A stretch of DNA of 64,000 nucleotides from Tetramitus jugosus (lineage: Eukaryota > Heterolobosea > Eutetramitea > Acrasida > Vahlkampfiidae). The stretch lies in assembly GCA_937625935.1 (NCBI GenBank), contig OW569373.1, positions 1 to 64,000 on the forward strand, in the 5' to 3' direction. The notes under the pieces were generated by a model. The model saw only the letters and a list, made by a program, of their open reading frames with translations. It was not told where the DNA came from and made no database searches. Shown in pieces: positions 1-64,000 of the stretch; the first letter of the stretch is position 1; the number at the start of each line of letters is the position of its first letter. The translations under genes were made by a program, and so were the position numbers.

Positions 1-843
1 CCAAACCCAAACCCCCAAACCCAAAACCCAAAACCCAAACCCAAAACCCAAAACCCAAACCCACCCAAAACCCAAACCAAACCCAAACCCAAACCCAAAC
101 CACAAACCAAACCCAAACCCAAACCCAAACCCAAACCCAAACCCAAACCCAAACCCAAACCCAAACCCAAACCCAAACCCAAACCCAAACCCAAACCCAA
201 ACCCAAACCCAAACCCAAACCCAAACCCAAACCCAAACCCAAACCCAAACCCAAACCCAAACCCAAACCCAAACCCAAACCCAAACCCAAACCCAAACCC
301 AAACCCAAACCCAAACCCAAACCCAAACCCAAACCCAAACCCAAACCCAAACCCAAACCCAAACCCAAACCCAAACCCAAACCCAAACCCAAACCCAAAC
401 CCAAACCCAAACCCAAACCCAAACCCAAACCCAAACCCAAACCCAAACCCAAACCCAAACCCAAACCCAAACCCAAACCCAAACCCAAACCCAAACCCAA
501 ACCCAAACCCAAACCCAAACCCAAACCCAAACCCAAACCCAAACCCAAACCCAAACCCAAACCCAAACCCAAACCCAAACCCAAACCCAAACCCAAACCC
601 AAACCCAAACCCAAACCCAAACCCAAACCCAAACCCAAACCCAAACCCAAACCCAAACCCAAACCCAAACCCAAACCCAAACCCAAACCCAAACCCAAAC
701 CCAAACCCAAACCCAAACCCAAACCCAAACCCAAACCCAAACCCAAACCCAAACCCAAACCCAAACCCAAACCCAAACCCAAACCCAAACCCAAACCCAA
801 ACCCAAACCCAAACCCAAACCCAAACCCAAACCCAAACCCAAA
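1..843. repeat. Telomere repeat tract (AAACCC)n
   Basis: The window begins with a C-rich hexamer array. From about base 105 to 843 it is almost perfect AAACCC, so the G-rich strand would read TTTGGG running 5' to 3' toward the chromosome end. The outermost 105 bases are irregular, with units having four A, five C, or a CACAAA interruption. The tract stops abruptly at TCAACTTC. The array and its end position mark this as a true chromosome end. Irregular outer units may be real telomerase variation or errors at the end of a long read. Confidence 0.95.
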
Positions 844-2544
844 TCAACTTCAATTTTTTTTTTTTCTACCTAAAAACTCAAAAAGTTTACCAACACATTT
901 CTCTGTCTATTTTTCACCCAGATTTCAAAAATTAACCTTTTTTGTCTATGTTTAATGAGTATGTTGGTTCATTTCGATCAGTGCATCAGACATTCAGTTT
1001 TATGTTGTTTTGTAAATCAAAATATTTTTGGGAGTTGCACCCTCCATCGTTTTATTATGTTTTTTGATTCTTTACGATAGAATACGTAGATAACATGTTG
1101 TTCTACAGTGTTACGCTTTTTTATCCTTCTTAACTATTGTTGTTTGCGCTGAATATCTCCCAAGCACAACTTCGAAATATCACTGAGTTGAGAATGACTG
1201 CTATTACAATTCTAATGGTTATATACTTTGCCTCTCGGTTAACTAATACTTCTGTGGTGACTTGAACTCATTTCAGTTATTTTTTATTCCTGGGTGCTGT
1301 GCACTCAATATCTTCATCTGATAAAAACCATCCTAAACACTTTACTATGAACAATATAATATTATCCATGTACTCTTTTCTTGAAAAAATGTCATTTCCT
1401 CCTTTTTGAATCACCTAACTTGAATTAATACCTGACTTGCTTGTTTGAAAAAGAATGAGCTCAAAAAAATCATTGCTATTTTGTCTTCCATTGGCCTCTT
1501 CTCGAAAAAGCTTCCGAGCCTCACTCTTCCTTAGAAAAAAATCGACTTCCTCATTTTGTGTATTTTTACAATGACTAAATAGGATTCACTTATCTTGGTA
1601 TTTAGAGCTCTTTCCTATGTTTGATCAGTCATTTATCATCCACTCTTTTAAAGATAATTACAGTTGAAAATTTCCATTTGTGCACGAGTTTGCTGAATAA
1701 TCGGAATACAATTTTCCAAAAATAATGGAATTTTTGTAATCTACGTCCTTATATTGACTTAGAATAGCCTTATTCATAGTCAGTGACAAATTTTGATGTA
1801 TCTGGTATGCATGTCCTCTACTCTATATCTCCGATAGGATAGCATGAAGTCAAAAAAAAGAGTCGGACAAAAAGAATCAAGGAATATGTGAAAGAGTAAT
1901 AGAGAAACCTAATACAGTTGTTAGATCTGAAATATCATATAAATCAACTGATCTGTTAACTCGTAGTTCTGAAAAACGATTTTACTGAGCAAATGGTTTT
2001 TTTTTGACCAAAGCCCAAAAAAAAAGCTTTTTTTTTACATGAAGCAGTTTTTATACTCGAAAAAATGACTTGTTTTTATGATTGAGACAAGAGGGGATGT
2101 CGTTACGTGCTCAAACCAACCTACATCTTCCGCATTTTTTGTGCTCTTTCTAACAACACCAGCATCATGGCTCGAAACCGCCTGGAAGCCTGGTTTGGGT
2201 CGTAGTATAATTACCACCCCTGGGATTTCAACTTTAAGCTAGATTCAGATTTGAAAGTTTACTATTTCACGGGCTTACAGAATTTTAAAGCGAAAAGTCT
2301 CAATAATAGGTAAAATATCTGATTCTACCGTGATTATATGATATAAAATGTCTATTCTATCCAGAAAACCCTAAATTAAGTCATCCGAATTTCTGAAAAA
2401 TCAAGTGCTAAAACACTGAGTCAAAAAAGATAGTTAGTAGGAAATCATGTCTAAAATTATCAAATAATGTCCCAATACTCTGATCTAAAACAAAGAAATC
2501 ATTTGTCACTAGTACGTCTTATCTCCAGTACAGAATCAAAATCG

Positions 2545-2638
2545 TCTAAAATCTGTTGCAGTTTTAACACTGTTGCCGATAAAAATCTGTTAAATACAGC
2601 ACAGATATATCGGCTCTACGAGCCGATAAAGCTCAAAT
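2545..2638 (+). repeat. Subtelomeric repeat with stem-loop, copy 1
   Basis: This segment aligns along its length with 3001-3094, sharing blocks such as TCTGTTGCAGTTT and AATCTGTTAA. Near its end it holds a perfect 9-bp hairpin, TATCGGCTC-TAC-GAGCCGATA (2608-2628). The second copy keeps the pairing with different bases, which points to a structure under selection. Function unknown. Confidence 0.6.
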
Positions 2639-3000
2639 CGAGTTGAAAACCTCGCCAATCTCTTCACCTCAACCAGCTGAAGCTCCTAGAGTAATAAAAA
2701 ATCTCAAAAAAAAATTACCATATAAGGAAATCGTTTCCTTAGGTTGAGGAATCCAGGATGTATCCGTATTATCTCTAAAACTGGTGAAAGTCTCCAGGTC
2801 AAGACAATTTCAAGTCAATTAAAAGTCATAAGACTGGAATGTAACTCAATCCGCCAAAAAACAATAAAAAATGACAGAAATAACAGATTTAATGCTTCAA
2901 ATGATTACAAGAGGTCCAAAATTCCAGTCTAAAACCTGAAAAAACTGTTCTCTTATCATACAGTCCAGTGCTAATCTCATGGTTTGATGAACAAAATTTG

Positions 3001-3094
3001 TCATAAAAGTCTGTTGCAGTTTCAATCCTGTTGCAGAGAAAATCTGTTAATTACAGTAGAAATAGATCGTCTCTTCGAGATGATAATTCTCAAA
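3001..3094 (+). repeat. Subtelomeric repeat with stem-loop, copy 2
   Basis: This is the diverged second copy of the 2545-2638 repeat. The hairpin region reads ATCGTCTC-TTC-GAGATGAT. Relative to copy 1, one G-C pair has become T-A by a double change and a neighbouring G-C has become G-T, so the stem still pairs. The two copies are about 455 bases apart in the same orientation. Confidence 0.6.
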
Positions 3095-3172
3095 TACCGC
3101 CACACTGTTCCATACTGTCATCTGAAGCCGCCAGTTCTCTCAAAACGCAAAAATAACAATCGGAATAATTTT

Positions 3173-3236
3173 AGGGTTGGGTATGGGTTTACCAAAACGC
3201 GGATGTAATACCAAACCCAAACCCAACCCCAACCCT
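3173..3236. repeat. Interstitial telomere-like inverted sequence
   Basis: G-rich units (AGGGTTGGGTATGGGTTT) are followed, after about 20 bases, by C-rich units (AAACCCAAACCCAACCCC). The two halves are near reverse complements and resemble degenerate versions of the terminal repeat. This could be a relic of healing, of fold-back joining, or of an older telomere insertion. Confidence 0.6.
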
Positions 3237-3479
3237 GAACAGGTAGATCTCAGACAAGAGGACTCAATCTGATGCAATAACCGAGATGATCAATCATTTA
3301 GCTGTGTCTTATCGCGAAAAATTTCAAGAGAAGGTGGATCATGAGGACCAGTACTCAATAAAATGCGCACATGACTGAAGACTCAGAATATTCCCCTTAT
3401 TTGTGGACAGACTTAGGGAGAGAGTTCTGCCCGCTGGAAACAAAGCAAAGATGGACAATTGGGCAGAGGTCTATCACTC

Positions 3480-4170
3480 TTGCTTGAATCAGTTCCTTAA
3501 GAAGTGAACGAACAGAAGCAAACAGATGATTTCACACTTAATCAAATTCGGAGAAGATGTGTATAAAAGCGAAGTTGAGCTCTCTTCAGGGAAGAACTGC
3601 ATAAATGTACTTCTTGTTAACATAGCCTCAATAAAGCTAATTACAATGCCTTGGGATGTTGTTGGAAAGCCACTTTTGCTGCCTTTGTACAGCTTTGAAA
3701 AAGGGTTGCAAGATACTTCAAACCTCGTTTCGATGGTTTACTTGGATTAAACGAGAAAGACTGTAGGAGTGTGATCAGTGTTTCGTCGATTGAAATTCGT
3801 TGCGAGGGTATGAACAGTGCAGTCCAGCGTTCATTCACTTTATCTTCAAAATGTAGTTCTTCTTCGTACATTTCACAAATTCATCTCTTGACATAATCTT
3901 AGAAATGACCAAGTTATTGAACAGTTTATCTTTGCTCCAGTAGGTGTAGTATCCTCCTGAACAACATTCATTCCCATTGCACATAATACTTGTATGTATC
4001 TGTCAAAGACATCCCCACGAAATGGGCCTTTTCCTTCTGTTGTTTTACCTGATTAGCATCTTTATACATGTACATCGTTTGAATAGTGATCTCCATTACT
4101 GAATCCAAAAAACACAGGTCACTACACCATACAATTTCGAACGTTATCGAATACTCAGTGTTCGTCAATC
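3480..4170 (-). pseudogene. Decayed piggyBac-type transposase
   Basis: Read leftward from about 4170, short frames broken by stops and shifts carry hallmarks of piggyBac-family transposases. First comes a block with a YWSKD motif followed by ISKIMSRDEF, matching the family's YW..D and K-I-M-S-R-x-R/E-F signature. Then comes RISIDETL with SKPSKRGLKY, matching the first catalytic Asp region (..lsvDE..., ..KP.k.G.K...). A later segment with LFASVRSLLKELI resembles the region around the second catalytic Asp. No frame is continuous and no terminal inverted repeats with TTAA were found. It is a dead fragment; the family assignment rests on motifs only. Confidence 0.6.
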
Positions 4171-4724
4171 TATCAAATACTGTAGTATATTTCGCATCAA
4201 CTGGAGAGCTCTCAAGCTATTGGTTGTCTTCTCGATCAAAGATTTTTGTTGGTGCTCTTCTGTTCGCTCGTGTTACATAGTCTCCTCCACATGTACTACA
4301 AACGAATGCTAGGTCGCCATAGCCTTGGTGAGGCTGAATGCGCGCGTTTGGAATAAGATGATAGTCGGAGTTTTATTTGACCAAGATAGATCAACAACAA
4401 CGAATAATTGATCAACAGTTGAATCTCATTCGTCACTATGAGTATTTGTTGTCAGTGAATAATATACCAATCATATCACCCTTGGTTTTTGCAGCACAAT
4501 CATCCACCACATCTCTATCAGAAACAATGTTCTGAAGTTTTACGCCACTCACATCAAGCAATGGCCGGTTTCATGTCCTGTTATTTGTAAAAGTGCGAAT
4601 CCTGCAAGTGCAATTTTGATCACCAACTCCTCCTCTGTGTTTTATGATTCTGTTGAAAATTTACACTGGTTTTATTTAATGATGTCTCAATGTACTCACT
4701 GTGAATGTCCGAAAAAATCAAGTG
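4171..4724. other. Gap, no gene seen
   Basis: Only short overlapping frames occur here, with no recognisable motif. It lies between the transposase remnant and the MITE-like element. Confidence 0.5.
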
Positions 4725-5104
4725 TGGGAGCGTCCAGATATTATTTTTTACGGCCCCTAGGCAGGGGTCTGAGAAATTTATTCAAATATTTATTCATAGG
4801 GGGTCTTTTGATCTGCTATTGCTGCTGTATTTGTTGTTGTACTTGTTTTCTTCGTTGTTCACTCATCCAAATCTCAGCATCATCACGCGATAAAAGGGAG
4901 CGTCCAGATATTATTTCTTACGCACCCCCTAGGGAGGGGGTCTGAGAAATTTATTCAATATTTTATTCATAGGGGGTCTCTTGATCCCAATCCTAGTAGG
5001 AGAATTAATGTAACGTTCGAATTTACAGGAAAATGTTTTATTCAAATTTATTCAAAACAGGCAGGGAGGGGGTCAGAGGTGAATATAATATCTGGACGCT
5101 CCCA
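4725..5104. mobile_element. MITE-like element with 20-bp terminal inverted repeats
   Basis: The ends are exact inverted repeats: TGGGAGCGTCCAGATATTAT at 4725-4744 and its reverse complement at 5085-5104. A third copy of the first 19 bases lies inside at 4896-4914. The left part is a direct repeat of about 88 bases (4726-4812 and 4896-4986), each copy holding a C-rich/G-rich hairpin (CCCC..GGGG, then CCCCC..GGGGG) followed by similar AT-rich sequence. There is no coding capacity for a transposase and no clear target-site duplication, so this is a non-autonomous element or a rearranged pair of them. Confidence 0.65.
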
Positions 5105-5635
5105 AATTTGATTAATGACTTCATCGGATGACAACGGTCGATCCATCCATGAAAATAACCTTGGTTCAGTATAGGGTACATTGATGTTCGATAAGGCCTC
5201 TTTTAATAAATCTTTAATTGACTTTTGTTTAATGAGCCATTGATAACTTTTGCGTGATAAATAGGATGATGATAAAGGTGGTGGTAGTTGTTGTTCTTGT
5301 TCATTATTCTTCTTATTCACCAAGTGTTGTTATTATGTGGTTCGAAATGATTTTTCATCATTCCCAGTGTTATCATCTGATATTCACTTCCTTTTGAGGT
5401 TGTTTTTCTTCTTCTGTTGTTGTTGTTGCATCATGTTCATAAGAATTCTGTAATAGTTGTTGTTGTTGGACAGAGAGTGGTACCGATGCATCAACAATGG
5501 ATCTGCATTTCCTCCTCCTAGTGCTAATGTTGATGACGATGGATTGGTTTGTTGGTTTGTGTAGTTGTAGGGAACTTTTTTGTTGATGTTGAACAATCGA
5601 TCAACGAATCTATTTTGAATGGGGTGAAAAACCAC
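5105..5635 (-). pseudogene. Broken Asn/Gln-rich gene remnant abutting the MITE
   Basis: Two blocks in the same reading frame (5635-5384 and about 5323-5105) are separated by TGA, TAA and TAA. The first begins with a Met codon and reads as a low-complexity protein with Asn, Gln and Lys runs. The second continues with a Pro/Ser segment and a more ordinary stretch around SYQWLIKQKSIKDLLKEAL, then runs straight into the right end of the MITE-like element. I found no GT-AG intron that restores the frame. It may be a gene disrupted by the insertion or a decayed gene; function unknown. Confidence 0.4.
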
Positions 5636-5765
5636 CGCCCTAAGTTTTCTCGTGATCTTAGATCTTAGATCTCTACCCGCAGCTGTTTTTCGAATTTTTC
5701 ACACACACACAAATTTAAAAAGAAGTGCGTGGACCACAGAGTCTTCATAATATAAACCCATAGAA

Positions 5766-6113
5766 ATGAAAGTGTTTGTTGTTGCTGTGTTTCTTGTGTT
5801 GCTGGTAGTTGAAGCAGTGTGTGATGATTGCCCAAGTGGAATACTTCCACAACCATGTTTGGTACCATGTGGAGGTGGATGTTGTGGCACTGGTTACAAA
5901 TGTTGTGGTACTTATTGTTGTCAGTCTGGGTATAAGTGTAGTGGTACAGGACATTACTCACAGGGATGTGTAAAAGAATTTTCTCAAAAAGTCTGTGAAG
6001 TTGACTACAGTGGTGCTAAATGCTGTTACACAAGTCAAGAATGTTGTGGTAGCTTGTGTTGTGGAGCATTCCAGAAGTGTAACAAAGAACGTCAAATATG
6101 TGAAATGAAGTGA
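5766..6113 (+). CDS. Small secreted cysteine-rich protein
   Basis: This 115-residue protein starts with a clear signal peptide (about residues 1-19, hydrophobic core VFVVAVFLVLLVVEAV). The mature part has roughly 24 cysteines arranged in CC pairs (GGCCGTGYKCCGTYCC, ECCGSLCCG), resembling granulin-like or chitin-binding disulfide folds without matching one exactly. The ATG follows a CATAGAA context and the gene ends with TGA then TAG. A possible 3' UTR intron follows (GTAAAC at about 6117 to TTTGCAG at 6187). It is likely an extracellular or vacuolar protein. Function not known. Confidence 0.7.
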   Translation: MKVFVVAVFLVLLVVEAVCDDCPSGILPQPCLVPCGGGCCGTGYKCCGTYCCQSGYKCSGTGHYSQGCVKEFSQKVCEVDYSGAKCCYTSQECCGSLCCGAFQKCNKERQICEMK

Positions 6114-6187
6114 TAGGTAAACTTTCGATCGAAAACAGGTGGTCGCATTGTGATGAAAACGATGTGCCATTATTGTTGTTTTTGCAG

Positions 6188-6543
6188 GAGATTGTTTGGA
6201 ATGGTGTTTATGGCAAGCCAACAAACACAGCAAAAACGAAGACTAAAAATCCACATTGCCATATTTCACAATTTACCAGGTTAGACCTCTTCCTACCCTG
6301 AATTGCAAAACAAACAAATAGCATTACATGAAGGTTATTAAAAGTATAGTGCTCGGATACTTACAGGTCCACTTACCAGTGGCGTTAGGAGGAATGGCCT
6401 TTTGTGTCGGGAATACTTGTGCCTTGGAGAGTTCAAGAATCATAATCGCTTCAATCTATGGACTTTGGCTAAGCTTCTATCCTTATCCAGCTCTAGAGAG
6501 TATAGTTCGAGCAGCATTGTTAGAAGCAGGCAACCCAAAATGA
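6188..6543 (+). other. Possible small gene or glycosyltransferase fragment
   Basis: An ATG at 6201 opens a frame with RRLKIHIAIFHNLPG, which resembles the N-terminal beta strand and loop of GT-B glycosyltransferases (..IAIFHNLPPGGAKR..). It meets a TAG at 6282 unless spliced. A GT at 6280 and a TTACAG ending near 6366 could form an intron, after which two frames stay open to about 6540, one hydrophobic. None of this continues as a full enzyme, so it is a remnant or a misread. The gap to 6852 holds nothing else. Confidence 0.2.
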
Positions 6544-6851
6544 GCAGCGTTACTATCTTTAATTAAATAAAACCTTTATAAATATTTCCTAGCTCTAAAG
6601 GTACAAAATGCACAATAAACAAGAAACGATTGACAGTTAGCCAACATCACGCCAATCTCAGGAAAGTACTATTAAAGAGACGAAAGATGGCGAGCCAATA
6701 ATCACGACAACGCCACTCGTTCTTCTTCGAGCAAACATGTACAGATCATCAATCATTGGGTCAAAAGTAACGAATCGGTTATCGTTTTCTTCCACTAGAG
6801 GATAATACTCAGTAATAGCATGTACTCTATCACCATCCTTGCTTGTTAAAC

Positions 6852-8745
6852 TTAGGTAACTAATTCTAATTGTTTTGAGTATTCACTGTATAGGGTGTGG
6901 GACATGAAGCTGTACACTGATTTACCACAGTTCATATCAACCAGAGATATATTCATAGCGACCAGCAAAAATTCCCCACTCGATTCACATTGGCTTCTCA
7001 CTATCTCACAATCAGATCCAGAAAAGCGTGGTTGACATATGCATCTATCTGGAGCAACACACTCCCCTCGACCACTACAAACATTGGTTTGGTTTCCTAA
7101 CTTACCATAGCACACTGGAATATTACATTCATCAGCCACATAACCTTTCAGGCAGTTACAATAGTTGGGCTTTTCACATAAACCATGTCCAGAACAAACA
7201 TTGGATTCATTTGAGAGAGATCCATAGCACCGAATAACATGACACTCATCACCCACATAACCTGAAGAACAATCACAAATATTTGGTTCTATACAAGAAC
7301 CAGCTCCACTGCAAACTGAAGGATTAGAAGCAGGGATATCAAAACAGATTGGAACAGAACAATTACTTCATGCTGGTTCGTACAAGTGCATACATCGGGA
7401 GCAGTACAATTTCCATTACCGGAACATACTTCCTGAGCATCTGGTAATACGCAAGCCCCGTTACCTGAACAAACTATTGGGTTGGTTTCATTCAACCCAA
7501 AGCACACACTAATTTCACATTGCACACCAATGCGACCCGATCGACAGTCACATGAATCAGGTGAAACACAAGTACCATACATTGAACAAACTGATTCACA
7601 TCAGTTGCGAATCCACTCTCTTCTCTACAAACGCACTTGTTTGGAGCTACACACTTTCCATGACTACCACACACCAACGGATCAGATTCATTACGCGAAT
7701 AACAAATATTAAGTTCACATCGATCACCAGTTCGGCCTTCTATACAACTGAATGTGTCCACATCAATACATGTTCCATTTGAGGAGCAAACATTCGGATC
7801 GGTTTCGTTAATTCCAAAACACATCGATAGTTGACACTCATATCCGGCCGTTGACACATTTCTCGTCCATGACAAACAAAAGTTTGATTCTTCTCAAGGA
7901 TTCCATTTCAAACATTTTGTTCACATTCCAAACCACCATAACCGCGAGTACAAACACAAAAGTCAACGTTAATATGGTTGCCTTGACAAGTCAATGGAAC
8001 ACAATCACCTTTGGCATCAAACTTTGTCAAGAAAGTGCAATTATTGTGTGCACCACACGTTCCATTTTTACCAAAGTTGCATGATGCAGGGTTAGTGGCA
8101 TTCAATCCGAAACATATTGGAGTGCTGCAATACACATCGGTATATCCAACTGAGCAATTGCATTTGTTGGGTGATATGCAAGAACCGTGGCCAGAGCAAT
8201 CCAAGCTTGTTGATAGAACAAGATCAATAGACGTACCAGGTGCTTGATAAATCGTTTCAATACCAGTGATTCGATCAAAGTATCTACTGTAAAACACGGG
8301 ATAACTGCAGTTTTCTCCAGTGTAGCCAGGGATGAGTTGAGAACTACATACACAATTCTCTGGTTCAACACAATAACCTTTACCACTACACACTAATGAT
8401 CATTGGTATTTCTACCATGACATATTGTGTATTGACATCTATCGCCATTGTATCCTGTTGTACAATTACAATTTCCTGGACCTATATATTCTCCAGGAGC
8501 AGAGCAAGCAAGTGGATTATTAGACAAGTATCAGGATCACAAATACATGTGTTCAGGTATTTGCTTTCTGTACAACAAACCCGGAACTTGGACTGGTAAG
8601 AACTTGTTGTTGTTTGTGCTATCTCCAAGCTGGCCTCTGTCATTCATTCCCCAACTATAAACTGTTCCATCCTAATAGGCCAAAGAATGATATTTTCCGG
8701 CTGTAATTTGGACAATTTTTCCCACACCTTTTTCACTCTTGTCAA
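6852..8745 (-). pseudogene. RCC1/EGF-repeat secreted protein, decayed
   Basis: Reading leftward from about 8745 there is a degenerate RCC1 repeat (GTVYSWGMNDRGQLGD) interrupted by a stop, followed by at least eight EGF-like modules of the pattern CSGxGxCxxPxxCxCxxGYxGxxCxxxxCFGxNxTxPxVC. The modules switch reading frame at about 8395, 7890, 7500 and 7270 and stop codons occur between them. The family is a tandem RCC1 plus tenascin-like EGF cell-surface protein. Related pieces occur at 47240-48386 and 50435-51540. The last module runs into a non-repetitive tail ending at 6852. No signal peptide remains at the 5' side. Confidence 0.8.
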
Positions 8746-9049
8746 CACGATAATGACAATATTAATTGGTCGTCTCAGAGGATTACCTTTCATCAGATCT
8801 GATAGTGTTTGACATCACACATTGTTGGTCGGAAAAAGCTTGCGAGATCAGTGTGATGTGTAGTTGGTGATAAAGTCATCATAGGAATGTGCTTTCATCA
8901 TCATAACTCTCTTACCCTCGTCCACAAATGCGATTTGGATTGTGACGTAATCGACAATTCTAAAACGAAATTACCGCGAGAGTTAGACAAATGACAAATG
9001 ACGCGTGAGTTTGATTTTGCATTTTTGTTCAACAAGAAAACCAAACATC

Positions 9050-9976
9050 ATGTTATCATCATCACATTTTCAAAAATTGGCTCTCTCATCCTCGCGAGCG
9101 CGAGTCAAACTGGCACTTACTATCTTCATTGTTCTCGTTGTTGTGAGTGTTGTTTGGATCATAAATTATCGTGACTTTATCGACACAACATCCACAAATG
9201 AATATGTCACCATCACCACTCTTGATCAACAACAACAGCAGCAATCACCAGATTCAAAAGAAGCAAAAACGGAACCAGCATATATTTATCATATAAACTT
9301 TGCTGATCGAGGTTTCAAAAATGCTCAGAAACGAAACTGTGAGTGCGCACTTTCCAAGGGAAAAGTCGATGAGTGTCTCATGTTCAATATGAACTCGTTG
9401 GACAATGAATTTAGAGAGAAGAACAAGGATATCTTATCAAGGAAGAGAGGTTCTGGTTACTGGTTGTGGAAGCCTTATATTATACTTCACACAATGCTCA
9501 ATATTGCAAAACCAGATGACTACATTATATATGTGGATTCTGGCAAGGAGAACAAGAGTCCATTTATTGTACCAGGAAATGGTGTCGAGAAATTGTTAAA
9601 CACACAGAATATTGTGATATTCCCAATGGGGTATCCGGAGGGACATTATACGAAGAGAGATTCATTTGTGTTGATGGGAATGGATTCTGATCCGGAAATC
9701 AAGTTATCAGGGCAAATGAACGCTGCATCAATCGTTGTCAAGAACACATTCAAAGCTCGGAGATTCATTGGTGAATGGTTAACGTATATGCAGGATACGA
9801 GAGCAAGTACTGATGACGAAAACACGTTCGGATTGCCAAATGATCCAGGTTTCAAAGATCACAGACATGATCAGAGTGTGTTGAGCCTATTGGCCAAGAA
9901 GTGGAAATTGGATTTGCATGGATCGAGAAGTTATTGGGGTGATTTTTTGACTGGCAACAAATATGGACGCAATTAA
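9050..9976 (+). CDS. Type II membrane glycosyltransferase-like protein
   Basis: The first ATG in frame is at 9050 and gives 308 residues. A short basic N-terminus is followed by a single membrane span (about residues 20-40, LALTIFIVLVVVSVVWII), then a Gln-rich linker and a lumenal domain. The domain carries RGSGYWLWKPYII and then DDYIIYVDSG, a pairing seen in a family of uncharacterised Golgi or capsule-type glycosyltransferases (a GYWxWKP motif followed by a DxG metal-site-like strand). A later HDQSVLSLLAKK segment also fits such enzymes. Likely a Golgi enzyme; donor and acceptor cannot be told. The neighbour downstream is convergent. Confidence 0.6.
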   Translation: MLSSSHFQKLALSSSRARVKLALTIFIVLVVVSVVWIINYRDFIDTTSTNEYVTITTLDQQQQQQSPDSKEAKTEPAYIYHINFADRGFKNAQKRNCECALSKGKVDECLMFNMNSLDNEFREKNKDILSRKRGSGYWLWKPYIILHTMLNIAKPDDYIIYVDSGKENKSPFIVPGNGVEKLLNTQNIVIFPMGYPEGHYTKRDSFVLMGMDSDPEIKLSGQMNAASIVVKNTFKARRFIGEWLTYMQDTRASTDDENTFGLPNDPGFKDHRHDQSVLSLLAKKWKLDLHGSRSYWGDFLTGNKYGRN

Positions 9977-10222
9977 GTCAATCTATTGGCGAATTCTGTG
10001 TATATAGTTGAGTATGGCTCCCTTCTTCATACGTACATATGTGATGCCTCACCAAACGAAGCAACTGAGTTAAAACTTAAAGTCTCAGTGGTTTAAGTGA
10101 GTGGATCAAACAAAAGACATTAACAAGAATATTGACTTGTGTTCGGAACTGTTCCCAAGGAATCGTTCGAAATACTTAAGCTCTTGTCATATATTTACAT
10201 GTACTTGCGATAGAAATGAGAA

Positions 10223-11305
10223 TTAAGAATTTGCACCACCACATTTTAATTGTGGAGACTTGGATGTGGTGAGAGTGTCGGTTTGTCTATCAATGGTTCC
10301 ATCTTCTTGTCTCACCCATGTGTCGATATTGAAGGGAGATTCAGTGATTTCAATGACTCTGGCACCTCTCTTGAAATGCTTACCAAAGTAACCACCAAAG
10401 CCAGTCTTTCTTCCATAATTGAGTGTTACACCATTGTAATCTACAATGTAGTCATTGTTGTGATCATGACCAACATAGGTTGCTTTCACATCCTGCATCT
10501 CCTTGAATGCTCCCAATATTCCAGTGTTGACCGATGAACAGCACACTGTTTCCTTCTTTGTTCCTCTTCCTTGCAAATTGTTGAGTGAAGTCATATACTC
10601 CTGAGAAGCAATGTGGAAAAAGGCCAAAGAAGGAAGAATAGCACCATGTTTTCTTCTCAAATCCATCGAAGTTTTTCGATACCACTCTACTTGATCAGGC
10701 ATCATACAACTCCATCCAGGAACACCCATACATTCTCTGTTTCCAGTATCCATAAAGTACAGATGACTGACAGCTTTGTCACTATTGGATCCAAGAACTT
10801 GGAGAACATAATTCGAGTGACCACTAATGGAATTTGGTCCCATTTGACTCATACTCAATGGATATCCCAAATCAAGCTTCATAACTTGCTCACGAGACAA
10901 GTTTCCTTCTCCGTCATGATTCCCTAGAATGTATGCCCAAGTAATGTTGGCATCCATCATTGCTCGGACAGTCAATGGATAGCAACCAGCGACTCCATCC
11001 TTCATGCAACCAACTTTTTGGGAATAGTGATGACCACTGATGGAGTCTCCAGATATGACCACGAAATCTGGTTGTTCCCACTTAAGAATCTGAGCTTGTT
11101 GTTTCATTGTTTTTTCATCATTTTGCCCATTCTCACCAAAGTGCATATCCGTGAATTGAACAATCTTAAATTTACCATTCGATTGGAAACGAAGTGTTCG
11201 ACTGCATGACACTGCTGTTGCATGATACATTAAGAAAATAGAAACAACAGCAAATGACGCTACAAAGAGCACAATTGTTGTTGGTTTTGACCACCAGCTC
11301 ACCAT
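10223..11305 (-). CDS. Calcineurin-like metallophosphatase (purple acid phosphatase-like)
   Basis: I chose the ATG at 11305 (360 residues), because upstream codons in the open frame lack a plausible start. An N-terminal membrane anchor or signal (about residues 8-30) precedes the catalytic domain. The metal-binding motifs appear in order: FTDMHFGE (D-x-H), ISGDSISG (GD), LGNHDGEGN (GNHD), AFFHIASQE (His) and YVGHDHNND (GHxH). All ligands of a two-metal phosphatase are present, and the overall pattern fits the plant and fungal PAP16/28/29 and DCR2 group. It likely hydrolyses phosphate esters outside the cytosol. The next gene leftward is convergent. Confidence 0.85.
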   Translation of the reverse strand: MVSWWSKPTTIVLFVASFAVVSIFLMYHATAVSCSRTLRFQSNGKFKIVQFTDMHFGENGQNDEKTMKQQAQILKWEQPDFVVISGDSISGHHYSQKVGCMKDGVAGCYPLTVRAMMDANITWAYILGNHDGEGNLSREQVMKLDLGYPLSMSQMGPNSISGHSNYVLQVLGSNSDKAVSHLYFMDTGNRECMGVPGWSCMMPDQVEWYRKTSMDLRRKHGAILPSLAFFHIASQEYMTSLNNLQGRGTKKETVCCSSVNTGILGAFKEMQDVKATYVGHDHNNDYIVDYNGVTLNYGRKTGFGGYFGKHFKRGARVIEITESPFNIDTWVRQEDGTIDRQTDTLTTSKSPQLKCGGANS

Positions 11306-11953
11306 TATTGAGGTTACGGTGTTGTTGATTCTTTTTGTTGGTACTTTCCTTTCTCTTCTTGCCAACCAACCGATGCCTTGATTTGATTTTCCAATCACCG
11401 TAGGTTTTTTTTGAACGAACAAAATTACGACAGGTGTCGTGGGAGAGATTGTAAAGATGGTTTGAGAAATTTCATGGCTGTGATGAGGTTTGAAGGAGGA
11501 TTTTTTGAAACAAAAGAAGTACCACAAGAATCCGAACAGCAAAAACATTTCTGGCTCGAATTCCTTCGGTACAGTCATGTAATCTCGGAATAAAGGAGGT
11601 ACTTAATGGTTTTTGTTCAAAACAAATAGTAGCAGAGCTCTGGTAGAGAACGCAGGATACGATATCATTGGAAGCCGATCTTTGCTCTAAAAAGGCATAG
11701 CAAGCTTCATAAAGATTATATGAATCACAACGCCGACGGTGGAACCAACTTTCTGTCACCTATGAAATCCATCGAATCTATTTTATCAAGATCCTCATCC
11801 ACTCCACAACATGAGGACCTTGTTTTCAACAGTTAAGAAAAGGTCATAATATGTTTTTGGAAGAACAAAAATAGATGGGTAGGATCACAAGCCTGCTGCC
11901 CTTCACACCTGTCACGGGGTCACAGAACACTTGACCTCCAATCAGCAGATATC
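11306..11953. other. Intergenic region
   Basis: The open frames here are antisense shadows or read-through of the phosphatase frame using non-ATG starts. I see no independent gene. Confidence 0.5.
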
Positions 11954-12505
11954 CTAAGCTTTATAAATGATTGGAGAAATGTTCCATGGGTTGTTCTTGT
12001 ATATCCCAAGATAAGTGTACACATCAGGTTTGTACTGGAGGGCAGAAGTGAACCCTAATCTCTTCAATTCATTTCGAACACGCAAGACATCGTTCTGATC
12101 AGTAAAATCAATGGTATAAATACAAATCACATGAGTAGGATCTTGGTGGTTGGAAGGTGATACTTTTGCGTAATGCCCCAAGTTGCCTTCTAACACAGCA
12201 TTCACAATGATCTCCCAGGCCGCATCAACTGTGTCCTTTCCTGGAAAGACAACCCACTTTCCAACAAGACAATTGTACTTGACGCCCAGCCCTAAAGCAG
12301 TTTTAGTCGTGGTTTCAGTGATACATTTCCATTCCTCACACATGGCAGCGATTTGAGTCATGGAACAGACTGTTCCAGATACCTTCTCAGGATTGGACAC
12401 AGCAATCCAATTGCATTGATTACGGCTTGTTTGACTTGGACGAAAGCTCGAGAGAAAAGCGTCCAGATTGTTGTTCCCCTTGTTGAAAGTGATCCTGTCT
12501 TGCAT
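11954..12505 (-). CDS. UPF0696 / DUF1917 (C11orf68-like) protein
   Basis: The conserved part contains NWIAVSNPE, GKWVVFPG, HYAKVS, HVICIYTIDFTD and KPDVYTYLGIY, the recognisable sequence of the UPF0696 family (human C11orf68/BLES03, DUF1917), whose fold resembles the cap-binding protein eIF4E. The cellular role of the family is poorly known. The first in-frame ATG gives about 183 residues. The frame is open further upstream without an ATG, while an ATG in another frame lies about 120 bases upstream beside an A6 run, so the true N-terminus may be longer and involve a one-base error. It is divergent from the gene at 12745. Confidence 0.75.
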   Translation of the reverse strand: MQDRITFNKGNNNLDAFLSSFRPSQTSRNQCNWIAVSNPEKVSGTVCSMTQIAAMCEEWKCITETTTKTALGLGVKYNCLVGKWVVFPGKDTVDAAWEIIVNAVLEGNLGHYAKVSPSNHQDPTHVICIYTIDFTDQNDVLRVRNELKRLGFTSALQYKPDVYTYLGIYKNNPWNISPIIYKA

Positions 12506-12744
12506 CCGTTTTTGAAACTCGTTCGTAGGATAGTTCCCCAATTTTTGTGCTTCAACAAGATTCGAATTTCCACGAATTATCAGTGGCGAGTTTTTTGAGT
12601 CTACAATTCTTGATGGTTGTCATTTCCCTTGAAATCCGAGGTGGAACCATGCAATTCCAGAAAAGGACTTCTGTCTCGAGTGGAATTCCAAGACATAAAA
12701 GATCCAAACAGTGGTACCTAAGATGACAACACAAAACCAAAATA

Positions 12745-13617
12745 ATGAATTATTACCAAGTACTCTTGTTCTTGATTATTACCACTGCATTTTGCCTAAC
12801 TACAGTTTCATGTGCGTCATCATGTGTCTCAACTTCTGCAGCTACAGCAGGGCCGTACTACGTAAGCGGGATGATCTTCCGTAAGAATATTACTGAAGGT
12901 AAACCTGGACTGCCTCTCGTACTAGAGTTAACAATAGTGGATAAAACAACTTGTGAGGCTGCATCTGGAGCTACCGTTGAGATTTGGCACTGTGATGCCC
13001 TTGGAATATACAGTCACTACGAGGATGCAAGTAACAATGTGAATAATCCAACTACAGATGATACGACATATCTTCGAGGTAAGCAATATGTCAATTCAAG
13101 CGGAATAGCAACTTTTGAAACCATTTACTCTGGGTGGTATGTGAGCCGTGACACTCACATCCATATGAAGATTTTCAATGGGGAAAAGGAAGTTCTCACT
13201 AGTCAACTCTTCTTCGCTGATACACTCTCTGATCAAGTTGGACTCATATCTCCATACAGCTCCCATAATGTGGAAAGAACAAGATTGGATGAAGATACAG
13301 TGTACTCCTCTGATGATATAATGTTGATTGTCTCTTACTTGAAAAGTTCTTTGGAAGAAGGATTAATTGCACAAGGTACAGTTGTCGTGAATTATGGATC
13401 ATCCTATAACTCGAGTACCAACGGGACGACCGAGAGCGGTGCTGATTCATCCAACTCGTCGACTGTGAATGGAGATTCTACGTCAGCTGACAACATTAAC
13501 CAAAGTACAACAACCTCAGCTGTCGTCAATAATGAGACAAGTGGAGCACAAACACTCAGATGGTCTAAAATTGGTCTTTTCTCAACTGTTATTATTGGCG
13601 CAACTCTTTTGTTGTGA
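12745..13617 (+). CDS. Secreted intradiol ring-cleavage dioxygenase-like protein
   Basis: This 290-residue protein has a signal peptide (about residues 1-23), an intradiol dioxygenase core, an Asn/Ser/Thr-rich linker and a hydrophobic C-terminal tail suited to GPI attachment. The non-heme Fe(III) ligands of the family are recognisable: the Tyr in VEIWHCDALGIYS and the Tyr, His and His in GWYVSRDTHIHMKIF, with the conserved Arg. These enzymes open catechol-type rings between the hydroxyls. Secreted or surface forms occur in fungi and oomycetes, where they act on plant phenolics. Here the extracellular location fits breakdown of phenolic compounds from food. Substrate is inferred. Confidence 0.8.
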   Translation: MNYYQVLLFLIITTAFCLTTVSCASSCVSTSAATAGPYYVSGMIFRKNITEGKPGLPLVLELTIVDKTTCEAASGATVEIWHCDALGIYSHYEDASNNVNNPTTDDTTYLRGKQYVNSSGIATFETIYSGWYVSRDTHIHMKIFNGEKEVLTSQLFFADTLSDQVGLISPYSSHNVERTRLDEDTVYSSDDIMLIVSYLKSSLEEGLIAQGTVVVNYGSSYNSSTNGTTESGADSSNSSTVNGDSTSADNINQSTTTSAVVNNETSGAQTLRWSKIGLFSTVIIGATLLL

Positions 13618-13716
13618 GTGAAGTGATTTCAAATACCATTATCATGTAAATATCAATGTTTAACGTTTAAGAGCACTTTATCAACTATTGTACTTCTTCA
13701 TTCTAGTTCCACAACT

Positions 13717-16017
13717 TTAGTTGCTAAACTCTGTCCTCAAGAGTCTAGCTGCTTCGACCATGGCAACCAATGCTTCTTTAGCTTCGACAGGACCTCTGGT
13801 TTTCAATCCACAATCAGGATTCACCCATATTTGCTCCTTTGGCAAGAAGGAAGTCGCTCTCTTGATCAATTGAACCATCCAATCAACAGTTGGAACATTT
13901 GGAGAATGGATATCATAGACGCCAGGTGAGAACTTTTCAAACACTTTGAGCAATTCCATGTTGGATCTTGATGTTTCAATGGTGATCACATCAGCATCCA
14001 TTGCCGCAATTGATTCAATAATGTCATTGAACTCAGAATAGCACATATGAGTGTGAATTTGAGTCTCTTCCTGAACTCCGGATGTTGTCACCTTGAAACA
14101 ATCAACTGCCCATTGTAAGTAGTGTTCCCAATCTGATTTTCGCAATGGGAGTCCTTCTCTTATCGCTGGTTCATCGATTTGAATAATACTAATTCCAGCC
14201 TTCTCCAGATCCAAAACCTCCTCTCTCAAAACAATTGCGAGTTGTTTGCAAGTGAATTCTCTTGGTTGATCATCTCTCACAAATGACCATTGGAGCATAG
14301 TAACTGGTCCGGTCAACATTCCCTTAACTGGCAAACTTGTGAGAGATTGAGCGTACGATGACCATTCAACAGTCATAGCAGAAGGACGATAGATGTCACC
14401 GAAGATAATTGGTGGCTTCACGCAACGTGATCCATAGCTTTGAACCCAACCATTCTTAGTGAATGCGAATCCATCGAGCAATTCTCCAAAGTATTCAACC
14501 ATATCATTACGTTCAGGTTCACCATGAACCAAAACATCCAATCCAATTTCTTCTTGTAAGCTGATTACTTGTGCAACTTCTTTGCGCAAACAAGCTTCAT
14601 AATCCTTGGTGTTAAGGGAACCATTCTTCCACCGACGACGAAGAGATCGGATATCAGCCGTTTGTGGGAATGAACCAATGGTTGTTGTGGGGAAGAGAGG
14701 AAGATTGTACTTCTTCTGCTGAGCAGAGCGTCTTTGACTGAACTCAACACGATTCAATGAAATCGACTTGATGCTGTCCACCTTTTGTCTCACAACTGGA
14801 TTGTGTGTTCTGCTCGAAGAGCAACGAGAGTTTAACGCATTTCGTTGTGTTAACAACTTTGAAGATACCTCCTCTGAAACATTCAAACCTCCATCCAAGT
14901 ATGAACCCAACAGAGATAATTCCTCTATTTTCTGAATGGCAAAACTCAACCAAGACTTAACTTCTTCGTCCAATTCATTCTCAAAAGAGAGATCGACTGG
15001 TACATGAAGCAAAGAACAAGATGGAGCTATCCACAGACGATCTCCAAGCTTTTCAGCAGCTACGAGCAATGTTGAACGAGCTGAATCCAAATCAGTCCTC
15101 CAAATATTTCTTCCATCGATTATTCCAACAGAGAGAGTCTTATCTGCTCCAATCTTCTCAACAACTTGAGCGAGTTGTTCTCTATCTCTCACTGCATCAA
15201 TATGCAATGCATTAACCTTCAATGATAATGCGAGATCAATATTATCTCTCAGTCCTCCAAAGTAGGTGGCGACAAGTAGTTTAATACCTGACAACTCAGA
15301 GAAACTGTTGTACACTCTCGAGAATGCATCCCTTCATTCCAAAGGAAGATCAAGAATCAAAATTGGCTCATCAATTTGAACCCATTCCACTCCTTGCCCA
15401 GATAAACGCTTCAACACCTCAGAGTAAATTGGTAACAGGTTATCCAACAGGGATAGTTTAGTTGCATCGGAATTACCTTCAAATTCATCACCCTTGGCAA
15501 ACCAAAGCCAAGTAAGAGGTCCTGGTATGACAACCTTGACGTTGTGTCCATCTGCTTGAGCTTCTGAAACATGCTTGAACAGATCATCGCGCGCAAGTCT
15601 ATACTTCTGACCAGACCAGATCTCTGGAGTGATGAAATGATAGTTGGTATCAAACCACTTGGTCATCTCACAAGCAGCTGCTGGTGCACCTGTTGGAGCT
15701 CTTCCACGACCCATTCTGAACAGTGTGTCGATAGAAACTGGTTCTTTTTCATCTTGTCCGAAACGCTTTGGAATAGCACCAATTGTTGTTGACCACTCCA
15801 AGATCTGATCATACCAAGCAAAATCACCAACAGGGATCTTCTGAATTCCTGAGCTTGCTTGTTGTTGCCAATGACGCTTGCGCAATTCAGCTCCAACTGC
15901 CTCCAGTTCAACAGCAGATAATTTACCTGCCCAGTAGGCTTCTACGGCACTCTTGAGCTCGCGTTTAGCTCCAATACGAGGGAATCCAAGGTTGTGAATT
16001 GTTGTTGTTGTTGTCAT
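13717..16017 (-). pseudogene. metE: Cobalamin-independent methionine synthase with an in-frame UGA
   Basis: From ATG 16017 to the stop at 13717 one reading frame encodes a full MetE of about 766 residues, the usual length, except for a TGA at 15334-15336 (codon 228). The N-terminal half has the LGFPRIGAKRELK start. The C-terminal half keeps the zinc ligands ([21 protein letters not shown]) and the [16 protein letters not shown] substrate motif. In E. coli MetE the aligned position is a Trp in LPQAWLDAY, so TGG to TGA is the simplest change. The enzyme transfers a methyl group from methyltetrahydrofolate-polyglutamate to homocysteine in the cytosol. It may be a recent pseudogene, a readthrough gene or a base-call error; no other damage is visible. 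Confidence 0.85.
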
Positions 16018-16914
16018 TGTTGATTGATTTGTGTGGTTGTTGATTTTGTTCTAGTGTTATATAGGTGTACTTTGTGTGGTGTTTGTGTTAATCATAAAGC
16101 ACTTAAATACTTACTACAAAGTGTTGCTGGTTGTCCTGTTGACGTGGCAAAAAGAACCACGTGTGCTCTTAGATGACTCTTCCATCCAATGAAACCGGAA
16201 TGATCCGTGTGTGCGGCCCCGCACTAGACCTTAGGAGATTATTGATTATTGTTCTGATCTGTTAAAAAGGTGACCGCACCGGGTATGAACAAAATATCTT
16301 CTGACATCCGCCACTCCACACAGGTATTCCCTCCCGCCACTTGAACTACAGGATTGACAGAGGTATTCATCCATGTGTGAAATTTTCCACGACTAAAAAG
16401 GAAGTAACCCAAAATCTTCCCGATAATTATCTCGCTCCAGATTTCCTTCCGGTTTCTGAAACTCAAAGAAATAATTCATTCCTCAACTACCTACGAACAG
16501 CGTTCTGGTCATAGAATACTGACAAGCTTATTCAGAACAAAGAGAAGTATACAATCTTCGGAAAACAGAAACAAAATCGACTTCCGGACATAGTTGGATC
16601 CTTGCTCAATACATTTGAATCTCAAACAAAGTCCTTCTAAAATACTTCCTTTCGCAGTTCAACTTGTTCAAAAGGTGGCAGTTCTCTTGCCACAAAACAG
16701 TAACCACCCCTTGCGGGAATTTTTCTGAAAATGAATTTGGAAAATTGCTGTAGTGGTTGCTTATCGATTATTTCATCTCAGCCAGTTAAAAAAGGTCTGT
16801 GAGTGGCATTCGAACTTTTTATTGTGGGTTTTGTGCCGTTTGAATTATTTTTTGGCCAACACACATCTCATCTGTGTGAAAAAATCAACAAGAAAACAAT
16901 TGAAGTCATCCAGA
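16018..16914. other. Intergenic region between metE and the DUF262 gene
   Basis: This is the divergent spacer between two 5' ends. It has CA/GT-rich leader sequence next to metE and a short antisense frame at 16239-16466 that resembles nothing known. No repeats or RNA genes were seen. Confidence 0.5.
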
Positions 16915-18972
16915 ATGGCGACTCTAGCAACAGATTTTTCATTCCGTGAAGTGTTGGCTCACAAGAAACTATTTATTCGAAGCTATCAAAGACCATATGC
17001 CTGGGATGAGAAACAGTGGTCCGATCTGTGGAACGATCTCTTTTACATGCACATTATCGATAGTGAAGAAGGTAAAAAACGGTTTCTGGGCAATATTATT
17101 CTCAAGCCATTGGATGAAGAATTTCGATCGTCATTGATCAACAAGTCCCAAGACAATGAAACAATCAATTTTTATGAAATTGTGGATGGTCAACAGAGAA
17201 TTACAACAGTGTTGGTTCTGTTGAGTGTCATTAGCCATCAGTTGAAGGAGAAAAATGAAGCGGTGAGCACAAAGATTCAATCCATGTTTCAACTGCAGTT
17301 GAGAGGCTCTCAAAAGTACTATCCTCTGATTACGACGACAAGAACTGATATTACAAAGTTGCTTCATTTGCTGTTAACAGTTGGAATTACGGGCAAGAAG
17401 AAGAAGGATACGATTGATGAATCGACGGTTCAATTACCGTTGCTTGATGTGAGTGGATCTAGTGTCGTGTCTGATGATGACAATACAGATGTGTATGATA
17501 TGAGTGATGAGTTTGTGCAGCGTTTGAGAGCTGAATCTGAGAATAAGAGAAGTTTAGCTGCAAAGAACAGGTTATGTGCCGCCTATCGCTACTTTACATC
17601 AAAGATTAATGATATGCAAAATGAGTTGACAGATCATACGAACACGCTGTTGGATTTTGACTCGCTCATTAGAGAGGGATTTCGATTCACGTGCTATATT
17701 CAGAGTGAAAAGGTGAATGTGATTGAAACGTTCATGGGAATCAACGACAGAGGCAAGGTTTTAAACGCGCTCGAGAACACAAAAGCTCTCTTTATTGGTT
17801 TCGCGAGACGATTGGTCAATCATGAACTGAGAGAGAAGATTGAAAAAACTTGGGATTTCGTGTATGATTCGCTCGCTGATGCAAGCTTGTTCGATGATAA
17901 AGAAGAAGTTGACTTCTTGTCTTGTGCTTGGACCGCCATGTACATGGGATCCATCAAAACGCAAAACTTGTTTGCTAGCATCAACACTGCCTTCTCGATG
18001 GAACTGGATCATATAGTGAAGAGCAAGCAATCAAAACCGAGCACTCCTTCCACTCCTAATCCTCCCGCTGATGAGGTAACTGTCATAATAGAGAGCGATA
18101 GCGACACAGAAAGCGAGAGTGAGGCAGAGCGGCCGGCCAAACGAAGAAGAATTACAAAAGAAAGTAGTCCAAGAAATTTAGAGTCCTTTGCTGACTCTAT
18201 ACGAGGCTTTCTCAATTTCATGAAGCAAACAGTGCCTGTTTACAGTTGGCTGAAGGGCGAGGTTTCTCGTACAGCGTTGCTGTTTGGAGAAGAACATCCC
18301 GAAAAGCTCGAATACATGTTGGAGTGTTTGAAGATATCTCCGTTCTTCGATAAATCCATTCCGTTGATACTAGCCGCACATTTCAACTGTGTCATGTACG
18401 CTAATTTCAAGTATAGAACGAAGGAGTACGCCAAATATTTTCTTCAATTTCTGGAGCTATTGAAGCTTCATCTGATGGTATGGAGTATTTCCCTGGAAAC
18501 TGATGTTAGTCACTTGGATAACTATGCTACCATGCTTTTCCATGCAAAGAATGAAGAGAACAAGGATATCTATTTAGATTGGGTCTATCTAGATATTGTT
18601 GATCGTATTGAAGTTAAGAATGATAAGATCACACAGTTTGTTACTCAAAAATTTGATAAGCAAGCACAGAGGAGCAAAACAAGTAAGGCTCTAAAGCTAG
18701 TGGCGATCGAGTACAAAATTCAGGAAATGACTTCCGATAATCACGAGAAACTTAAATTAATTAGAGAATTCGAAGCGAAGAAACTTGGTTACATTAACAA
18801 AGCGAGAGCTGGTCCTCATTATCACAGCATAGGCAATCGATACATCATGGGAGAGGGTGTTCCAAAACAAAGTGTGCCAAAACGTGAAAAGGGTATTATT
18901 GAATTTCTCAAAGATCAGTTGAACTCTGTCATTCACGGTGATGACGATGAAGACGTGGTTGAACAACCTTAA
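16915..18972 (+). CDS. DUF262 (GmrS/ParB-like) protein, probably nuclear
   Basis: The ATG at 16915 gives 685 residues; the frame is open upstream but without an ATG. The N-terminal domain matches DUF262: IRSYQRPYAW (21-30), RFLGNIIL (56-63) and EIVDGQQRIT (88-97), the last being the DGQQR nucleotide-binding motif of bacterial type IV restriction proteins such as GmrS. An acidic Ser-rich linker with a basic cluster AKRRRITKE (near 406) looks like a nuclear signal. The C-terminus has YHSIGN, reminiscent of the DUF1524 partner domain, but no HNH His-Asn-His set is apparent. Bacterial relatives cut modified DNA; the role here is unknown and nuclease activity is doubtful. Confidence 0.8.
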   Translation: MATLATDFSFREVLAHKKLFIRSYQRPYAWDEKQWSDLWNDLFYMHIIDSEEGKKRFLGNIILKPLDEEFRSSLINKSQDNETINFYEIVDGQQRITTVLVLLSVISHQLKEKNEAVSTKIQSMFQLQLRGSQKYYPLITTTRTDITKLLHLLLTVGITGKKKKDTIDESTVQLPLLDVSGSSVVSDDDNTDVYDMSDEFVQRLRAESENKRSLAAKNRLCAAYRYFTSKINDMQNELTDHTNTLLDFDSLIREGFRFTCYIQSEKVNVIETFMGINDRGKVLNALENTKALFIGFARRLVNHELREKIEKTWDFVYDSLADASLFDDKEEVDFLSCAWTAMYMGSIKTQNLFASINTAFSMELDHIVKSKQSKPSTPSTPNPPADEVTVIIESDSDTESESEAERPAKRRRITKESSPRNLESFADSIRGFLNFMKQTVPVYSWLKGEVSRTALLFGEEHPEKLEYMLECLKISPFFDKSIPLILAAHFNCVMYANFKYRTKEYAKYFLQFLELLKLHLMVWSISLETDVSHLDNYATMLFHAKNEENKDIYLDWVYLDIVDRIEVKNDKITQFVTQKFDKQAQRSKTSKALKLVAIEYKIQEMTSDNHEKLKLIREFEAKKLGYINKARAGPHYHSIGNRYIMGEGVPKQSVPKREKGIIEFLKDQLNSVIHGDDDEDVVEQP

Positions 18973-19621
18973 CTGTACATAAAAAGCATTTACTCAACAT
19001 GTTTTGTGGTCCTGTGTTGCCGGCTGTTGAACATGATTTTGTTGGGCACTTCCATTGAGCAGAGTCTGGCGCCGATTCATACAACTCATCATTGTTGGTT
19101 GTTTGATTATAGATGGGCACTCGTTCTAAGTTGTTGAACTGAATGAACATGAACTTTTTGATTACATCCAAAAGGTAAATCCAATGCCACATGTTCGCTC
19201 TAAAACAAAATTGATGAATGTGTCTCTATTTGAAACATGATGAGTACTTTTTGTTGTTTCTCCTTTCCATAGACTTCAAATTGGCGGGACTGTCAGAGGA
19301 TGATGATACGCAGACACCATCATGTTCAATATCCATTTTTTCGTTGCTGTAGTTCATGTTGTGTTTTGAAAGGATTCCTTCCTTTTGAAGGTCCAGTTTG
19401 CGTAAGGATCATCAGGTCGAACAACTGGTCTTTCCCACAATATCTCACACTTGAAGTTGTATGTAGATTTTGACATTCCAAAAGGTGGACGTAACCAAAA
19501 CCCGAAATTTTGTGTCGGCTTACCATCACAAAACTAGTCGGGAAACTACTACGGTCTTTCTCCTTTTATGTTCGCCGATCGGATACCTTTTCAGGAATTG
19601 TAAACGTTGGCTTGGTGTGTG
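18973..19621. other. Intergenic region
   Basis: Short antisense frames at 18929-19192 and 19326-19529 show no similarity I recognise. No other feature seen. Confidence 0.5.
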
Positions 19622-20737
19622 ATGACGATTGTTGAAAACCTCGAAACCTTACTTCAGAAAAACAGAAAAACAAACACCACTCACTCTATAAACCAACAAG
19701 CTATGCCCAAGATCCAAGAACTCAGTAGGCACCAAGCACCTGATGATGACAACATCAACAGACCAACCAAACCGGTGTTCACTTACATTGGTGAGGTGGA
19801 TGAAGATTTGGAATGTTCTATATGCAAGGATCCGTTACTGGACCCACAACATCACAGGGACTGTGGAAACATGTTTTGTTCTCCTTGTATCTCCTTGTGG
19901 AGTGAGTCCAATGGATCATGCCCAATATGCAGGACACAATGCTCTCACTTTGAACCCGTGGCAATCAAGTACATTACAAATCGATTGAATTCCTTAAATG
20001 TGCTTTGTAATAACTGTGGAGGTCAGATGAACAGAAATTTGTACAAGGACCACGTTGAAACATGTCCTGTGGAGTGTGAAAATGGATGTGGAATACAAGT
20101 GGCTCCTAAAAATAGAGAGGAACACCTCAACTCTCATTGTGTATTGAGAAAGGTGTGTTGTCCAGCGATAGATGTATGTTGTGATTGGACTGGTGCATCT
20201 AAAGATTTGAGTGAGCATACAAGTCATTGCCAATTTTTACTGTTGAAACCTGTTCTATCAAAGGTGATTCAGAGTGAGGAGAAGATAAACGTTTTACTTG
20301 AAGGTATCTCTGAAGATTTCGACGCAAGTCATTTCAACAAAGCTTCTGATACTTTGAGGAGTGACAGGGAGTTTATATTGAGACTGACGAAAGGGTGTCC
20401 GCACATAATTGAACATGCTACCGAACAAGTTAGAGCTGACAAGGAATTCTTGTTGAAGGCTGTGAAACAAAATGGCATTTCGTTGCAATTTGTCTCTGAA
20501 GCGCTGAAAAAGGACAGGGAAATTGTTTTGGAGGCTGTGAAACAAAATGGCTATTCGTTGCGATATGCCTCTGAAGAGTTGAAAAATGACAGGGAAATTG
20601 TTTTGGAGGCTGTGACACAAAATGGCGGTTCTTTGCAATATGCTCCCCAATACTGGAACGACTTACAGATTATCCAAGTAGCAGAGCTCACTACTCCTAA
20701 TCTTCAATCTCAGTCGTGGTTTAAACACAGGCGTTAA
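19622..20737 (+). CDS. RING / TRAF-type zinc finger protein with DUF4116 repeats
   Basis: The first ATG in frame is at 19622 (371 residues). A C3HC4 RING finger (CSICKDPLLDPQHHRDCGNMF start, then CPICR) lies at about residues 66-104. It is followed by TRAF-like Cys/His fingers (CNNCGG, HVETCPVEC, HLNSHC). The C-terminal third is a set of about five DUF4116 repeats of the form D-R-E-x-V-L-E-A-V-x-Q-N-G-x-S-L-x-Y-A-S. Such a protein is expected to act as an E3 ubiquitin ligase, with the DUF4116 repeats perhaps binding a target. DUF4116 repeats are common in amoebae and giant viruses. The partner is unknown. Confidence 0.8.
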   Translation: MTIVENLETLLQKNRKTNTTHSINQQAMPKIQELSRHQAPDDDNINRPTKPVFTYIGEVDEDLECSICKDPLLDPQHHRDCGNMFCSPCISLWSESNGSCPICRTQCSHFEPVAIKYITNRLNSLNVLCNNCGGQMNRNLYKDHVETCPVECENGCGIQVAPKNREEHLNSHCVLRKVCCPAIDVCCDWTGASKDLSEHTSHCQFLLLKPVLSKVIQSEEKINVLLEGISEDFDASHFNKASDTLRSDREFILRLTKGCPHIIEHATEQVRADKEFLLKAVKQNGISLQFVSEALKKDREIVLEAVKQNGYSLRYASEELKNDREIVLEAVTQNGGSLQYAPQYWNDLQIIQVAELTTPNLQSQSWFKHRR

Positions 20738-20826
20738 ACTACTTTCACCCCAATTCCGTTTCTTTCAATCACCGACAGTTCCTTCTGTAGTTTGACAAGA
20801 AACAAAACAACAGAGATAAACAAAAA

Positions 20827-21951
20827 ATGATTGACCTGTTGGACCGGGACACAATTGGAATTGTGCTCAGCTATCTAAGTGTTCATGAAGCTTTACTCAT
20901 TCTTCCATTTTTAAATCGTTCTCTCTTTCAGACAATCACACGGCGCCACTCTTTGCTTGACAGTCATTTACATGACCATGAGGATACCAACAGTGAAAGG
21001 GAAGAGAGCTTGTCATCAGATGATTGTGCATTTCCTATTCATCATTTCGAACAACAATTGCTCATGAGAATTACACATGAACCATTTCGATCCAATCTTT
21101 TATCGAAAATGAAATCGAGCTTGCTCTCTTACTGGGAAATGGTTGACTTGTATGATGATTTGGTTGCTCCATTCAATTATCAATCTCTCATGGATCAGAT
21201 TGAAGATGCACAGCTTGAGAAGGAAAAGATGACCAGTGTTATTCGTCGTCATATTCCGTTTCATTTCAATTGGATTGTTCAATCAGATGGCAGCTCAACT
21301 CGTTTGACGTGGACTTCGATCAAATCACAAGCAGTAGTGATCCAACTTACGAATATGAAGCCGAATACCAAGTTGACTCGTGGTGTCTATCGTATTCGTG
21401 GAGTGCTGCGCTCCATTGTCCTCGAGAAAGACAATACTTTGCGTTTTGTGGTTTCTTTACTCAATATGAGACGATTTGAACCACAGATGGATCACATTGA
21501 TATGCACATCGATGACCAAACTGATCTCTATGCCATGAATATTTGCAAGGGTTGTTCATTGGATGAAATTCAGAGTACAACTCATCGAGTCATAAAATTC
21601 ACCGCGTACATGTTTTATATTGCTTCGGCGTACAAGGACAGAATAGTGTTGCAAGTACATTCGAAGCTTTCTCCTTCTGAGTGGAGATTGATAGATGTAA
21701 TGCTTGACCCTTTGACGAAAAAAGAGATGGATGAAGAGTTGTGGGGCGACTTGGAGATCATTGGTATCATTCAATATAATGAACGAAATTGCAAGTCAAC
21801 AATCTCTCCTCTCTCGATTATTAGACTGTCTCAACCGGAACAAGGATATATATCCCGATTTATTAACACAGTTGCTTCTTTTATGAAGAATGATTGCGAA
21901 CCATACCAAAAGGTTTTGTATGTGCATCCATCCTTTTTTATAAATAAATAG
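20827..21951 (+). CDS. F-box-like protein
   Basis: This 374-residue protein begins with an F-box-like segment (DLLDRDTIGIVLSYLSVHEA with LPFLNRSLFQTI), which in F-box proteins binds Skp1. The remainder is a long domain I do not recognise; a piece of it, SPSEWRLIDVML to LWGDLEIIGIIQ, is repeated in a tandem paralog remnant at 23271-23799. It ends only eight bases before the end of the convergent gene at 21959, leaving almost no 3' spacer. A role in ubiquitin ligase substrate choice is possible but only inferred from the N-terminus. Confidence 0.65.
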   Translation: MIDLLDRDTIGIVLSYLSVHEALLILPFLNRSLFQTITRRHSLLDSHLHDHEDTNSEREESLSSDDCAFPIHHFEQQLLMRITHEPFRSNLLSKMKSSLLSYWEMVDLYDDLVAPFNYQSLMDQIEDAQLEKEKMTSVIRRHIPFHFNWIVQSDGSSTRLTWTSIKSQAVVIQLTNMKPNTKLTRGVYRIRGVLRSIVLEKDNTLRFVVSLLNMRRFEPQMDHIDMHIDDQTDLYAMNICKGCSLDEIQSTTHRVIKFTAYMFYIASAYKDRIVLQVHSKLSPSEWRLIDVMLDPLTKKEMDEELWGDLEIIGIIQYNERNCKSTISPLSIIRLSQPEQGYISRFINTVASFMKNDCEPYQKVLYVHPSFFINK

Positions 21952-21958
21952 AGGCACA

Positions 21959-23113
21959 TTACACAAAGAACAATTCAGGATTCAATTCCAAATCATATGC
22001 AATTACATCATCTAACAGGGTGTCCAATCTCTCATATGTTGGGGCAAGTGACAATAAAACACTATACAAATCATTCAACTCAGATCTGGTTGCACTATCA
22101 GTAGGCATTCCTTTCAACATTTGTGCTAACGCAAAGCCATCTTCAAAATTTCCATAAAGAGATGCTGTCATTGCTGAATCAAGTAGGGATGAAGAGTTAT
22201 CACCGTTGTTAATACTTTGATACACTTGAACAATAAGAACTCTTGATTTCTTTGCTTCACTCCCTAATGGCTTAAAAACCACAATATGTTCGTCGTTGTT
22301 GCTCAAAAGGACAGAACAATATTTGTGCAGAGACTTGATACCCCACCTCAAACTGTTCTGAATATCCTGAATAGTAATTTCTCTCTCGCTCATCCTCTGT
22401 TTGGCTGTTGCTGATAGCTCAAAATCAATTCTATGTGTTCTCTCTGTAGACATAACGCTGGTAGATACACTCAATTCATCATCTCCACGATTTCTTTTGG
22501 ATTCGTAACTTCCCAGCTCTTTGAGAGACTGTTTAGTCAATCGTACCTTGTTCTTATTATTTGATTGGTGAGGGTTTCGTGGAATATTCATCACACTCTT
22601 CATCACCTTCAAGGATAGAGGATAGAGCTTCTTTGCTTCTTGGAAGAGTTTTTCTGGAACATCAGGGTTACCATCTTTTCTGACAATGTGGTTGAACATC
22701 AAACATGTGTACGCATAGTGACTCATGAGATCAGCGAACTCCGACTTCATCATATCAAAGTAGAGTTGAGACTCTTTGGCACTATTTGCATATCGGATCA
22801 TAGCGGTGAACGAGTTGCGCATCGCTTCAAAGTCTTGCTGTCCCAAGCTTTCCCTCTCTTTCAAAACCTTGAATTCTTGCAACATCTTCTCAAATAAAGT
22901 TCTTGCATTGGCAAATGACTTAAACTTTGCCTCACCGATCACTGCTTCTTTAAACAATTGAATTGACACTGGTTTGTGTTCTGCCAAGAGGAGATTTACT
23001 TTTCTTGCATCCGTGTATTCTGAGATCAATAGCTTAGCTTTGCTTCGAGATTTATCATTTCCAATTTTATCAATCTTGCGATTGATAGTATTGATCAAGG
23101 AAGATGTCTCCAT
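21959..23113 (-). CDS. Helical-repeat protein with C-terminal DUF4258-like domain
   Basis: This 384-residue protein has an N-terminal helical part with PPR-like rhythm (residues about 45-180, for example FANARTLFEKMLQEFKVL and LFQEAKKLYP) and a basic linker. Then comes a DUF4258-like domain (about 225-310): ELSATAKQRMSEREIT, DIQNSLRWG and RVLIVQVYQ, close to the family pattern of H-A-x-x-R-M-x-E-R and a final valine-rich strand. DUF4258 is related to small toxin-like RNase folds of bacteria, though activity is not shown here and key residues are uncertain. It is embedded between two F-box-like paralogs on the other strand. Confidence 0.6.
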   Translation of the reverse strand: METSSLINTINRKIDKIGNDKSRSKAKLLISEYTDARKVNLLLAEHKPVSIQLFKEAVIGEAKFKSFANARTLFEKMLQEFKVLKERESLGQQDFEAMRNSFTAMIRYANSAKESQLYFDMMKSEFADLMSHYAYTCLMFNHIVRKDGNPDVPEKLFQEAKKLYPLSLKVMKSVMNIPRNPHQSNNKNKVRLTKQSLKELGSYESKRNRGDDELSVSTSVMSTERTHRIDFELSATAKQRMSEREITIQDIQNSLRWGIKSLHKYCSVLLSNNDEHIVVFKPLGSEAKKSRVLIVQVYQSINNGDNSSSLLDSAMTASLYGNFEDGFALAQMLKGMPTDSATRSELNDLYSVLLSLAPTYERLDTLLDDVIAYDLELNPELFFV

Positions 23114-23270
23114 GATTCTTTTTGTGTGTTTTTGAAGAAACCCTTCAAATGAATGTTGAATCGGAGATTACTTTACAAGGAATGTCGTACTTCAAAAACG
23201 AACGAACTCTAATTTCACGAACCACTCCGATTACAGGATTACTGCGACATAACCGAAGAGAGGAACAACT

Positions 23271-23799
23271 ATGATTGACCGATTGATCCAAGACACAATT
23301 GGAATCGTTGTCAGTTACTTGAGTATTCACGAAGCTCTGTTCGTTCTGCCATTTGTAAATCGTGCTCTCTTCCGGACGATAACATGTTGTCACTCTTTGC
23401 TTGACGGTCATGAAGAGAAAAACAACTTGTTGTCTGATTGTACATTTTTGGCTCCTCATTTCGAGCCTTGACGGAATCATTTTACAAATACCTTCCAAGA
23501 CATGTCCTTCTGAGTGGAGATTGATAGAGGTAGAGCTTGATCCAGGGCAAAAACATCGATTAGGTGGCGAATTATGGGGAGACTTGGAAATTGTTGGTGT
23601 AATTCAATTCGTTTCTCTACGTAATTGCAAAGCCACAATCGCCCCTCTATCCATAACAAGATTGTCTCAACCGAAAAAGAGATTATCTCGACTGATTCAC
23701 ACAGCTTTCTCTTTCGGGACTACTTATCGAAAGGTATTATATGTGCATCCATCGTACTCAAAGATCACAGCTGCAATCATAACAATGGAAATTGGATAA
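23271..23799 (+). pseudogene. Deleted tandem copy of the F-box-like gene
   Basis: The first 66 codons parallel the gene at 20827 (MIDRLIQDTIGIVVSYLSIH, LPFVNRALFRTI) and end at a TGA. The following sequence, in another frame, parallels its C-terminus (PSEWRLIEVELDP, LWGDLEIVGVIQ, KVLYVHPSY). About 190 internal codons of the parent are missing at the junction near 23460. This is a tandem duplicate that lost its middle; the duplication encloses the minus-strand DUF4258 gene. Confidence 0.8.
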
Positions 23800-23851
23800 T
23801 TCCGATATGGGTGATGTCTATAGAACTATTTTAGTATACTTTACAATATTG

Positions 23852-24859
23852 TTAAGCTGAAGAAACATTGGATATGTCCAATCGTTTCTCCAATTCTTGA
23901 TCAGACGGTTTGGTCTCTGGTTCTGCAGTACTTGCCTCAGGTGCTTGCACCATTTTTTGGGAAATAGCCACCAATTGATTACTCAAGAATGAGCTCGTAC
24001 AACTCAACGTACCTACCAAGAACACTACGCTGCAAGTGAGAAATGCGCAAAACATGGCAACAGGTCCCACTCTTCGAATATTTACCCTATTGATAGGATA
24101 CTTCCACGACACATCCAGCACCACAGTAATGAATCGCATCCAAGAGTATGTCTGATACACTACGATGAATAGACTCAAGTTCAATAGTCTGGCAAATGTC
24201 TCTGGCTTCTTGTCCTTTGGTAACAATCCAATGGTCAGTGATGTCCCGGCAACAACTCCCACAAATAGAGCATTGACCAACAACACTACCTCCCAATAGT
24301 TCCACATACCCAAGTATGCCCTGTACAAGTGATTATTGGATGGCTTGGTGTAGTACGCAAGCGTTACACAGACTGCAGGAATAAATGACACTGTACAACT
24401 GATGACCCCGAATCCCAACACTCCCAACATTGATATTGCTTTGCTTGTGATTGATCGATTGGCAATGAATCCGGGGACTCTATGCTTCGACTCTGACTCG
24501 TCTACTAACTTGTATCCAGTGTCCATGAACTGCAACAATATCAAATAGGCAAATGATAAAATCACGAGAGGTATTAAGTAGTGAGAGGAAAAGGAGCGAA
24601 TGAAGCCCCATCCTTTGGCTGTGGGAGTGAATCTGTGATCAGCTGTGAAAACCATTTGTTGAGATATGAGTGCCACAATCTCCAATACACAAACTGTGAC
24701 GCACACAACAACCGTGGGGATAATCTCTTTGGGCTTCAGAAGCAAGTTCTTTTTCTTGGTGGAACGGAGGTAGCAGAAAATGCTTGCGGCAATAAACAGG
24801 ATGTACAAGCATCCATACGCAACAGCCCCTACAATACTCAGAATAAAAGCGTGTCTCAT
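23852..24859 (-). CDS. Seven-transmembrane protein of unknown function
   Basis: The 335-residue product shows seven hydrophobic spans, roughly at residues 5-30, 47-68, 93-110, 140-170, 188-212, 226-250 and 268-295. It has a very short N-terminus and a charged, Glu/Pro-rich tail. The spacing resembles eukaryotic seven-helix receptors and THH1/TOM1-like proteins, but I see no DRY or NPxxY motif, so the class is open. It probably lies in the plasma or an internal membrane. Start ATG at 24859 is the first in frame. Confidence 0.6.
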   Translation of the reverse strand: MRHAFILSIVGAVAYGCLYILFIAASIFCYLRSTKKKNLLLKPKEIIPTVVVCVTVCVLEIVALISQQMVFTADHRFTPTAKGWGFIRSFSSHYLIPLVILSFAYLILLQFMDTGYKLVDESESKHRVPGFIANRSITSKAISMLGVLGFGVISCTVSFIPAVCVTLAYYTKPSNNHLYRAYLGMWNYWEVVLLVNALFVGVVAGTSLTIGLLPKDKKPETFARLLNLSLFIVVYQTYSWMRFITVVLDVSWKYPINRVNIRRVGPVAMFCAFLTCSVVFLVGTLSCTSSFLSNQLVAISQKMVQAPEASTAEPETKPSDQELEKRLDISNVSSA

Positions 24860-25229
24860 CTCTCTTGTGATATACTGGTGTTGATTTCTTTGTTCCCATC
24901 AAGAATCACTTGGGTTGAAGCATCATCAACACTGTGAGCTAGTCACGATGCGATGCACATATTTTAAGATGGTATTTTTTATAGAAAGTTTTGGTTGACC
25001 ATCGTAAATATTTTCTCACAATCGGCCGATCGAAACTCCGCTTCCAGTGAGCAATTGCCAAGGGACATCCAACCTCGTCGTAGATACCCCAACAACAACG
25101 CGGAGTAGCGGAAATCCAGACTCTGCCTTGGAGAGACATTCATTTTTGTTGACATCACACAACACCAACCAACAACCACAACAACAACCAACAAGCACAA
25201 CAACATTATCCACAACAATAACAATAATC

Positions 25230-25703
25230 ATGTCTCACCTAGAGTACAACCCAAATGCTTCCTATCAACCACAAACAAACTATCAACCCCTGTACCCTTC
25301 TCAGCCACAACCACAACCACAATACTATCAACAACCACAACATCCATACCAACACTCACATCAACAACAAATAGGTATCATCATTAGAGAGAGAACAGAT
25401 GAATGGGATGGAGGACTATTTGACTGTTGTAGTGACGTAGAGACATGTGTCAAGGCCATGATCTGTATGCCCATTTTCCTAGCAATCGAAAAGGCAGAGT
25501 GGGATGGAACTCATTGTTGCATCAATTTTTGTTGCACGACAATGTTACCTCTGAGGCATCAGGTGAGAACCGTTTATGGAATTGAGGGAAATTGTTGTGC
25601 CGATGTGTGTATTTCCTTTTTTTGTACGTGTTGTGCGGCAGCTCAATTGATGAGAACAATGAGAGCCAATGGTCCACTTTTCAAACCTGCGCGAATGATC
25701 TGA
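25230..25703 (+). CDS. PLAC8-family cysteine-rich membrane protein
   Basis: The ATG at 25230 follows a long CAA-rich leader and gives 157 residues; the frame is open further upstream but without conserved sequence. A Gln/Pro/Tyr-rich N-terminus (about 1-50) precedes a PLAC8 domain. The domain has WDGGLFDCCSDVETCVKAMICMP-type pattern, a CC-rich centre and a final VCISFFCTCCAAAQLMRTM. PLAC8 proteins are small palmitoylated or membrane-bound proteins linked to cell size and metal tolerance in plants (FCR and PCR proteins). The typical C-C-P-C motif is only partly kept here, so metal transport is uncertain. Confidence 0.75.
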   Translation: MSHLEYNPNASYQPQTNYQPLYPSQPQPQPQYYQQPQHPYQHSHQQQIGIIIRERTDEWDGGLFDCCSDVETCVKAMICMPIFLAIEKAEWDGTHCCINFCCTTMLPLRHQVRTVYGIEGNCCADVCISFFCTCCAAAQLMRTMRANGPLFKPARMI

Positions 25704-25800
25704 GAGAGAGACGCAAAAAAAGCTGTTTCAAGCTGTAAATGATTCATTTTTGACAACGCTTCTTTGATCAAAGCACGCAGCATGATTTTTTTTTTCGTTC

Positions 25801-26175
25801 ATGCGCACGCAACAAACGCAACAAACAACACACGTGAACCTGAAAACACAGACACATACGATGGAACTGTTGGAATTGCCACACAAGGTAGCAAAGCTCA
25901 AGATGCTGGATCAAGAGATGTTTGCCCTCCAAACACTTGTGTCATTCGAGTTGTCAAAGGAAGCCACCCCGCCTGATGCCAAATGTTTTGTTCAATCGGG
26001 ACAAGTATTTCTCCGAGTGAAAACGGATCAGGTCCGAAATGACAAGCAAGAACAGCTCAACCAATTGAACAAGGAGCGAACATTGCTCCGAAAGCAAGTC
26101 GAAGATTTACAAAAATTGTTGGAGCGAGAAAAGAGGACAGCCGCTTCCACAACGTCGCAGAAAGCAAACAGGTAG
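25801..26175 (+). CDS. Small coiled-coil protein, prefoldin/PDRG1-like
   Basis: The protein has 124 residues from ATG 25801; a later ATG at 25861 is also possible. Two helical segments flank a central strand region (KCFVQSGQVFLRV), followed by a long Glu/Gln/Lys coiled coil (LNKERTLLRKQVEDLQKLLE). This helix-hairpin-helix order matches beta-type prefoldins and PDRG1, a subunit of the R2TP/prefoldin-like complex in animals. The resemblance is by pattern only. It would act as a cytosolic co-chaperone. Confidence 0.5.
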   Translation: MRTQQTQQTTHVNLKTQTHTMELLELPHKVAKLKMLDQEMFALQTLVSFELSKEATPPDAKCFVQSGQVFLRVKTDQVRNDKQEQLNQLNKERTLLRKQVEDLQKLLEREKRTAASTTSQKANR

Positions 26176-27997
26176 TTGTTTTTGCAGGCCAAATAAATTT
26201 CTATCGATGCAGATCGAGAGACCCTTTACACTTGATCAAAGTACAACAATGGTAATGAAAAGATTAATTCCTTCCTTAATAAATGCTGCATTCATTGATC
26301 TTGCAAAAACCTTTTGGATTTAGAAGAATTTCATACAATTCCTCGTTTTCACACAGGCGACAGCGAGTGTTTTGATAACTTCTCCAGCAGGTTTAGTGGG
26401 AATAAACTACTTCTGCAATACCTACTGGTAAATTTAATCAATCATTCATCAACGGAGAGATAACCCACTGGACTGAAAAAAGGTGGTAGAAAAAATTCAG
26501 ATCCCACATCAGTGAGCTCCAGAAATTCTTTCGATATCAGATAGACATTTCATTGAGTTTGATGTTGTTATCAAAGTGGAGTTTGATGGATGTAGTCTCA
26601 CAATCAGAGACATTAGAAGATCAAAAAGTACTTTCTTTTAATTTTTATCACATGCTCCTCCATATAATTGAGTGCAAGAGAACCACTATATCGAAGGAAA
26701 TCTCAAATATTTCACTCAATACAGGCATAGTTGTTTATCAGGTGGTACAAATAGGTGAAATCAAGGCAATATAGACGAACAACATTTTTGCATGACAAGA
26801 GTTGAATGGATTGATGCAACAAATGATTGAATGGATCGATAGTACAACAATGATTGAGAGTTGGACTGCTGGTGATTTGTGCTCTTTTGAATTCTGAGAG
26901 GCCTAGACTGGAAACATTCAATTCCATTGGAAAGGATAATAGTTACCAACCTACCACTAAGGTGCGTGGGGAAAATAATTAGGCTCATATTAAAATGAGC
27001 CTAATGTTGCATGTTTTCACTATTTCTTCTTGAGCATCAGCACTTCTACCATGCACTACACTGATGAATTTCGCCTTGAAATCCATGTTATTTGAGGTCA
27101 ATGATTGTTTGAGAACAGTTTGGCAATGCTATTCTCTATTGACACATAGCTTTCCTTGATACTAGGACGTTTTGTGAATGTCGACTCTCCTAATTTATCA
27201 CCTGAACAAATGCATAGCACTTCTGGTCTATGACACACATTATACTCATTTGGGTTGTTGGCAGTGAATTTGGTGACTGCAATCTCCCATCACAATCATT
27301 CTTTTTGGAGTCATTTATCTTGGGATCAGACAGGGGTTGGAAACACTAAATCGGGGGCATCACCGGACTTGCTGCGGGCGTTGGAAAATGAATTTTTACA
27401 AGTTTTTTCTTACAATTTCCAAAGAAATTAAAAAATTTAAACCTAAAAAATCTTTTATAACCTAAGCACTGTCGCTGGAACAAGAAATTCAGCAACACTC
27501 ACCTTCGAAACAACTTCACAAAAAAGGTGCCTACCCTACCAGAACAAACTTTAGGATATTCCAAAGTGCTGACTAAAATTGTTAATTTGTCTACATCAGA
27601 CTTCCCCTTATCTTCTAATACACATCAAAGGTGTTAAAAAAGTGTCTGAGGAACCCAAAGAATCCCTCAACTCGGTTTGTACAGAGGATTTGGGGATCAA
27701 AACCTTGAGTTCTACCTCCTATCAACGAATCGATGTCAGAGTCTCTAGATTTGTTCAGAGACAAGAATAGTGTCAATTACATTTTGAAGTTCTGTGGAGT
27801 TGATAGTTGCTCCTTGATTCCCTGATTCATGTCATATGATTAATTTACACTTGTTCATCACTCGAATTGATACTGAAATACAATGAGTGTTCAGACACTG
27901 TTCGTAGGACAGAAATTAGTCTCCTCTTTTCATACTTCGGGTCATCCAAATAATTCCAATAATCTACGACCACGAGTGTTCAAAATGCAAAAGTACG
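26176..27997. other. Gene-poor stretch
   Basis: About 1.8 kb hold only short frames without recognisable products. The only structure I found is the hairpin at 26978-27005. It borders the retroelement array. Confidence 0.5.
26978..27005. repeat. Perfect 11-bp hairpin
   Basis: ATTAGGCTCAT and ATGAGCCTAAT are exact inverted arms separated by six bases. It stands alone in a gene-poor region. It could be the end of a lost transposon, a 3' processing structure or a recombination relic. Confidence 0.6.
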
Positions 27998-28010
27998 TCG
28001 CCCACCGAGG
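27998..28010 (-). repeat. tRNA-Lys 3'-end duplicate (outermost target site copy)
   Basis: TCGCCCACCGAGG is identical to the 3' end of tRNA-Lys at 33243-33255. It marks the left edge of the array. Further copies lie at 30104-30116 and 30736-30748. On the minus strand it is followed after five bases by TTTT (27989-27992), the likely original Pol III terminator of the tRNA gene. Confidence 0.9.
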
Positions 28011-28273
28011 TTTATTTAGCCGCCAAATAAAGCGTTAATTGTTTTACAGTTTCCATCTCTCGTTTTTTTTTGTTTTTTAGAAAAAATCTCTAGTACAACT
28101 CCTTCACAGAATTGTAAACTTTCATAATTGTATATCCTCTATCCTCCTATATTTGGAGACAAATCCGACTTGCAACAATCTCGTTGTATACTCATTGTAT
28201 ACTGTCTACCTCAACATCATGGAGTTAAGGAAGTCAACTACCTGAGCCCTCGTTTTATTAATGACCCAACCAG

Positions 28274-28507
28274 TCAATGTTGTTTACGCAGCCAACTGTG
28301 AATGAATCGTTCCCAAGCAACACAATTATTTACAACAAACACATCCAAGACAACATCCAAAACCAGAACCTTGGTCAACAACTTCCTCAACCTATTGTAC
28401 ATATCTGTATTTTGACCTATTTTTACACCTGCACACTCTGTGGATGAGAGGATATATATGAATTCTTTGACTGATTTGAGAGCTTTTCTTGGTGCAACCT
28501 TCACCAT
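28274..28507 (-). pseudogene. Truncated GIY-YIG nuclease ORF, copy 1
   Basis: Seventy-seven codons remain, covering the IYILSS and KIG strands and the ER.IHSWLR helix of the nuclease domain. An extra A near 28500 separates it from the ancestral ATG, and the sequence after HSWLR jumps to the left-end region by deletion. Confidence 0.8.
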
Positions 28508-28746
28508 CGATCGTTATCAAGCAATTAACTGCAGACATAAAAAAACAAAAGAACAAAAGTAATTGTGATTGTTTATTGGGCAGTGAAACAACAGTTTATT
28601 TAAATAGGAATGTAGAGGACTTGATGGTTTGATGTTTTGATGTATTGCTTTGATGAGGAACTGTTTTTGTTTGTTTGTTAGTTTGTTTGGTTTTATTTAA
28701 GGAGTTGATGTAAGATAATTGCTTTTGGAACAAAACAACAATAGTA

Positions 28747-29985
28747 ATGGAAAACAATAAGTGGTGTGAAGCAGTAGGATACTTGATTGGAGCACTTAAT
28801 GCCATAGTTGATACCCAGAGACTCTCCTCTATCAAGAAACGATCAACCTCAGGAGCAACAGTGTGTCCCGGATCTAACATCCACCTTCCAGATGTTGCAA
28901 AGAAATGAGCAAGCTGCAAAGAATGATCAGATGAATGTTGTCGAGGACACTACCTATGTGGTTGAGGCAAGAGAAACAAGGAAAGGGGAACAGGACTGGT
29001 ATGGTCAGTCGACCATTCTGGCAATCGGCCGAGGAGATTCTCAAGACTGGGATGACTGTTAGATTCTATCAGCCCGAATCTGTTGTCCATAAGAAGTTTT
29101 CTCGAATGATCATCAACAAGATCAAAGGAGAGATGTGCCAGGTGATGGATTCTCGAGTGAACGAGTATGTAGCTAGCTGTGTGTTGATAGAGATACCAAA
29201 GGAGGAAGCGTATTTCATTGCTCCAACGAGAATCATACCCAGAGAGTCTGATCCTTCTCGACCCAGAGAAATCTTGGACTTCACTGAGCTTAACAAGTAC
29301 ATTCTAGAGGCGGATTGCAAACTACCAACACGCAAAGATCTAGTGTTGTTGGTCGAAAGATACTCCTATGCGGCCTCGATTGATATCAAATCGTGTTACA
29401 CCAACATCAAATTGGATGAGGCATTCCAGCCATATTGCTGTATTGGGTGGAGGAGCAAGGTCTACAAATTTACTCGAGTCCCTTTTGGAATCAAGTGTGC
29501 ACCGGCATGTTGCCAGCTGGTCACAAGCCATCTCTGCGAGGAGACTACAATAGTGTTGTATCTTGATGACTTCCTCTTGTTGGGCAACTCGGAGCAACAA
29601 GTATTATCTCGAGTTCGAGACCAAGTAACCACTCTCGAAGATAGAGGATTGCCTATCAATGTTACCAAGTCCATTCTGGTTCCAGCAAGAGCTAGAGTTT
29701 AGCGGATACAAGCTCTGTTTTGGAGGTCAAGTCAAGGGTGTTTACACTACAGATAAGCACTTGATGGATCTATCGTTGATGATCAAACTGATTTTGACGC
29801 AGGAGAGCGTTGAATTGAAGACCTGGCAAAGGTTCATGGGTAAGTATAACTGGTGTAGGGCTCTAAAGGAGGATGAGAAGGTGCATTCGAAGTTGGTTGC
29901 TCTGATGAATGAGCGAGACACCAACACTGATATGATAGAATTGTCGTTGACCATGTCGCTAGAGCAATGCTCCGCAATGTGGTAG
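28747..29985 (+). pseudogene. Reverse transcriptase ORF, copy 1, frameshifted
   Basis: This is nearly identical to the RT ORF of copy 3, including SIDIKSCYTNIKL and LDDFLLLG. Indels near 28825 and 29690 break it into three frames, and its last codons differ (..CSAMW). It cannot make a full protein. Confidence 0.85.
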
Positions 29986-30116
29986 CAAGATGTTCTCTTT
30001 CTTTTGATTTTTGATTGTATTTTATAGTGTGTTTATTGTAAATACATTGTAAAACTCGTTGTAAATAAAAAATCCGTCATAGAGCTCAGGAGACAAAAAG
30101 GCATCGCCCACCGAGG

Positions 30117-30735
30117 TTTATTTAGCCGCCAAATAAAGCGTTAATTGTTTTACAGTTTCTATCTTTTTTTTTTTAGAGAAAAAAAATCTCTAGTACAACT
30201 CCTTCACAGAATTGTAAACTTTCATAATTGTTGAATGGTTTTTGTGGTAATTGTATATCCTCTATCCTCCTACATTTTGGAGACAATCCGACAAGCAACA
30301 ATCTCGTTGTATACTCGTTGTATACTGTCTACCTCAACATCATGGAGTTAAGGAAGTCAACTACCTGAGCCCTCGTTTTATTAATGACCCAACCATTTAA
30401 TGTTGTAGCTTTGAGATCCTCCTTCACTGATTCTACTGTTGTATCCTTCAACAGAAGACCCACATTGTATGCGTCGAGTATACAATGAGTGTGAAGACTG
30501 CTGGCGAGGAACTCTTCGAACCATGATCGCGGAGACTCAGTAAAGTACAACAACACTCTCTCAAGACCAGGAACCGAGACAACCATAAGATGAGGATGTT
30601 GTGGCAATGAGACCTGTGGCACTTGATTCACAAAAATGGAGAAGTGTCTTTTATGGTGTGTTTATTGTAAATACATTGTAAAACTCGTTGTAAATAAAAA
30701 GTCCGTCAAAAAGCTCAGACGGAGACAAAAGGACA
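30117..30735 (+). mobile_element. tRNA-targeted retroelement, copy 2 (non-autonomous, internally deleted)
   Basis: This 619-base copy keeps both ends and the C-terminal 100 codons of the nuclease ORF (30329-30631, minus strand). Near 30648 it jumps directly to the right-end sequence, losing the nuclease core and the whole RT. It is flanked by exact 13-base tRNA duplicates at 30104-30116 and 30736-30748, so it either transposed in trans or was deleted after insertion. Confidence 0.85.
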
Positions 30736-30787
30736 TCGCCCACCGAGGTTTATTTAGCCGCCAAATAAAGCGTTAATTGTTTTACAG

Positions 30788-30818
<31 letters not shown>

Positions 30819-30970
30819 GAAAAAAAAATCTCTAGTACAACTCCTTCACAGAATTGTAAACTTTCATAATTGCTGAATGGTTTTTGTGGTAATTGTATAT
30901 CTTCTATCCTCCTATATTTTGGAGACAATCCGACAAGCAACAATCTCGTTGTATACTCATTGTATACTGT

Positions 30971-31657
30971 CTACCTCAACATCATGGAGTTAAGGAAGTC
31001 AACTACCTGAGCCCTCGTTTTATTAATGACCCAACCATTCAATGTTGTAGCTCCGAGATCCTCCCTCACTGATTCTACTGTTGTATCCTTCAACAGAAGA
31101 CCCACATTGTATGCGTCAAGTATACAATGAGTGTGGAGACTGCTGGCGAGGAACTCTTCGAACCATGATCGCGGAGACTCAGTAAAATACAACAACACTC
31201 TCTCAATACCAGGAACCGAGACAACCATAAGATGAGGATGTTGTGGTAATGAGACCTGCGGTACTTGATTCACAAAAATGGAGAAATACCTCGATCGAAC
31301 AGGTACAAAAGCATTGCTATCCAATTGCATTCCAAAGCAATGTTTCAAGCACCAGATTGCCTCCTCTCTATTGGTGTCAAATACCTCCCCAGCAATAAGC
31401 CTGTTACGCAGCCAACTGTGAATGAATCGTTCCCAAGCAACACAATTATTTACAACAAACACATCCAAGACCACATCCAAAACCAGCACCTTGGTCAACA
31501 ACTTCCTCAATCTATTGTACATATCTGTACTTTGACCTATTTTAGCACCTGCACACTCTGTGGATGAGAGGATATATATGCATTCTTTGATTGATTTGAG
31601 AGTTTTTCTTGGTGCAACCTCACCATTGATCGTTATCAAGCAATTAACTGCAGACAT
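30971..31657 (-). CDS. GIY-YIG (T5orf172/MUG113-type) nuclease of the retroelement
   Basis: The ATG at 31657 gives 228 residues. The N-terminal domain has IYILSSTECAGAKIG, in which the YIL and KIG strands replace GIY and YIG, then YNRLRKLL with the conserved Arg. It continues with NNCVAWERFIHSWLR holding the catalytic-type Glu, and GEVF, matching the GEWF of T5orf172 proteins. The C-terminal half (about 120-228) is unfamiliar and may bind the target or partner. By analogy with Penelope-like elements, which join a GIY-YIG nuclease to an RT, it probably nicks the tRNA gene to prime insertion. It is unusual in being encoded antisense to the RT. Residues essential for cleavage look present; activity is inferred. 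Confidence 0.8.
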   Translation of the reverse strand: MSAVNCLITINGEVAPRKTLKSIKECIYILSSTECAGAKIGQSTDMYNRLRKLLTKVLVLDVVLDVFVVNNCVAWERFIHSWLRNRLIAGEVFDTNREEAIWCLKHCFGMQLDSNAFVPVRSRYFSIFVNQVPQVSLPQHPHLMVVSVPGIERVLLYFTESPRSWFEEFLASSLHTHCILDAYNVGLLLKDTTVESVREDLGATTLNGWVINKTRAQVVDFLNSMMLR

Positions 31658-31870
31658 AAAAAAACAAAAGAACAAGTAATTGTGATTGTTTATTGGACAT
31701 TGAAACAACAGTTTATTTAAATAGGAATGTAGAGGACTTGATGGGTTGATGTTTTGATGTATTACTTTGATGAGGAACTGTTTTTGTTTGTTTGTTAGTT
31801 TGTTTGGTTTTATTTAAGGAGTTGATGTGATGTAAGATAATTGCTTTTGAAAAAAAAAACAACAATAGTA

Positions 31871-33151
31871 ATGGAAAACAATAAGTGGCGTGAAGCAGTA
31901 GGATACTTGATTGGAGCACTTAATGCCATAGTTGATGCCCAGAGACTCTCCTCTATGGAATCAAGAAATGATCAACCTCAGGAGCAACAGTGTGTCCCGG
32001 ATTTAACATCCACCATCCAGATGTTGAAAAGAAATGAGCAAGCTACAAGGAATGATCAGATGAATGTTGTCGAGGACACTACCTATGTGGTTGAGGCAAG
32101 AGAAACAAGGAAAGGCAAGGGAAAGGGGAAGAACAGGGCTGGTATGATCAGTCGACCATTCTGGCAATCGGCCGAGGAGATTCTCAAGACTGGGATGACT
32201 GTTAGATTCTATCAGCCCGAATCTGTTGTCCGTAAGAAGTTGTCTCGAATGATCATCAACAAGATCAAAGGAGAGATGTGCCAGGTGATGGATTCTCGAG
32301 TGAACGAGTATGTAGCTAGCGGTGTGTTGATAGAGATACCAAAGGAGGAAGCGTATTTCATTGCTCCAATGAGAATCATACCCAGAGAGTCTGATCCTTC
32401 TCGACCCAGAGAAATCTTGGATTTCACTGAGCTCAACAAGTACATTCTAGAGGCGGATTGCAAACTACCAACACGCAAAGATCTAGTGTTGTTGGTCGAA
32501 AGATACTCCTATGCGGCCTCGATTGATATCAAATCGTGTTACACCAACATCAAATTGGATGAGGCATTTCAGCCATATTGCTGTATTGGGTGGAGGAGCA
32601 AGGTCTACAAATTTACTCGAGTCCCTTTTGGAATCAAGTGTGCACCGGCATGTTGCCAGCTGGTCACAAGCCATCTCTGCGAGGAAACTACAATAGTATA
32701 TCTTGATGACTTCCTTTTGTTGGGCAACTCGGAGCAACAAGTATTATCTCGAGTTCGAGACCAAGTGACCACTCTCGAAGATAGAGGATTGCCTATCAAT
32801 GTTACCAAGTCCATTCTGGTTCCTCAGCAAGAGTTAGAGTTTAGCGGATACAAACTCTGTTTTGGAGGTGAAGTCAAGGGTGTTTACACTACAGATAAGC
32901 ACTTGATGGATCTATCGTTGATGATCAAACTGATTTTGACGCAGGAGAGCGTTGAATTGAAGACCTGGCAAAGGTTCATGGGTAAGTATAACTGGTGCAG
33001 GGCTCTAAAGGAGGATGAGAAGGTGCATTCGAAGTTGGTTGCGCTGATGAATGAGCGAGACACCAACTCTGATAGAATTGTAGTCGACCACGTCGCTAGA
33101 GCAATGCTCAGCAATATGGTAGCAAGATGTTCTCTTTCTTTTGATTTTTGA
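31871..33151 (+). CDS. Reverse transcriptase of the tRNA-targeted element
   Basis: The ATG at 31871 gives 426 residues. After a variable N-terminus and a basic KGKGKGKNR cluster, the RT palm shows SRPREILDFTELN, SIDIKSCYTNI (first Asp), FTRVPFGIKCAPACCQLV and IVYLDDFLLLG (Asp pair), then INVTKSIL and a thumb-like WQRFMGKYNW. The pattern resembles RTs of DIRS, LTR and hepadnavirus-type elements rather than LINEs or Penelope. It ends soon after the thumb, so no RNase H or integrase follows. It would copy the element RNA into DNA at the tRNA-Lys site. An upstream in-frame extension lacks an ATG. Confidence 0.85.
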   Translation: MENNKWREAVGYLIGALNAIVDAQRLSSMESRNDQPQEQQCVPDLTSTIQMLKRNEQATRNDQMNVVEDTTYVVEARETRKGKGKGKNRAGMISRPFWQSAEEILKTGMTVRFYQPESVVRKKLSRMIINKIKGEMCQVMDSRVNEYVASGVLIEIPKEEAYFIAPMRIIPRESDPSRPREILDFTELNKYILEADCKLPTRKDLVLLVERYSYAASIDIKSCYTNIKLDEAFQPYCCIGWRSKVYKFTRVPFGIKCAPACCQLVTSHLCEETTIVYLDDFLLLGNSEQQVLSRVRDQVTTLEDRGLPINVTKSILVPQQELEFSGYKLCFGGEVKGVYTTDKHLMDLSLMIKLILTQESVELKTWQRFMGKYNWCRALKEDEKVHSKLVALMNERDTNSDRIVVDHVARAMLSNMVARCSLSFDF

Positions 33152-33235
33152 TTGTATTTTATGGTGTGTTTATTGTAAATACATTGTAAAACTTGTTGTA
33201 AATAAAAAGTCCGTCAAAAAGGCTCAGGCGGAGAC

Positions 33236-33239
33236 AAAA
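33236..33239 (-). terminator. Pol III terminator supplied by the element
   Basis: On the minus strand TTTT begins four bases after the tRNA-Lys discriminator. It lies inside the right end of copy 3 (GACAAAAGG). The same A-run is present at the right ends of copies 1 and 2, so each insertion gives the rebuilt tRNA gene a terminator. Confidence 0.75.
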
Positions 33240-33243
33240 GGAT

Positions 33244-33316
33244 CGCCCACCGAGGGGCTCGAACCCTCGACCACAAGGTTAAGAGCCTTGCGCTCTACCG
33301 ACTGAGCTAGACGGGC
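33244..33316 (-). tRNA. tRNA-Lys (anticodon CTT)
   Basis: A complete cloverleaf of 73 bases can be drawn. Acceptor GCCCGTC pairs with GGTGGGC allowing two G-T pairs, the discriminator is G, the anticodon loop is CTCTTAA, and the T-arm is GAGGG-TTCGAGC-CCCTC. The last 12 bases are part of the 13-base target repeat, so the gene is intact although three elements have inserted at this point. No intron. Confidence 0.95.
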
Positions 33317-33359
33317 TTGGATATTGTAAAAAACTAGAAAATCGTGAGGACGCTCACAA

Positions 33360-33740
33360 ACTCGAATCGTTGCTAAAATGACAACTCCTGTTGTTTGTGA
33401 GTATGAGAACCCACACTCTGTTGTCTGGACCACAACCCCAAGAGGACTGCGGCAAGGAGGTCGTCATCGAATGTAGCAACCATCGGAACAAAACCAGAGC
33501 AATAGAGCAACAAAGGTACAAGGCAAGGTGATTCTTTGTCTCCCACGGATTATGTGATAGTTCAGCTACCAAGCCATGAGCCAGAAGATATGGAATGTGG
33601 CTTACGTAGACGACTGTAACCTGTTCAGTGATAAACTAAAGGATATTCAGACGATGGGCAATGATATGTATGACACTCAAGGGATGGGACTAAACATGCA
33701 CCCACATATATTGTGGACGAACCGACATGTGTAGACCTTT
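33360..33740 (+). pseudogene. LINE reverse transcriptase fragment upstream of tRNA-Lys
   Basis: The sequence around 33575-33715 parallels the LINE at 35880-36040: ATGAGCCAGAAGATATGGAA matches MSQ.IWN, followed by AYVDDCNLF (the YxDD motif) and a Met-His-Pro segment. Before it, remnants of the GxGTRQGDSLS region can be seen near 33510-33545. Frames are broken. It begins within about 50 bases of the 5' end of tRNA-Lys and points away from it. Confidence 0.65.
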
Positions 33741-34183
33741 CTATGTGCATGCAATATGGGCGGAAGATATGATAAATCTGAGAAACGTGGAAATTTTGTG
33801 ATTCTTGATAGTAAGTTCTACAGGTTACATGCTGCAAATCTTTTGAAAAATGATGTTAATGGAACACAGCATATTCAAGTCGTAAAATGGTCAGATGGTT
33901 CACAAATTGACAAACCCTCATATTAATTATTCACCAATAAAGTTCGAATTTCAAACTTTTAACATTACCATAATCTCGTTATCAAATGTAATTACTGTGA
34001 TGGTGTAGCAAAGGATCTTGATGATGAAGAAATAAATGAGTGATAAGATTATTTCTATATATATAATCAACACTTTTCCCGCATAATTCAACCACAAGAA
34101 TGAAGCTTAATTTTCCTCTTGAACAACAATTCTTATTTTTGAAAACTCACGCCCATCATAAAAGGTAAATAACTAGAATAAAA
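33741..34183. other. Gap with a small uncertain ORF
   Basis: A 56-codon frame runs from ATG 33756 to TAA 33926 (it includes KRGNFVILDSKFYRL). It may be a fragment of an unknown gene. The rest is AT-rich and I see nothing else in it. Confidence 0.3.
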
Positions 34184-34254
34184 TGCATCTGCCGGGATTC
34201 GAACCCGGGTCGCAGCGATGGCAACGCTGCATGATACCCCTACACTACAGATGC
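34184..34254 (-). tRNA. tRNA-Gly (anticodon GCC)
   Basis: A 71-base cloverleaf: acceptor GCATCTG/CAGATGC, D-arm TAGTGTAGGGGTA, anticodon loop TTGCCAT, T-arm CCGGG-TTCGAAT-CCCGG, discriminator A. A TTTT terminator follows directly (34180-34183). LINE sequence begins just upstream of its 5' end. Confidence 0.95.
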
Positions 34255-34319
34255 TTGTGTCGAATGAATATCTCCTTTCAAATTGAGCACAAGCGCAAAA
34301 AAGCGCGAACAAAAAACAC

Positions 34320-35238
34320 ATGGAAACAAACGCAAACATTCCATCCTCAGCTGAGGCTAGGGAGTACTCCCGTTGAAGGGTATGCGGTATGGACAGTACA
34401 GAAGGTTGGGAGTAGCATCAACAAAAATGAGGTGGTGATCAAAGGTTCACAATGTCATAACACGGCACCAACAATTGCAAGAATGATCGGTACGAGATAC
34501 AAGGGTTGGGTCACCAGAGCCCATGTGAGAAGGTGGGAAAAAGGTCCGTTCATTGCTTGGGTCATGTGAAGGACGACAAACTGTATGAGTTTGTTGAAAC
34601 TTATAATGATTCAAAAAGAATCATGAATGCCTATGCCTCCATCAAGAGGGAAGTTGACGCGGAGAAAAAGTTGGTCATCCACAAGGTATTGGGAAAGTCA
34701 AGGGACTACATAGCCAAACTGGTCGGAGAAGAAAAGGTCAGACATGTTGAGGTCAAGGGCAACACTGCGTTTGTAACCATGACTTCTCAGTCTTATGCTC
34801 AAGCTGTCATAGGAGATAAGCAAATTTCAGCAGAGAAAAGTCCATACATACAAAGAAGCCAAGATCCTGTGAAGCTACTAACGAGAAAGTTTCAGAGAAC
34901 TACTGACACTTTGAAACAACAAATGGAGGAACTAATGAAGAGTCAGACAACTGGAGATGGAAATAAGTCTGATAGAGGAAAAGAACAGTGGGAAAAAGGC
35001 TGCCAAAGCAGTGAAAAGATCTAGTCGCCCAATCCAACCTACTATACTCACTGTCCTTGACTCTGAAGAAAAAGGGGAGGAAGATGCAACAATGGAAGCT
35101 GAAGTTATCACCCTAGTGCCCTGTGAAGGTTCTCGGCATAACCTTGACAGGGACATGACAGCAAACGGAGAGAATAGCGATGTGACCATGTTAGTAGAGA
35201 ACGGTGAGGTAGTTCCACGCTCCACAAAATGTCAGTGA
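34320..35238 (+). pseudogene. LINE ORF1 remnant
   Basis: Several overlapping frames together form a basic, hydrophilic protein. Segments such as VEGYAVWTVQKVG, KLYEFVETYNDSKRIMNAY and HVEVKGNTAFVTMTSQSYA are typical of an RNA-binding-type ORF1, followed by Lys/Glu-rich tail sequence. At least three frameshifts separate the segments (near 34380, 34545 and 34960). No zinc knuckles are visible. Confidence 0.5.
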
Positions 35239-35285
35239 GCCACCCGATGAACAAAATATGGAAGAACGAAAGAAGCTCTTAATTA

Positions 35286-36870
35286 GTGCTAGACGAGCTA
35301 AGAGGAGAGAGCGTGCTCTCTCGGACAGCCAAGCACTCATTTACAACTACGCCGTACGAAGGGAGGACACCAAGAAAAGAGAATGGCAAGCGTGGAACCA
35401 AGAAGGGTGATGCTACTAACCCGGCTAACTACAGACCAATATGCCTCCTGAGTACTGTGTCGAAACTGTACACCAAGTTGATTAATAGAAGAATCTCTGT
35501 TGCTGCTGAGACAGGAGGGATTTTCTCTAATGTTCAAGGTGGCGGCAGAAAGTTCCGGGACATTCGGGAGAAGCTGTCCATAGTAAGAGGAATCATTGAC
35601 CATGCCAACAGGGAAAACAAGCAACTGTTCCTGCTTTTGACAGACATATCTAAAGCGTTTGATTCGGTACCACCCAACGCAATCAAATTCTTTGAATTCC
35701 CTGACAATGTTGTCAGATTGGTGAGTGGAATGGTGGAGAACAATTTTGCTGGTGTTCTGACGAGAGCTGTCTCAAGAAGGTTTCCTATCGGAAAGGGAAC
35801 AAGGCAAGGTGACTCTTTATCACCTACCACATACATTCTAGTGCACCACGGTGTTGATGTATGTTGACAGGAAGGTACAAGGTTACCCGAGCTATGTCTC
35901 AAGGATTGTGGAACGCGGCCTACATCGACGATTGCAATTTGTTCGCCGAATCCAGGGCAGATATTGAGCGTGCTGCACAGGCGATGTCGGAGGTTCTATC
36001 GTCACTACGGATGTCGATGCACCCTGACAATCTTGAACTGTATGTGCGACAAATGGAGAAGGACACAGGGTATGATATAGAGGTGGATGGAACGGTTGTT
36101 CCCGCGAGAGACAGTTCTCGAGTCTTTCGAGCACTGGGTCTTTTCACCAACCTAAAGGGGAATACAAAACAACAAATCGAGCAGGCATGGAACAAGTCCC
36201 AAAGAGTGGTGACTAGGTTGAAAATGATGAAGCTTACTCCCAGACAGGTGGCAAGAGTAGTGAACACATGTATTCACCCTTGAAACCAAGACGTCTGAGT
36301 TCACTGATTGGACTGATGGATGGATACTCAAGGTGAACAGACTGGGTAGGATGCTGGTCAAGCACGGATCGGTAGCAATGAAACCCATTCCCTCCGAACT
36401 GCTCCCGGTCAGCAGTGATCATGGATCGATCGGTCTGAACGATACAGAAGAAACTATCACGACTCAAACCGCCTGGTTTGTCGGTACCATGGTGTCTGGT
36501 AAGAGAGATACCGAAGAGAAACAGCTGTTGCTTGACACGCTTGAGGAGATCAAGCAAAAACAAACATTCCAATCAGAGAATGTATTTCAGTCAAGCAAAG
36601 GACCGAAAGAATCTCGGGAATGGGGCTCTACTGGCTACAAGCTGATGCAATACGAAGCGGTGATGACTTCAGCTTTCTGAAGTACCCACACAGGATCAAT
36701 AGGCAAGGGGAGTGGTTCTATGCTCAAGTGCGTAGCGGTACTCTTCACACAAAAGAGACAAAGCGCTGTCTATATGGCAAGGATGGCTTCTATCAACCGG
36801 ATTTCCCTCGCGTCCCCGTCTCCGGAGCGAATCTCCGAACTCGAACCTTCGACTCCGTCTACTGTCGATG
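35286..36870 (+). pseudogene. LINE ORF2 reverse transcriptase, broken
   Basis: The RT signature of non-LTR elements is clear: NYRPICLLSTVSKLYTKLI, LLLTDISKAFDSVPP (first Asp), GKGTRQGDSLSP and AYIDDCNLF (Asp pair). Downstream come the C-terminal region with AWFVGTMVSGKRDTEEKQLL and GEWFYAQVRSGTLHTKE, matching the better kept copy at 48.5-49.8 kb. The frame breaks near 35860, 36280 and 36650, and the zinc-finger tail is degraded. Confidence 0.8.
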
Positions 36871-37020
36871 ACTGAGTCACCCTAGAGCTAACCAACAACA
36901 CCATTGATGAGGATGCGTAACAGAGCGATCCTCGAGCTAGTATTGAACACCTTAGAGGTGTTCAAGAAAGCCAAGAAGGAGATTGCTGTCCAAGCAATCT
37001 TGGTGGACCGTGCAAGAAGC

Positions 37021-37668
37021 ACAACCACCCATGAAGATCCTGTTGAGTTGGATCTCAGTAACCCGGACTGCGAGTTATAGAGTTGTCAACTTAACATACA
37101 TAAGAAACGATCAGCACGTGTTACCATTGGTGACACAGCTGCCAACAAGATCCCGACCAGGTTGGTCCCTATCAAGTCAGTTGTTCTCACCCAAAAGATA
37201 AATACAAGTTGCGCAACGATACAAACGCAGAAATCAGCGCATACTTCGAAAGGAAGAGTGACCCTGTAATCGACCTTTACGATAGATTTTCCAGGATGAA
37301 AGAACAATTGACAGAGTATATAGACCCCTTGCAAGCCAGAGTAGAACAACGTTGTGTACAATATGAGAATTGCAAGAGGAGAGTCCAGATGTAATTCTTT
37401 TATTTGATGAGGAAAATTTATTCACTCTAGTAGAAACAATGTTGAGAATTAACTGCCCAAATTCGCAGATATTTCCATTGAGGGGCAGTGTTAACTTTCC
37501 AGAAGATATGGGTCATGAGGAAAATTGTTCCGTTCTACGATGGTTTCTGAGGCTCTAATTTAGCAAAGGAGCGAACAAAATAACTCCGTCAGGTTTCTCT
37601 TCAGAGCCAGTGGACAAAATCGAAAACTCAGTGACCAACAACAGCAACGACGGACAGAAAACAAAACG
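37021..37668. other. Unassigned stretch after the LINE
   Basis: A frame of about 70 codons (37180-37394) with NDTNAEISAYFERKSDPVID and a following coiled-coil-like segment looks protein-like but matches nothing I know. It could be a gene fragment or LINE tail. The last 100 bases form the leader of the AGMO gene. Confidence 0.3.
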
Positions 37669-39282
37669 ATGAATCAGATTCGTTTCCCATTGCGCTACAA
37701 TTGGCAGAGTCACCACCATGCGATTCTGAACTCATCATCCATGATGATGAGTAGCAGTAGTCACAATGAAGGACATCTCGAACCCGTGACCACTTATCAC
37801 CTACCAGGTCTATCCCTATCATTTGCTCTTCCCTATTTTGGAACGTTGCTCGTAATTGAGTTGATTGTGGCTCTTTGTCAATACTGTAGTCGTCGACGCA
37901 AGAATAGACAAAAGATGATGAACAAGTGCAATGGCAGCAGCAGCAGCAGCAACAGTGCAAATAGTGGAAGTGAGGGGTTCATTGGGGAGAATCAATTGAG
38001 AAATGAGTCGTTGCTATTCAGATGGAATGACAGCTTCTCTAGTCTCTGTTGCGGAATTATGCAACAAATGTTGGACAAGGTGTTTACAAAGTATGTGGAA
38101 TTGATTTTCTACTGTGGTGTGTATCATTATTGGCGATTGTGGACCATTACGGACACGAATCAGATACATGTGTCCTCCGTGTATTGGTGGTTGGCCCTGT
38201 TGATTGGTGATCATCAATACTATTGGTTGCATCGCTTCTTGCACGAGTGTAACATGGGGTGGGCCACTCATGCACCTCATCACTCGAGTGAAGAGTACAA
38301 TCTGGTGACTGCATTGCGTCAAGGTGCACTTCAACATGTGTTTTCAATGGCATTCTTTCTTCCAATGGCACTACTGGGAATCAGTCCAGAATTGTATGCT
38401 ATTCAGGGTGAGATTAGTCTGTTGTATCAATACTGGATCCATACTCGTGTCGTTATTCGATTTCCTCGTATCATTGAGTATGTGTTCAATACTCCGAGTC
38501 ATCATCGTGTGCATCATGGAAGAAACGCAGAGTACATTGACAAGAACTATGGTGGAATATTTATTGTGTTTGATCGCTTGTTCAAAACATTTGAAGCAGA
38601 GGGCAACACTGTCGTCTATGGTCTCGTGCATCCATTGCAAACATTTAATCCAATTCGTTCTCAATTGCACCATTGGATCGATATGATTACACTTGCGAGA
38701 TCGTTACCAACCTGGAAACAGAGTATCCAAGTGTTTGTGCGTGGTCCAGGATTCAACCCCGTTGATGGAACGAATTATCCTATTCCGGATACTCCACCAA
38801 TTGACAAGTTACGAAAATATGACCCAAAGATCCCCAGTCATGCGACAGTGTACGGATTTGTTCATTTCCTGTCACTGTTTGTCTCTGCATTGTTGTTTGT
38901 GACCATTCCGCAAACCAGCTATGTTCACACGCTATGTCAATTTATCATGTTGTCCTTTGGATTCTACAACGTATCCCTACTGTTCGATGGCTACTTTACA
39001 GATTTCTGCTGGTACGAAAGAATACGATTCCTATTGTTGGTGCCAGTATTTCTATTGAACATGTTCACGAGGACAAGAGGTTATGTGTCCCATGTTAGCT
39101 ATCACATCCCTGAACAGTTGCTCCGTGTTCAAAAAGTTTCCAACATGGTGACTGTGTTTTGTTTGTTGAGTGCACTCTATGTCGCTACGAGGATCTCGAA
39201 ATTAAAGGACATACCTCGACCTGAGCCCCAGAATTGGGAGAAAGAAAAATTGAGTGAATTGACCAGCAAGAAGCACGATTAG
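37669..39282 (+). CDS. AGMO: Alkylglycerol monooxygenase (TMEM195-like)
   Basis: This 537-residue membrane protein belongs to the fatty acid hydroxylase superfamily. All three di-iron histidine motifs are visible: HRFLHE, THAPHHSSEEYN and NTPSHHRVHHGRN. The stretches LVTALRQ, YQYWIHTRV and IDKNYGGIFIVFDRLFKTFE are characteristic of AGMO itself. Hydrophobic spans flank the catalytic part on both sides, and the C-terminus adds several more. AGMO cleaves the ether bond of alkylglycerols in the endoplasmic reticulum using tetrahydrobiopterin and oxygen. The start ATG follows a CAA/ACA-rich leader. Confidence in family is high; substrate range is inferred. Confidence 0.93.
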   Translation: MNQIRFPLRYNWQSHHHAILNSSSMMMSSSSHNEGHLEPVTTYHLPGLSLSFALPYFGTLLVIELIVALCQYCSRRRKNRQKMMNKCNGSSSSSNSANSGSEGFIGENQLRNESLLFRWNDSFSSLCCGIMQQMLDKVFTKYVELIFYCGVYHYWRLWTITDTNQIHVSSVYWWLALLIGDHQYYWLHRFLHECNMGWATHAPHHSSEEYNLVTALRQGALQHVFSMAFFLPMALLGISPELYAIQGEISLLYQYWIHTRVVIRFPRIIEYVFNTPSHHRVHHGRNAEYIDKNYGGIFIVFDRLFKTFEAEGNTVVYGLVHPLQTFNPIRSQLHHWIDMITLARSLPTWKQSIQVFVRGPGFNPVDGTNYPIPDTPPIDKLRKYDPKIPSHATVYGFVHFLSLFVSALLFVTIPQTSYVHTLCQFIMLSFGFYNVSLLFDGYFTDFCWYERIRFLLLVPVFLLNMFTRTRGYVSHVSYHIPEQLLRVQKVSNMVTVFCLLSALYVATRISKLKDIPRPEPQNWEKEKLSELTSKKHD

Positions 39283-39314
39283 ACATTCAAATCGCATGAA
39301 CATTAAGGTTCGCT

Positions 39315-40022
39315 TTATAGTTCATCATGTGTTGGTTGTTGGATGTGATGCTTCGCTGATCCCACCCAATATTCATCATATAGAACATCTGTAATATCAT
39401 CAATCTTAACATCCTCGCATTCACATTTAAATTGCTTTTGACACTTATCTATGATTTCATGAACCACTTGATGAGCCATCAACTTTGCTTCAATCTCTGT
39501 GTGATCAATCGAGTGCCATTCATGCATCATATTATGTGCATCAGACAACACATCGTGCTGATAAGGTTGGAAGCTGTCTGGAATGTGATCTTTCTCTACG
39601 GCATGGTACTGTCCGTTCGATGTATCAGTCGATGGTACCGTCGAAGGACTTGTCTCCTTTGTTTCAGTCAACAAATGGAGGAATCGTTTGACATTGAGCA
39701 TGCTGCACCTCTCACCTGTGGAACAGATTGGATTTTTCATTGCAACTTGACTGTCATGACACTTGTCATGCAATGGTACACGGACACGAACCTTGAAATC
39801 GTACCTAGAAAGGTTCTTTGGACATTGACAAACAGGAGTTCTAGATTTCTCATGGAACAATTGCAAGCAAAACAGGGTGCACTCTCCAGTGACAGGATCA
39901 GTGGTAGAAGTGCCAGTATGGCGCGGCGGATCTGTATTCACATGGACATAGGACAAGATCGATCTGATCAAACAAAGAAAACACAGTACGATCAACAAAC
40001 AGTGTGCTATTGACTTTACCAT
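39315..40022 (-). CDS. Secreted Cys/His-containing protein, unknown
   Basis: The ATG at 40022 (235 residues) is favoured because a signal peptide follows at once (MVKSIAHCLLIVLCFLCLIR). The mature part has cysteines spaced in pairs (ECTLFC, CQCPKNL, KCHD, CSTGERC) and a later His/Asp/Glu-rich segment with FKCECED. I do not recognise a domain. It ends 33 bases after the convergent AGMO gene. Probably secreted or vacuolar. Confidence 0.6.
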   Translation of the reverse strand: MVKSIAHCLLIVLCFLCLIRSILSYVHVNTDPPRHTGTSTTDPVTGECTLFCLQLFHEKSRTPVCQCPKNLSRYDFKVRVRVPLHDKCHDSQVAMKNPICSTGERCSMLNVKRFLHLLTETKETSPSTVPSTDTSNGQYHAVEKDHIPDSFQPYQHDVLSDAHNMMHEWHSIDHTEIEAKLMAHQVVHEIIDKCQKQFKCECEDVKIDDITDVLYDEYWVGSAKHHIQQPTHDEL

Positions 40023-40122
40023 TGCAATTCGTTTTGTTGTGTGTTGTTCTTTGGTTGTTTTGCTTGAAAGGTTACTATTTTTACATTTGACTGGAAATTT
40101 ATTATGTACAGTGCAGCAGCAG

Positions 40123-41055
40123 TTATGCAAAGGATACGATTGGAGGGTTATGATCCTCGGATTTCTCAGAAAACACACAGCTCATCTGGGAGGCAATGGT
40201 CACAACAACCATTGTGTTTGCTCTCAGACTAACATCAAGTTTCTTGTACTCTCTGTGCAACAATTTAGCAATGTTCATGGATGGTGTCCAAATGTGCAAA
40301 ACTTGCTTCTTCCATCTGTGACGTCTCACAACGTTACCGGTCGAAGCAATCACTCCATACATTTTCTTTCTGAGCAACATTTGAGCATCCTCCTCAGTGA
40401 ACAAGGAATCGTGAGCAAAGTGGAAAGCTCTGGTCACAGAGACACCGACTCTCTGACCGTGCATCATCACAGAGAAATCAGTCTTCTTGCTTCCATATGG
40501 GAAATACTCAATTTCCATCTCAGTCAAGTCCAATCTTGCACCAAAACACTTGTTCATCACTTCATAGGACAAGACCTCAGAGTACAATGAAGTACCACCG
40601 GCGTTTGGCTCATTCAAGATGCAGTGACCTCCCATGGAAAGGTTTCTGGTCAATCTACCAAACTGCTCAGCGTTGCTTGTGACAACACCTCGATGATAGT
40701 CAATCATGTGATTGGTGATGAAACATGGCTTGTGCTCATTGTTCAATGAGTCCATGAATCGAAAACCGTTGTCAAGAGTCATTCGAATCATGTAATCCTC
40801 GGTGAATATGTGCTTCATGGTTGACATCATTTGTCTTCTCTCGAATCGACATCTTCTTCTTCTTCTCGATGCCGTAGTAGTAGTCGTTCTCTGCTGAGTG
40901 GCAGCATCAGAATTCTTCTCATTAGACAACGACAATTGAGCGGTGATAGTGCTGCAACCCATAGGGCAGTTCATTGTTGGAACAGAGGTGGCTAAATAAG
41001 CGAGGCTTCCCTGTTGCTCCAGTCTTCTCTGCTTTCTCCTCTGCCTGGTCGTCAT
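40123..41055 (-). CDS. Conserved unknown protein with a basic N-terminal region
   Basis: The first in-frame ATG is at 41055 (310 residues). An open, coding-like frame continues upstream to about 41300 without an ATG, while an ATG at 41317 opens the neighbouring frame, so the real start may be 41317 with a one-base indel near 41260. A poly-Arg patch (ASRRRRRCRFERR) precedes a conserved-looking domain: GGTSLYSEVLSYEVMNKCFGARL, TEMEIEYFPYGSKKTDFSVMM, GVSVTRAF and FTEEDAQMLLRKKMYGV. The alternation of Glu, Asp and Lys around these strands is reminiscent of a PD-(D/E)XK-like fold. That is only a guess; function unknown. Confidence 0.55.
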   Translation of the reverse strand: MTTRQRRKQRRLEQQGSLAYLATSVPTMNCPMGCSTITAQLSLSNEKNSDAATQQRTTTTTASRRRRRCRFERRQMMSTMKHIFTEDYMIRMTLDNGFRFMDSLNNEHKPCFITNHMIDYHRGVVTSNAEQFGRLTRNLSMGGHCILNEPNAGGTSLYSEVLSYEVMNKCFGARLDLTEMEIEYFPYGSKKTDFSVMMHGQRVGVSVTRAFHFAHDSLFTEEDAQMLLRKKMYGVIASTGNVVRRHRWKKQVLHIWTPSMNIAKLLHREYKKLDVSLRANTMVVVTIASQMSCVFSEKSEDHNPPIVSFA

Positions 41056-41707
41056 GCATGCCGTGGAAGTGCATACTGCATTGGACGACACTAAAACAGC
41101 AGATTTGTTGGCTCGGATCAAAACACGACTGTGATGTGGAGTGTCCTTGTCTTTCAAAACACTGCTCTTGTTGTTCTCCACCGATAATAAAACAGGATGA
41201 GGTGGACGAGGAACGTTGGTGATATGGCTGCTGGAATCTCTTGGAAGACTCGGAAACACAATTCGATCTGTTGAAAGAAGATTGTTGTTGGTGTATGTTT
41301 ATGGTAGTGGTCGTCATTCTTTGGGGTGCGTAGGTAGGGTTATTGGGTAGTTGGGTTGTTTGTTAGGTTTACAGGGTTATGTGTGTAGGTCGTTAAGGGG
41401 TTGTGTGCGTCTTTGGGGGGTTCGCTAATTCAGGGATAGAGCAATCTGATCTTCTAGTAGTAGTGGGCGTGTATCTGTACGTCTGTTAACTCTTGAGTTT
41501 TAATAATATTAAACTATTCTTATTCTATGATAATGTTGTTGTGTTATCTTGAAGTTTCTGTGTGAATTATTGGCTCTGCTTTTAATAAGCCTGCAAGTTC
41601 GGGTGCAACTTGGTGTTCCAAGCAATGCACGAACGAAAACGCACTTGGAACTAGTCGTAGTGAACATTGAACATCGGAGATATCCCAGCGGTTGATTTAT
41701 TTTTACG
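41056..41707. other. Upstream part of the preceding gene and spacer
   Basis: Bases 41056-41317 are probably the N-terminal coding part of the minus-strand gene (see that entry). From 41318 to about 41430 the plus strand is rich in GGGT and GTTT words, giving a C- and CA-rich leader in the sense of the gene. The rest is spacer. Confidence 0.4.
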
Positions 41708-43999
41708 TTAGTTGGAGATGCCGAAAAGTCTGGCCATGTTGGCATGGTAGTCTTCAGCAAAGGCAGAAAAGTCCTTGGTCACGGTAAAGTAACGCTTCAT
41801 GGAGAATCCATACATTGTGGTAACACCTTCAGCAAAGCATTGAAGCAGACCAAAGAGATTCACGCTGAATTGATCGTCTTGAGATGGTTTGAAGTGAGGA
41901 CCGAGCTTTCTGTACGATTTGTATGCCTGTGGGAAGTCGCCAGCACATAGGAATACAAACAAGAATCGCTTGTGTGATGCAAAACCCTTGATGTTCAGTC
42001 TCTCGAACTTGTCATAGAGAGTATGCAAGTACTTTAGCTTTGTTGCAATGTCCTCGTTCATATCCATGATAAATGAGATTAAGAAGGCACAGAACCGATC
42101 ATCCATCAATGGTAAAATCTCCTGTTCTATCTTTTTGTTGAAATATAGGTCCAGAGCCTTCAAGGAGTGTCCACCAATGCTGAGCGTACGGAAAAAGTAT
42201 TGTAAAAAGTTGTTACTGACAGCTCCTTGTCTAACTCTGAGAGATTCAAAGAGAACGAGCATACGATCTGGGTCACCCTTCTCAGCAAGACTTCTTGCCA
42301 TCAAGTTGTTCAAAATTTCATTGTATGGACCATAGTTGCTCACTGATTGCTTATAAGTTTCTTCCACCTTGGCATAATCACCTTGTGCAATATAGTATAG
42401 CATCACAATACCCATCGTGTGGTCATCAGGCTTCACACCATACACCTTTTCCATATTACCATACAGCTCCAACAGTTTTGGATTGTTTGACTTTTGATAG
42501 AGTTTGAGCATGCAGTTGACAGTACTGACCTCAATCAATCTTCCCTGCTTGATAAAGCGATCTTCGAATATGCTCTCAGCAACTTCATATTGTCCCTCCT
42601 CGGCACATGCAACAATCATTGAATTGCATGCCTTGTAATTGAGACTTGGAATCTCACGGTTCATTGATTGAGTAATCTCGTGCATCAAATCAAAGTGCTT
42701 TGCCTTGACAGCAGCAGACAATGAAGAAACATAGGCTTGTTGATCAATCACTGGGAATGACACTCTCATGTCTCTGTACACTTGTTCCACCTTTGATTTC
42801 TGAGGATGCTTTGCCAAAAAGTCCAACAAGGAAGTATAAGTAATCAAATCAATCTTCACACCCAACTTTGACATGAGATACAGCAACTTTGAAATAATGT
42901 CATCACCCTGTGCATCGACATACAGAGCCAACAGAGTATTAAAGGTAACAGTGTCCGGTGTGATCTCATACTTTAACATTTGACTCATCAAGAAGGAAGC
43001 AAGAATGATTTGATAGCCATCGCGAGGCAGAGCAGGATAATCACTTCTTCTCACATGTCTACAACTGTTCAGAACTCTATTGTAATCAATCAACATAAAT
43101 CGACAAACAAATGGCAATTTTTCAATAAACATCATCAACAATAAAACGTGATCCTTGGGTGACAATCGACCACGAACCAACAAATAGTATCGATACGAGT
43201 CTAGCACGTATCGATGAGCAATCCATCTTGCTCTGAGTACAGCCTTTGATGAAGTGTGATCGATTGGGTCATTGAGAGTCATCTCTGACTGTTGAGTCGA
43301 TAAAGAAGCAGAAGCAGAATCGCTTGATGCACTCGTGTTCAGTGGAGGAACAAACCATGGAGCATAGTATTGACTTCCGGCAAATGGTCTATAACCTGCC
43401 ACAATCACTTCACCTCTTGCATTCACTGATAGACCCTTTGGATGCTTCAATCCCTTACCATTCAATAGACTCTGAGCATTTTCAACAGTTTGATCCACAA
43501 ATAGTTGCAATCCCTTTGAGAGTTCACCTCTGTATTGCTTCAACTCTGATTGAATCGATTCAATGTATTCATCAGGCAATGTAAACAAATCTTCAGGTTG
43601 TTGTGGATTGCTGTCTCCTTCTTCTTCTGCCATTGCTGCTTGCTGTTCAGAAGCAGACACTGTTTCTCTTGGTTCCACTCTCACTCCATCACTAAAGTCC
43701 TTGATACTACTGGTGGATGATGATGATGTTGCTGTTGTAGTGGTGGTTGTTGTTGTGTGAATAGGAGGAGCATGATCACTACTCTCTTGATCCATGTTGT
43801 TGTTGTTGTTGTGGAGGTTGGAACGAAGAATGCGATTATTCTCAAACAGTGAACACGTGGTTGATGAGTGATACAGTTGTGAAGAGACATTTTTGTGACG
43901 ATAGTGGTTGGATGAGGAGGAGAGGAGAGAACGAGCAGTTGTTGTTGCTGGAGCTCTAGTCGTCCTTTTCAACAGAGACAATAACAAGTTTGCTTGCAT
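41708..43999 (-). CDS. Pentatricopeptide repeat protein, probably mitochondrial
   Basis: This 763-residue protein has a basic, Ser/Arg-rich N-terminus without acidic residues (MQANLLLSLLKRTTRAP...), suited to mitochondrial import. Low-complexity Asn and Thr runs follow to about residue 150. From about 330 onward it has helical-pair repeats with PPR character, for example VTFNTLLALYVDAQ, DLITYTSLLDFLAK, YKACNSMIVACAEEGQYEVAESIFE and DDHTMGIVMLYYIAQGDYAKVEE. PPR proteins bind organelle RNA for processing, editing or translation. The start ATG is the first in frame and the gene is divergent from ERG28 with a 248-base spacer acting as a shared promoter. Confidence 0.8.
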   Translation of the reverse strand: MQANLLLSLLKRTTRAPATTTARSLLSSSSNHYRHKNVSSQLYHSSTTCSLFENNRILRSNLHNNNNNMDQESSDHAPPIHTTTTTTTTATSSSSTSSIKDFSDGVRVEPRETVSASEQQAAMAEEEGDSNPQQPEDLFTLPDEYIESIQSELKQYRGELSKGLQLFVDQTVENAQSLLNGKGLKHPKGLSVNARGEVIVAGYRPFAGSQYYAPWFVPPLNTSASSDSASASLSTQQSEMTLNDPIDHTSSKAVLRARWIAHRYVLDSYRYYLLVRGRLSPKDHVLLLMMFIEKLPFVCRFMLIDYNRVLNSCRHVRRSDYPALPRDGYQIILASFLMSQMLKYEITPDTVTFNTLLALYVDAQGDDIISKLLYLMSKLGVKIDLITYTSLLDFLAKHPQKSKVEQVYRDMRVSFPVIDQQAYVSSLSAAVKAKHFDLMHEITQSMNREIPSLNYKACNSMIVACAEEGQYEVAESIFEDRFIKQGRLIEVSTVNCMLKLYQKSNNPKLLELYGNMEKVYGVKPDDHTMGIVMLYYIAQGDYAKVEETYKQSVSNYGPYNEILNNLMARSLAEKGDPDRMLVLFESLRVRQGAVSNNFLQYFFRTLSIGGHSLKALDLYFNKKIEQEILPLMDDRFCAFLISFIMDMNEDIATKLKYLHTLYDKFERLNIKGFASHKRFLFVFLCAGDFPQAYKSYRKLGPHFKPSQDDQFSVNLFGLLQCFAEGVTTMYGFSMKRYFTVTKDFSAFAEDYHANMARLFGISN

Positions 44000-44247
44000 T
44001 TTTTTTTACTTGCACTTGAGTTGTTGTTTTTTGTGTGATTATTTGTTTTTGTGCAAAGTTCAACAATCTCAACACAGCAACAGCAAATGCTTCGCTGTTG
44101 ATAATACTTGTGAAAAAATGTTTGCCGCTTGCACGAGTTACAACGCATCATTGAACATCAATTACCCGCTTTTATCCGCCATTAAAGCCAAAAATTTCTC
44201 GGTATTCACAATCAAACCAGAAAGCTTTCAGATCCTATAGTCCAATC

Positions 44248-44747
44248 ATGTGGAGTGAAGAGACAATATTCAAGTCATGGCTATGGTTCGTTGCAGCCAC
44301 AAGAACTTTTGCAATCTTTAATGGTTACTTGGGTCTCAAGACAATTCGTGACAATGTCTATCCTTTTGCTAAGGCTCAAGTATCTGACTTGTTTGGTCGC
44401 ATGTTCAGCAATTGGACCAGTGTTTCCGTAGCTCTCGTGTCCTGCTTGGCTCTCTATCCTCATAACAAGCAAGTCTATGTTTTGAATTTGATCTCGTTTG
44501 GTGTGGCTTTCACTCACATGATCCTAGAGGTTTTCAAGTACAAGACAATGGCCAAATTGAGTGCTTCTCTGATGGCGCTCTTCTCTGGTATGTGTGAAAC
44601 ATTAATTTTTTGCATTTTCTTGCTGCTTTTGTCTCATGAGATCCTTTTGCTCAACCTGCGTCTTTGCGCTTCTGTCTTTTAGCTGGTACGTCCATTTACA
44701 TGATTGCTAGATATGCAGTCCTGGGCGAAACCATTTTCACAAAGTAA
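44248..44747 (+). CDS. ERG28: ERG28-like sterol biosynthesis scaffold (one intron)
   Basis: The coding parts are 44248-44587 and 44683-44747, joined over a GT-AG intron of 95 bases, giving 134 residues. Four hydrophobic spans and the segments FGRMFSNWTSVSVALVSCLAL, NKQVYVLNLISFGVAFTHMI and LEVFKYKT match the ERG28 family (human ERG28/C14orf1). ERG28 tethers the C-4 demethylation enzymes of sterol synthesis in the endoplasmic reticulum membrane. Without splicing the frame stops at 44682, and the spliced end AGTSIYMIARYAVLGE restores the last membrane helix, which supports the intron. Confidence 0.88.
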
Positions 44748-45073
44748 ACTTGAATCAGATTCACAGTTATCTTCAGCTCCTTTCGTCCTCCAATTCATGT
44801 ACAACGTCGTGGATGTCAGTCAACGTTCACATCGCTTTTCGCTTCGCACAAATATCGCCAGAAAGGAATTCTTCCAATTTCTCCCTCCTCCGCTATGACC
44901 CCTTCTCGTCACACACCACTGACTCACCCAGCATCTATTCAAGGTTGGTGAGAAGCTTTCCTCAATCGTTCTGTTTGTTGGTCAGTCTTCTTCCATCTGG
45001 ATCTGTTTTCTCCACACACAAACAAAAGCACATCTTCACTACAACTTCTTTTCCGCGATTGGAACCACACAAG

Positions 45074-47056
45074 ATGACTGCTCAAGTAACCACATCCGCA
45101 TCCGTCACTAACAAGATCACCCAATGGGAACACAAGGTTGCTTCTCTCGGTCCAACTCCTCCCACCACCAAGAATCACCACAATAACTCGTTGACATTTG
45201 GAAAAAAGAGTGCTTCGAGTCCCAATCTTTCTTCATTCAAGCACCGAAGTCTCAACAACAACAATAACCAAACGAGCAATTTTTCCGCGACCAAAGATCG
45301 TTTCCAGCAGCTTGCTTCTGACAGCAATAGCTCAAGTGTCCCAAAAGTGTCAGATGCCAAATCAGTGAATAAGAGAGATCACACTGCTGTGAAACCGATG
45401 ATTGGTCAACCGAACCATCATCATCCTCATCACCACACTCGACACATTAGTCTCTTAGCTAATGACACGAGTAGTAGTAGTAGTAGTAGTCATCAAGTGG
45501 GAGGATTACAGTTCGATTCTCTAGGTAATTTAATTATTGTTGATCGTTCAGACAAGACTCCTACTACTCCTACTACTGTTACTACGATTCCTACTGTGAC
45601 TGCAACGACGACTAGTCTTCCATCGAAAAGAAGCAATACGCCGACTACGAATACGAATCTTAACAAGACAAAGAGTACAAGAGTCACATCGCTCATTCAA
45701 AACTTTAACAGTAGTGATAATGTGAGCAGTGTGAATACCGTTGTAAGTAACAAGAGTAAGAGTAAGATTACCAGTAGTAGTAGTCATCATGTTCACAAGA
45801 GTGCTAGTGTTTCATTAGATCATCAAAAGTTAGTACCACAAACACAAGCACATCATAGCAACAACAACACAACAAAGAAAAAGAAGATTAATTTTGCATC
45901 GTCGGCGGCAGTCATTGAACCACCTCATTTGGTCAATGATGAAACAACAAGCAACGGCACCGAAACACACAAGCAATCTTGGGATCATGAGTTTGAAGCG
46001 TACAAGAAGCAACGAATGAAGGAGTTTGAGTTCCAGATTCAAGAGGAAGAACGAAAAATTAAAGAACGATTCGAAAGAATGGACCGAGAGCAAGAAGAAC
46101 GAATGAACGAACGACAGAGAAAGATGGAAGAGAGAGAGAAGCAAATGGATCTCAAGCTGAAGCAAATGCAACAAGAGTATGAAGCGCAGAGAGAGAAATT
46201 GCGATTGAACGATCAAAGAGGAGAAGAAGAGAAGAGATTGGATGATTGGTTCAGAAAGGAGGAGGCAAAGAGGTTGGATCAATTACAGGAGAAGATCAAT
46301 AGAGAAGAGCAGAGGAGATTGAGTGAGCTAACTGACAGATTGGAGCAGAAGGAAACAGAGGAAATACGAATGATTGAACAGAAGATTAAGGACATTAAGA
46401 AGCAGAAGAGACAAACACAAGCATACAAGAAAATGGTAAACCTACATCGGAAGTCAATGACTCCTCAAGCTTTATCAAAGGTGGAAGAAAACGAGCTAGA
46501 ACATCTCAAAAAGCAAGTGACCAACGAAGAGAAGGCTGAGTTGCAGAAATTGGAGCAGATGTTGCACATTAAGAAAGTGGAGAAGAAGGAAATCCTGGAC
46601 AGAGAGATTGAAGCAATTAATCATGAACAAGAACAGTTCATTAAGCAACAATTAGAGAAAGAGAAGGAGTTGTTAAAGAAGCAAATGCAGTTAAAACATG
46701 AGCAAGAGATCAAGAAGAATCAAGCACTTGGCAAATCGAAGCCTGTTCCTCCACCAAAACCTCCAGCAGATTCTATCATCTATAACATGGCTTCAAATTC
46801 AAGTTCCCAGATCCTTAAGGAACCAACTGTTCAAGCCATTCATCGGATTAATCCTAATGAAACTAAGAAGCAGCACCAGCGATCTGAGAGCAAGAATGGC
46901 ATGGGTTCTTTGGTTCAAAAGGCGTTGCGATGGAAACGAGCTTACTTGGATGTGGATGACGAATACATGGAAAATAGAGTTGCCTCAACCATGCTCAACA
47001 AGCGTATCCAAGAGAGTGACAACTACTGGGACGATGAAGAATACTGGTATCATTAA
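45074..47056 (+). CDS. Low-complexity and coiled-coil protein
   Basis: The ATG at 45074 gives 660 residues; sequence upstream in frame lacks a good start and overlaps the ERG28 end. Residues 1-300 are Ser/Thr/Asn-rich with His and Lys patches and are probably disordered. Residues about 310-550 form a long Glu/Lys/Arg/Gln coiled coil (ERKIKERFERMDREQEE, EREKQMDLKLKQMQQEYE). After a PPPKPPA proline motif the C-terminus ends in an acidic Tyr/Trp tail (NYWDDEEYWYH). It may be a cytoskeletal or scaffold protein; no specific family is recognised. Confidence 0.65.
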   Translation: MTAQVTTSASVTNKITQWEHKVASLGPTPPTTKNHHNNSLTFGKKSASSPNLSSFKHRSLNNNNNQTSNFSATKDRFQQLASDSNSSSVPKVSDAKSVNKRDHTAVKPMIGQPNHHHPHHHTRHISLLANDTSSSSSSSHQVGGLQFDSLGNLIIVDRSDKTPTTPTTVTTIPTVTATTTSLPSKRSNTPTTNTNLNKTKSTRVTSLIQNFNSSDNVSSVNTVVSNKSKSKITSSSSHHVHKSASVSLDHQKLVPQTQAHHSNNNTTKKKKINFASSAAVIEPPHLVNDETTSNGTETHKQSWDHEFEAYKKQRMKEFEFQIQEEERKIKERFERMDREQEERMNERQRKMEEREKQMDLKLKQMQQEYEAQREKLRLNDQRGEEEKRLDDWFRKEEAKRLDQLQEKINREEQRRLSELTDRLEQKETEEIRMIEQKIKDIKKQKRQTQAYKKMVNLHRKSMTPQALSKVEENELEHLKKQVTNEEKAELQKLEQMLHIKKVEKKEILDREIEAINHEQEQFIKQQLEKEKELLKKQMQLKHEQEIKKNQALGKSKPVPPPKPPADSIIYNMASNSSSQILKEPTVQAIHRINPNETKKQHQRSESKNGMGSLVQKALRWKRAYLDVDDEYMENRVASTMLNKRIQESDNYWDDEEYWYH

Positions 47057-47239
47057 AATTGTAATTTATTATCATTGCTTAAATGAGCTGGAGGAGAAAT
47101 GTCGCGTTGATGCCAGAATGAGTAAAGATCAAAAGGGTTCACAATAAATATGGTCCAAACTTAAAGATATGTGACACGACAACGTGTCCACTGTTTATTG
47201 GAAGGAATCAATTTCTCTGCAATCACAAAACGAGCAAAA

Positions 47240-48386
47240 ATGAATTATTTCTCTTTATTGTTGTTTGTGTTCTTTGCTTTTGTGGCATGCACATGCCATG
47301 TCCAAGCATGCAATAACTTTGTCGATGTACAACCTGGCCTTTACCACACATGTGCCTTGAAGAAAGACAACACTGTAAGTATGTTTTGTTGTTGCTTAAT
47401 CATGACTGAGACCAAGTTCTAACAATGCTCATTACAGGTAGACTGCTTTGGAGGATACGATGAAAATTCCAACAAAATTACTGCCCCAAGCACTAAATTC
47501 AAGCAAATTTCATCTGGCAGAGAGTATACATGTGGTTTGACACTTGATACCTCTGCTGTTCAATGCTGGGGAAACATCAATATTGCTATTGATTACACAT
47601 CTATTTCTGGGATCTTTGAAAAGTTCTTTGCTAGTTACAATAACAGTATGGTGTTTGTTGGAGGCGATTTCAGTTGTGGAGTCTTACAAAGTACTGGAAG
47701 ACACGTTTGTGTTGGATATGATTTATCCTATGCATACTCTACTCTTCCATGGATCCAGTATGATGTGCTATCTGCTGGCTATGATACAATCTGTGGTATC
47801 AGAGCTGACACAAAGAGTCTTGTTTGTTCCGGTAATAATGAAGATGGTCGAGTGACTCTGCCAAGTGGATCATTTATCACGGTGTCTGTGAATGCACGAC
47901 ACGCTTGTGCTATTACAACTAACCATACTGTAGTCTGCTGGGGAAAAAACACCCATCGCCAAACTGAGACGCAGTCTTGTGAATGCCCTGGACTCTGCTA
48001 CTCCCATGGACTCTGTTTGGACAATGGAAGCTGTATTTGTGACAATATCATTTCAATTCTTCAACTGCATGCGGTCAGTGTTACGCTGGTTATTTTGGTG
48101 AATATTGCTCAGGTTTTTCATGCTTTGGCAAGAACAACACCCATCCAGATGTATGTTCCGGCCATGGAGTCTGTACTGACATAGAAACTTGCACGCTGGG
48201 TTTTATGGAGCTACATGTGAACTGCAACGTCAATGTCAATGGGATTCACAGTTTGGAGCACCAACACCAGTAGTTTCTACTCAATGGAACAATATCTATG
48301 AAGTGACAATGATCAATCATCCAGAGAAGGAACACTTCATTACTCTCGTACCTGGTTCTCAACTTGTCCACCAAAAGATAAGCTAA
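47240..48386 (+). pseudogene. RCC1/EGF-repeat secreted protein, frameshifted
   Basis: Exon 1 (47240-47374) encodes a signal peptide (MNYFSLLLFVFFAFVACTC) and the start of an RCC1-like propeller. A 63-base GT-AG intron (47375-47437) precedes exon 2 with further repeats (YTCGLTLDTSAVQCWG, DTICGIRADTKSLVCSG, HACAITTNHTVVCWG). An EGF module follows (CYSHGLCLDNGSCIC). Near 48050 the frame shifts; the next EGF module (FGKNNTHPDVCSGHGVC) is in another frame and the sequence shifts again near 48210, before the family's C-terminal segment. It belongs to the same family as the pseudogene at 6852-8745. Confidence 0.75.
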
Positions 48387-48408
48387 GTTCTTGGTGGTAA
48401 AAGGTGCT

Positions 48409-48481
48409 CTCCTCCAGTTGGGCTCGAACCAACGACCTGCAGGTTAACAGCCTGACGCTCTACCAACTGAGCCATGGAGGA
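48409..48481 (-). tRNA. tRNA-Asn (anticodon GTT)
   Basis: A 73-base cloverleaf: acceptor TCCTCCA/TGGAGGA, anticodon loop CTGTTAA, T-arm GTTGG-TTCGAGC-CCAAC, discriminator G. A TTTT lies a few bases after the 3' end on the minus strand. Its 5' end is 44 bases from the LINE insertion point at 48525/48526. Confidence 0.95.
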
Positions 48482-48525
48482 ATGGTATTAATAGAATCTT
48501 AATATGGTAATTTATATTCTCAGTG

Positions 48526-49889
48526 GTGGAATTGGACTTTGCGAGTTCAAGGAGTCCCTCACCACTAGAATTGCCGCGTTCATATTCGGTATGCTACAAG
48601 GGAAGAGGGATGCGGAAGCACGTACACTGTTGTTGGACACGCTTGATGATGTCAAGCAAAATCACCTACTCACCCAATTGAGTATTTTCCAATCCTGCAA
48701 CAGGCTGGATCAAGTTAAGAATACATACTTGGTTTGGTGTGCAAAGCTCCTACATGAATCCAACATCACCATCGGAGATGCTTCTCTGCATGAGTGTCAA
48801 GGATGCAATGTGGCTTTTCATCTCCCCTTAAGTGAAGCTAGAGTCCTCAAGGCAAACGGAGTGCACAGGAACGAACAGCTATATTATGAAGATAGCATCA
48901 TGTCTTATGAGAAGGCAAAGATTCTCTACGGACTAAAGGGCTTAGGACCCAAGAAGTACCGACATGTTCAGTTCTACATGGAACTGTCGGGAGCCCCGTG
49001 CACCCGGGTGAATGCCCCAACAACCGAAATCGTTCACGAACTCTTCATTGATGGAGTCCGAACCGTGGATATCCATGCCAGGACCCATCTGACTAATTCC
49101 CATCGACGAAAAAGAGAAAAAGAGATCTTGAGTAACAGTACGTGGTGGCTTGACGCAGAACTCACGAAATGGAATGGGTGGAATGCTTTTCTGAAGTGTC
49201 CTTTTGGTCTAGACAGAAGAGATCTTTGGTTTTATCATCAGGTGAGGAGTGGCACCTTGCATACGCTTTCAGTGATGCAGAGTTTATATGGAGGCATTCA
49301 TGGCGCGAAGTGCCCTTGTTGTGGAGAGGATGATGATACAATCACCCATCTTTTGGTTGAGTGTTCATCTGCACAAAAAGTCAGAAAGAGAATATGTGTG
49401 TCAGTGGTTGATAAACTCAACAGATTAAGGTTGCCAAAAGACACCAAGATAGAACTCTGGTTCGACAGTTACTTGTACTGTAATGGTAGCTTGATCAAAA
49501 GAAATGCTACCATGACCTCACATGATATTCTGGCTGGTCTGATGGGGAAGGAGGGAGAGACAAGGGAGGATATCCTCAATGCTCTCGTAAGGACAGGATG
49601 CAAAAAGAAGGTCGCAGAAAAAAGGGCTGCGAGTTTAATTGACGGCACCAAGAGGGAGTGTATTAAAGAGCTGCACAAGTTGTTCATCACGTCTAAGGAG
49701 AGGTGGAGGGAAACGATGCTCTGCACCGTGCCGGTGCAGAGCTACACAACAACTACTAGTCCTCATGGACTTGACAGGGTAAGGAAGTGAACAAGCGCTC
49801 TGCACCGTACCGGTGCAGAGCAGCATCACTACCAGTAACAAGGTGAAATGAATAAAGAGGCAACTCATGTTGTATGGAAAAAAAAAAAA
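48526..49889 (+). mobile_element. 5'-truncated LINE, copy A (nearest tRNA-Asn)
   Basis: This 1364-base copy is flanked by TATATTCTCAGTG (48513-48525) and TATATTCTCCGTG (49890-49902), a 13-base target duplication with one mismatch, and ends in 12 A. Its ORF (to 49790) is the C-terminal part of LINE ORF2: KRDAEARTLLLDTLDDVK, DRRDLWFYHQVRSGTLHTL and a zinc finger CPCCGEDDDTITHLLVEC. Two near-identical hairpins with 11-bp arms lie at 49718-49742 and 49797-49821, the second just after the stop codon. RT domain and 5' part are absent. Confidence 0.8.
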
Positions 49890-49902
49890 TATATTCTCCG
49901 TG

Positions 49903-50067
49903 TTAAGGCTGGTGAATGCAATGAAGAGGTCTTGCATCAAACGGTTACATAAAGTCTGGAGAGACTCAGTAGCGAAGAGAGGTGAACAATAGCTCAGAAC
50001 CTGAGCGACAACACGTCTCACTGTAGTGCATGGGGTAAAGTGGCAACAAATGTTGTATGGAAATTTG
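49903..50067 (+). mobile_element. 5'-truncated LINE, copy B
   Basis: This 165-base remnant encodes the last residues of a related ORF2 (RSCIKRLHKVWRDS, comparable to KRECIKELHKLF in copy A) ending at TAG 49990-49992. The hairpin GCTCAG-AAC-CTGAGC starts at once. Its end, GGCAAC..ATGTTGTATGGAAA, equals the end of copy A. It is flanked by TATTCTCCGTG at 49892-49902 and 50068-50078. Confidence 0.7.
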
Positions 50068-50093
50068 TATTCTCCGTGGTGTTGAATGACACA

Positions 50094-50416
50094 GAAGTGG
50101 CGTAATGGTTGGCTTAAGATGAATAGTGCGAGGAAAACAAGTAAGGAGTACATGCTTGGTATGTTGAGTGTAGAAGCACGAGCTACGAAGCAAATAACGA
50201 GAGGATTAACGAAGAATGGAATGACGAAGGACGTAGCAGAGAGAAAAGCCAAACTATTTGTACACAAGAGGAGATGTCTTGATGCGAGCATTAACAACAA
50301 AAAACAATAGTGACGGCATTCTGCCGTCACGAAGCAAACAAGTACTGCAAGTACAGAGAGCAACAAAGAAAAAAAAGCGCAACCAATTGGTTGTATTTAA
50401 AAAAAAAAAAAAAAAA
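50094..50416 (+). mobile_element. 5'-truncated LINE, copy C with perfect target duplication
   Basis: This 323-base insertion ends in 18 A and is flanked by exact 18-base direct repeats GTGGTGTTGAATGACACA (50076-50093 and 50417-50434). It encodes the ORF2 C-terminus of a related LINE (KEYMLGMLSVEARATKQI, VAERKAKLF) with TAG at 50308. Immediately after comes a hairpin with 9-bp arms and a 3-base loop (50310-50330), then a second palindrome AACCAATTGGTT before the poly(A). Confidence 0.85.
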
Positions 50417-50434
50417 GTGGTGTTGAATGACACA

Positions 50435-51540
50435 TTGTCACATGTTCGATTGAAAAAGGTTGCCATTGGTTGTGTTCATTGCTTGTAGTTGTGCAATACA
50501 GATGGTCAACTGATTTCGTATGATCAGAATCATGCTGTACAAAAACAATGTTTCTTTGCCAACGTTGATTCTGTGGTTTGTTGAGCGAAATATTCGAACC
50601 AGCGTTTACTACAACAGAGTTGTACACGGTTGGTCGTCTAGGATCAAATTATAGCTCAACGATTGAATCGGTGCTCAGACCGACCAATGGATTTGTTTGC
50701 ACCTTTGGAGCAGGCAATGAACACTTGCTGTACCAATGTGCGAGTAATCAGGTGTATTCTATCGGATCCAGCAAGTTTGGTCAGTTGGGAAATGGAACCA
50801 ATACCTATGCAGATAATGCAGTACCAGCATTGGTCAGTGAAATGGATTCGAATAGCACTCCTCGGTCCTTTGACTTTTGTCAATTGGTAAAGATTAATGG
50901 TGGAGACAAGTTTACAGCAGCACTAACATCTCAAGGTGAGATATATGTAACAGGAATTGTCGATGGTTTTGTATCCGAGAACATTCTTCCCACCACCAAC
51001 TATTTTGTGAAGCTAAGTTTGCATCGCCTGGGATATGCACATTAAGGACTTTTCATGCTCGTGGCACGGTATGGTTTTTGTGGACTCGATGAAGCGTGTC
51101 TTCACTTATTCTTACCTCCATTCAAGAAGATAATTGGTGTATCGATGCATCAACACTGGGGAATCCAATAGTCTCTGCAAAAACGAATATTTTTAGTGTG
51201 ATAGATGCAAGTAGTGGCCGCTAGTTTAATCTCGAGATCAGGGGAATTGCTCCAATGAGACTTGTCGAACATGTAGCACTCCAACTCATATCAAATGTTT
51301 GATCATCCTCACTACCAAGTGGCCAGTTGTGCCTCAGGATACTTTGTCACCGTACTGTTGTTGAAATTGACATCTTCAAGAAAGAACTTTGATTCTTTTA
51401 TGCTCAACTTGAAGCAGGCAGCATTCCATTCAATTTTGAGTGATGTTGATTTTGTTGGTCTGCAGCAGATTGAGGTAATAGCTCTGAAATCTCCTTTTTG
51501 GAAATCGATACCGAACACATGAACTATTACAAGTGATCCT
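50435..51540 (+). pseudogene. RCC1-repeat gene fragment
   Basis: Pieces of RCC1-like repeats continue across frames: KKVAIGCVHCL, then LCNTDGQLISYD, then a long frame (50578-51045) with QVYSIGSSKFGQLGNGTNTY and GDKFTAALTSQGEIYVTG. Stop codons and shifts occur near 50488, 50583 and 51046. A further open segment at 51295-51522 may be its continuation. It is another member or part of the RCC1/EGF family, disrupted upstream by the LINE insertions. Confidence 0.65.
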
Positions 51541-51567
51541 CTGGAGGAGCAAGGCCTCAAGAGAGGT

Positions 51568-52743
51568 TTATTGAATATCAATTACAATTTTTCCTACAGT
51601 TCTTTGTGATTCCAGGAGCACGTGTGCTTCATTAAGATCTGTGAGTGGAAATAAAACGAGAGGAACCACTTCGTAAGACTTCTTCTCCATAAGAGCATGA
51701 TGAACTATGAAATACATATCCTTGTCATTAGGTTTCAGTACTATAAAATAGTAACAAGGGAATCCAGAAAAGTATGACTTCAGCTTGTTATACATAATGT
51801 ATGATCCCATCTGTACGAGTGTCCTTATACTCACTTCAGTAGGACCTGGTGGAACAATACAAGAGTATACGACTTGATTTGCTCCTTCTTCTGCACACAA
51901 GTTCCTACAAACGTCGTCATAAAAGTAGTATCCTCCAACGCAATCAATTACAATATCAACAGAATTGTCACCATGTTCTTTGATGATTTCGCAAATGCTT
52001 GGAACATTTGATTCATTATCTGTAGGATGTGTCGTATGTGTACCAGAGTTTGCAGATGTTTTGGTATAATCAATGACAACATCTGCACCAAGTGACGAAA
52101 CGACTTGCATATTTCTCTCTGAGCACACTGCATAAATCTTGACGTTAAAGTATCTAGTTAGAAATCCTTTGGCAAACAACACAGCAACACTACCACATCC
52201 TCCAGATGCTCCAATGACAAGAATCTTCAAATTTGAACGATCACTCTCTGCGAGTTCGTCTGACAACTGTCCATGCTGCAACGAATATTCGACTTCTCTA
52301 TCAATCACCTCATTGATTAAAGCATGCTGTCTAAACATTGCTAACACTGTACATCCAACTGTTGGCAGCACACTTGCTTGTTGAAACGACATTTCACTCG
52401 GTTTCAACACTGCTTCCTCCTCTTCAAACACTGCATATTCTGCACAGGTACCAGTCTTATTGTTCTGATAGACTCCAATGATATCGTCACCCGTTTTGAA
52501 CTTTGTTACCTTGGATCCAATCTTCTCTACAGTACCACTGCCTTCCATACCTAATGCACAGGGCATCTTTAACTTGTAAAACATCTTTGCATGTCCCTTT
52601 CGAATAATTGTGTCACCTCTGTTCAGCGAAGCAGCCTTCATCTTTACCAGAATTTGATGTTCACCTAGTTCAGTTGGCTTTTCCACATCTTTGAGAATGA
52701 AACTTGGTGTGGCACAGTAATCTTCAATGATTTGGGCTTTCAT
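51568..52743 (-). CDS. Zinc-type alcohol dehydrogenase-like (MDR, quinone oxidoreductase group)
   Basis: The first in-frame ATG (52743) gives 391 residues and starts with the typical MKAQIIEDYCATPSFIL. The N-terminal GroES-like domain contains LVKMKAASLNRGDTIIRKG, MPCALGMEGSGTVEKIG and GDDIIGVY. The Rossmann domain has the NAD(P) loop LVIGASGGCGSVAVLFAK, close to the AxxGxxG type, and GADVVIDYTK. The C-terminus ends in TVGKIVIDIQ as in quinone oxidoreductases and reticulon-4-interacting protein 1. The zinc ligands of classical alcohol dehydrogenase are missing, so it is probably an NADPH-dependent enone or quinone reductase. An inserted loop of about 35 residues before the Rossmann strand is unusual. 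Confidence 0.8.
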   Translation of the reverse strand: MKAQIIEDYCATPSFILKDVEKPTELGEHQILVKMKAASLNRGDTIIRKGHAKMFYKLKMPCALGMEGSGTVEKIGSKVTKFKTGDDIIGVYQNNKTGTCAEYAVFEEEEAVLKPSEMSFQQASVLPTVGCTVLAMFRQHALINEVIDREVEYSLQHGQLSDELAESDRSNLKILVIGASGGCGSVAVLFAKGFLTRYFNVKIYAVCSERNMQVVSSLGADVVIDYTKTSANSGTHTTHPTDNESNVPSICEIIKEHGDNSVDIVIDCVGGYYFYDDVCRNLCAEEGANQVVYSCIVPPGPTEVSIRTLVQMGSYIMYNKLKSYFSGFPCYYFIVLKPNDKDMYFIVHHALMEKKSYEVVPLVLFPLTDLNEAHVLLESQRTVGKIVIDIQ

Positions 52744-53254
52744 TGTTGTAGGTAGTAGTTCAGGTGTCACTTTGCTTTTTTTGTTTGGTTCAGATTGATT
52801 TGGCAAAAAGCTTTCCGCGCTTTCTGATGGAAGTTCGCTCAACCTGAGAAACCGCGTGAAAACTTTTGGTTGCACGTGTTCTCTCTTCCATTTGCCCAGT
52901 TGAATGTTGGATTACTGATCAAGTTACAATATCAACCACAATACAATCACAAGGCTGATATCTCATGGAAGAAACTCCTCGAAGGAGGTGCTCGCTATGG
53001 GATAGGGATCTTGTTTTGCATGGATCATTTCAACTGTACATGGAGTGGTATGTTACAGAGCTACTGACAGCTCCGGAAGGGTACACAAAAATAATACATG
53101 GGCAAAATTTTTTGGTATTTGAGTTACCGAATACCGAAAATAAGTAGCAGGTTGACTCACAAGCACATAAAAGCTTCGGGACACTTCATACAAAAAATTA
53201 GCCAATAACCTACATACCTTAAAAACACTATAACACACTTAATAAATAGTAACA
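52744..53254. other. Intergenic region
   Basis: This is the spacer between divergent genes. Short overlapping frames at 52870-53238 have no recognisable product. An AT-rich leader precedes the gene at 53255. Confidence 0.5.
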
Positions 53255-53539
53255 ATGGTCGAGAAGAACACTAACGTGAATGAAGCAAAGGATCAAGTCA
53301 ACACCCGTGCAGGTGCCATCAAGGAACACTTGTCCAACCCTGATTGGAAGAGCAACAAGAGCGAGAACGTTGTGGGTGACCTGACTAAGAGTAAGACAGA
53401 CGTCAAGGCTGACAGAGCAGAGGAGAGTTGGAAGAATACTGGTATCGATGCATATGAATCTGCAAAGGAGTCAATTGCTAATGCTGCTCAGAGTGCAAAG
53501 GAATGGGTCACTGGCGAAAACAAAGATACAACCAAGTAA
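53255..53539 (+). CDS. Small hydrophilic LEA-like helical protein
   Basis: A protein of 94 residues, almost entirely Lys, Glu, Asp, Asn and Ala, with amphipathic helical repeats (VNEAKDQVNTRAGAIKEHL, AYESAKESIANAAQSAKEWV). It lacks cysteines, a signal peptide and membrane spans. The composition is like late-embryogenesis-abundant or CsbD-type stress proteins, which protect membranes or proteins during drying or osmotic stress. The start has a clean ACAATGG context and the codon use is strongly biased, which suggests high expression. Confidence 0.6.
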   Translation: MVEKNTNVNEAKDQVNTRAGAIKEHLSNPDWKSNKSENVVGDLTKSKTDVKADRAEESWKNTGIDAYESAKESIANAAQSAKEWVTGENKDTTK

Positions 53540-53586
53540 ATAAAACATCCATGCAATCCTTGTAAAGTTAACATTTTTATGTTTTT

Positions 53587-53754
53587 ATGTCAACAATGCT
53601 CTTTTCCTGGAAAGAAAAACACAACCAGATCAACTTCAGTGGCAGAAGTTCACTGAATCAATTGGCGATTGATGCCTTGAAGAAAAGACAACTCGCGATG
53701 CCACAGGACAATGGACAGGACAACGAGGACGGTATAGATTTCAACATTTTGTAA
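53587..53754 (+). CDS. Possible 55-residue protein
   Basis: The ATG at 53587 opens a frame (MSTMLFSWKEKHNQINFSGR..) ending at TAA 53752. A possible GT splice site occurs at its end (GACGGTATAG), and another open frame follows (FVNGFQTAKDNSKRFEKI). A minus-strand frame (53650-53904) overlaps. It may be the first exon of a small gene whose rest I cannot place, perhaps including the frame at 53966-54175. Confidence 0.3.
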   Translation: MSTMLFSWKEKHNQINFSGRSSLNQLAIDALKKRQLAMPQDNGQDNEDGIDFNIL

Positions 53755-54313
53755 ATGGCTTCCAGACAGCCAAAGATAACTCCAAGCGATTTGAAAAAAT
53801 AAAAAGGATCTTCGGTCCGGTCCTACAATCGAATGCATGGTGATCATAGTCGATCGACAATAGACATGCATGGAATGAGGCCAGTTTTTCCAGTACTCTT
53901 CCATACAGGAACAATGATTTGAATTCTATGTCGGCAGCATTGCTACACTCAAGGAGAGCGGACAAGTGCTAAGCAGGGGACTTCCAAACGCTTGTAAAAG
54001 GTATATTGATTGTTGGTGTTGGTGTTTGGTAAAAAGACACATCTCTAAACGGAAGTTCCTCAAGGATTGTGTCCAAGTGTTTGACATCTTGCCTTTGGAG
54101 TACTTCGAGTTGACCTGCGACAATGCACCAGAAATGGTTGATCGTTTATTGAGACGTTTTTACATCAACTGGTAGCTCTGGAGAATGGAATTCAACAAGA
54201 GTTAATTGTTTGTGTTTCACTCTTAAACTTGGTTTTATTGTAGATTGTCGTAGTTCTTTCTTGTTCTAGTCAAAAATTTAATCCTCAATGTTGAAAAGCA
54301 TTGATGGCAACCA
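53755..54313. other. Stretch with an uncertain ORF
   Basis: A plus-strand frame (53966-54175) ends with KDCVQVFDILPLEYFELT and FYINW and looks protein-like, but it has no recognisable family and overlaps an antisense frame. Otherwise nothing seen. Confidence 0.3.
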
Positions 54314-54505
54314 TCAATCAGCCATATTATCAAAACACCACATCACATTGTAGTACTGCAGAGTTTCTTTTGGTTCCTCTTCTCCGTTGTTAGTCGTCGA
54401 GTTGCTTGAACTTGGTTGTACATCGATCTTCTCATCTGTATCAACAGAGGTTGTTTTCTCGGGATCTGATTTTGCCATCAGGAGAATCTTGTCAAATAGT
54501 ATCAT
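54314..54505 (-). CDS. Possible small hydrophilic protein
   Basis: The ATG at 54505 gives 63 residues. A short hydrophobic start (MILFDKILLMAKSDPEK) is followed by acidic, Ser/Thr/Asn-rich sequence and an aromatic end (LQYYNVMWCFDNMAD). The composition fits genuine proteins of this genome, but no family is recognised. It may be an exon of a larger gene. Confidence 0.35.
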   Translation of the reverse strand: MILFDKILLMAKSDPEKTTSVDTDEKIDVQPSSSNSTTNNGEEEPKETLQYYNVMWCFDNMAD

Positions 54506-54781
54506 CTTGTTTTGTTTCAAATACTCTTGTAAATTGTTCTCAACTTTTATCTTCCTTTTTTCTGCTTATTTTTGAACATTTACAGATCACTTGGTTGACT
54601 AAAAGTAATGAGGTGTCGAAGTTTCAACAATAGTTTTTTTCGATGTTACTTCCTCAAAAAGAGACACCTAGGTGGTGTCATCAACCAGATGTCGAGCGCA
54701 GCTCGAAGCTGTTTTTTCCACAACACTTTCGGAATTTCGCATCTTTAAATAAACTATATAATAATCGGAGTATTAACATCA

Positions 54782-54852
54782 TCTCCTATGGTCTAGTGGT
54801 ATGATAGCGGACTCTGAATCCGTTGACGGTGGTTCGATTCCACCTAGGAGAG
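54782..54852 (+). tRNA. tRNA-Gln (anticodon CTG)
   Basis: A 71-base cloverleaf: acceptor TCTCCTA/TAGGAGA, D-arm GTCTAGTGGTATGATAGC, anticodon loop CTCTGAA, T-arm GGTGG-TTCGATT-CCACC, discriminator G. It is the only tRNA gene on the plus strand and has no retroelement next to it. Confidence 0.95.
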
Positions 54853-54858
54853 TTTTTT
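54853..54858 (+). terminator. Pol III terminator of tRNA-Gln
   Basis: Six T follow the discriminator base directly. Confidence 0.85.
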
Positions 54859-54874
54859 GCTCGACAATATTAGT

Positions 54875-56093
54875 TTATGTAAACCAACGTTTGTTGATAT
54901 CATACCCATTTCGAGTCATCCAAGAATTGACAAAACCGTCGTATTGGGCTCTATAAATTTGCAAGTCAGGCAATCCGGTCAAGAACATCACTACAAATGG
55001 AAGAATACTCAGCGTTAACCAAAAGTTGTGAATCCACCTTAGACCGGTGCTTCTCCTGACCTTTTGAGGGCCAAACAAGAAGAAATAGGAAATGAACCAA
55101 GGAACAAACAATCCTATGACCAGAACCCAGTTGAGCCAAATGTGTGGGTCAGCCGCCACCTGGAATTCGTTACCACTATTCTTGAAAACAATTAATGTCT
55201 CGGCAGCTGCAATTCCAATTGCCAACCATGTATTCGCACCCAATCGATGACAATTGTCATCAGAAATGTACAGATAGTACTCTCTGACAGCAGGCATACC
55301 GATAAAGAACCACAGAATCAATCGATACGTGTTCAATGGATTTCTCGGAGGCACCCAGAACAAATATTTCAAAAAGAAGGAATTGCAATCAACGAGTGTC
55401 ATGGCCACCAACAATCCAAAAAAGTAGAAAAATCGTTTCCATGACTCAAAGATTCCCCATCTGTAACTCGTCCAATAATAAGGCATAAACTGCTGTGCCA
55501 CACGCTTCAATTTCTCTCGTGTCGATGACAGTTTGTCCAATCCAACCCATTCATACTCATTGTAGACACAAAATCGATCACACAACCACAATCCAATCAA
55601 AATACCCAAGTTGTTACACACGAGAATATCAACAATCACATGATCCCACCAACACTCCTTAAAATTCTCCATAATGTGCTGCAAACTAATCTCAACAATC
55701 TCAAAGCTCAATGACAAAATCCAACACAACTTAAAATCGCGAAACATGATGGCTTTGAGAATGTAGCCAATGACGTGCGCCCATATGAACTCATCATTCA
55801 ACGTATCTCTCACATTTCTAAATTTCGAAACCGGGTCATTCGGAGTATAGACATCACACTGATCTGCATAGGATCTCTCTGGTAGTTGCGTTCCCAGTTC
55901 AGGATACAAGTAAGAGAGCAATCGTCTCACATCGTCCAACGATTGAAACAAGAGGAACACCAGGATCATGAGATAGACAATTCCAACACCAGTGACCAGT
56001 CTCCAGAAGGCAGGGTGAGGTCTTCTCATGACACCATCACGCAACTGAGCCACACAGTACATTAAAAATACGAAGACTCCAAAACAGAGACCT

Positions 56094-56143
<50 letters not shown>

Positions 56144-56534
56144 CAATGAAAAAGAAATGAAAAAAAAGTTTTAGCTCAACATGTAAAATCAATGACACAT
56201 CAACAAAAAAAAACGAACCATTCTTGACATTCTGTTCCATGGAATAAGTTCTTCTCAAAAATGCAAAATAAGTCACAGTGCATATCGCTACGACGAGCAT
56301 TGTGGCAGTATGTGGCTTGTAGAACATTGAAATGAATTCTTCTTGAATGAATGGACCATTGATGGTGGATGAATCCTTTGTTGTTAACGTTTCAATTGTT
56401 GGTTCATTGGATGATGATGATTTTAGCTCTTGTTGTTGTTGAGGTTGATGATGATGATTGTTGGCATCATCTCCAATTTTGCTCTTTTTCTTTGAGTGAA
56501 GCTTTGCAATGTCGTTGTTGTCCTTTGAAATCAT
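54875..56534 (-). CDS. Phosphatidylserine synthase, base-exchange type (one intron)
   Basis: The coding parts are 56534-56219 and 56091-54875, split by a 127-base GT-AG intron, giving 510 residues. The join makes the frame run through VKNGLCFGVFVFLMYCVAQ into RRPHPAFWRL, the known N-terminal hallmark (TRPHPALWR in human PSS1). Further family segments are HVIGYILKAIMFRDFKLCW, LQHIMENFKECWWDHVIVDIL and CNNLGILIG, with about nine membrane spans. The enzyme swaps the head group of phosphatidylcholine or -ethanolamine for serine in the endoplasmic reticulum. The Asn/Gln/His-rich N-terminus (1-75) is lineage specific. Confidence 0.92.
56095..56143. repeat. ATC trinucleotide microsatellite inside the PSS intron
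   Basis: About 16 ATC/CAT units occupy the 3' end of the intron on the minus strand (ATG repeats), directly before the TTAG acceptor where a pyrimidine tract would be expected. Length polymorphism here could affect splicing. Confidence 0.9.
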
Positions 56535-56725
56535 TTTTTGCTTCTTTGATTTTCTCTCTGAGTGCCCAAAAAGCTTTTTGGTTTGCCCACGTGTGTCTTG
56601 GCGCCAAAAAACTCTCGATTTTCATTTTCGATTGTCGGAACAGCGGCATCGGACTCTGAGGGAAAAAGGAAAGTCCTTCGTGTTTTGTGTCAAACATCCA
56701 AACAAAGCAAAAACAACAACAAACA

Positions 56726-59503
56726 ATGACAAAAGGAGCTCATCTCATTGACAACCACAAAAACAACAAAGCTCTGGTCATCACATCCCAAACCACTCCA
56801 ACCACAACAATGACCAAACTGATAACAACTGCCATTCTAGGATCATCATCATCATCATCATCATCAACTACAACTACAACATTGTCATCCATATCATCGT
56901 CATCTACAACAACCTCCAGATCAATTACTCTTCTCCTATGCTTACTCTTTTCCTTTTTTTTACTCTCTCATCAACAACAACAACAACAACAACCTGTAAC
57001 ACTATCAACAATAACAACCACAAGCTCAACATCAATATCATCATTGGCAGCAGCGAACCCTTGTCCATGGGAGGACACATCAGCGTATCGTTTGTCCGAC
57101 AGTAGCACATGGACCAACACTCAACTCGTGATATGGGACCCTCTGTACAAGACTCTCACGGTCAAGGGTTCGATTCTCGTCGACACCAATCTAGATCTCA
57201 ATCATATTATTGTGTCCAGTTCGGGTCGATTGATTTTTGATAATATGGATCTTACTGTGTCTCTCTCGTCGCTTGTCGTCTATGGCAATGTTTGGATTGG
57301 TGGAGACAGTGATGAGTGTGCCATTTCAGCTCATCATCGCATCTCCATTACGATCAAGGACTCGATTATTGATGGAATTTCAGGTAATAAGGTGATTGAA
57401 GTGGCAGGTGGAGGTAGAATGACCATTAGAGGTACGAAGAGAGATCCAGCGTGGACTACACTAAGTGCCAGTGCTACGGCAGGCAGTACTCTTCTTCGTC
57501 TCAGTCAGAGTGTCGATTGGAGAGTAGGAGAGGAGATTTTGATTACGCCGACTGATTTTGCACCGAGTCAGGCAGAACAGAGAAGGATTGTTCAAGTGTC
57601 TGCTGACAGTCAAGAGATTCAATTGGATCGACCATTGACTTACTTTCATTTTGGTGAATCTCCAGATGATAATTTTGGTGTGGACGAGCGAGCAGAAGTT
57701 GCCTTGTTGTCGAGAAATATTACCATTGTGGGTGATTTGTTTAGTGATACGGTGAGGCAGGGTGGAGTGATACGATTGATGGAATCCAGTGCCATGAACC
57801 TCATTTCAGTACAGTTTTTGAGAACGGGTGATACTCAATCGGTAAATCCTGCTATCCAACTCGTTGGATCTCTATCGTCTGAGATTACGCAATGTACGAT
57901 TAGTTCCTATGAAGGATGTATCTCACTCATGTCTGCATCATTGAAAACCATTCGTGAAAACGTGTGTTATAGATCGGTTGACTATGCAATTTCGATTGAA
58001 GTGTCGTCGAACAATATTTTTCAACGAAATTTGATCACCAATGTTGTAGGAGCAGGTGACGCCGAAAATGACGCGAGTGGATTTATGATTGAAGATATGA
58101 GAAATTTGGTGACTGATAATCGAGTGTCAGGAAGTCTGGGATCGGGTTATATGATCATGACAGATAGTTCTACAGTGTATGAGATTGCAGGCAGTTCTAC
58201 GTTTACTCGTAATCTCGCGAGAAGCATTGGATTGAACTGTTTTGAGTTTGAAAAGTATATTCCGAATCGAGCAGTATATTTTGATCGTTTGATGGCGAGC
58301 AAGTGTGGCTTGTATGGTATATTCAGCAGTGACGGCCTTCATTATTTCTCGAACAGCATGTTGTCCAATTCTTGGGCAGGTACACGATTCGAAGGTTCTG
58401 GTCAACGACTAGGAGATAGCACCATTATCGCAATCACTAACAATCAACCACAAACAGTCCCTCCCGTTCCAGCAGCCGGTCTTTTTGTACAGACAGAACC
58501 TCGAAGAGGCATTCATCTCATTGAAGGACCACACATTTATGACAATATTACTCTGCTTCACTTTGATGAGAACAAACGAGCTTGCATCGGTCCTTTTGGT
58601 AACAAAATAGCTTCAATATTAACTTCTTTGAACAATATTGAATGCCAGAATCAAACTTTACTCTATGTGAATACCAATGAAAAGACTGCCAGCGACTCAG
58701 AGCGGTTCTTTGCAGTCATGTTAACGAATCCAGATGGTCAGTTTGCACTGATTAAGAACAGCCCGTTCATGATACTCAATGACAATTTTTGCTCCATTTC
58801 ATCCATCTATAGTGCAATTTGTGATCAAAGCTTGTACACTTCTATTTCAATCTCTGATATATACAAAAGTACGACCCAATATGAACCGAATGTTAATCCC
58901 AATGACCCGAAGGCTGCTATTCTTAGAGTCAAACCCAATGGTACTATCAAAGCAGTAGAGCACATGGTTGGAATTTCGGAAACCATGAGTAATAAGATTG
59001 ATCAATATCAAACACGTGTGCCACACGGTGATAGAGTATCCGATATTTATGGTATTGTGTTTGAATCGCACTCCACACCTTCCAATATGCTTATTCAAGT
59101 AGGTCCAGTGCAGGACTCAAGGTTAACCATCGCACTGTGCTATTATCCTTCGAAAACAAAGATTAAATCACTCAAACAAAATGGTGTGTTGCTCACTCGA
59201 GCAGAGAATCAAGCTGAATTCGAAAAGATAGACAGCAAGACCTACTTTTATAATTCAAGAAGTGGAACTCTTTTACTGAAGATTGTTCCGACGAGTACTT
59301 CGGTCCAATTTGACATTGCAGCCGATATTTCCTACAAGCAACCATTTAACTGTTTTGGAAATGAGACAATTGATATCACACCAGATCAATCTGTTGTCAC
59401 CTCGAGTGCACGATCCAACTACAATCACCTTCACTCTACTTGTATTTATTTTGTGTTGTGGTCGATCGTTGCATGGTTGGCTTTTGTTGTGACGGTGTCA
59501 TGA
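56726..59503 (+). CDS. G8-domain, parallel beta-helix surface protein
   Basis: The first ATG (56726) gives 925 residues. A Ser/Thr-rich leader contains a hydrophobic segment (SITLLLCLLFSFFLLS, about residues 65-82), likely a signal anchor or cleaved signal. The G8 domain starts near 110 (WTNTQLVIWDPLYKTLTVKGSI to GNVWIGG), followed by right-handed beta-helix repeats to about 600 with many Asn, Gly and Ser. A second domain comes next, then a C-terminal membrane span (YFVLWSIVAWLAFVVTV). The order resembles CEMIP, TMEM2 and fibrocystin-L of animals, some of which degrade hyaluronan. Whether this one has catalytic activity cannot be said. Confidence 0.75.
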   Translation: MTKGAHLIDNHKNNKALVITSQTTPTTTMTKLITTAILGSSSSSSSSTTTTTLSSISSSSTTTSRSITLLLCLLFSFFLLSHQQQQQQQPVTLSTITTTSSTSISSLAAANPCPWEDTSAYRLSDSSTWTNTQLVIWDPLYKTLTVKGSILVDTNLDLNHIIVSSSGRLIFDNMDLTVSLSSLVVYGNVWIGGDSDECAISAHHRISITIKDSIIDGISGNKVIEVAGGGRMTIRGTKRDPAWTTLSASATAGSTLLRLSQSVDWRVGEEILITPTDFAPSQAEQRRIVQVSADSQEIQLDRPLTYFHFGESPDDNFGVDERAEVALLSRNITIVGDLFSDTVRQGGVIRLMESSAMNLISVQFLRTGDTQSVNPAIQLVGSLSSEITQCTISSYEGCISLMSASLKTIRENVCYRSVDYAISIEVSSNNIFQRNLITNVVGAGDAENDASGFMIEDMRNLVTDNRVSGSLGSGYMIMTDSSTVYEIAGSSTFTRNLARSIGLNCFEFEKYIPNRAVYFDRLMASKCGLYGIFSSDGLHYFSNSMLSNSWAGTRFEGSGQRLGDSTIIAITNNQPQTVPPVPAAGLFVQTEPRRGIHLIEGPHIYDNITLLHFDENKRACIGPFGNKIASILTSLNNIECQNQTLLYVNTNEKTASDSERFFAVMLTNPDGQFALIKNSPFMILNDNFCSISSIYSAICDQSLYTSISISDIYKSTTQYEPNVNPNDPKAAILRVKPNGTIKAVEHMVGISETMSNKIDQYQTRVPHGDRVSDIYGIVFESHSTPSNMLIQVGPVQDSRLTIALCYYPSKTKIKSLKQNGVLLTRAENQAEFEKIDSKTYFYNSRSGTLLLKIVPTSTSVQFDIAADISYKQPFNCFGNETIDITPDQSVVTSSARSNYNHLHSTCIYFVLWSIVAWLAFVVTVS

Positions 59504-59682
59504 GATGAGTTTTCAATTTGGACCCGGTTTTAGTTGATAAAGTACTGAAATGTGCTATTTTCGTTCCTAGCAATTCTGCCAGCTTTTTCGTGTTACATAA
59601 ACTTGCGAACACTTAACAACAACCATTCGAGAAGAAAAACTTCGTTACAGTGTGAGTCTTGAAACCATCATAAACAAAAAAG

Positions 59683-60387
59683 ATGATATCTAACAGAACA
59701 AACCTGGCCACAGTCAATCATAACGAAGGCCCATTTATTGCTGTGGAATTTGAAGGCAGAAAGCACGAATGGAAGGGGACTGCCCACACTTACGATCAAT
59801 TATTGCTTGTTGTAGTGACGAAACTCGAGTTAGATGAGGATGGTCTCACTGACTTCGGATACTTAATGGACAGAAACAGGTGGAAACAAACTAGAAATGG
59901 TACAATTACTGTTGGTTTTTGGGATGGCGATGAGAAGAAGTATATAAGAATAACTCTCCAAGGAGCTGCCCGTGCTTCACCGCCTTTTAGAGAGGAGGAG
60001 TGCCAATCACGTCAAGTAGATGTTTTAAGTGTTAGACCTCGACTGGGTGATACATGGTATAGTCCCCATGATAGATCCCAGCTATTTCTGTCGAGGATAG
60101 AAGCAGTGAGACATCATTGTGTCCTGAGAGCCCATCATGCTGTTAGATACTTAGGACGAGAAGAATGGAGGAAGTTGTTGCGAATGCTGCCGGAAGAGTC
60201 CATAGGTTACATTCACTCCAAATCAGAACCAGATGATTCCACAGTATTGATGGAGAACAGGAGCTTGAAAAACATTCTCTCTCTTGTTGGTGGTGTGCTT
60301 CAGGAAGCTGCAACAGACACTCCACATGAGACTGAGAATTTATTGAAAAAGCTCTCAGCTTTACATGTGAATGACGACAATCATTGA
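59683..60387 (+). CDS. Unknown 234-residue protein
   Basis: A single open frame from ATG 59683 with good context (AAAAAAGATGAT). The N-terminal half (EGPFIAVEFEGRKHEWKG, YDQLLLVVVTKLELDEDG, FWDGDEKKYIRITL) has the strand pattern of a ubiquitin-like or PB1-like fold. A stretch with HHCVLRAHHAVRYLGREEW and an acidic C-terminus follow. I recognise no family. No signal peptide or membrane span, so probably cytosolic. Confidence 0.55.
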   Translation: MISNRTNLATVNHNEGPFIAVEFEGRKHEWKGTAHTYDQLLLVVVTKLELDEDGLTDFGYLMDRNRWKQTRNGTITVGFWDGDEKKYIRITLQGAARASPPFREEECQSRQVDVLSVRPRLGDTWYSPHDRSQLFLSRIEAVRHHCVLRAHHAVRYLGREEWRKLLRMLPEESIGYIHSKSEPDDSTVLMENRSLKNILSLVGGVLQEAATDTPHETENLLKKLSALHVNDDNH

Positions 60388-60721
60388 GCTGTAGTTATGA
60401 ATTCTTGCGCATAGGCAGAGAGCTTCGATAGGAATGCGGAGCCGCATATATAGCAGATGGAATTAATACTCTCCAATGTTATTCGTCTTGCGCTTCGTCA
60501 TAGGGTCCTCCAGTAGATCGGACTGGATAATTTCCATTGGAGATTCCTATAACCAAAGCACCTCCTCACAAAAAGTTACAATGGCTGCGGAACAATGACA
60601 TACCGCGTACTAATTAGTCGATAATTTTATCCCTGACAATAAAAACGAGCAGATCTGAGAGATCCATCGAAACAAACACACAAAAAACACAACCAAACAT
60701 ACCAAGAAACCAACAACAAAT
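60388..60721. other. Intergenic region
   Basis: No ORF of note. The last 70 bases are an ACAA-rich leader of the next gene. Confidence 0.6.
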
Positions 60722-62188
60722 ATGACTACAACCATCAAATTGTTCTTACTGGGAGCAACAGGCTACATTGGAGGATCCGTTCTCTCTCTTCTGGTCAAAG
60801 ATCCAAGATTTGAAATTACTGCACTGGTGCGTAAAGCAGAAGATGCCAAGGTACTCGAGGATCACAAGGTCAAAGCAGTCATTGGTTCCATGAGTGACTC
60901 CAATCTACTCACAAAATTGACTGAACAAGCAGATGTTGTCTTGAACTTTGCCAATGCAGATGATTTGGAAGCTACAAAGGCCATTTTCAAAGGACTGAGC
61001 TACCACAAGTCGACCAACTCGAGAAAAAAGCTGTTGATCCATACGTCTGGCACTGGTGTTCTGATTGACAATGTGAAGGGTGAACGCAAGTCTGATCTCA
61101 TCTATAGTGATGTCACAGATCTGCATGATAAGATTCAAAAACTGCCCATGGATCAACCACACAGACACGTTGATGCTTTCATCTTTGACAATAGCAAGGA
61201 TGATTTTGATTACGTTATTGTGTGTCCACCAATGATCTATGGTGAAGGTACTGGTTATTTCAATCGTCATTCGATTCAATTACCAGCCATTATTCAATAT
61301 GCACTTCAAGTGAACAAGGCTACGGTTGTTGGAGCGGGAGCAAACGTTTGGAACAATGTTCATATTGAAGACTTGGTCGATGCCTATATTCTCATTCTTG
61401 ATGCTGCACTGGAAGGGAAAGCAGACGTCAATAGAGAAGGTGGATTTTACTTTGTGGAGAGCGGAGAGACTGATTTGGCTACGCTTGTCAAGAAGGTGGG
61501 AGAGGTGTTGTATGAGAAGAAGGTCATTCCAGATCCAACATTCTCTCATATCAGCATGGAAGAAGCACTGAAATCAGGATGGGTCGAACAGGGTCATTCT
61601 TCAAACTCTCGTTGCAAGGCAGATCGAATTCAAAAATTAGGATGGAAACCAAAGAGATCCATGGACATTTTTGCGTCTGTCGAGCCAGAAGTGACTTACT
61701 TTTTGGAGAGACAGCATCAAGTTCAAGTGTATCAATCTGTTATCATCGAAGGAGCCAACAGAGAAAAAATCTGGAGTTTAATTGGTAACTTTTTCGATTT
61801 GAGTTGGACAGGTGCAGTGAACAGAGTGGAAAAGCAGGCTGACAAGGAAAGATTGGTCTTTGGTTCACAGACAAACTTTGTAACAGAGAACTTGGTTCAA
61901 TATCGCAATGATCCTACCAAGGGTCAATCACTGTACACTTATACGATTCAGATGGCCACAGATTTGAGCACTCATTTGTTCCCATGTCAGGTGCATGACT
62001 ATGTTGCAGAACTAAAGGTTTTGGACTTGACTGTGGGAGATGATAATGACAACAAATGTGTTGTTGTATGGACTGCTCAATGCAAGGTTGCGTCTGACAA
62101 GGATAAACAAGTTGTTCAGGGTGCAGTCACTGGTCTGTTCCAGACATCTCTAGTCAACTTGAAGGGCAAACTTCAATCTAATCATTAA
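60722..62188 (+). CDS. NmrA/epimerase-type SDR fused to an SRPBCC domain
   Basis: This 488-residue protein combines two domains. Residues 1-320 are an extended short-chain dehydrogenase: LFLLGATGYIGGSVL (GxxGxxG nucleotide loop), LLIHTSGTG, YVIVCPPMIYGEG, NNVHIEDLVDAYILILD and LGWKPKRS, as in atypical SDRs near dihydroflavonol reductases. The Tyr of the YxxxK catalytic motif is not obvious. Residues 340-488 form an SRPBCC/START-like module (VYQSVIIEGANREKIWSLIGNF, WTGAVNRVE), a hydrophobic-ligand pocket as in polyketide cyclases and Bet v 1. Both are uninterrupted in one frame. It may bind and reduce a bulky lipophilic compound; the substrate is unknown. Confidence 0.8.
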   Translation: MTTTIKLFLLGATGYIGGSVLSLLVKDPRFEITALVRKAEDAKVLEDHKVKAVIGSMSDSNLLTKLTEQADVVLNFANADDLEATKAIFKGLSYHKSTNSRKKLLIHTSGTGVLIDNVKGERKSDLIYSDVTDLHDKIQKLPMDQPHRHVDAFIFDNSKDDFDYVIVCPPMIYGEGTGYFNRHSIQLPAIIQYALQVNKATVVGAGANVWNNVHIEDLVDAYILILDAALEGKADVNREGGFYFVESGETDLATLVKKVGEVLYEKKVIPDPTFSHISMEEALKSGWVEQGHSSNSRCKADRIQKLGWKPKRSMDIFASVEPEVTYFLERQHQVQVYQSVIIEGANREKIWSLIGNFFDLSWTGAVNRVEKQADKERLVFGSQTNFVTENLVQYRNDPTKGQSLYTYTIQMATDLSTHLFPCQVHDYVAELKVLDLTVGDDNDNKCVVVWTAQCKVASDKDKQVVQGAVTGLFQTSLVNLKGKLQSNH

Positions 62189-63464
62189 ATGGGAAATCTT
62201 CTTCTTCTCGAAGCTCGATTTTATTCTAGTTCAATGTTGAACTCTCAAATTCGAAAACACTGTGACAGTAAGTGTTGTGTTTGAATGGTGAGTTCTTGCT
62301 TCAAGAATGCTAGTCCATGTCCGTAGTGTAGGAGGATGCTGTTAGGTTAGAAGTGTTGTTGTTACCAAAGAAGGAGTTGGAGTATTGAAGTTCCCCAAGA
62401 TAAAATTGGTCTCTTGGCCAGAAATGATTGCTGTGCCGAACAAGTAATGATTGCCTCAATAGCGATCGTCACTCGCTATCCTCCAACGGATGGAAAAGGC
62501 AATGGTCGATCAAACATGACAACAAGCAAAGGAAAATCATCCAAGAATGAATACATTTTTATTGTTTCAATAATTTTTGCCAAGAGATGGTCACTTCACA
62601 TACTTTCTTCTCCACGCACTATGCAGCCTGAGAGCTATTGACTTTGTAAGCTAGGAAAACAATTGTTTTCGTTCATTTCTTGAGAAGCTTGTTAAACAAA
62701 TTCAATTGTCATGACATCTCAGCGAATCCTTCAACTTCCGCGACTTTTGCAAGCCGGTAACTGACAAAAATACAACCACATGAGCATGCACGAACGAATA
62801 ACCTCCATTCACTTGGCCGTCAATTTCTTTTCTTTCACTCTCATGGATGAATTTTCTGCCCTGGAACACTTCAGCGATCTTTCATGACAATTGGCGTTGT
62901 GTTGTGTACAAGCTGGGGTGATTGACGACATCAATAAACGTCAACTGCCTGCATTTTCGTTGGTTGTTTCGAAAGGAAAACAATTGGACTCTTCGCCCAA
63001 AAGTCTATCCATCGTTCTGGATGTGTAGAGTGCTAACATCATCGCCAACGCGTGTATCGAAATGGTCAAGATCCATCAATGTTGGATAGCACCCTTCATC
63101 ATCCCTGTCAGAACAAACAGGGACTTCATTGCCCTGTTTAGTTGAGAGAAACCCGACTGGTTTGAAACAGTTAGAAATGGTTCTTTATTGAGAATTACGC
63201 CGGCAAACATTTCCACATCTTTGGGCAACCTCACCGAATTTGGAAAATTATTCTTGATATTCGCCATTGATGGATGTTCGGAGAAGATGTACGGTATAAG
63301 GAGCATTATGTATCATCAGAGTACATACTCTATCCGTTACGACATCGACAAAGTACTCACGACTTGTCAGGAGGGTAACCGGGGAATATTTTGTGACACA
63401 ACAGAGAGAGAGAAGAAGATTCTAGAGAAACACCCAAGCTACAAACACTACTTGTCTCATCACC
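62189..63464. other. Intergenic region without supported genes
   Basis: About 1.3 kb with short frames on both strands (for example 62414-62641 and 63188-63496) that overlap each other and match nothing. No tRNA or repeat seen. Confidence 0.5.
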
Positions 63465-64000
63465 ATGGTCTCAAGTCGAAGAAAAAGTGTTGTTGAAGGT
63501 GATGATCACAATGTCAAAGGAAGGAACAAGAACAACAAGAGCAACAAGAACAACAATTCGTCCTCCATTACGCGTAAACCATTCATCCAAGTTGTACAGG
63601 AATGGACAGCCTCCATGGATCAGAAATTGGAGTCAAGTAGGACTCAACAGTTTCAGAACAATTCTACTGCGGCACCCAAGATGAATTCAGTTGTGGATGA
63701 ACGATCCTTTGAAGAAGTATTGGATCTATTGAACAAGCAAGACACACTGAATGCGAAACTGTTGTTTGCTTGTAGAAACGGCAGTGATGCTGTGTCTCTT
63801 CAGTTACTGAGTCACGTCATTGAGACGTCGAGTAGCGAAAACAGTTTGTTTTCCATATCTTCAGTAGGTAAGATTAAGGATAAGGACAACTCCAATTGCT
63901 CCCTCTTGCACATTTGTGCACAGAGAAACAAGACACTGTGCATGGAGTTTTTATTGTCGCTCAAAATGTCGGTCGATGAGCTCGATTCACTGTCTTCCAC
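63465..64000 (+). CDS. Ankyrin-like protein, 5' part only
   Basis: An ATG at 63465 opens a frame that stays open to the window edge (178 codons so far). The first 60 residues are Lys/Asn/Ser-rich. From about residue 80 helical pairs with ankyrin-like features appear: EEVLDLLNKQDTLNAKLLFACRNGSD and then NCSLLHICAQRNKTLCMEFLLSL, the latter matching the T/S-x-L-H-x-A...L-L ankyrin core. The gene continues beyond the window. Confidence 0.6.
   Translation, partial: MVSSRRKSVVEGDDHNVKGRNKNNKSNKNNNSSSITRKPFIQVVQEWTASMDQKLESSRTQQFQNNSTAAPKMNSVVDERSFEEVLDLLNKQDTLNAKLLFACRNGSDAVSLQLLSHVIETSSSENSLFSISSVGKIKDKDNSNCSLLHICAQRNKTLCMEFLLSLKMSVDELDSLSS

Follow-up and report, generated by a model that had tools for sequence, protein, structure and literature searches.

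Organization of the array

The window, by which we mean the whole stretch of 64,000 nucleotides that was analysed, harbors an intact tRNA-Lys(CTT) gene with three units arrayed behind its 3' end (Table 1). The units are separated by TCGCCCACCGAGG, of which there are four exact copies, at 27998, 30104, 30736 and 33243. Allowing one mismatch, one expects 0.02 copies, and none of 100 shuffled sequences reached four. The initial annotation had reported the four identical repeats, which the exact matches and the shuffles bore out, and the completion of an intact tRNA by the last of them, with which the Rfam match agreed. Its description as three tandem retroelements holds in that three units lie between the copies, but the second one has no reverse transcriptase (RT). 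In the arrays of C30, C15 and C23 the unit proximal to the tRNA looks youngest, as expected if a rebuilt site is used again and again.

Table 1. Coordinates of the features of the array and its tRNA gene in the window
Feature	Position	Strand	Remarks
Native tRNA trailer outside the array	27988..27997	-	Resembles trailers of unoccupied tRNA-Lys genes, unlike element right ends; with base 27998 it is ACGTACTTTTG on the tRNA strand
Outer 12-nt target copy (tRNA nt 62-73)	27999..28010	-	Repeat comparison
Element E1, farthest from the tRNA	28011..30104	+	Internal deletion; 94.7% identity to E3 over 1847 columns
E1 RT in two frames	28935-29702, 29659-29985	+	GIY-YIG remnants on the minus strand
12-nt target copy, E1/E2 boundary	30105..30116	-	Repeat comparison
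Element E2, deletion derivative	30117..30736	+	620 bp; E3 body 1-537 and 2405-2494; most of the interior gone; without RT
12-nt target copy, E2/E3 boundary	30737..30748	-	Repeat comparison
Element E3, complete unit adjoining the tRNA	30749..33243	+	2.5 kb, both frames open; 99.2% identical to the C15 unit
E3 left end TTTATTTAGCCGCC	30749..30762	+	End comparison
GIY-YIG-type ORF	30971..31708	-	245 aa open frame; likely start MSAVNC gives 228 aa, as in P0005; T5orf172 E 3e-5
Reverse transcriptase ORF	31841..33151	+	436 aa open frame, first ATG 31871; RVT_1 E 5e-19; YLDD present
TTTT on the tRNA strand, putative element-borne Pol III terminator	33236..33239	-	AAAA on the plus strand, four bases past the tRNA 3' end
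12-nt target copy within the intact tRNA	33244..33255	-	Repeat comparison
Intact tRNA-Lys(CTT) gene	33244..33316	-	Rfam tRNA, 66.7 bits

The reverse transcriptase and the GIY-YIG protein

The complete unit carries two divergent genes, the RT gene reading towards the tRNA and the GIY-YIG-type gene the opposite way. The two genes were found adjacent and divergent at eight places (C30, C15, C40, C16, C23, C14, C28 and C35), most of them damaged to varying degree; a fused frame on C14 (L064) consists of pieces of two units joined. This arrangement is awkward for a retroelement, as a sense RNA of full length would run antisense to the mRNA of the GIY-YIG gene.

RVT_1 was the sole Pfam domain above the cut-off in the RT frame of the window. 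Pfam found neither RNase H nor a methyltransferase after the RT, and the control proteins P0014-P0016 did show RNase H. The RT resembled retroviral, Ty3 and caulimovirus RTs in 18 of 18 rows in each of two comparisons and also in the best 50 of 480 rows. Among those best 50 of 480 its fold was closest to the CaMV, foamy, MMLV and Ty3 RTs; the structure model was moderate (pLDDT 63, TM about 0.4) and was used for the RT type only. Relatives were found in P0003 and P0004 (E 5e-16 and 2e-14) and in the Ty3-like P0014-P0016 (E 6e-8 to 4e-5), compared by E value. P0003 and P0004 are the closest database RTs outside its own group, and we take them to be of DIRS type. Judged from its sequence, the RT is of the Ty3/DIRS type without RNase H.

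The GIY-YIG assignment is based on profile matches, with the value for the window given in Table 1 and a best E of 1e-7 among relatives. All eight aligned members matched T5orf172 and MUG113. The structure model (pLDDT 35) was too poor for a structure search, and the profile gave three rows against the PDB, none of them significant (E 0.35-0.97).

The dN/dS of the RT was 0.096 between C16 and C14, at a dS of 0.42, and 0.09-0.10 between families, where silent sites are near-saturated; that of the GIY-YIG gene was 0.16-0.18 (C23 against the window and C15). Constraint was weak in other pairs (GIY-YIG C16-C28, 0.47; RT C40-C35, 0.37). The pair of the window and C15 showed no silent excess (2.8 silent and 14.2 non-silent changes in the RT, ratio 1.35; 3.5 and 20.5 in the GIY-YIG gene, ratio 1.65), and its changes lie mostly upstream of the likely start codons in the alignments.

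A viral origin was rejected, none of five pattern matches in viral contigs encoding a relative. A prokaryotic origin was rejected as well: of 46 pattern matches in prokaryote contigs one encodes a relative, which is 27% identical and comes from a metagenome-assembled genome, where its contig measures 3.7 kb. The host is a single-celled eukaryote; one of its S-adenosylhomocysteine hydrolase fragments comes closest to PDB 5v96, from Naegleria fowleri, with about 80% identity by eye, a hint at most of an amoeba resembling the heteroloboseans.

Target site and its distribution in the genome

The 13-base repeat corresponds to tRNA nt 62-73 with one additional base, as had been noted initially. At C35 and C37 the tRNA side lacks the extra base, and six unoccupied genes have T or C there, not A; the duplicated target is therefore best read as 12 nt, tRNA positions 62-73. 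It is evident from the sequence that the units are bordered by this 12-nt copy, and because of it the tRNA gene stays whole.

In the 26.35-Mb genome the exact 13-mer has 25 occurrences, 18 of them in tRNA-Lys(CTT) genes and 7 as the left border of an element, and in all seven of the latter the element left end TTTATTT(A/T)GCCGCC follows. All 25 tRNA-Lys(CTT) genes found genome-wide have an intact 3' end, and they are identical over 63 nt. The right end of an element lies directly behind the intact gene in seven of them, that is, in the window and at six loci on five contigs (C8 twice, C15, C23, C35 and C40); C37 has one further, degenerate copy. These results uphold the earlier proposals that insertion falls within the T-arm and leaves a whole tRNA gene, that the same site is used repeatedly to give the array, and that this is a harmless target strategy.

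The idea of a dedicated tRNA-Lys target agreed with the Lys(CTT) sites and proved incomplete, as relatives occur at the 3' ends of tRNA-Lys(TTT) and at the 5' end of tRNA-Trp. Similar remnants are present at the 3' ends of two of the six tRNA-Lys(TTT) genes, and the trailers at these two loci resemble Lys(TTT) trailers more than the Lys(CTT) element end. The genes for tRNA-Ala (C14:368k), tRNA-Thr (C24) and tRNA-Tyr (C16:354k) were rejected as targets; only RT fragments lie nearby, with matches of chance length (10-11 nt) and no clear duplicated part of the tRNA.

As the initial annotation would predict, every copy with a readable tRNA-side junction sits at a tRNA gene and none at unrelated sites. 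Given 40 weak left-end-like matches that gave no readable junction (2 with one mismatch and 38 with two, where a Markov model expects 0-1 and 8-10), some insertions may lie outside tRNA genes. With one target sequence and a constant target duplication, the units fall in the functional class of target-specific retroelements, with the 40 unreadable matches as a caveat.

In the second family, which has 69% (RT) and 61% (GIY-YIG) amino acid identity to the first, the duplicated target consists of the first 14 nt of tRNA-Trp; the Lys family uses the other gene end. This is clear at C16 only, where the unit is flanked by a 25-nt repeat containing tRNA-Trp nt 1-14. Second-family copies lie within 5 kb of three of the seven tRNA-Trp genes, and those of C14 and C28 do not adjoin the tRNA directly.

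Terminator and junctions

The outer native trailer in the window is ACGTACTTTTGC, as against ATGCCTTTTTGTCTCC, ATGTCCTTTTGTCTCC and ATCCTTTTGTCTCC adjoining E1, E2 and E3, respectively. At this locus the right end of the unit evidently supplies the putative Pol III terminator in place of the lost one, as first suggested. The outer trailer is clearly native at three loci, and the tRNA-side trailer differs from it at two (window and C40) and agrees at one (C8). The outer trailers at C23 and C35 were rejected as native, since at C23 the trailer leads into a right end resembling that of an element and at C35 it has CTCCGCCTG in common with element right ends; both may belong to older units.

The left junction is constant, the bases adjoining the tRNA vary (AT, ATG, ATGT, ATAAT or TGT before CCTTTT), and the units C40, C15a, C8a and C8b mix pieces of different subfamilies. 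These three features support copying of the RNA type, although the variable right junctions could be later mutation instead. Twin priming was discarded as evidence, as the inverted left ~215 nt at C40 can also be a later inversion.

Proposed mechanism and alternatives

We consider it likely that these units are a family of short target-specific retroelements using GIY-YIG nicking and target-primed reverse transcription. The GIY-YIG protein would nick the tRNA-sense strand directly behind nt 73 and, 12 nt further in, within the T-arm, the opposite strand. With the 3'-OH at the end of the tRNA as primer, the RT would then copy the element RNA starting at its right (3') end, and second-strand synthesis would duplicate the 12 nt. 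New units would be added adjoining the tRNA, and arrays would arise because the rebuilt site can be used again. The second family would follow the mirror image of this scheme at the 5' end of tRNA-Trp. GIY-YIG homing enzymes leave 2-nt overhangs, and the 12-nt staggered cuts proposed here are longer. Reverse transcription primed by tRNA-Lys through a complementary primer-binding site was rejected, as the 13-mer has no TGG for pairing to CCA and it is the gene itself that has the repeats.

Integration of a cDNA by a DIRS-like tyrosine recombinase is unlikely. In this reading the 12-nt repeat would be the core common to both recombining sites, as it is for the islands of bacteria at tRNA genes. 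The reading would agree with the affinity of the RT to P0003 and P0004, the element ends resemble the native trailer past the core, and a tRNA 3' end target with a regenerated gene is the classic outcome of such enzymes. On the other hand, the complete unit has no recombinase frame, the length of the tRNA-side junction varies, and Phage_integrase (PF00589) had no match in the genome against 14 of 14 controls, all prokaryotes, so that a very divergent eukaryotic recombinase could escape. Indeed, P0004 has a recombinase-like end by eye where Pfam finds no such domain, and the profile may miss eukaryotic forms. As a query, P0004 found this RT family only (10 of 10 matches), with none past its residue 302.

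It seems rather more doubtful that the nuclease, GIY-YIG proteins being classic homing enzymes, cuts an empty tRNA gene and that the break is repaired from an occupied locus, with the RT as an accessory. The identical stretch of the tRNA-Lys(CTT) genes offers one homologous flank for this. However, homing destroys its target, which is rebuilt and reused here; the outer flanks differ among loci with no co-converted tract visible past the trailer, and the RT is conserved between the families.

A Penelope-like element in which the usual RT was swapped, the nuclease and the tandem habit being kept, is improbable: Penelope-like elements likewise combine GIY-YIG with an RT, form tandem arrays and are proposed to use target priming (PMC11167929, PMC3846280), but the RT here matches retroviral, Ty3 and caulimovirus RTs among the matches listed, the nuclease has a gene of its own on the opposite strand, and Rfam found no ribozyme, hammerhead included, in the array. 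Tandem duplication or an assembly artefact from one original insertion is scarcely credible, for the units, similar and head to tail as they are, differ by about 5% and in their deletions, and there are the six other occupied tRNA-Lys(CTT) loci besides the Lys(TTT) and Trp loci.

Returning to nicking and target-primed copying, we suggest tentatively, and with slightly less than even confidence, a new order-level eukaryotic retroelement. It would combine a Ty3/DIRS-type RT lacking RNase H or a recombinase with a separate, divergent T5orf172-type GIY-YIG nuclease, each family inserting at a different tRNA gene end (tRNA-Lys 3', tRNA-Trp 5'), bringing along a matching part of the Pol III control region that insertion removes, and rebuilding the host gene each time. 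A 2.5-kb element with a separate nuclease, a compact RT and a multicopy, rebuilt target would lend itself as a model of harmless, site-specific insertion templated by RNA, and with families at opposite tRNA ends one could look for the part of the GIY-YIG protein that recognizes the target.

Comparison with known systems

The element fits no standard retrotransposon class among those compared. DIRS-like elements (DIRS1, PAT, kangaroo) have the same Ty3-related RT type, and members of the PAT group are known to have a second gene that is inverted (PMC3266345). Unlike in these, no tyrosine recombinase, RNase H or methyltransferase was found here; there is a GIY-YIG-type gene instead, and a 12-nt target duplication in tRNA genes. 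As to the inverted terminal or split direct repeats of DIRS-like elements, none of the 25 longest of 67 inverted pairs, from a search at higher similarity, joins the two ends of a unit. As for LTR/Ty3 traits, E3 has no terminal direct repeat except the target copy, and its frames contain neither an RNase H nor an integrase domain. Penelope-like elements differ in that the RT here is non-telomerase-like among the matches listed, there are two divergent genes and not one ORF, and the target is exact and gene-specific.

Ty1 and Ty3 are tRNA-associated retrotransposons as well. TRE5, TRE3, DGLT-A, Skipper-2 and Tyl6 are described as inserting about 5-150 bp up- or downstream of tRNA genes and not inside; tRNA genes serve them as safe sites in compact genomes, as here (PMC5911963). 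Each Dada family targets a single tRNA or snRNA gene, with tandem insertions reported for U1, but these are DNA transposons with 6-7 bp duplications inside the gene, whereas here the element encodes an RT and the tRNA end is rebuilt (PMC3706591). As for a transposase of the Dada kind, only the RT and GIY-YIG frames of the complete unit gave a significant Pfam domain. Among the matches listed from the open-licence literature, there was no retroelement inside tRNA genes that rebuilds the gene end, and no such pair of RT and GIY-YIG protein.

R2 and other target-specific non-LTR elements use an exact site in a multicopy RNA gene, with a nuclease and target priming. R2 works like the element proposed here and differs in RT type, nuclease type and target, and it interrupts the rRNA unit. 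Phages and integrative elements at bacterial tRNA genes duplicate the 3' end, regenerate the gene and form tandem arrays through site-specific recombinases acting on DNA. The likeness to them that had been drawn at the outset applies to the outcome and is not supported for the mechanism, as no recombinase was matched and the proteins are an RT and a GIY-YIG-type protein. If our proposal is true, a eukaryotic retroelement has reached the solution of the bacterial integrative elements with different enzymes, entering a tRNA gene and returning it whole.

Results

The initial annotation had described four copies of TCGCCCACCGAGG bordering three tandem units and completing a tRNA-Lys(CTT) gene, and this description was confirmed. 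The copies lie at 27998, 30104, 30736 and 33243, none of 100 shuffled sequences contained four, and the last copy finishes the tRNA gene. Between them stand three units, E1, E2 and E3.

Coordinates of the array, its neighbours in the window and related features on other contigs
Feature	Contig or locus	Position	Strand	Description
E1	C30	28011-30104		Internal piece missing (= E3 body 300-656); RT split over two frames
E2	C30	30117-30736		= E3 body 1-537 + 2405-2494; no RT coded
E3	C30	30749-33243		Complete unit
tRNA-Lys(CTT)	C30	33244-33316	minus	Finished by last target copy
Non-LTR-type element	C30	33384-37218		Unrelated to the array; starts 68 bp upstream of tRNA-Lys 5' end
RVT_1 of non-LTR-type element	C30	35286-35867
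Inverted left end	L023 (C40)	2529-2738		Element's first ~215 nt inverted, 8 nt of tRNA duplication included
Fused open frame	L064 (C14)	777-1886	minus	370 aa; GIY-YIG part joined directly to RT fragment
Locus L078, with a relative of non-LTR-type element	C14 (L078)	161700-165500		~58% over 1.2 kb

When the host genome (26.35 Mb, 56 contigs) was searched, the exact 13-mer was found 25 times, and the flanks placed 18 copies inside tRNA-Lys(CTT) genes and 7 at left borders of the element (C8, C15, C23, C35 and three within the window). All seven border copies run into TTTATTT(A/T)GCCGCC, in agreement with the site-specific insertion that had been proposed. The tRNA-Lys(CTT) genes, counted as zero-mismatch matches to a 63-nt query, also numbered 25, and TCGGTGGGCG forms the 3' end of every one. 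The element's right end stands directly behind seven of these genes (two on C8 and one each on C15, C23, C30, C35 and C40), and an eighth occupied case is a degenerate tRNA-Lys copy on C37. No element end was found in the flanks of 17 of the other eighteen genes, and the flank of the remaining one (C43:105k, L024) is only vaguely like such an end. Remnants were also observed behind the 3' end of two of the six tRNA-Lys(TTT) genes (C7, C18); they show 88–90% DNA identity to E3, their left ends are gone, and their trailers, AACTCC and AACACG, are closer to AACTCG of another tRNA-Lys(TTT) gene than to the element end at tRNA-Lys(CTT).

The 37 RT and 28 GIY-YIG matches were sorted by eye into 14 places, neighbouring matches being merged at distances of up to about 10 kb. 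A tRNA gene or duplicated tRNA piece is touched at ten of them (C30, C15, C40, C23, C35, C7, C18, C37, C8:418k and C16). At two places (C14:166k, C28) no junction is readable and a tRNA-Trp gene lies at most 5 kb away. The last two (C14:368k, C24) are represented by small fragments of the RT, no more than 0.5 kb from tRNA-Ala and tRNA-Thr, and show no duplication. The exact left end occurs eight times, at the seven 13-mers and at the inverted C40 end. Three matches carry one mismatch (one is the known C23 copy) and 38 carry two, with 6 for a reversed control pattern and Markov-model expectations of 0–1 and 8–10, respectively. The 2 new one-mismatch and 38 two-mismatch matches stand outside the flank readings, which is the main gap in the case for target specificity.

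The left junction reads CGAGG joined to TTTATTT in all eight copies in which it is readable; in an older C23 unit the target copy is altered. The bases adjoining the tRNA, by contrast, vary between copies (AT, ATG, ATGT, ATAAT, TGT). Because the base following the tRNA is absent at C35 and C37, and is T or C, not A, in six unoccupied tRNA-Lys genes, the safe reading is that the target duplication probably covers 12 nt, tRNA positions 62–73. Clearly native sequence lies beyond the outer copy at three loci (the window, C40 and C8), C23 and C35 being left out of this count since their outer flank resembles an older element end. The outer and tRNA-side trailers are unlike at the window and C40 and alike at C8 over ATGTCCTTTTG. 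The trailers of the window units are all element-type (ATGCCTTTTTGTCTCC, ATGTCCTTTTGTCTCC, ATCCTTTTGTCTCC) and differ from that of the outermost copy (ACGTACTTTTGC); examples from unoccupied tRNA-Lys genes are ATGTAC.. and ACGTCG.. trailers. The Pol III terminator at the window locus is therefore element-borne, as the initial annotation had held.

The element RT matches RVT_1 (Pfam, E 5e-19) and contains YLDD, and no RNase H was found in it with Pfam profiles. Its database relatives are few, namely P0001 (48%, query coverage 97%) and P0002 (45%, coverage 55%), followed at 26% by P0003 and P0004, which we take on our own reading to be DIRS-like, Pfam giving RVT_1 alone in both. A profile search added P0007–P0011 (41–63%) and Ty3-like proteins, and the PDB relatives by sequence and fold include, among the matches listed, the RTs of CaMV, foamy virus, MMLV, HIV and Ty3. 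The T5orf172 and MUG113 profiles match all eight GIY-YIG members, in which the Y, R and E positions expected for GIY-YIG motifs are invariant; only P0005 (96%) and P0006 (56%) were matched in the database.

The two genes are divergent in all eight places holding both. Both are open only at C30, C15 and C40, C15 differing ahead of the RT start. The GIY-YIG gene is also open at C16, with the RT broken near its start, and at C23, with an internal gap in the RT. The GIY-YIG dN/dS was 0.16–0.18 for C23 against the window and C15, 0.35–0.37 with C40 and 0.47 for C16–C28. For the RT it was 0.096 for C16–C14 (dS 0.42), 0.37 for C40–C35 and 0.09–0.10 for the window and C15 against C16, where silent sites are near-saturated; other RT pairs are saturated. 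The window–C15 pair gave ratios above 1, from 17 (RT) and 24 (GIY-YIG) differences, most of which fall upstream of the likely start codons in the alignments.

A second family, located at tRNA-Trp on C16, shows 69% (RT) and 61% (GIY-YIG) amino-acid identity to the first. Its unit is flanked on both sides by a 25-nt repeat that combines an 11-nt leader segment with tRNA-Trp nt 1–14. The intact tRNA-Trp lies on the right, and another, more decayed C16 unit begins at a further copy of the same 14 nt. Second-family copies occur no farther than 5 kb from three of the seven tRNA-Trp genes (C14, C16, C28), with other sequence intervening at C14 and C28. The C16-type leader is also found at C14 and C28, and the remaining four genes have a different type. 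The leader-like 11 nt may have come with the element or may belong to a longer duplicated stretch.

The non-LTR-type element beside the array reads away from tRNA-Lys. Its 77-nt start recurs about 72–87 bp upstream of tRNA genes (Lys, Asn, Thr, Trp) at L009, L015, L018 and L077; L017 and L035 are further loci, and at L026 a 648-nt stretch immediately upstream of a tRNA-Lys gene shows 75% identity to the element. The non-LTR-type element appears to represent a family that targets positions upstream of tRNA genes, and in this it resembles TRE5 of Dictyostelium. Elsewhere, five 18S rRNA 3' ends alternate along C53 (+, -, +, -, +, in steps of about 17–25 kb), with a sixth on C55, and this alternation suggests inverted or palindromic rDNA units.

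Discussion

The tRNA-proximal unit looks the youngest in the C30, C15 and C23 arrays, as would be expected if units are inserted one after another at a site that is rebuilt each time. E3 is 99.2% identical to the proximal C15 unit, about 95% to E1 and E2, and 88–92% to the C15 distal piece; at C23 the proximal and distal identities to E3 are 92–95% and 73–83%. Judged by their sequences, the units are mosaics. The C40 copy has 85% identity to the window in the GIY-YIG gene and 60% in the RT, and C15a continues into what appears to be part of an RT from another subfamily. C8a and C8b have in common a breakpoint pair and a foreign piece of about 175 nt (98% identity), which suggests the movement of a non-autonomous derivative. 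The fused frame of L064 is a natural chimera of pieces of two units.

No recombinase for the element was found in the host genome with the PF00589 profile and P0004 as query. Together with the pairing of the two genes, the variability of the tRNA-side junction, the mosaic units and the reuse of a rebuilt site, this result leads us to favour nuclease-nicked, target-primed reverse transcription. The tRNA-sense strand would be nicked exactly at the tRNA end, and the RT would start copying the element's right end at this nick. If copying begins there, the right end must therefore carry the terminator.

The element lacks some defining feature of each class tested. It differs from DIRS in that no recombinase was found, from Penelope in its type of RT and its two genes, from LTR elements in being without LTR, RNase H and integrase, and from Dada in having an RT in place of the transposase. 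A bolder reading is that it represents a new order. As a target-specific retroelement it may be likened to the R2 type, and its outcome matches that of a bacterial tRNA-gene island.
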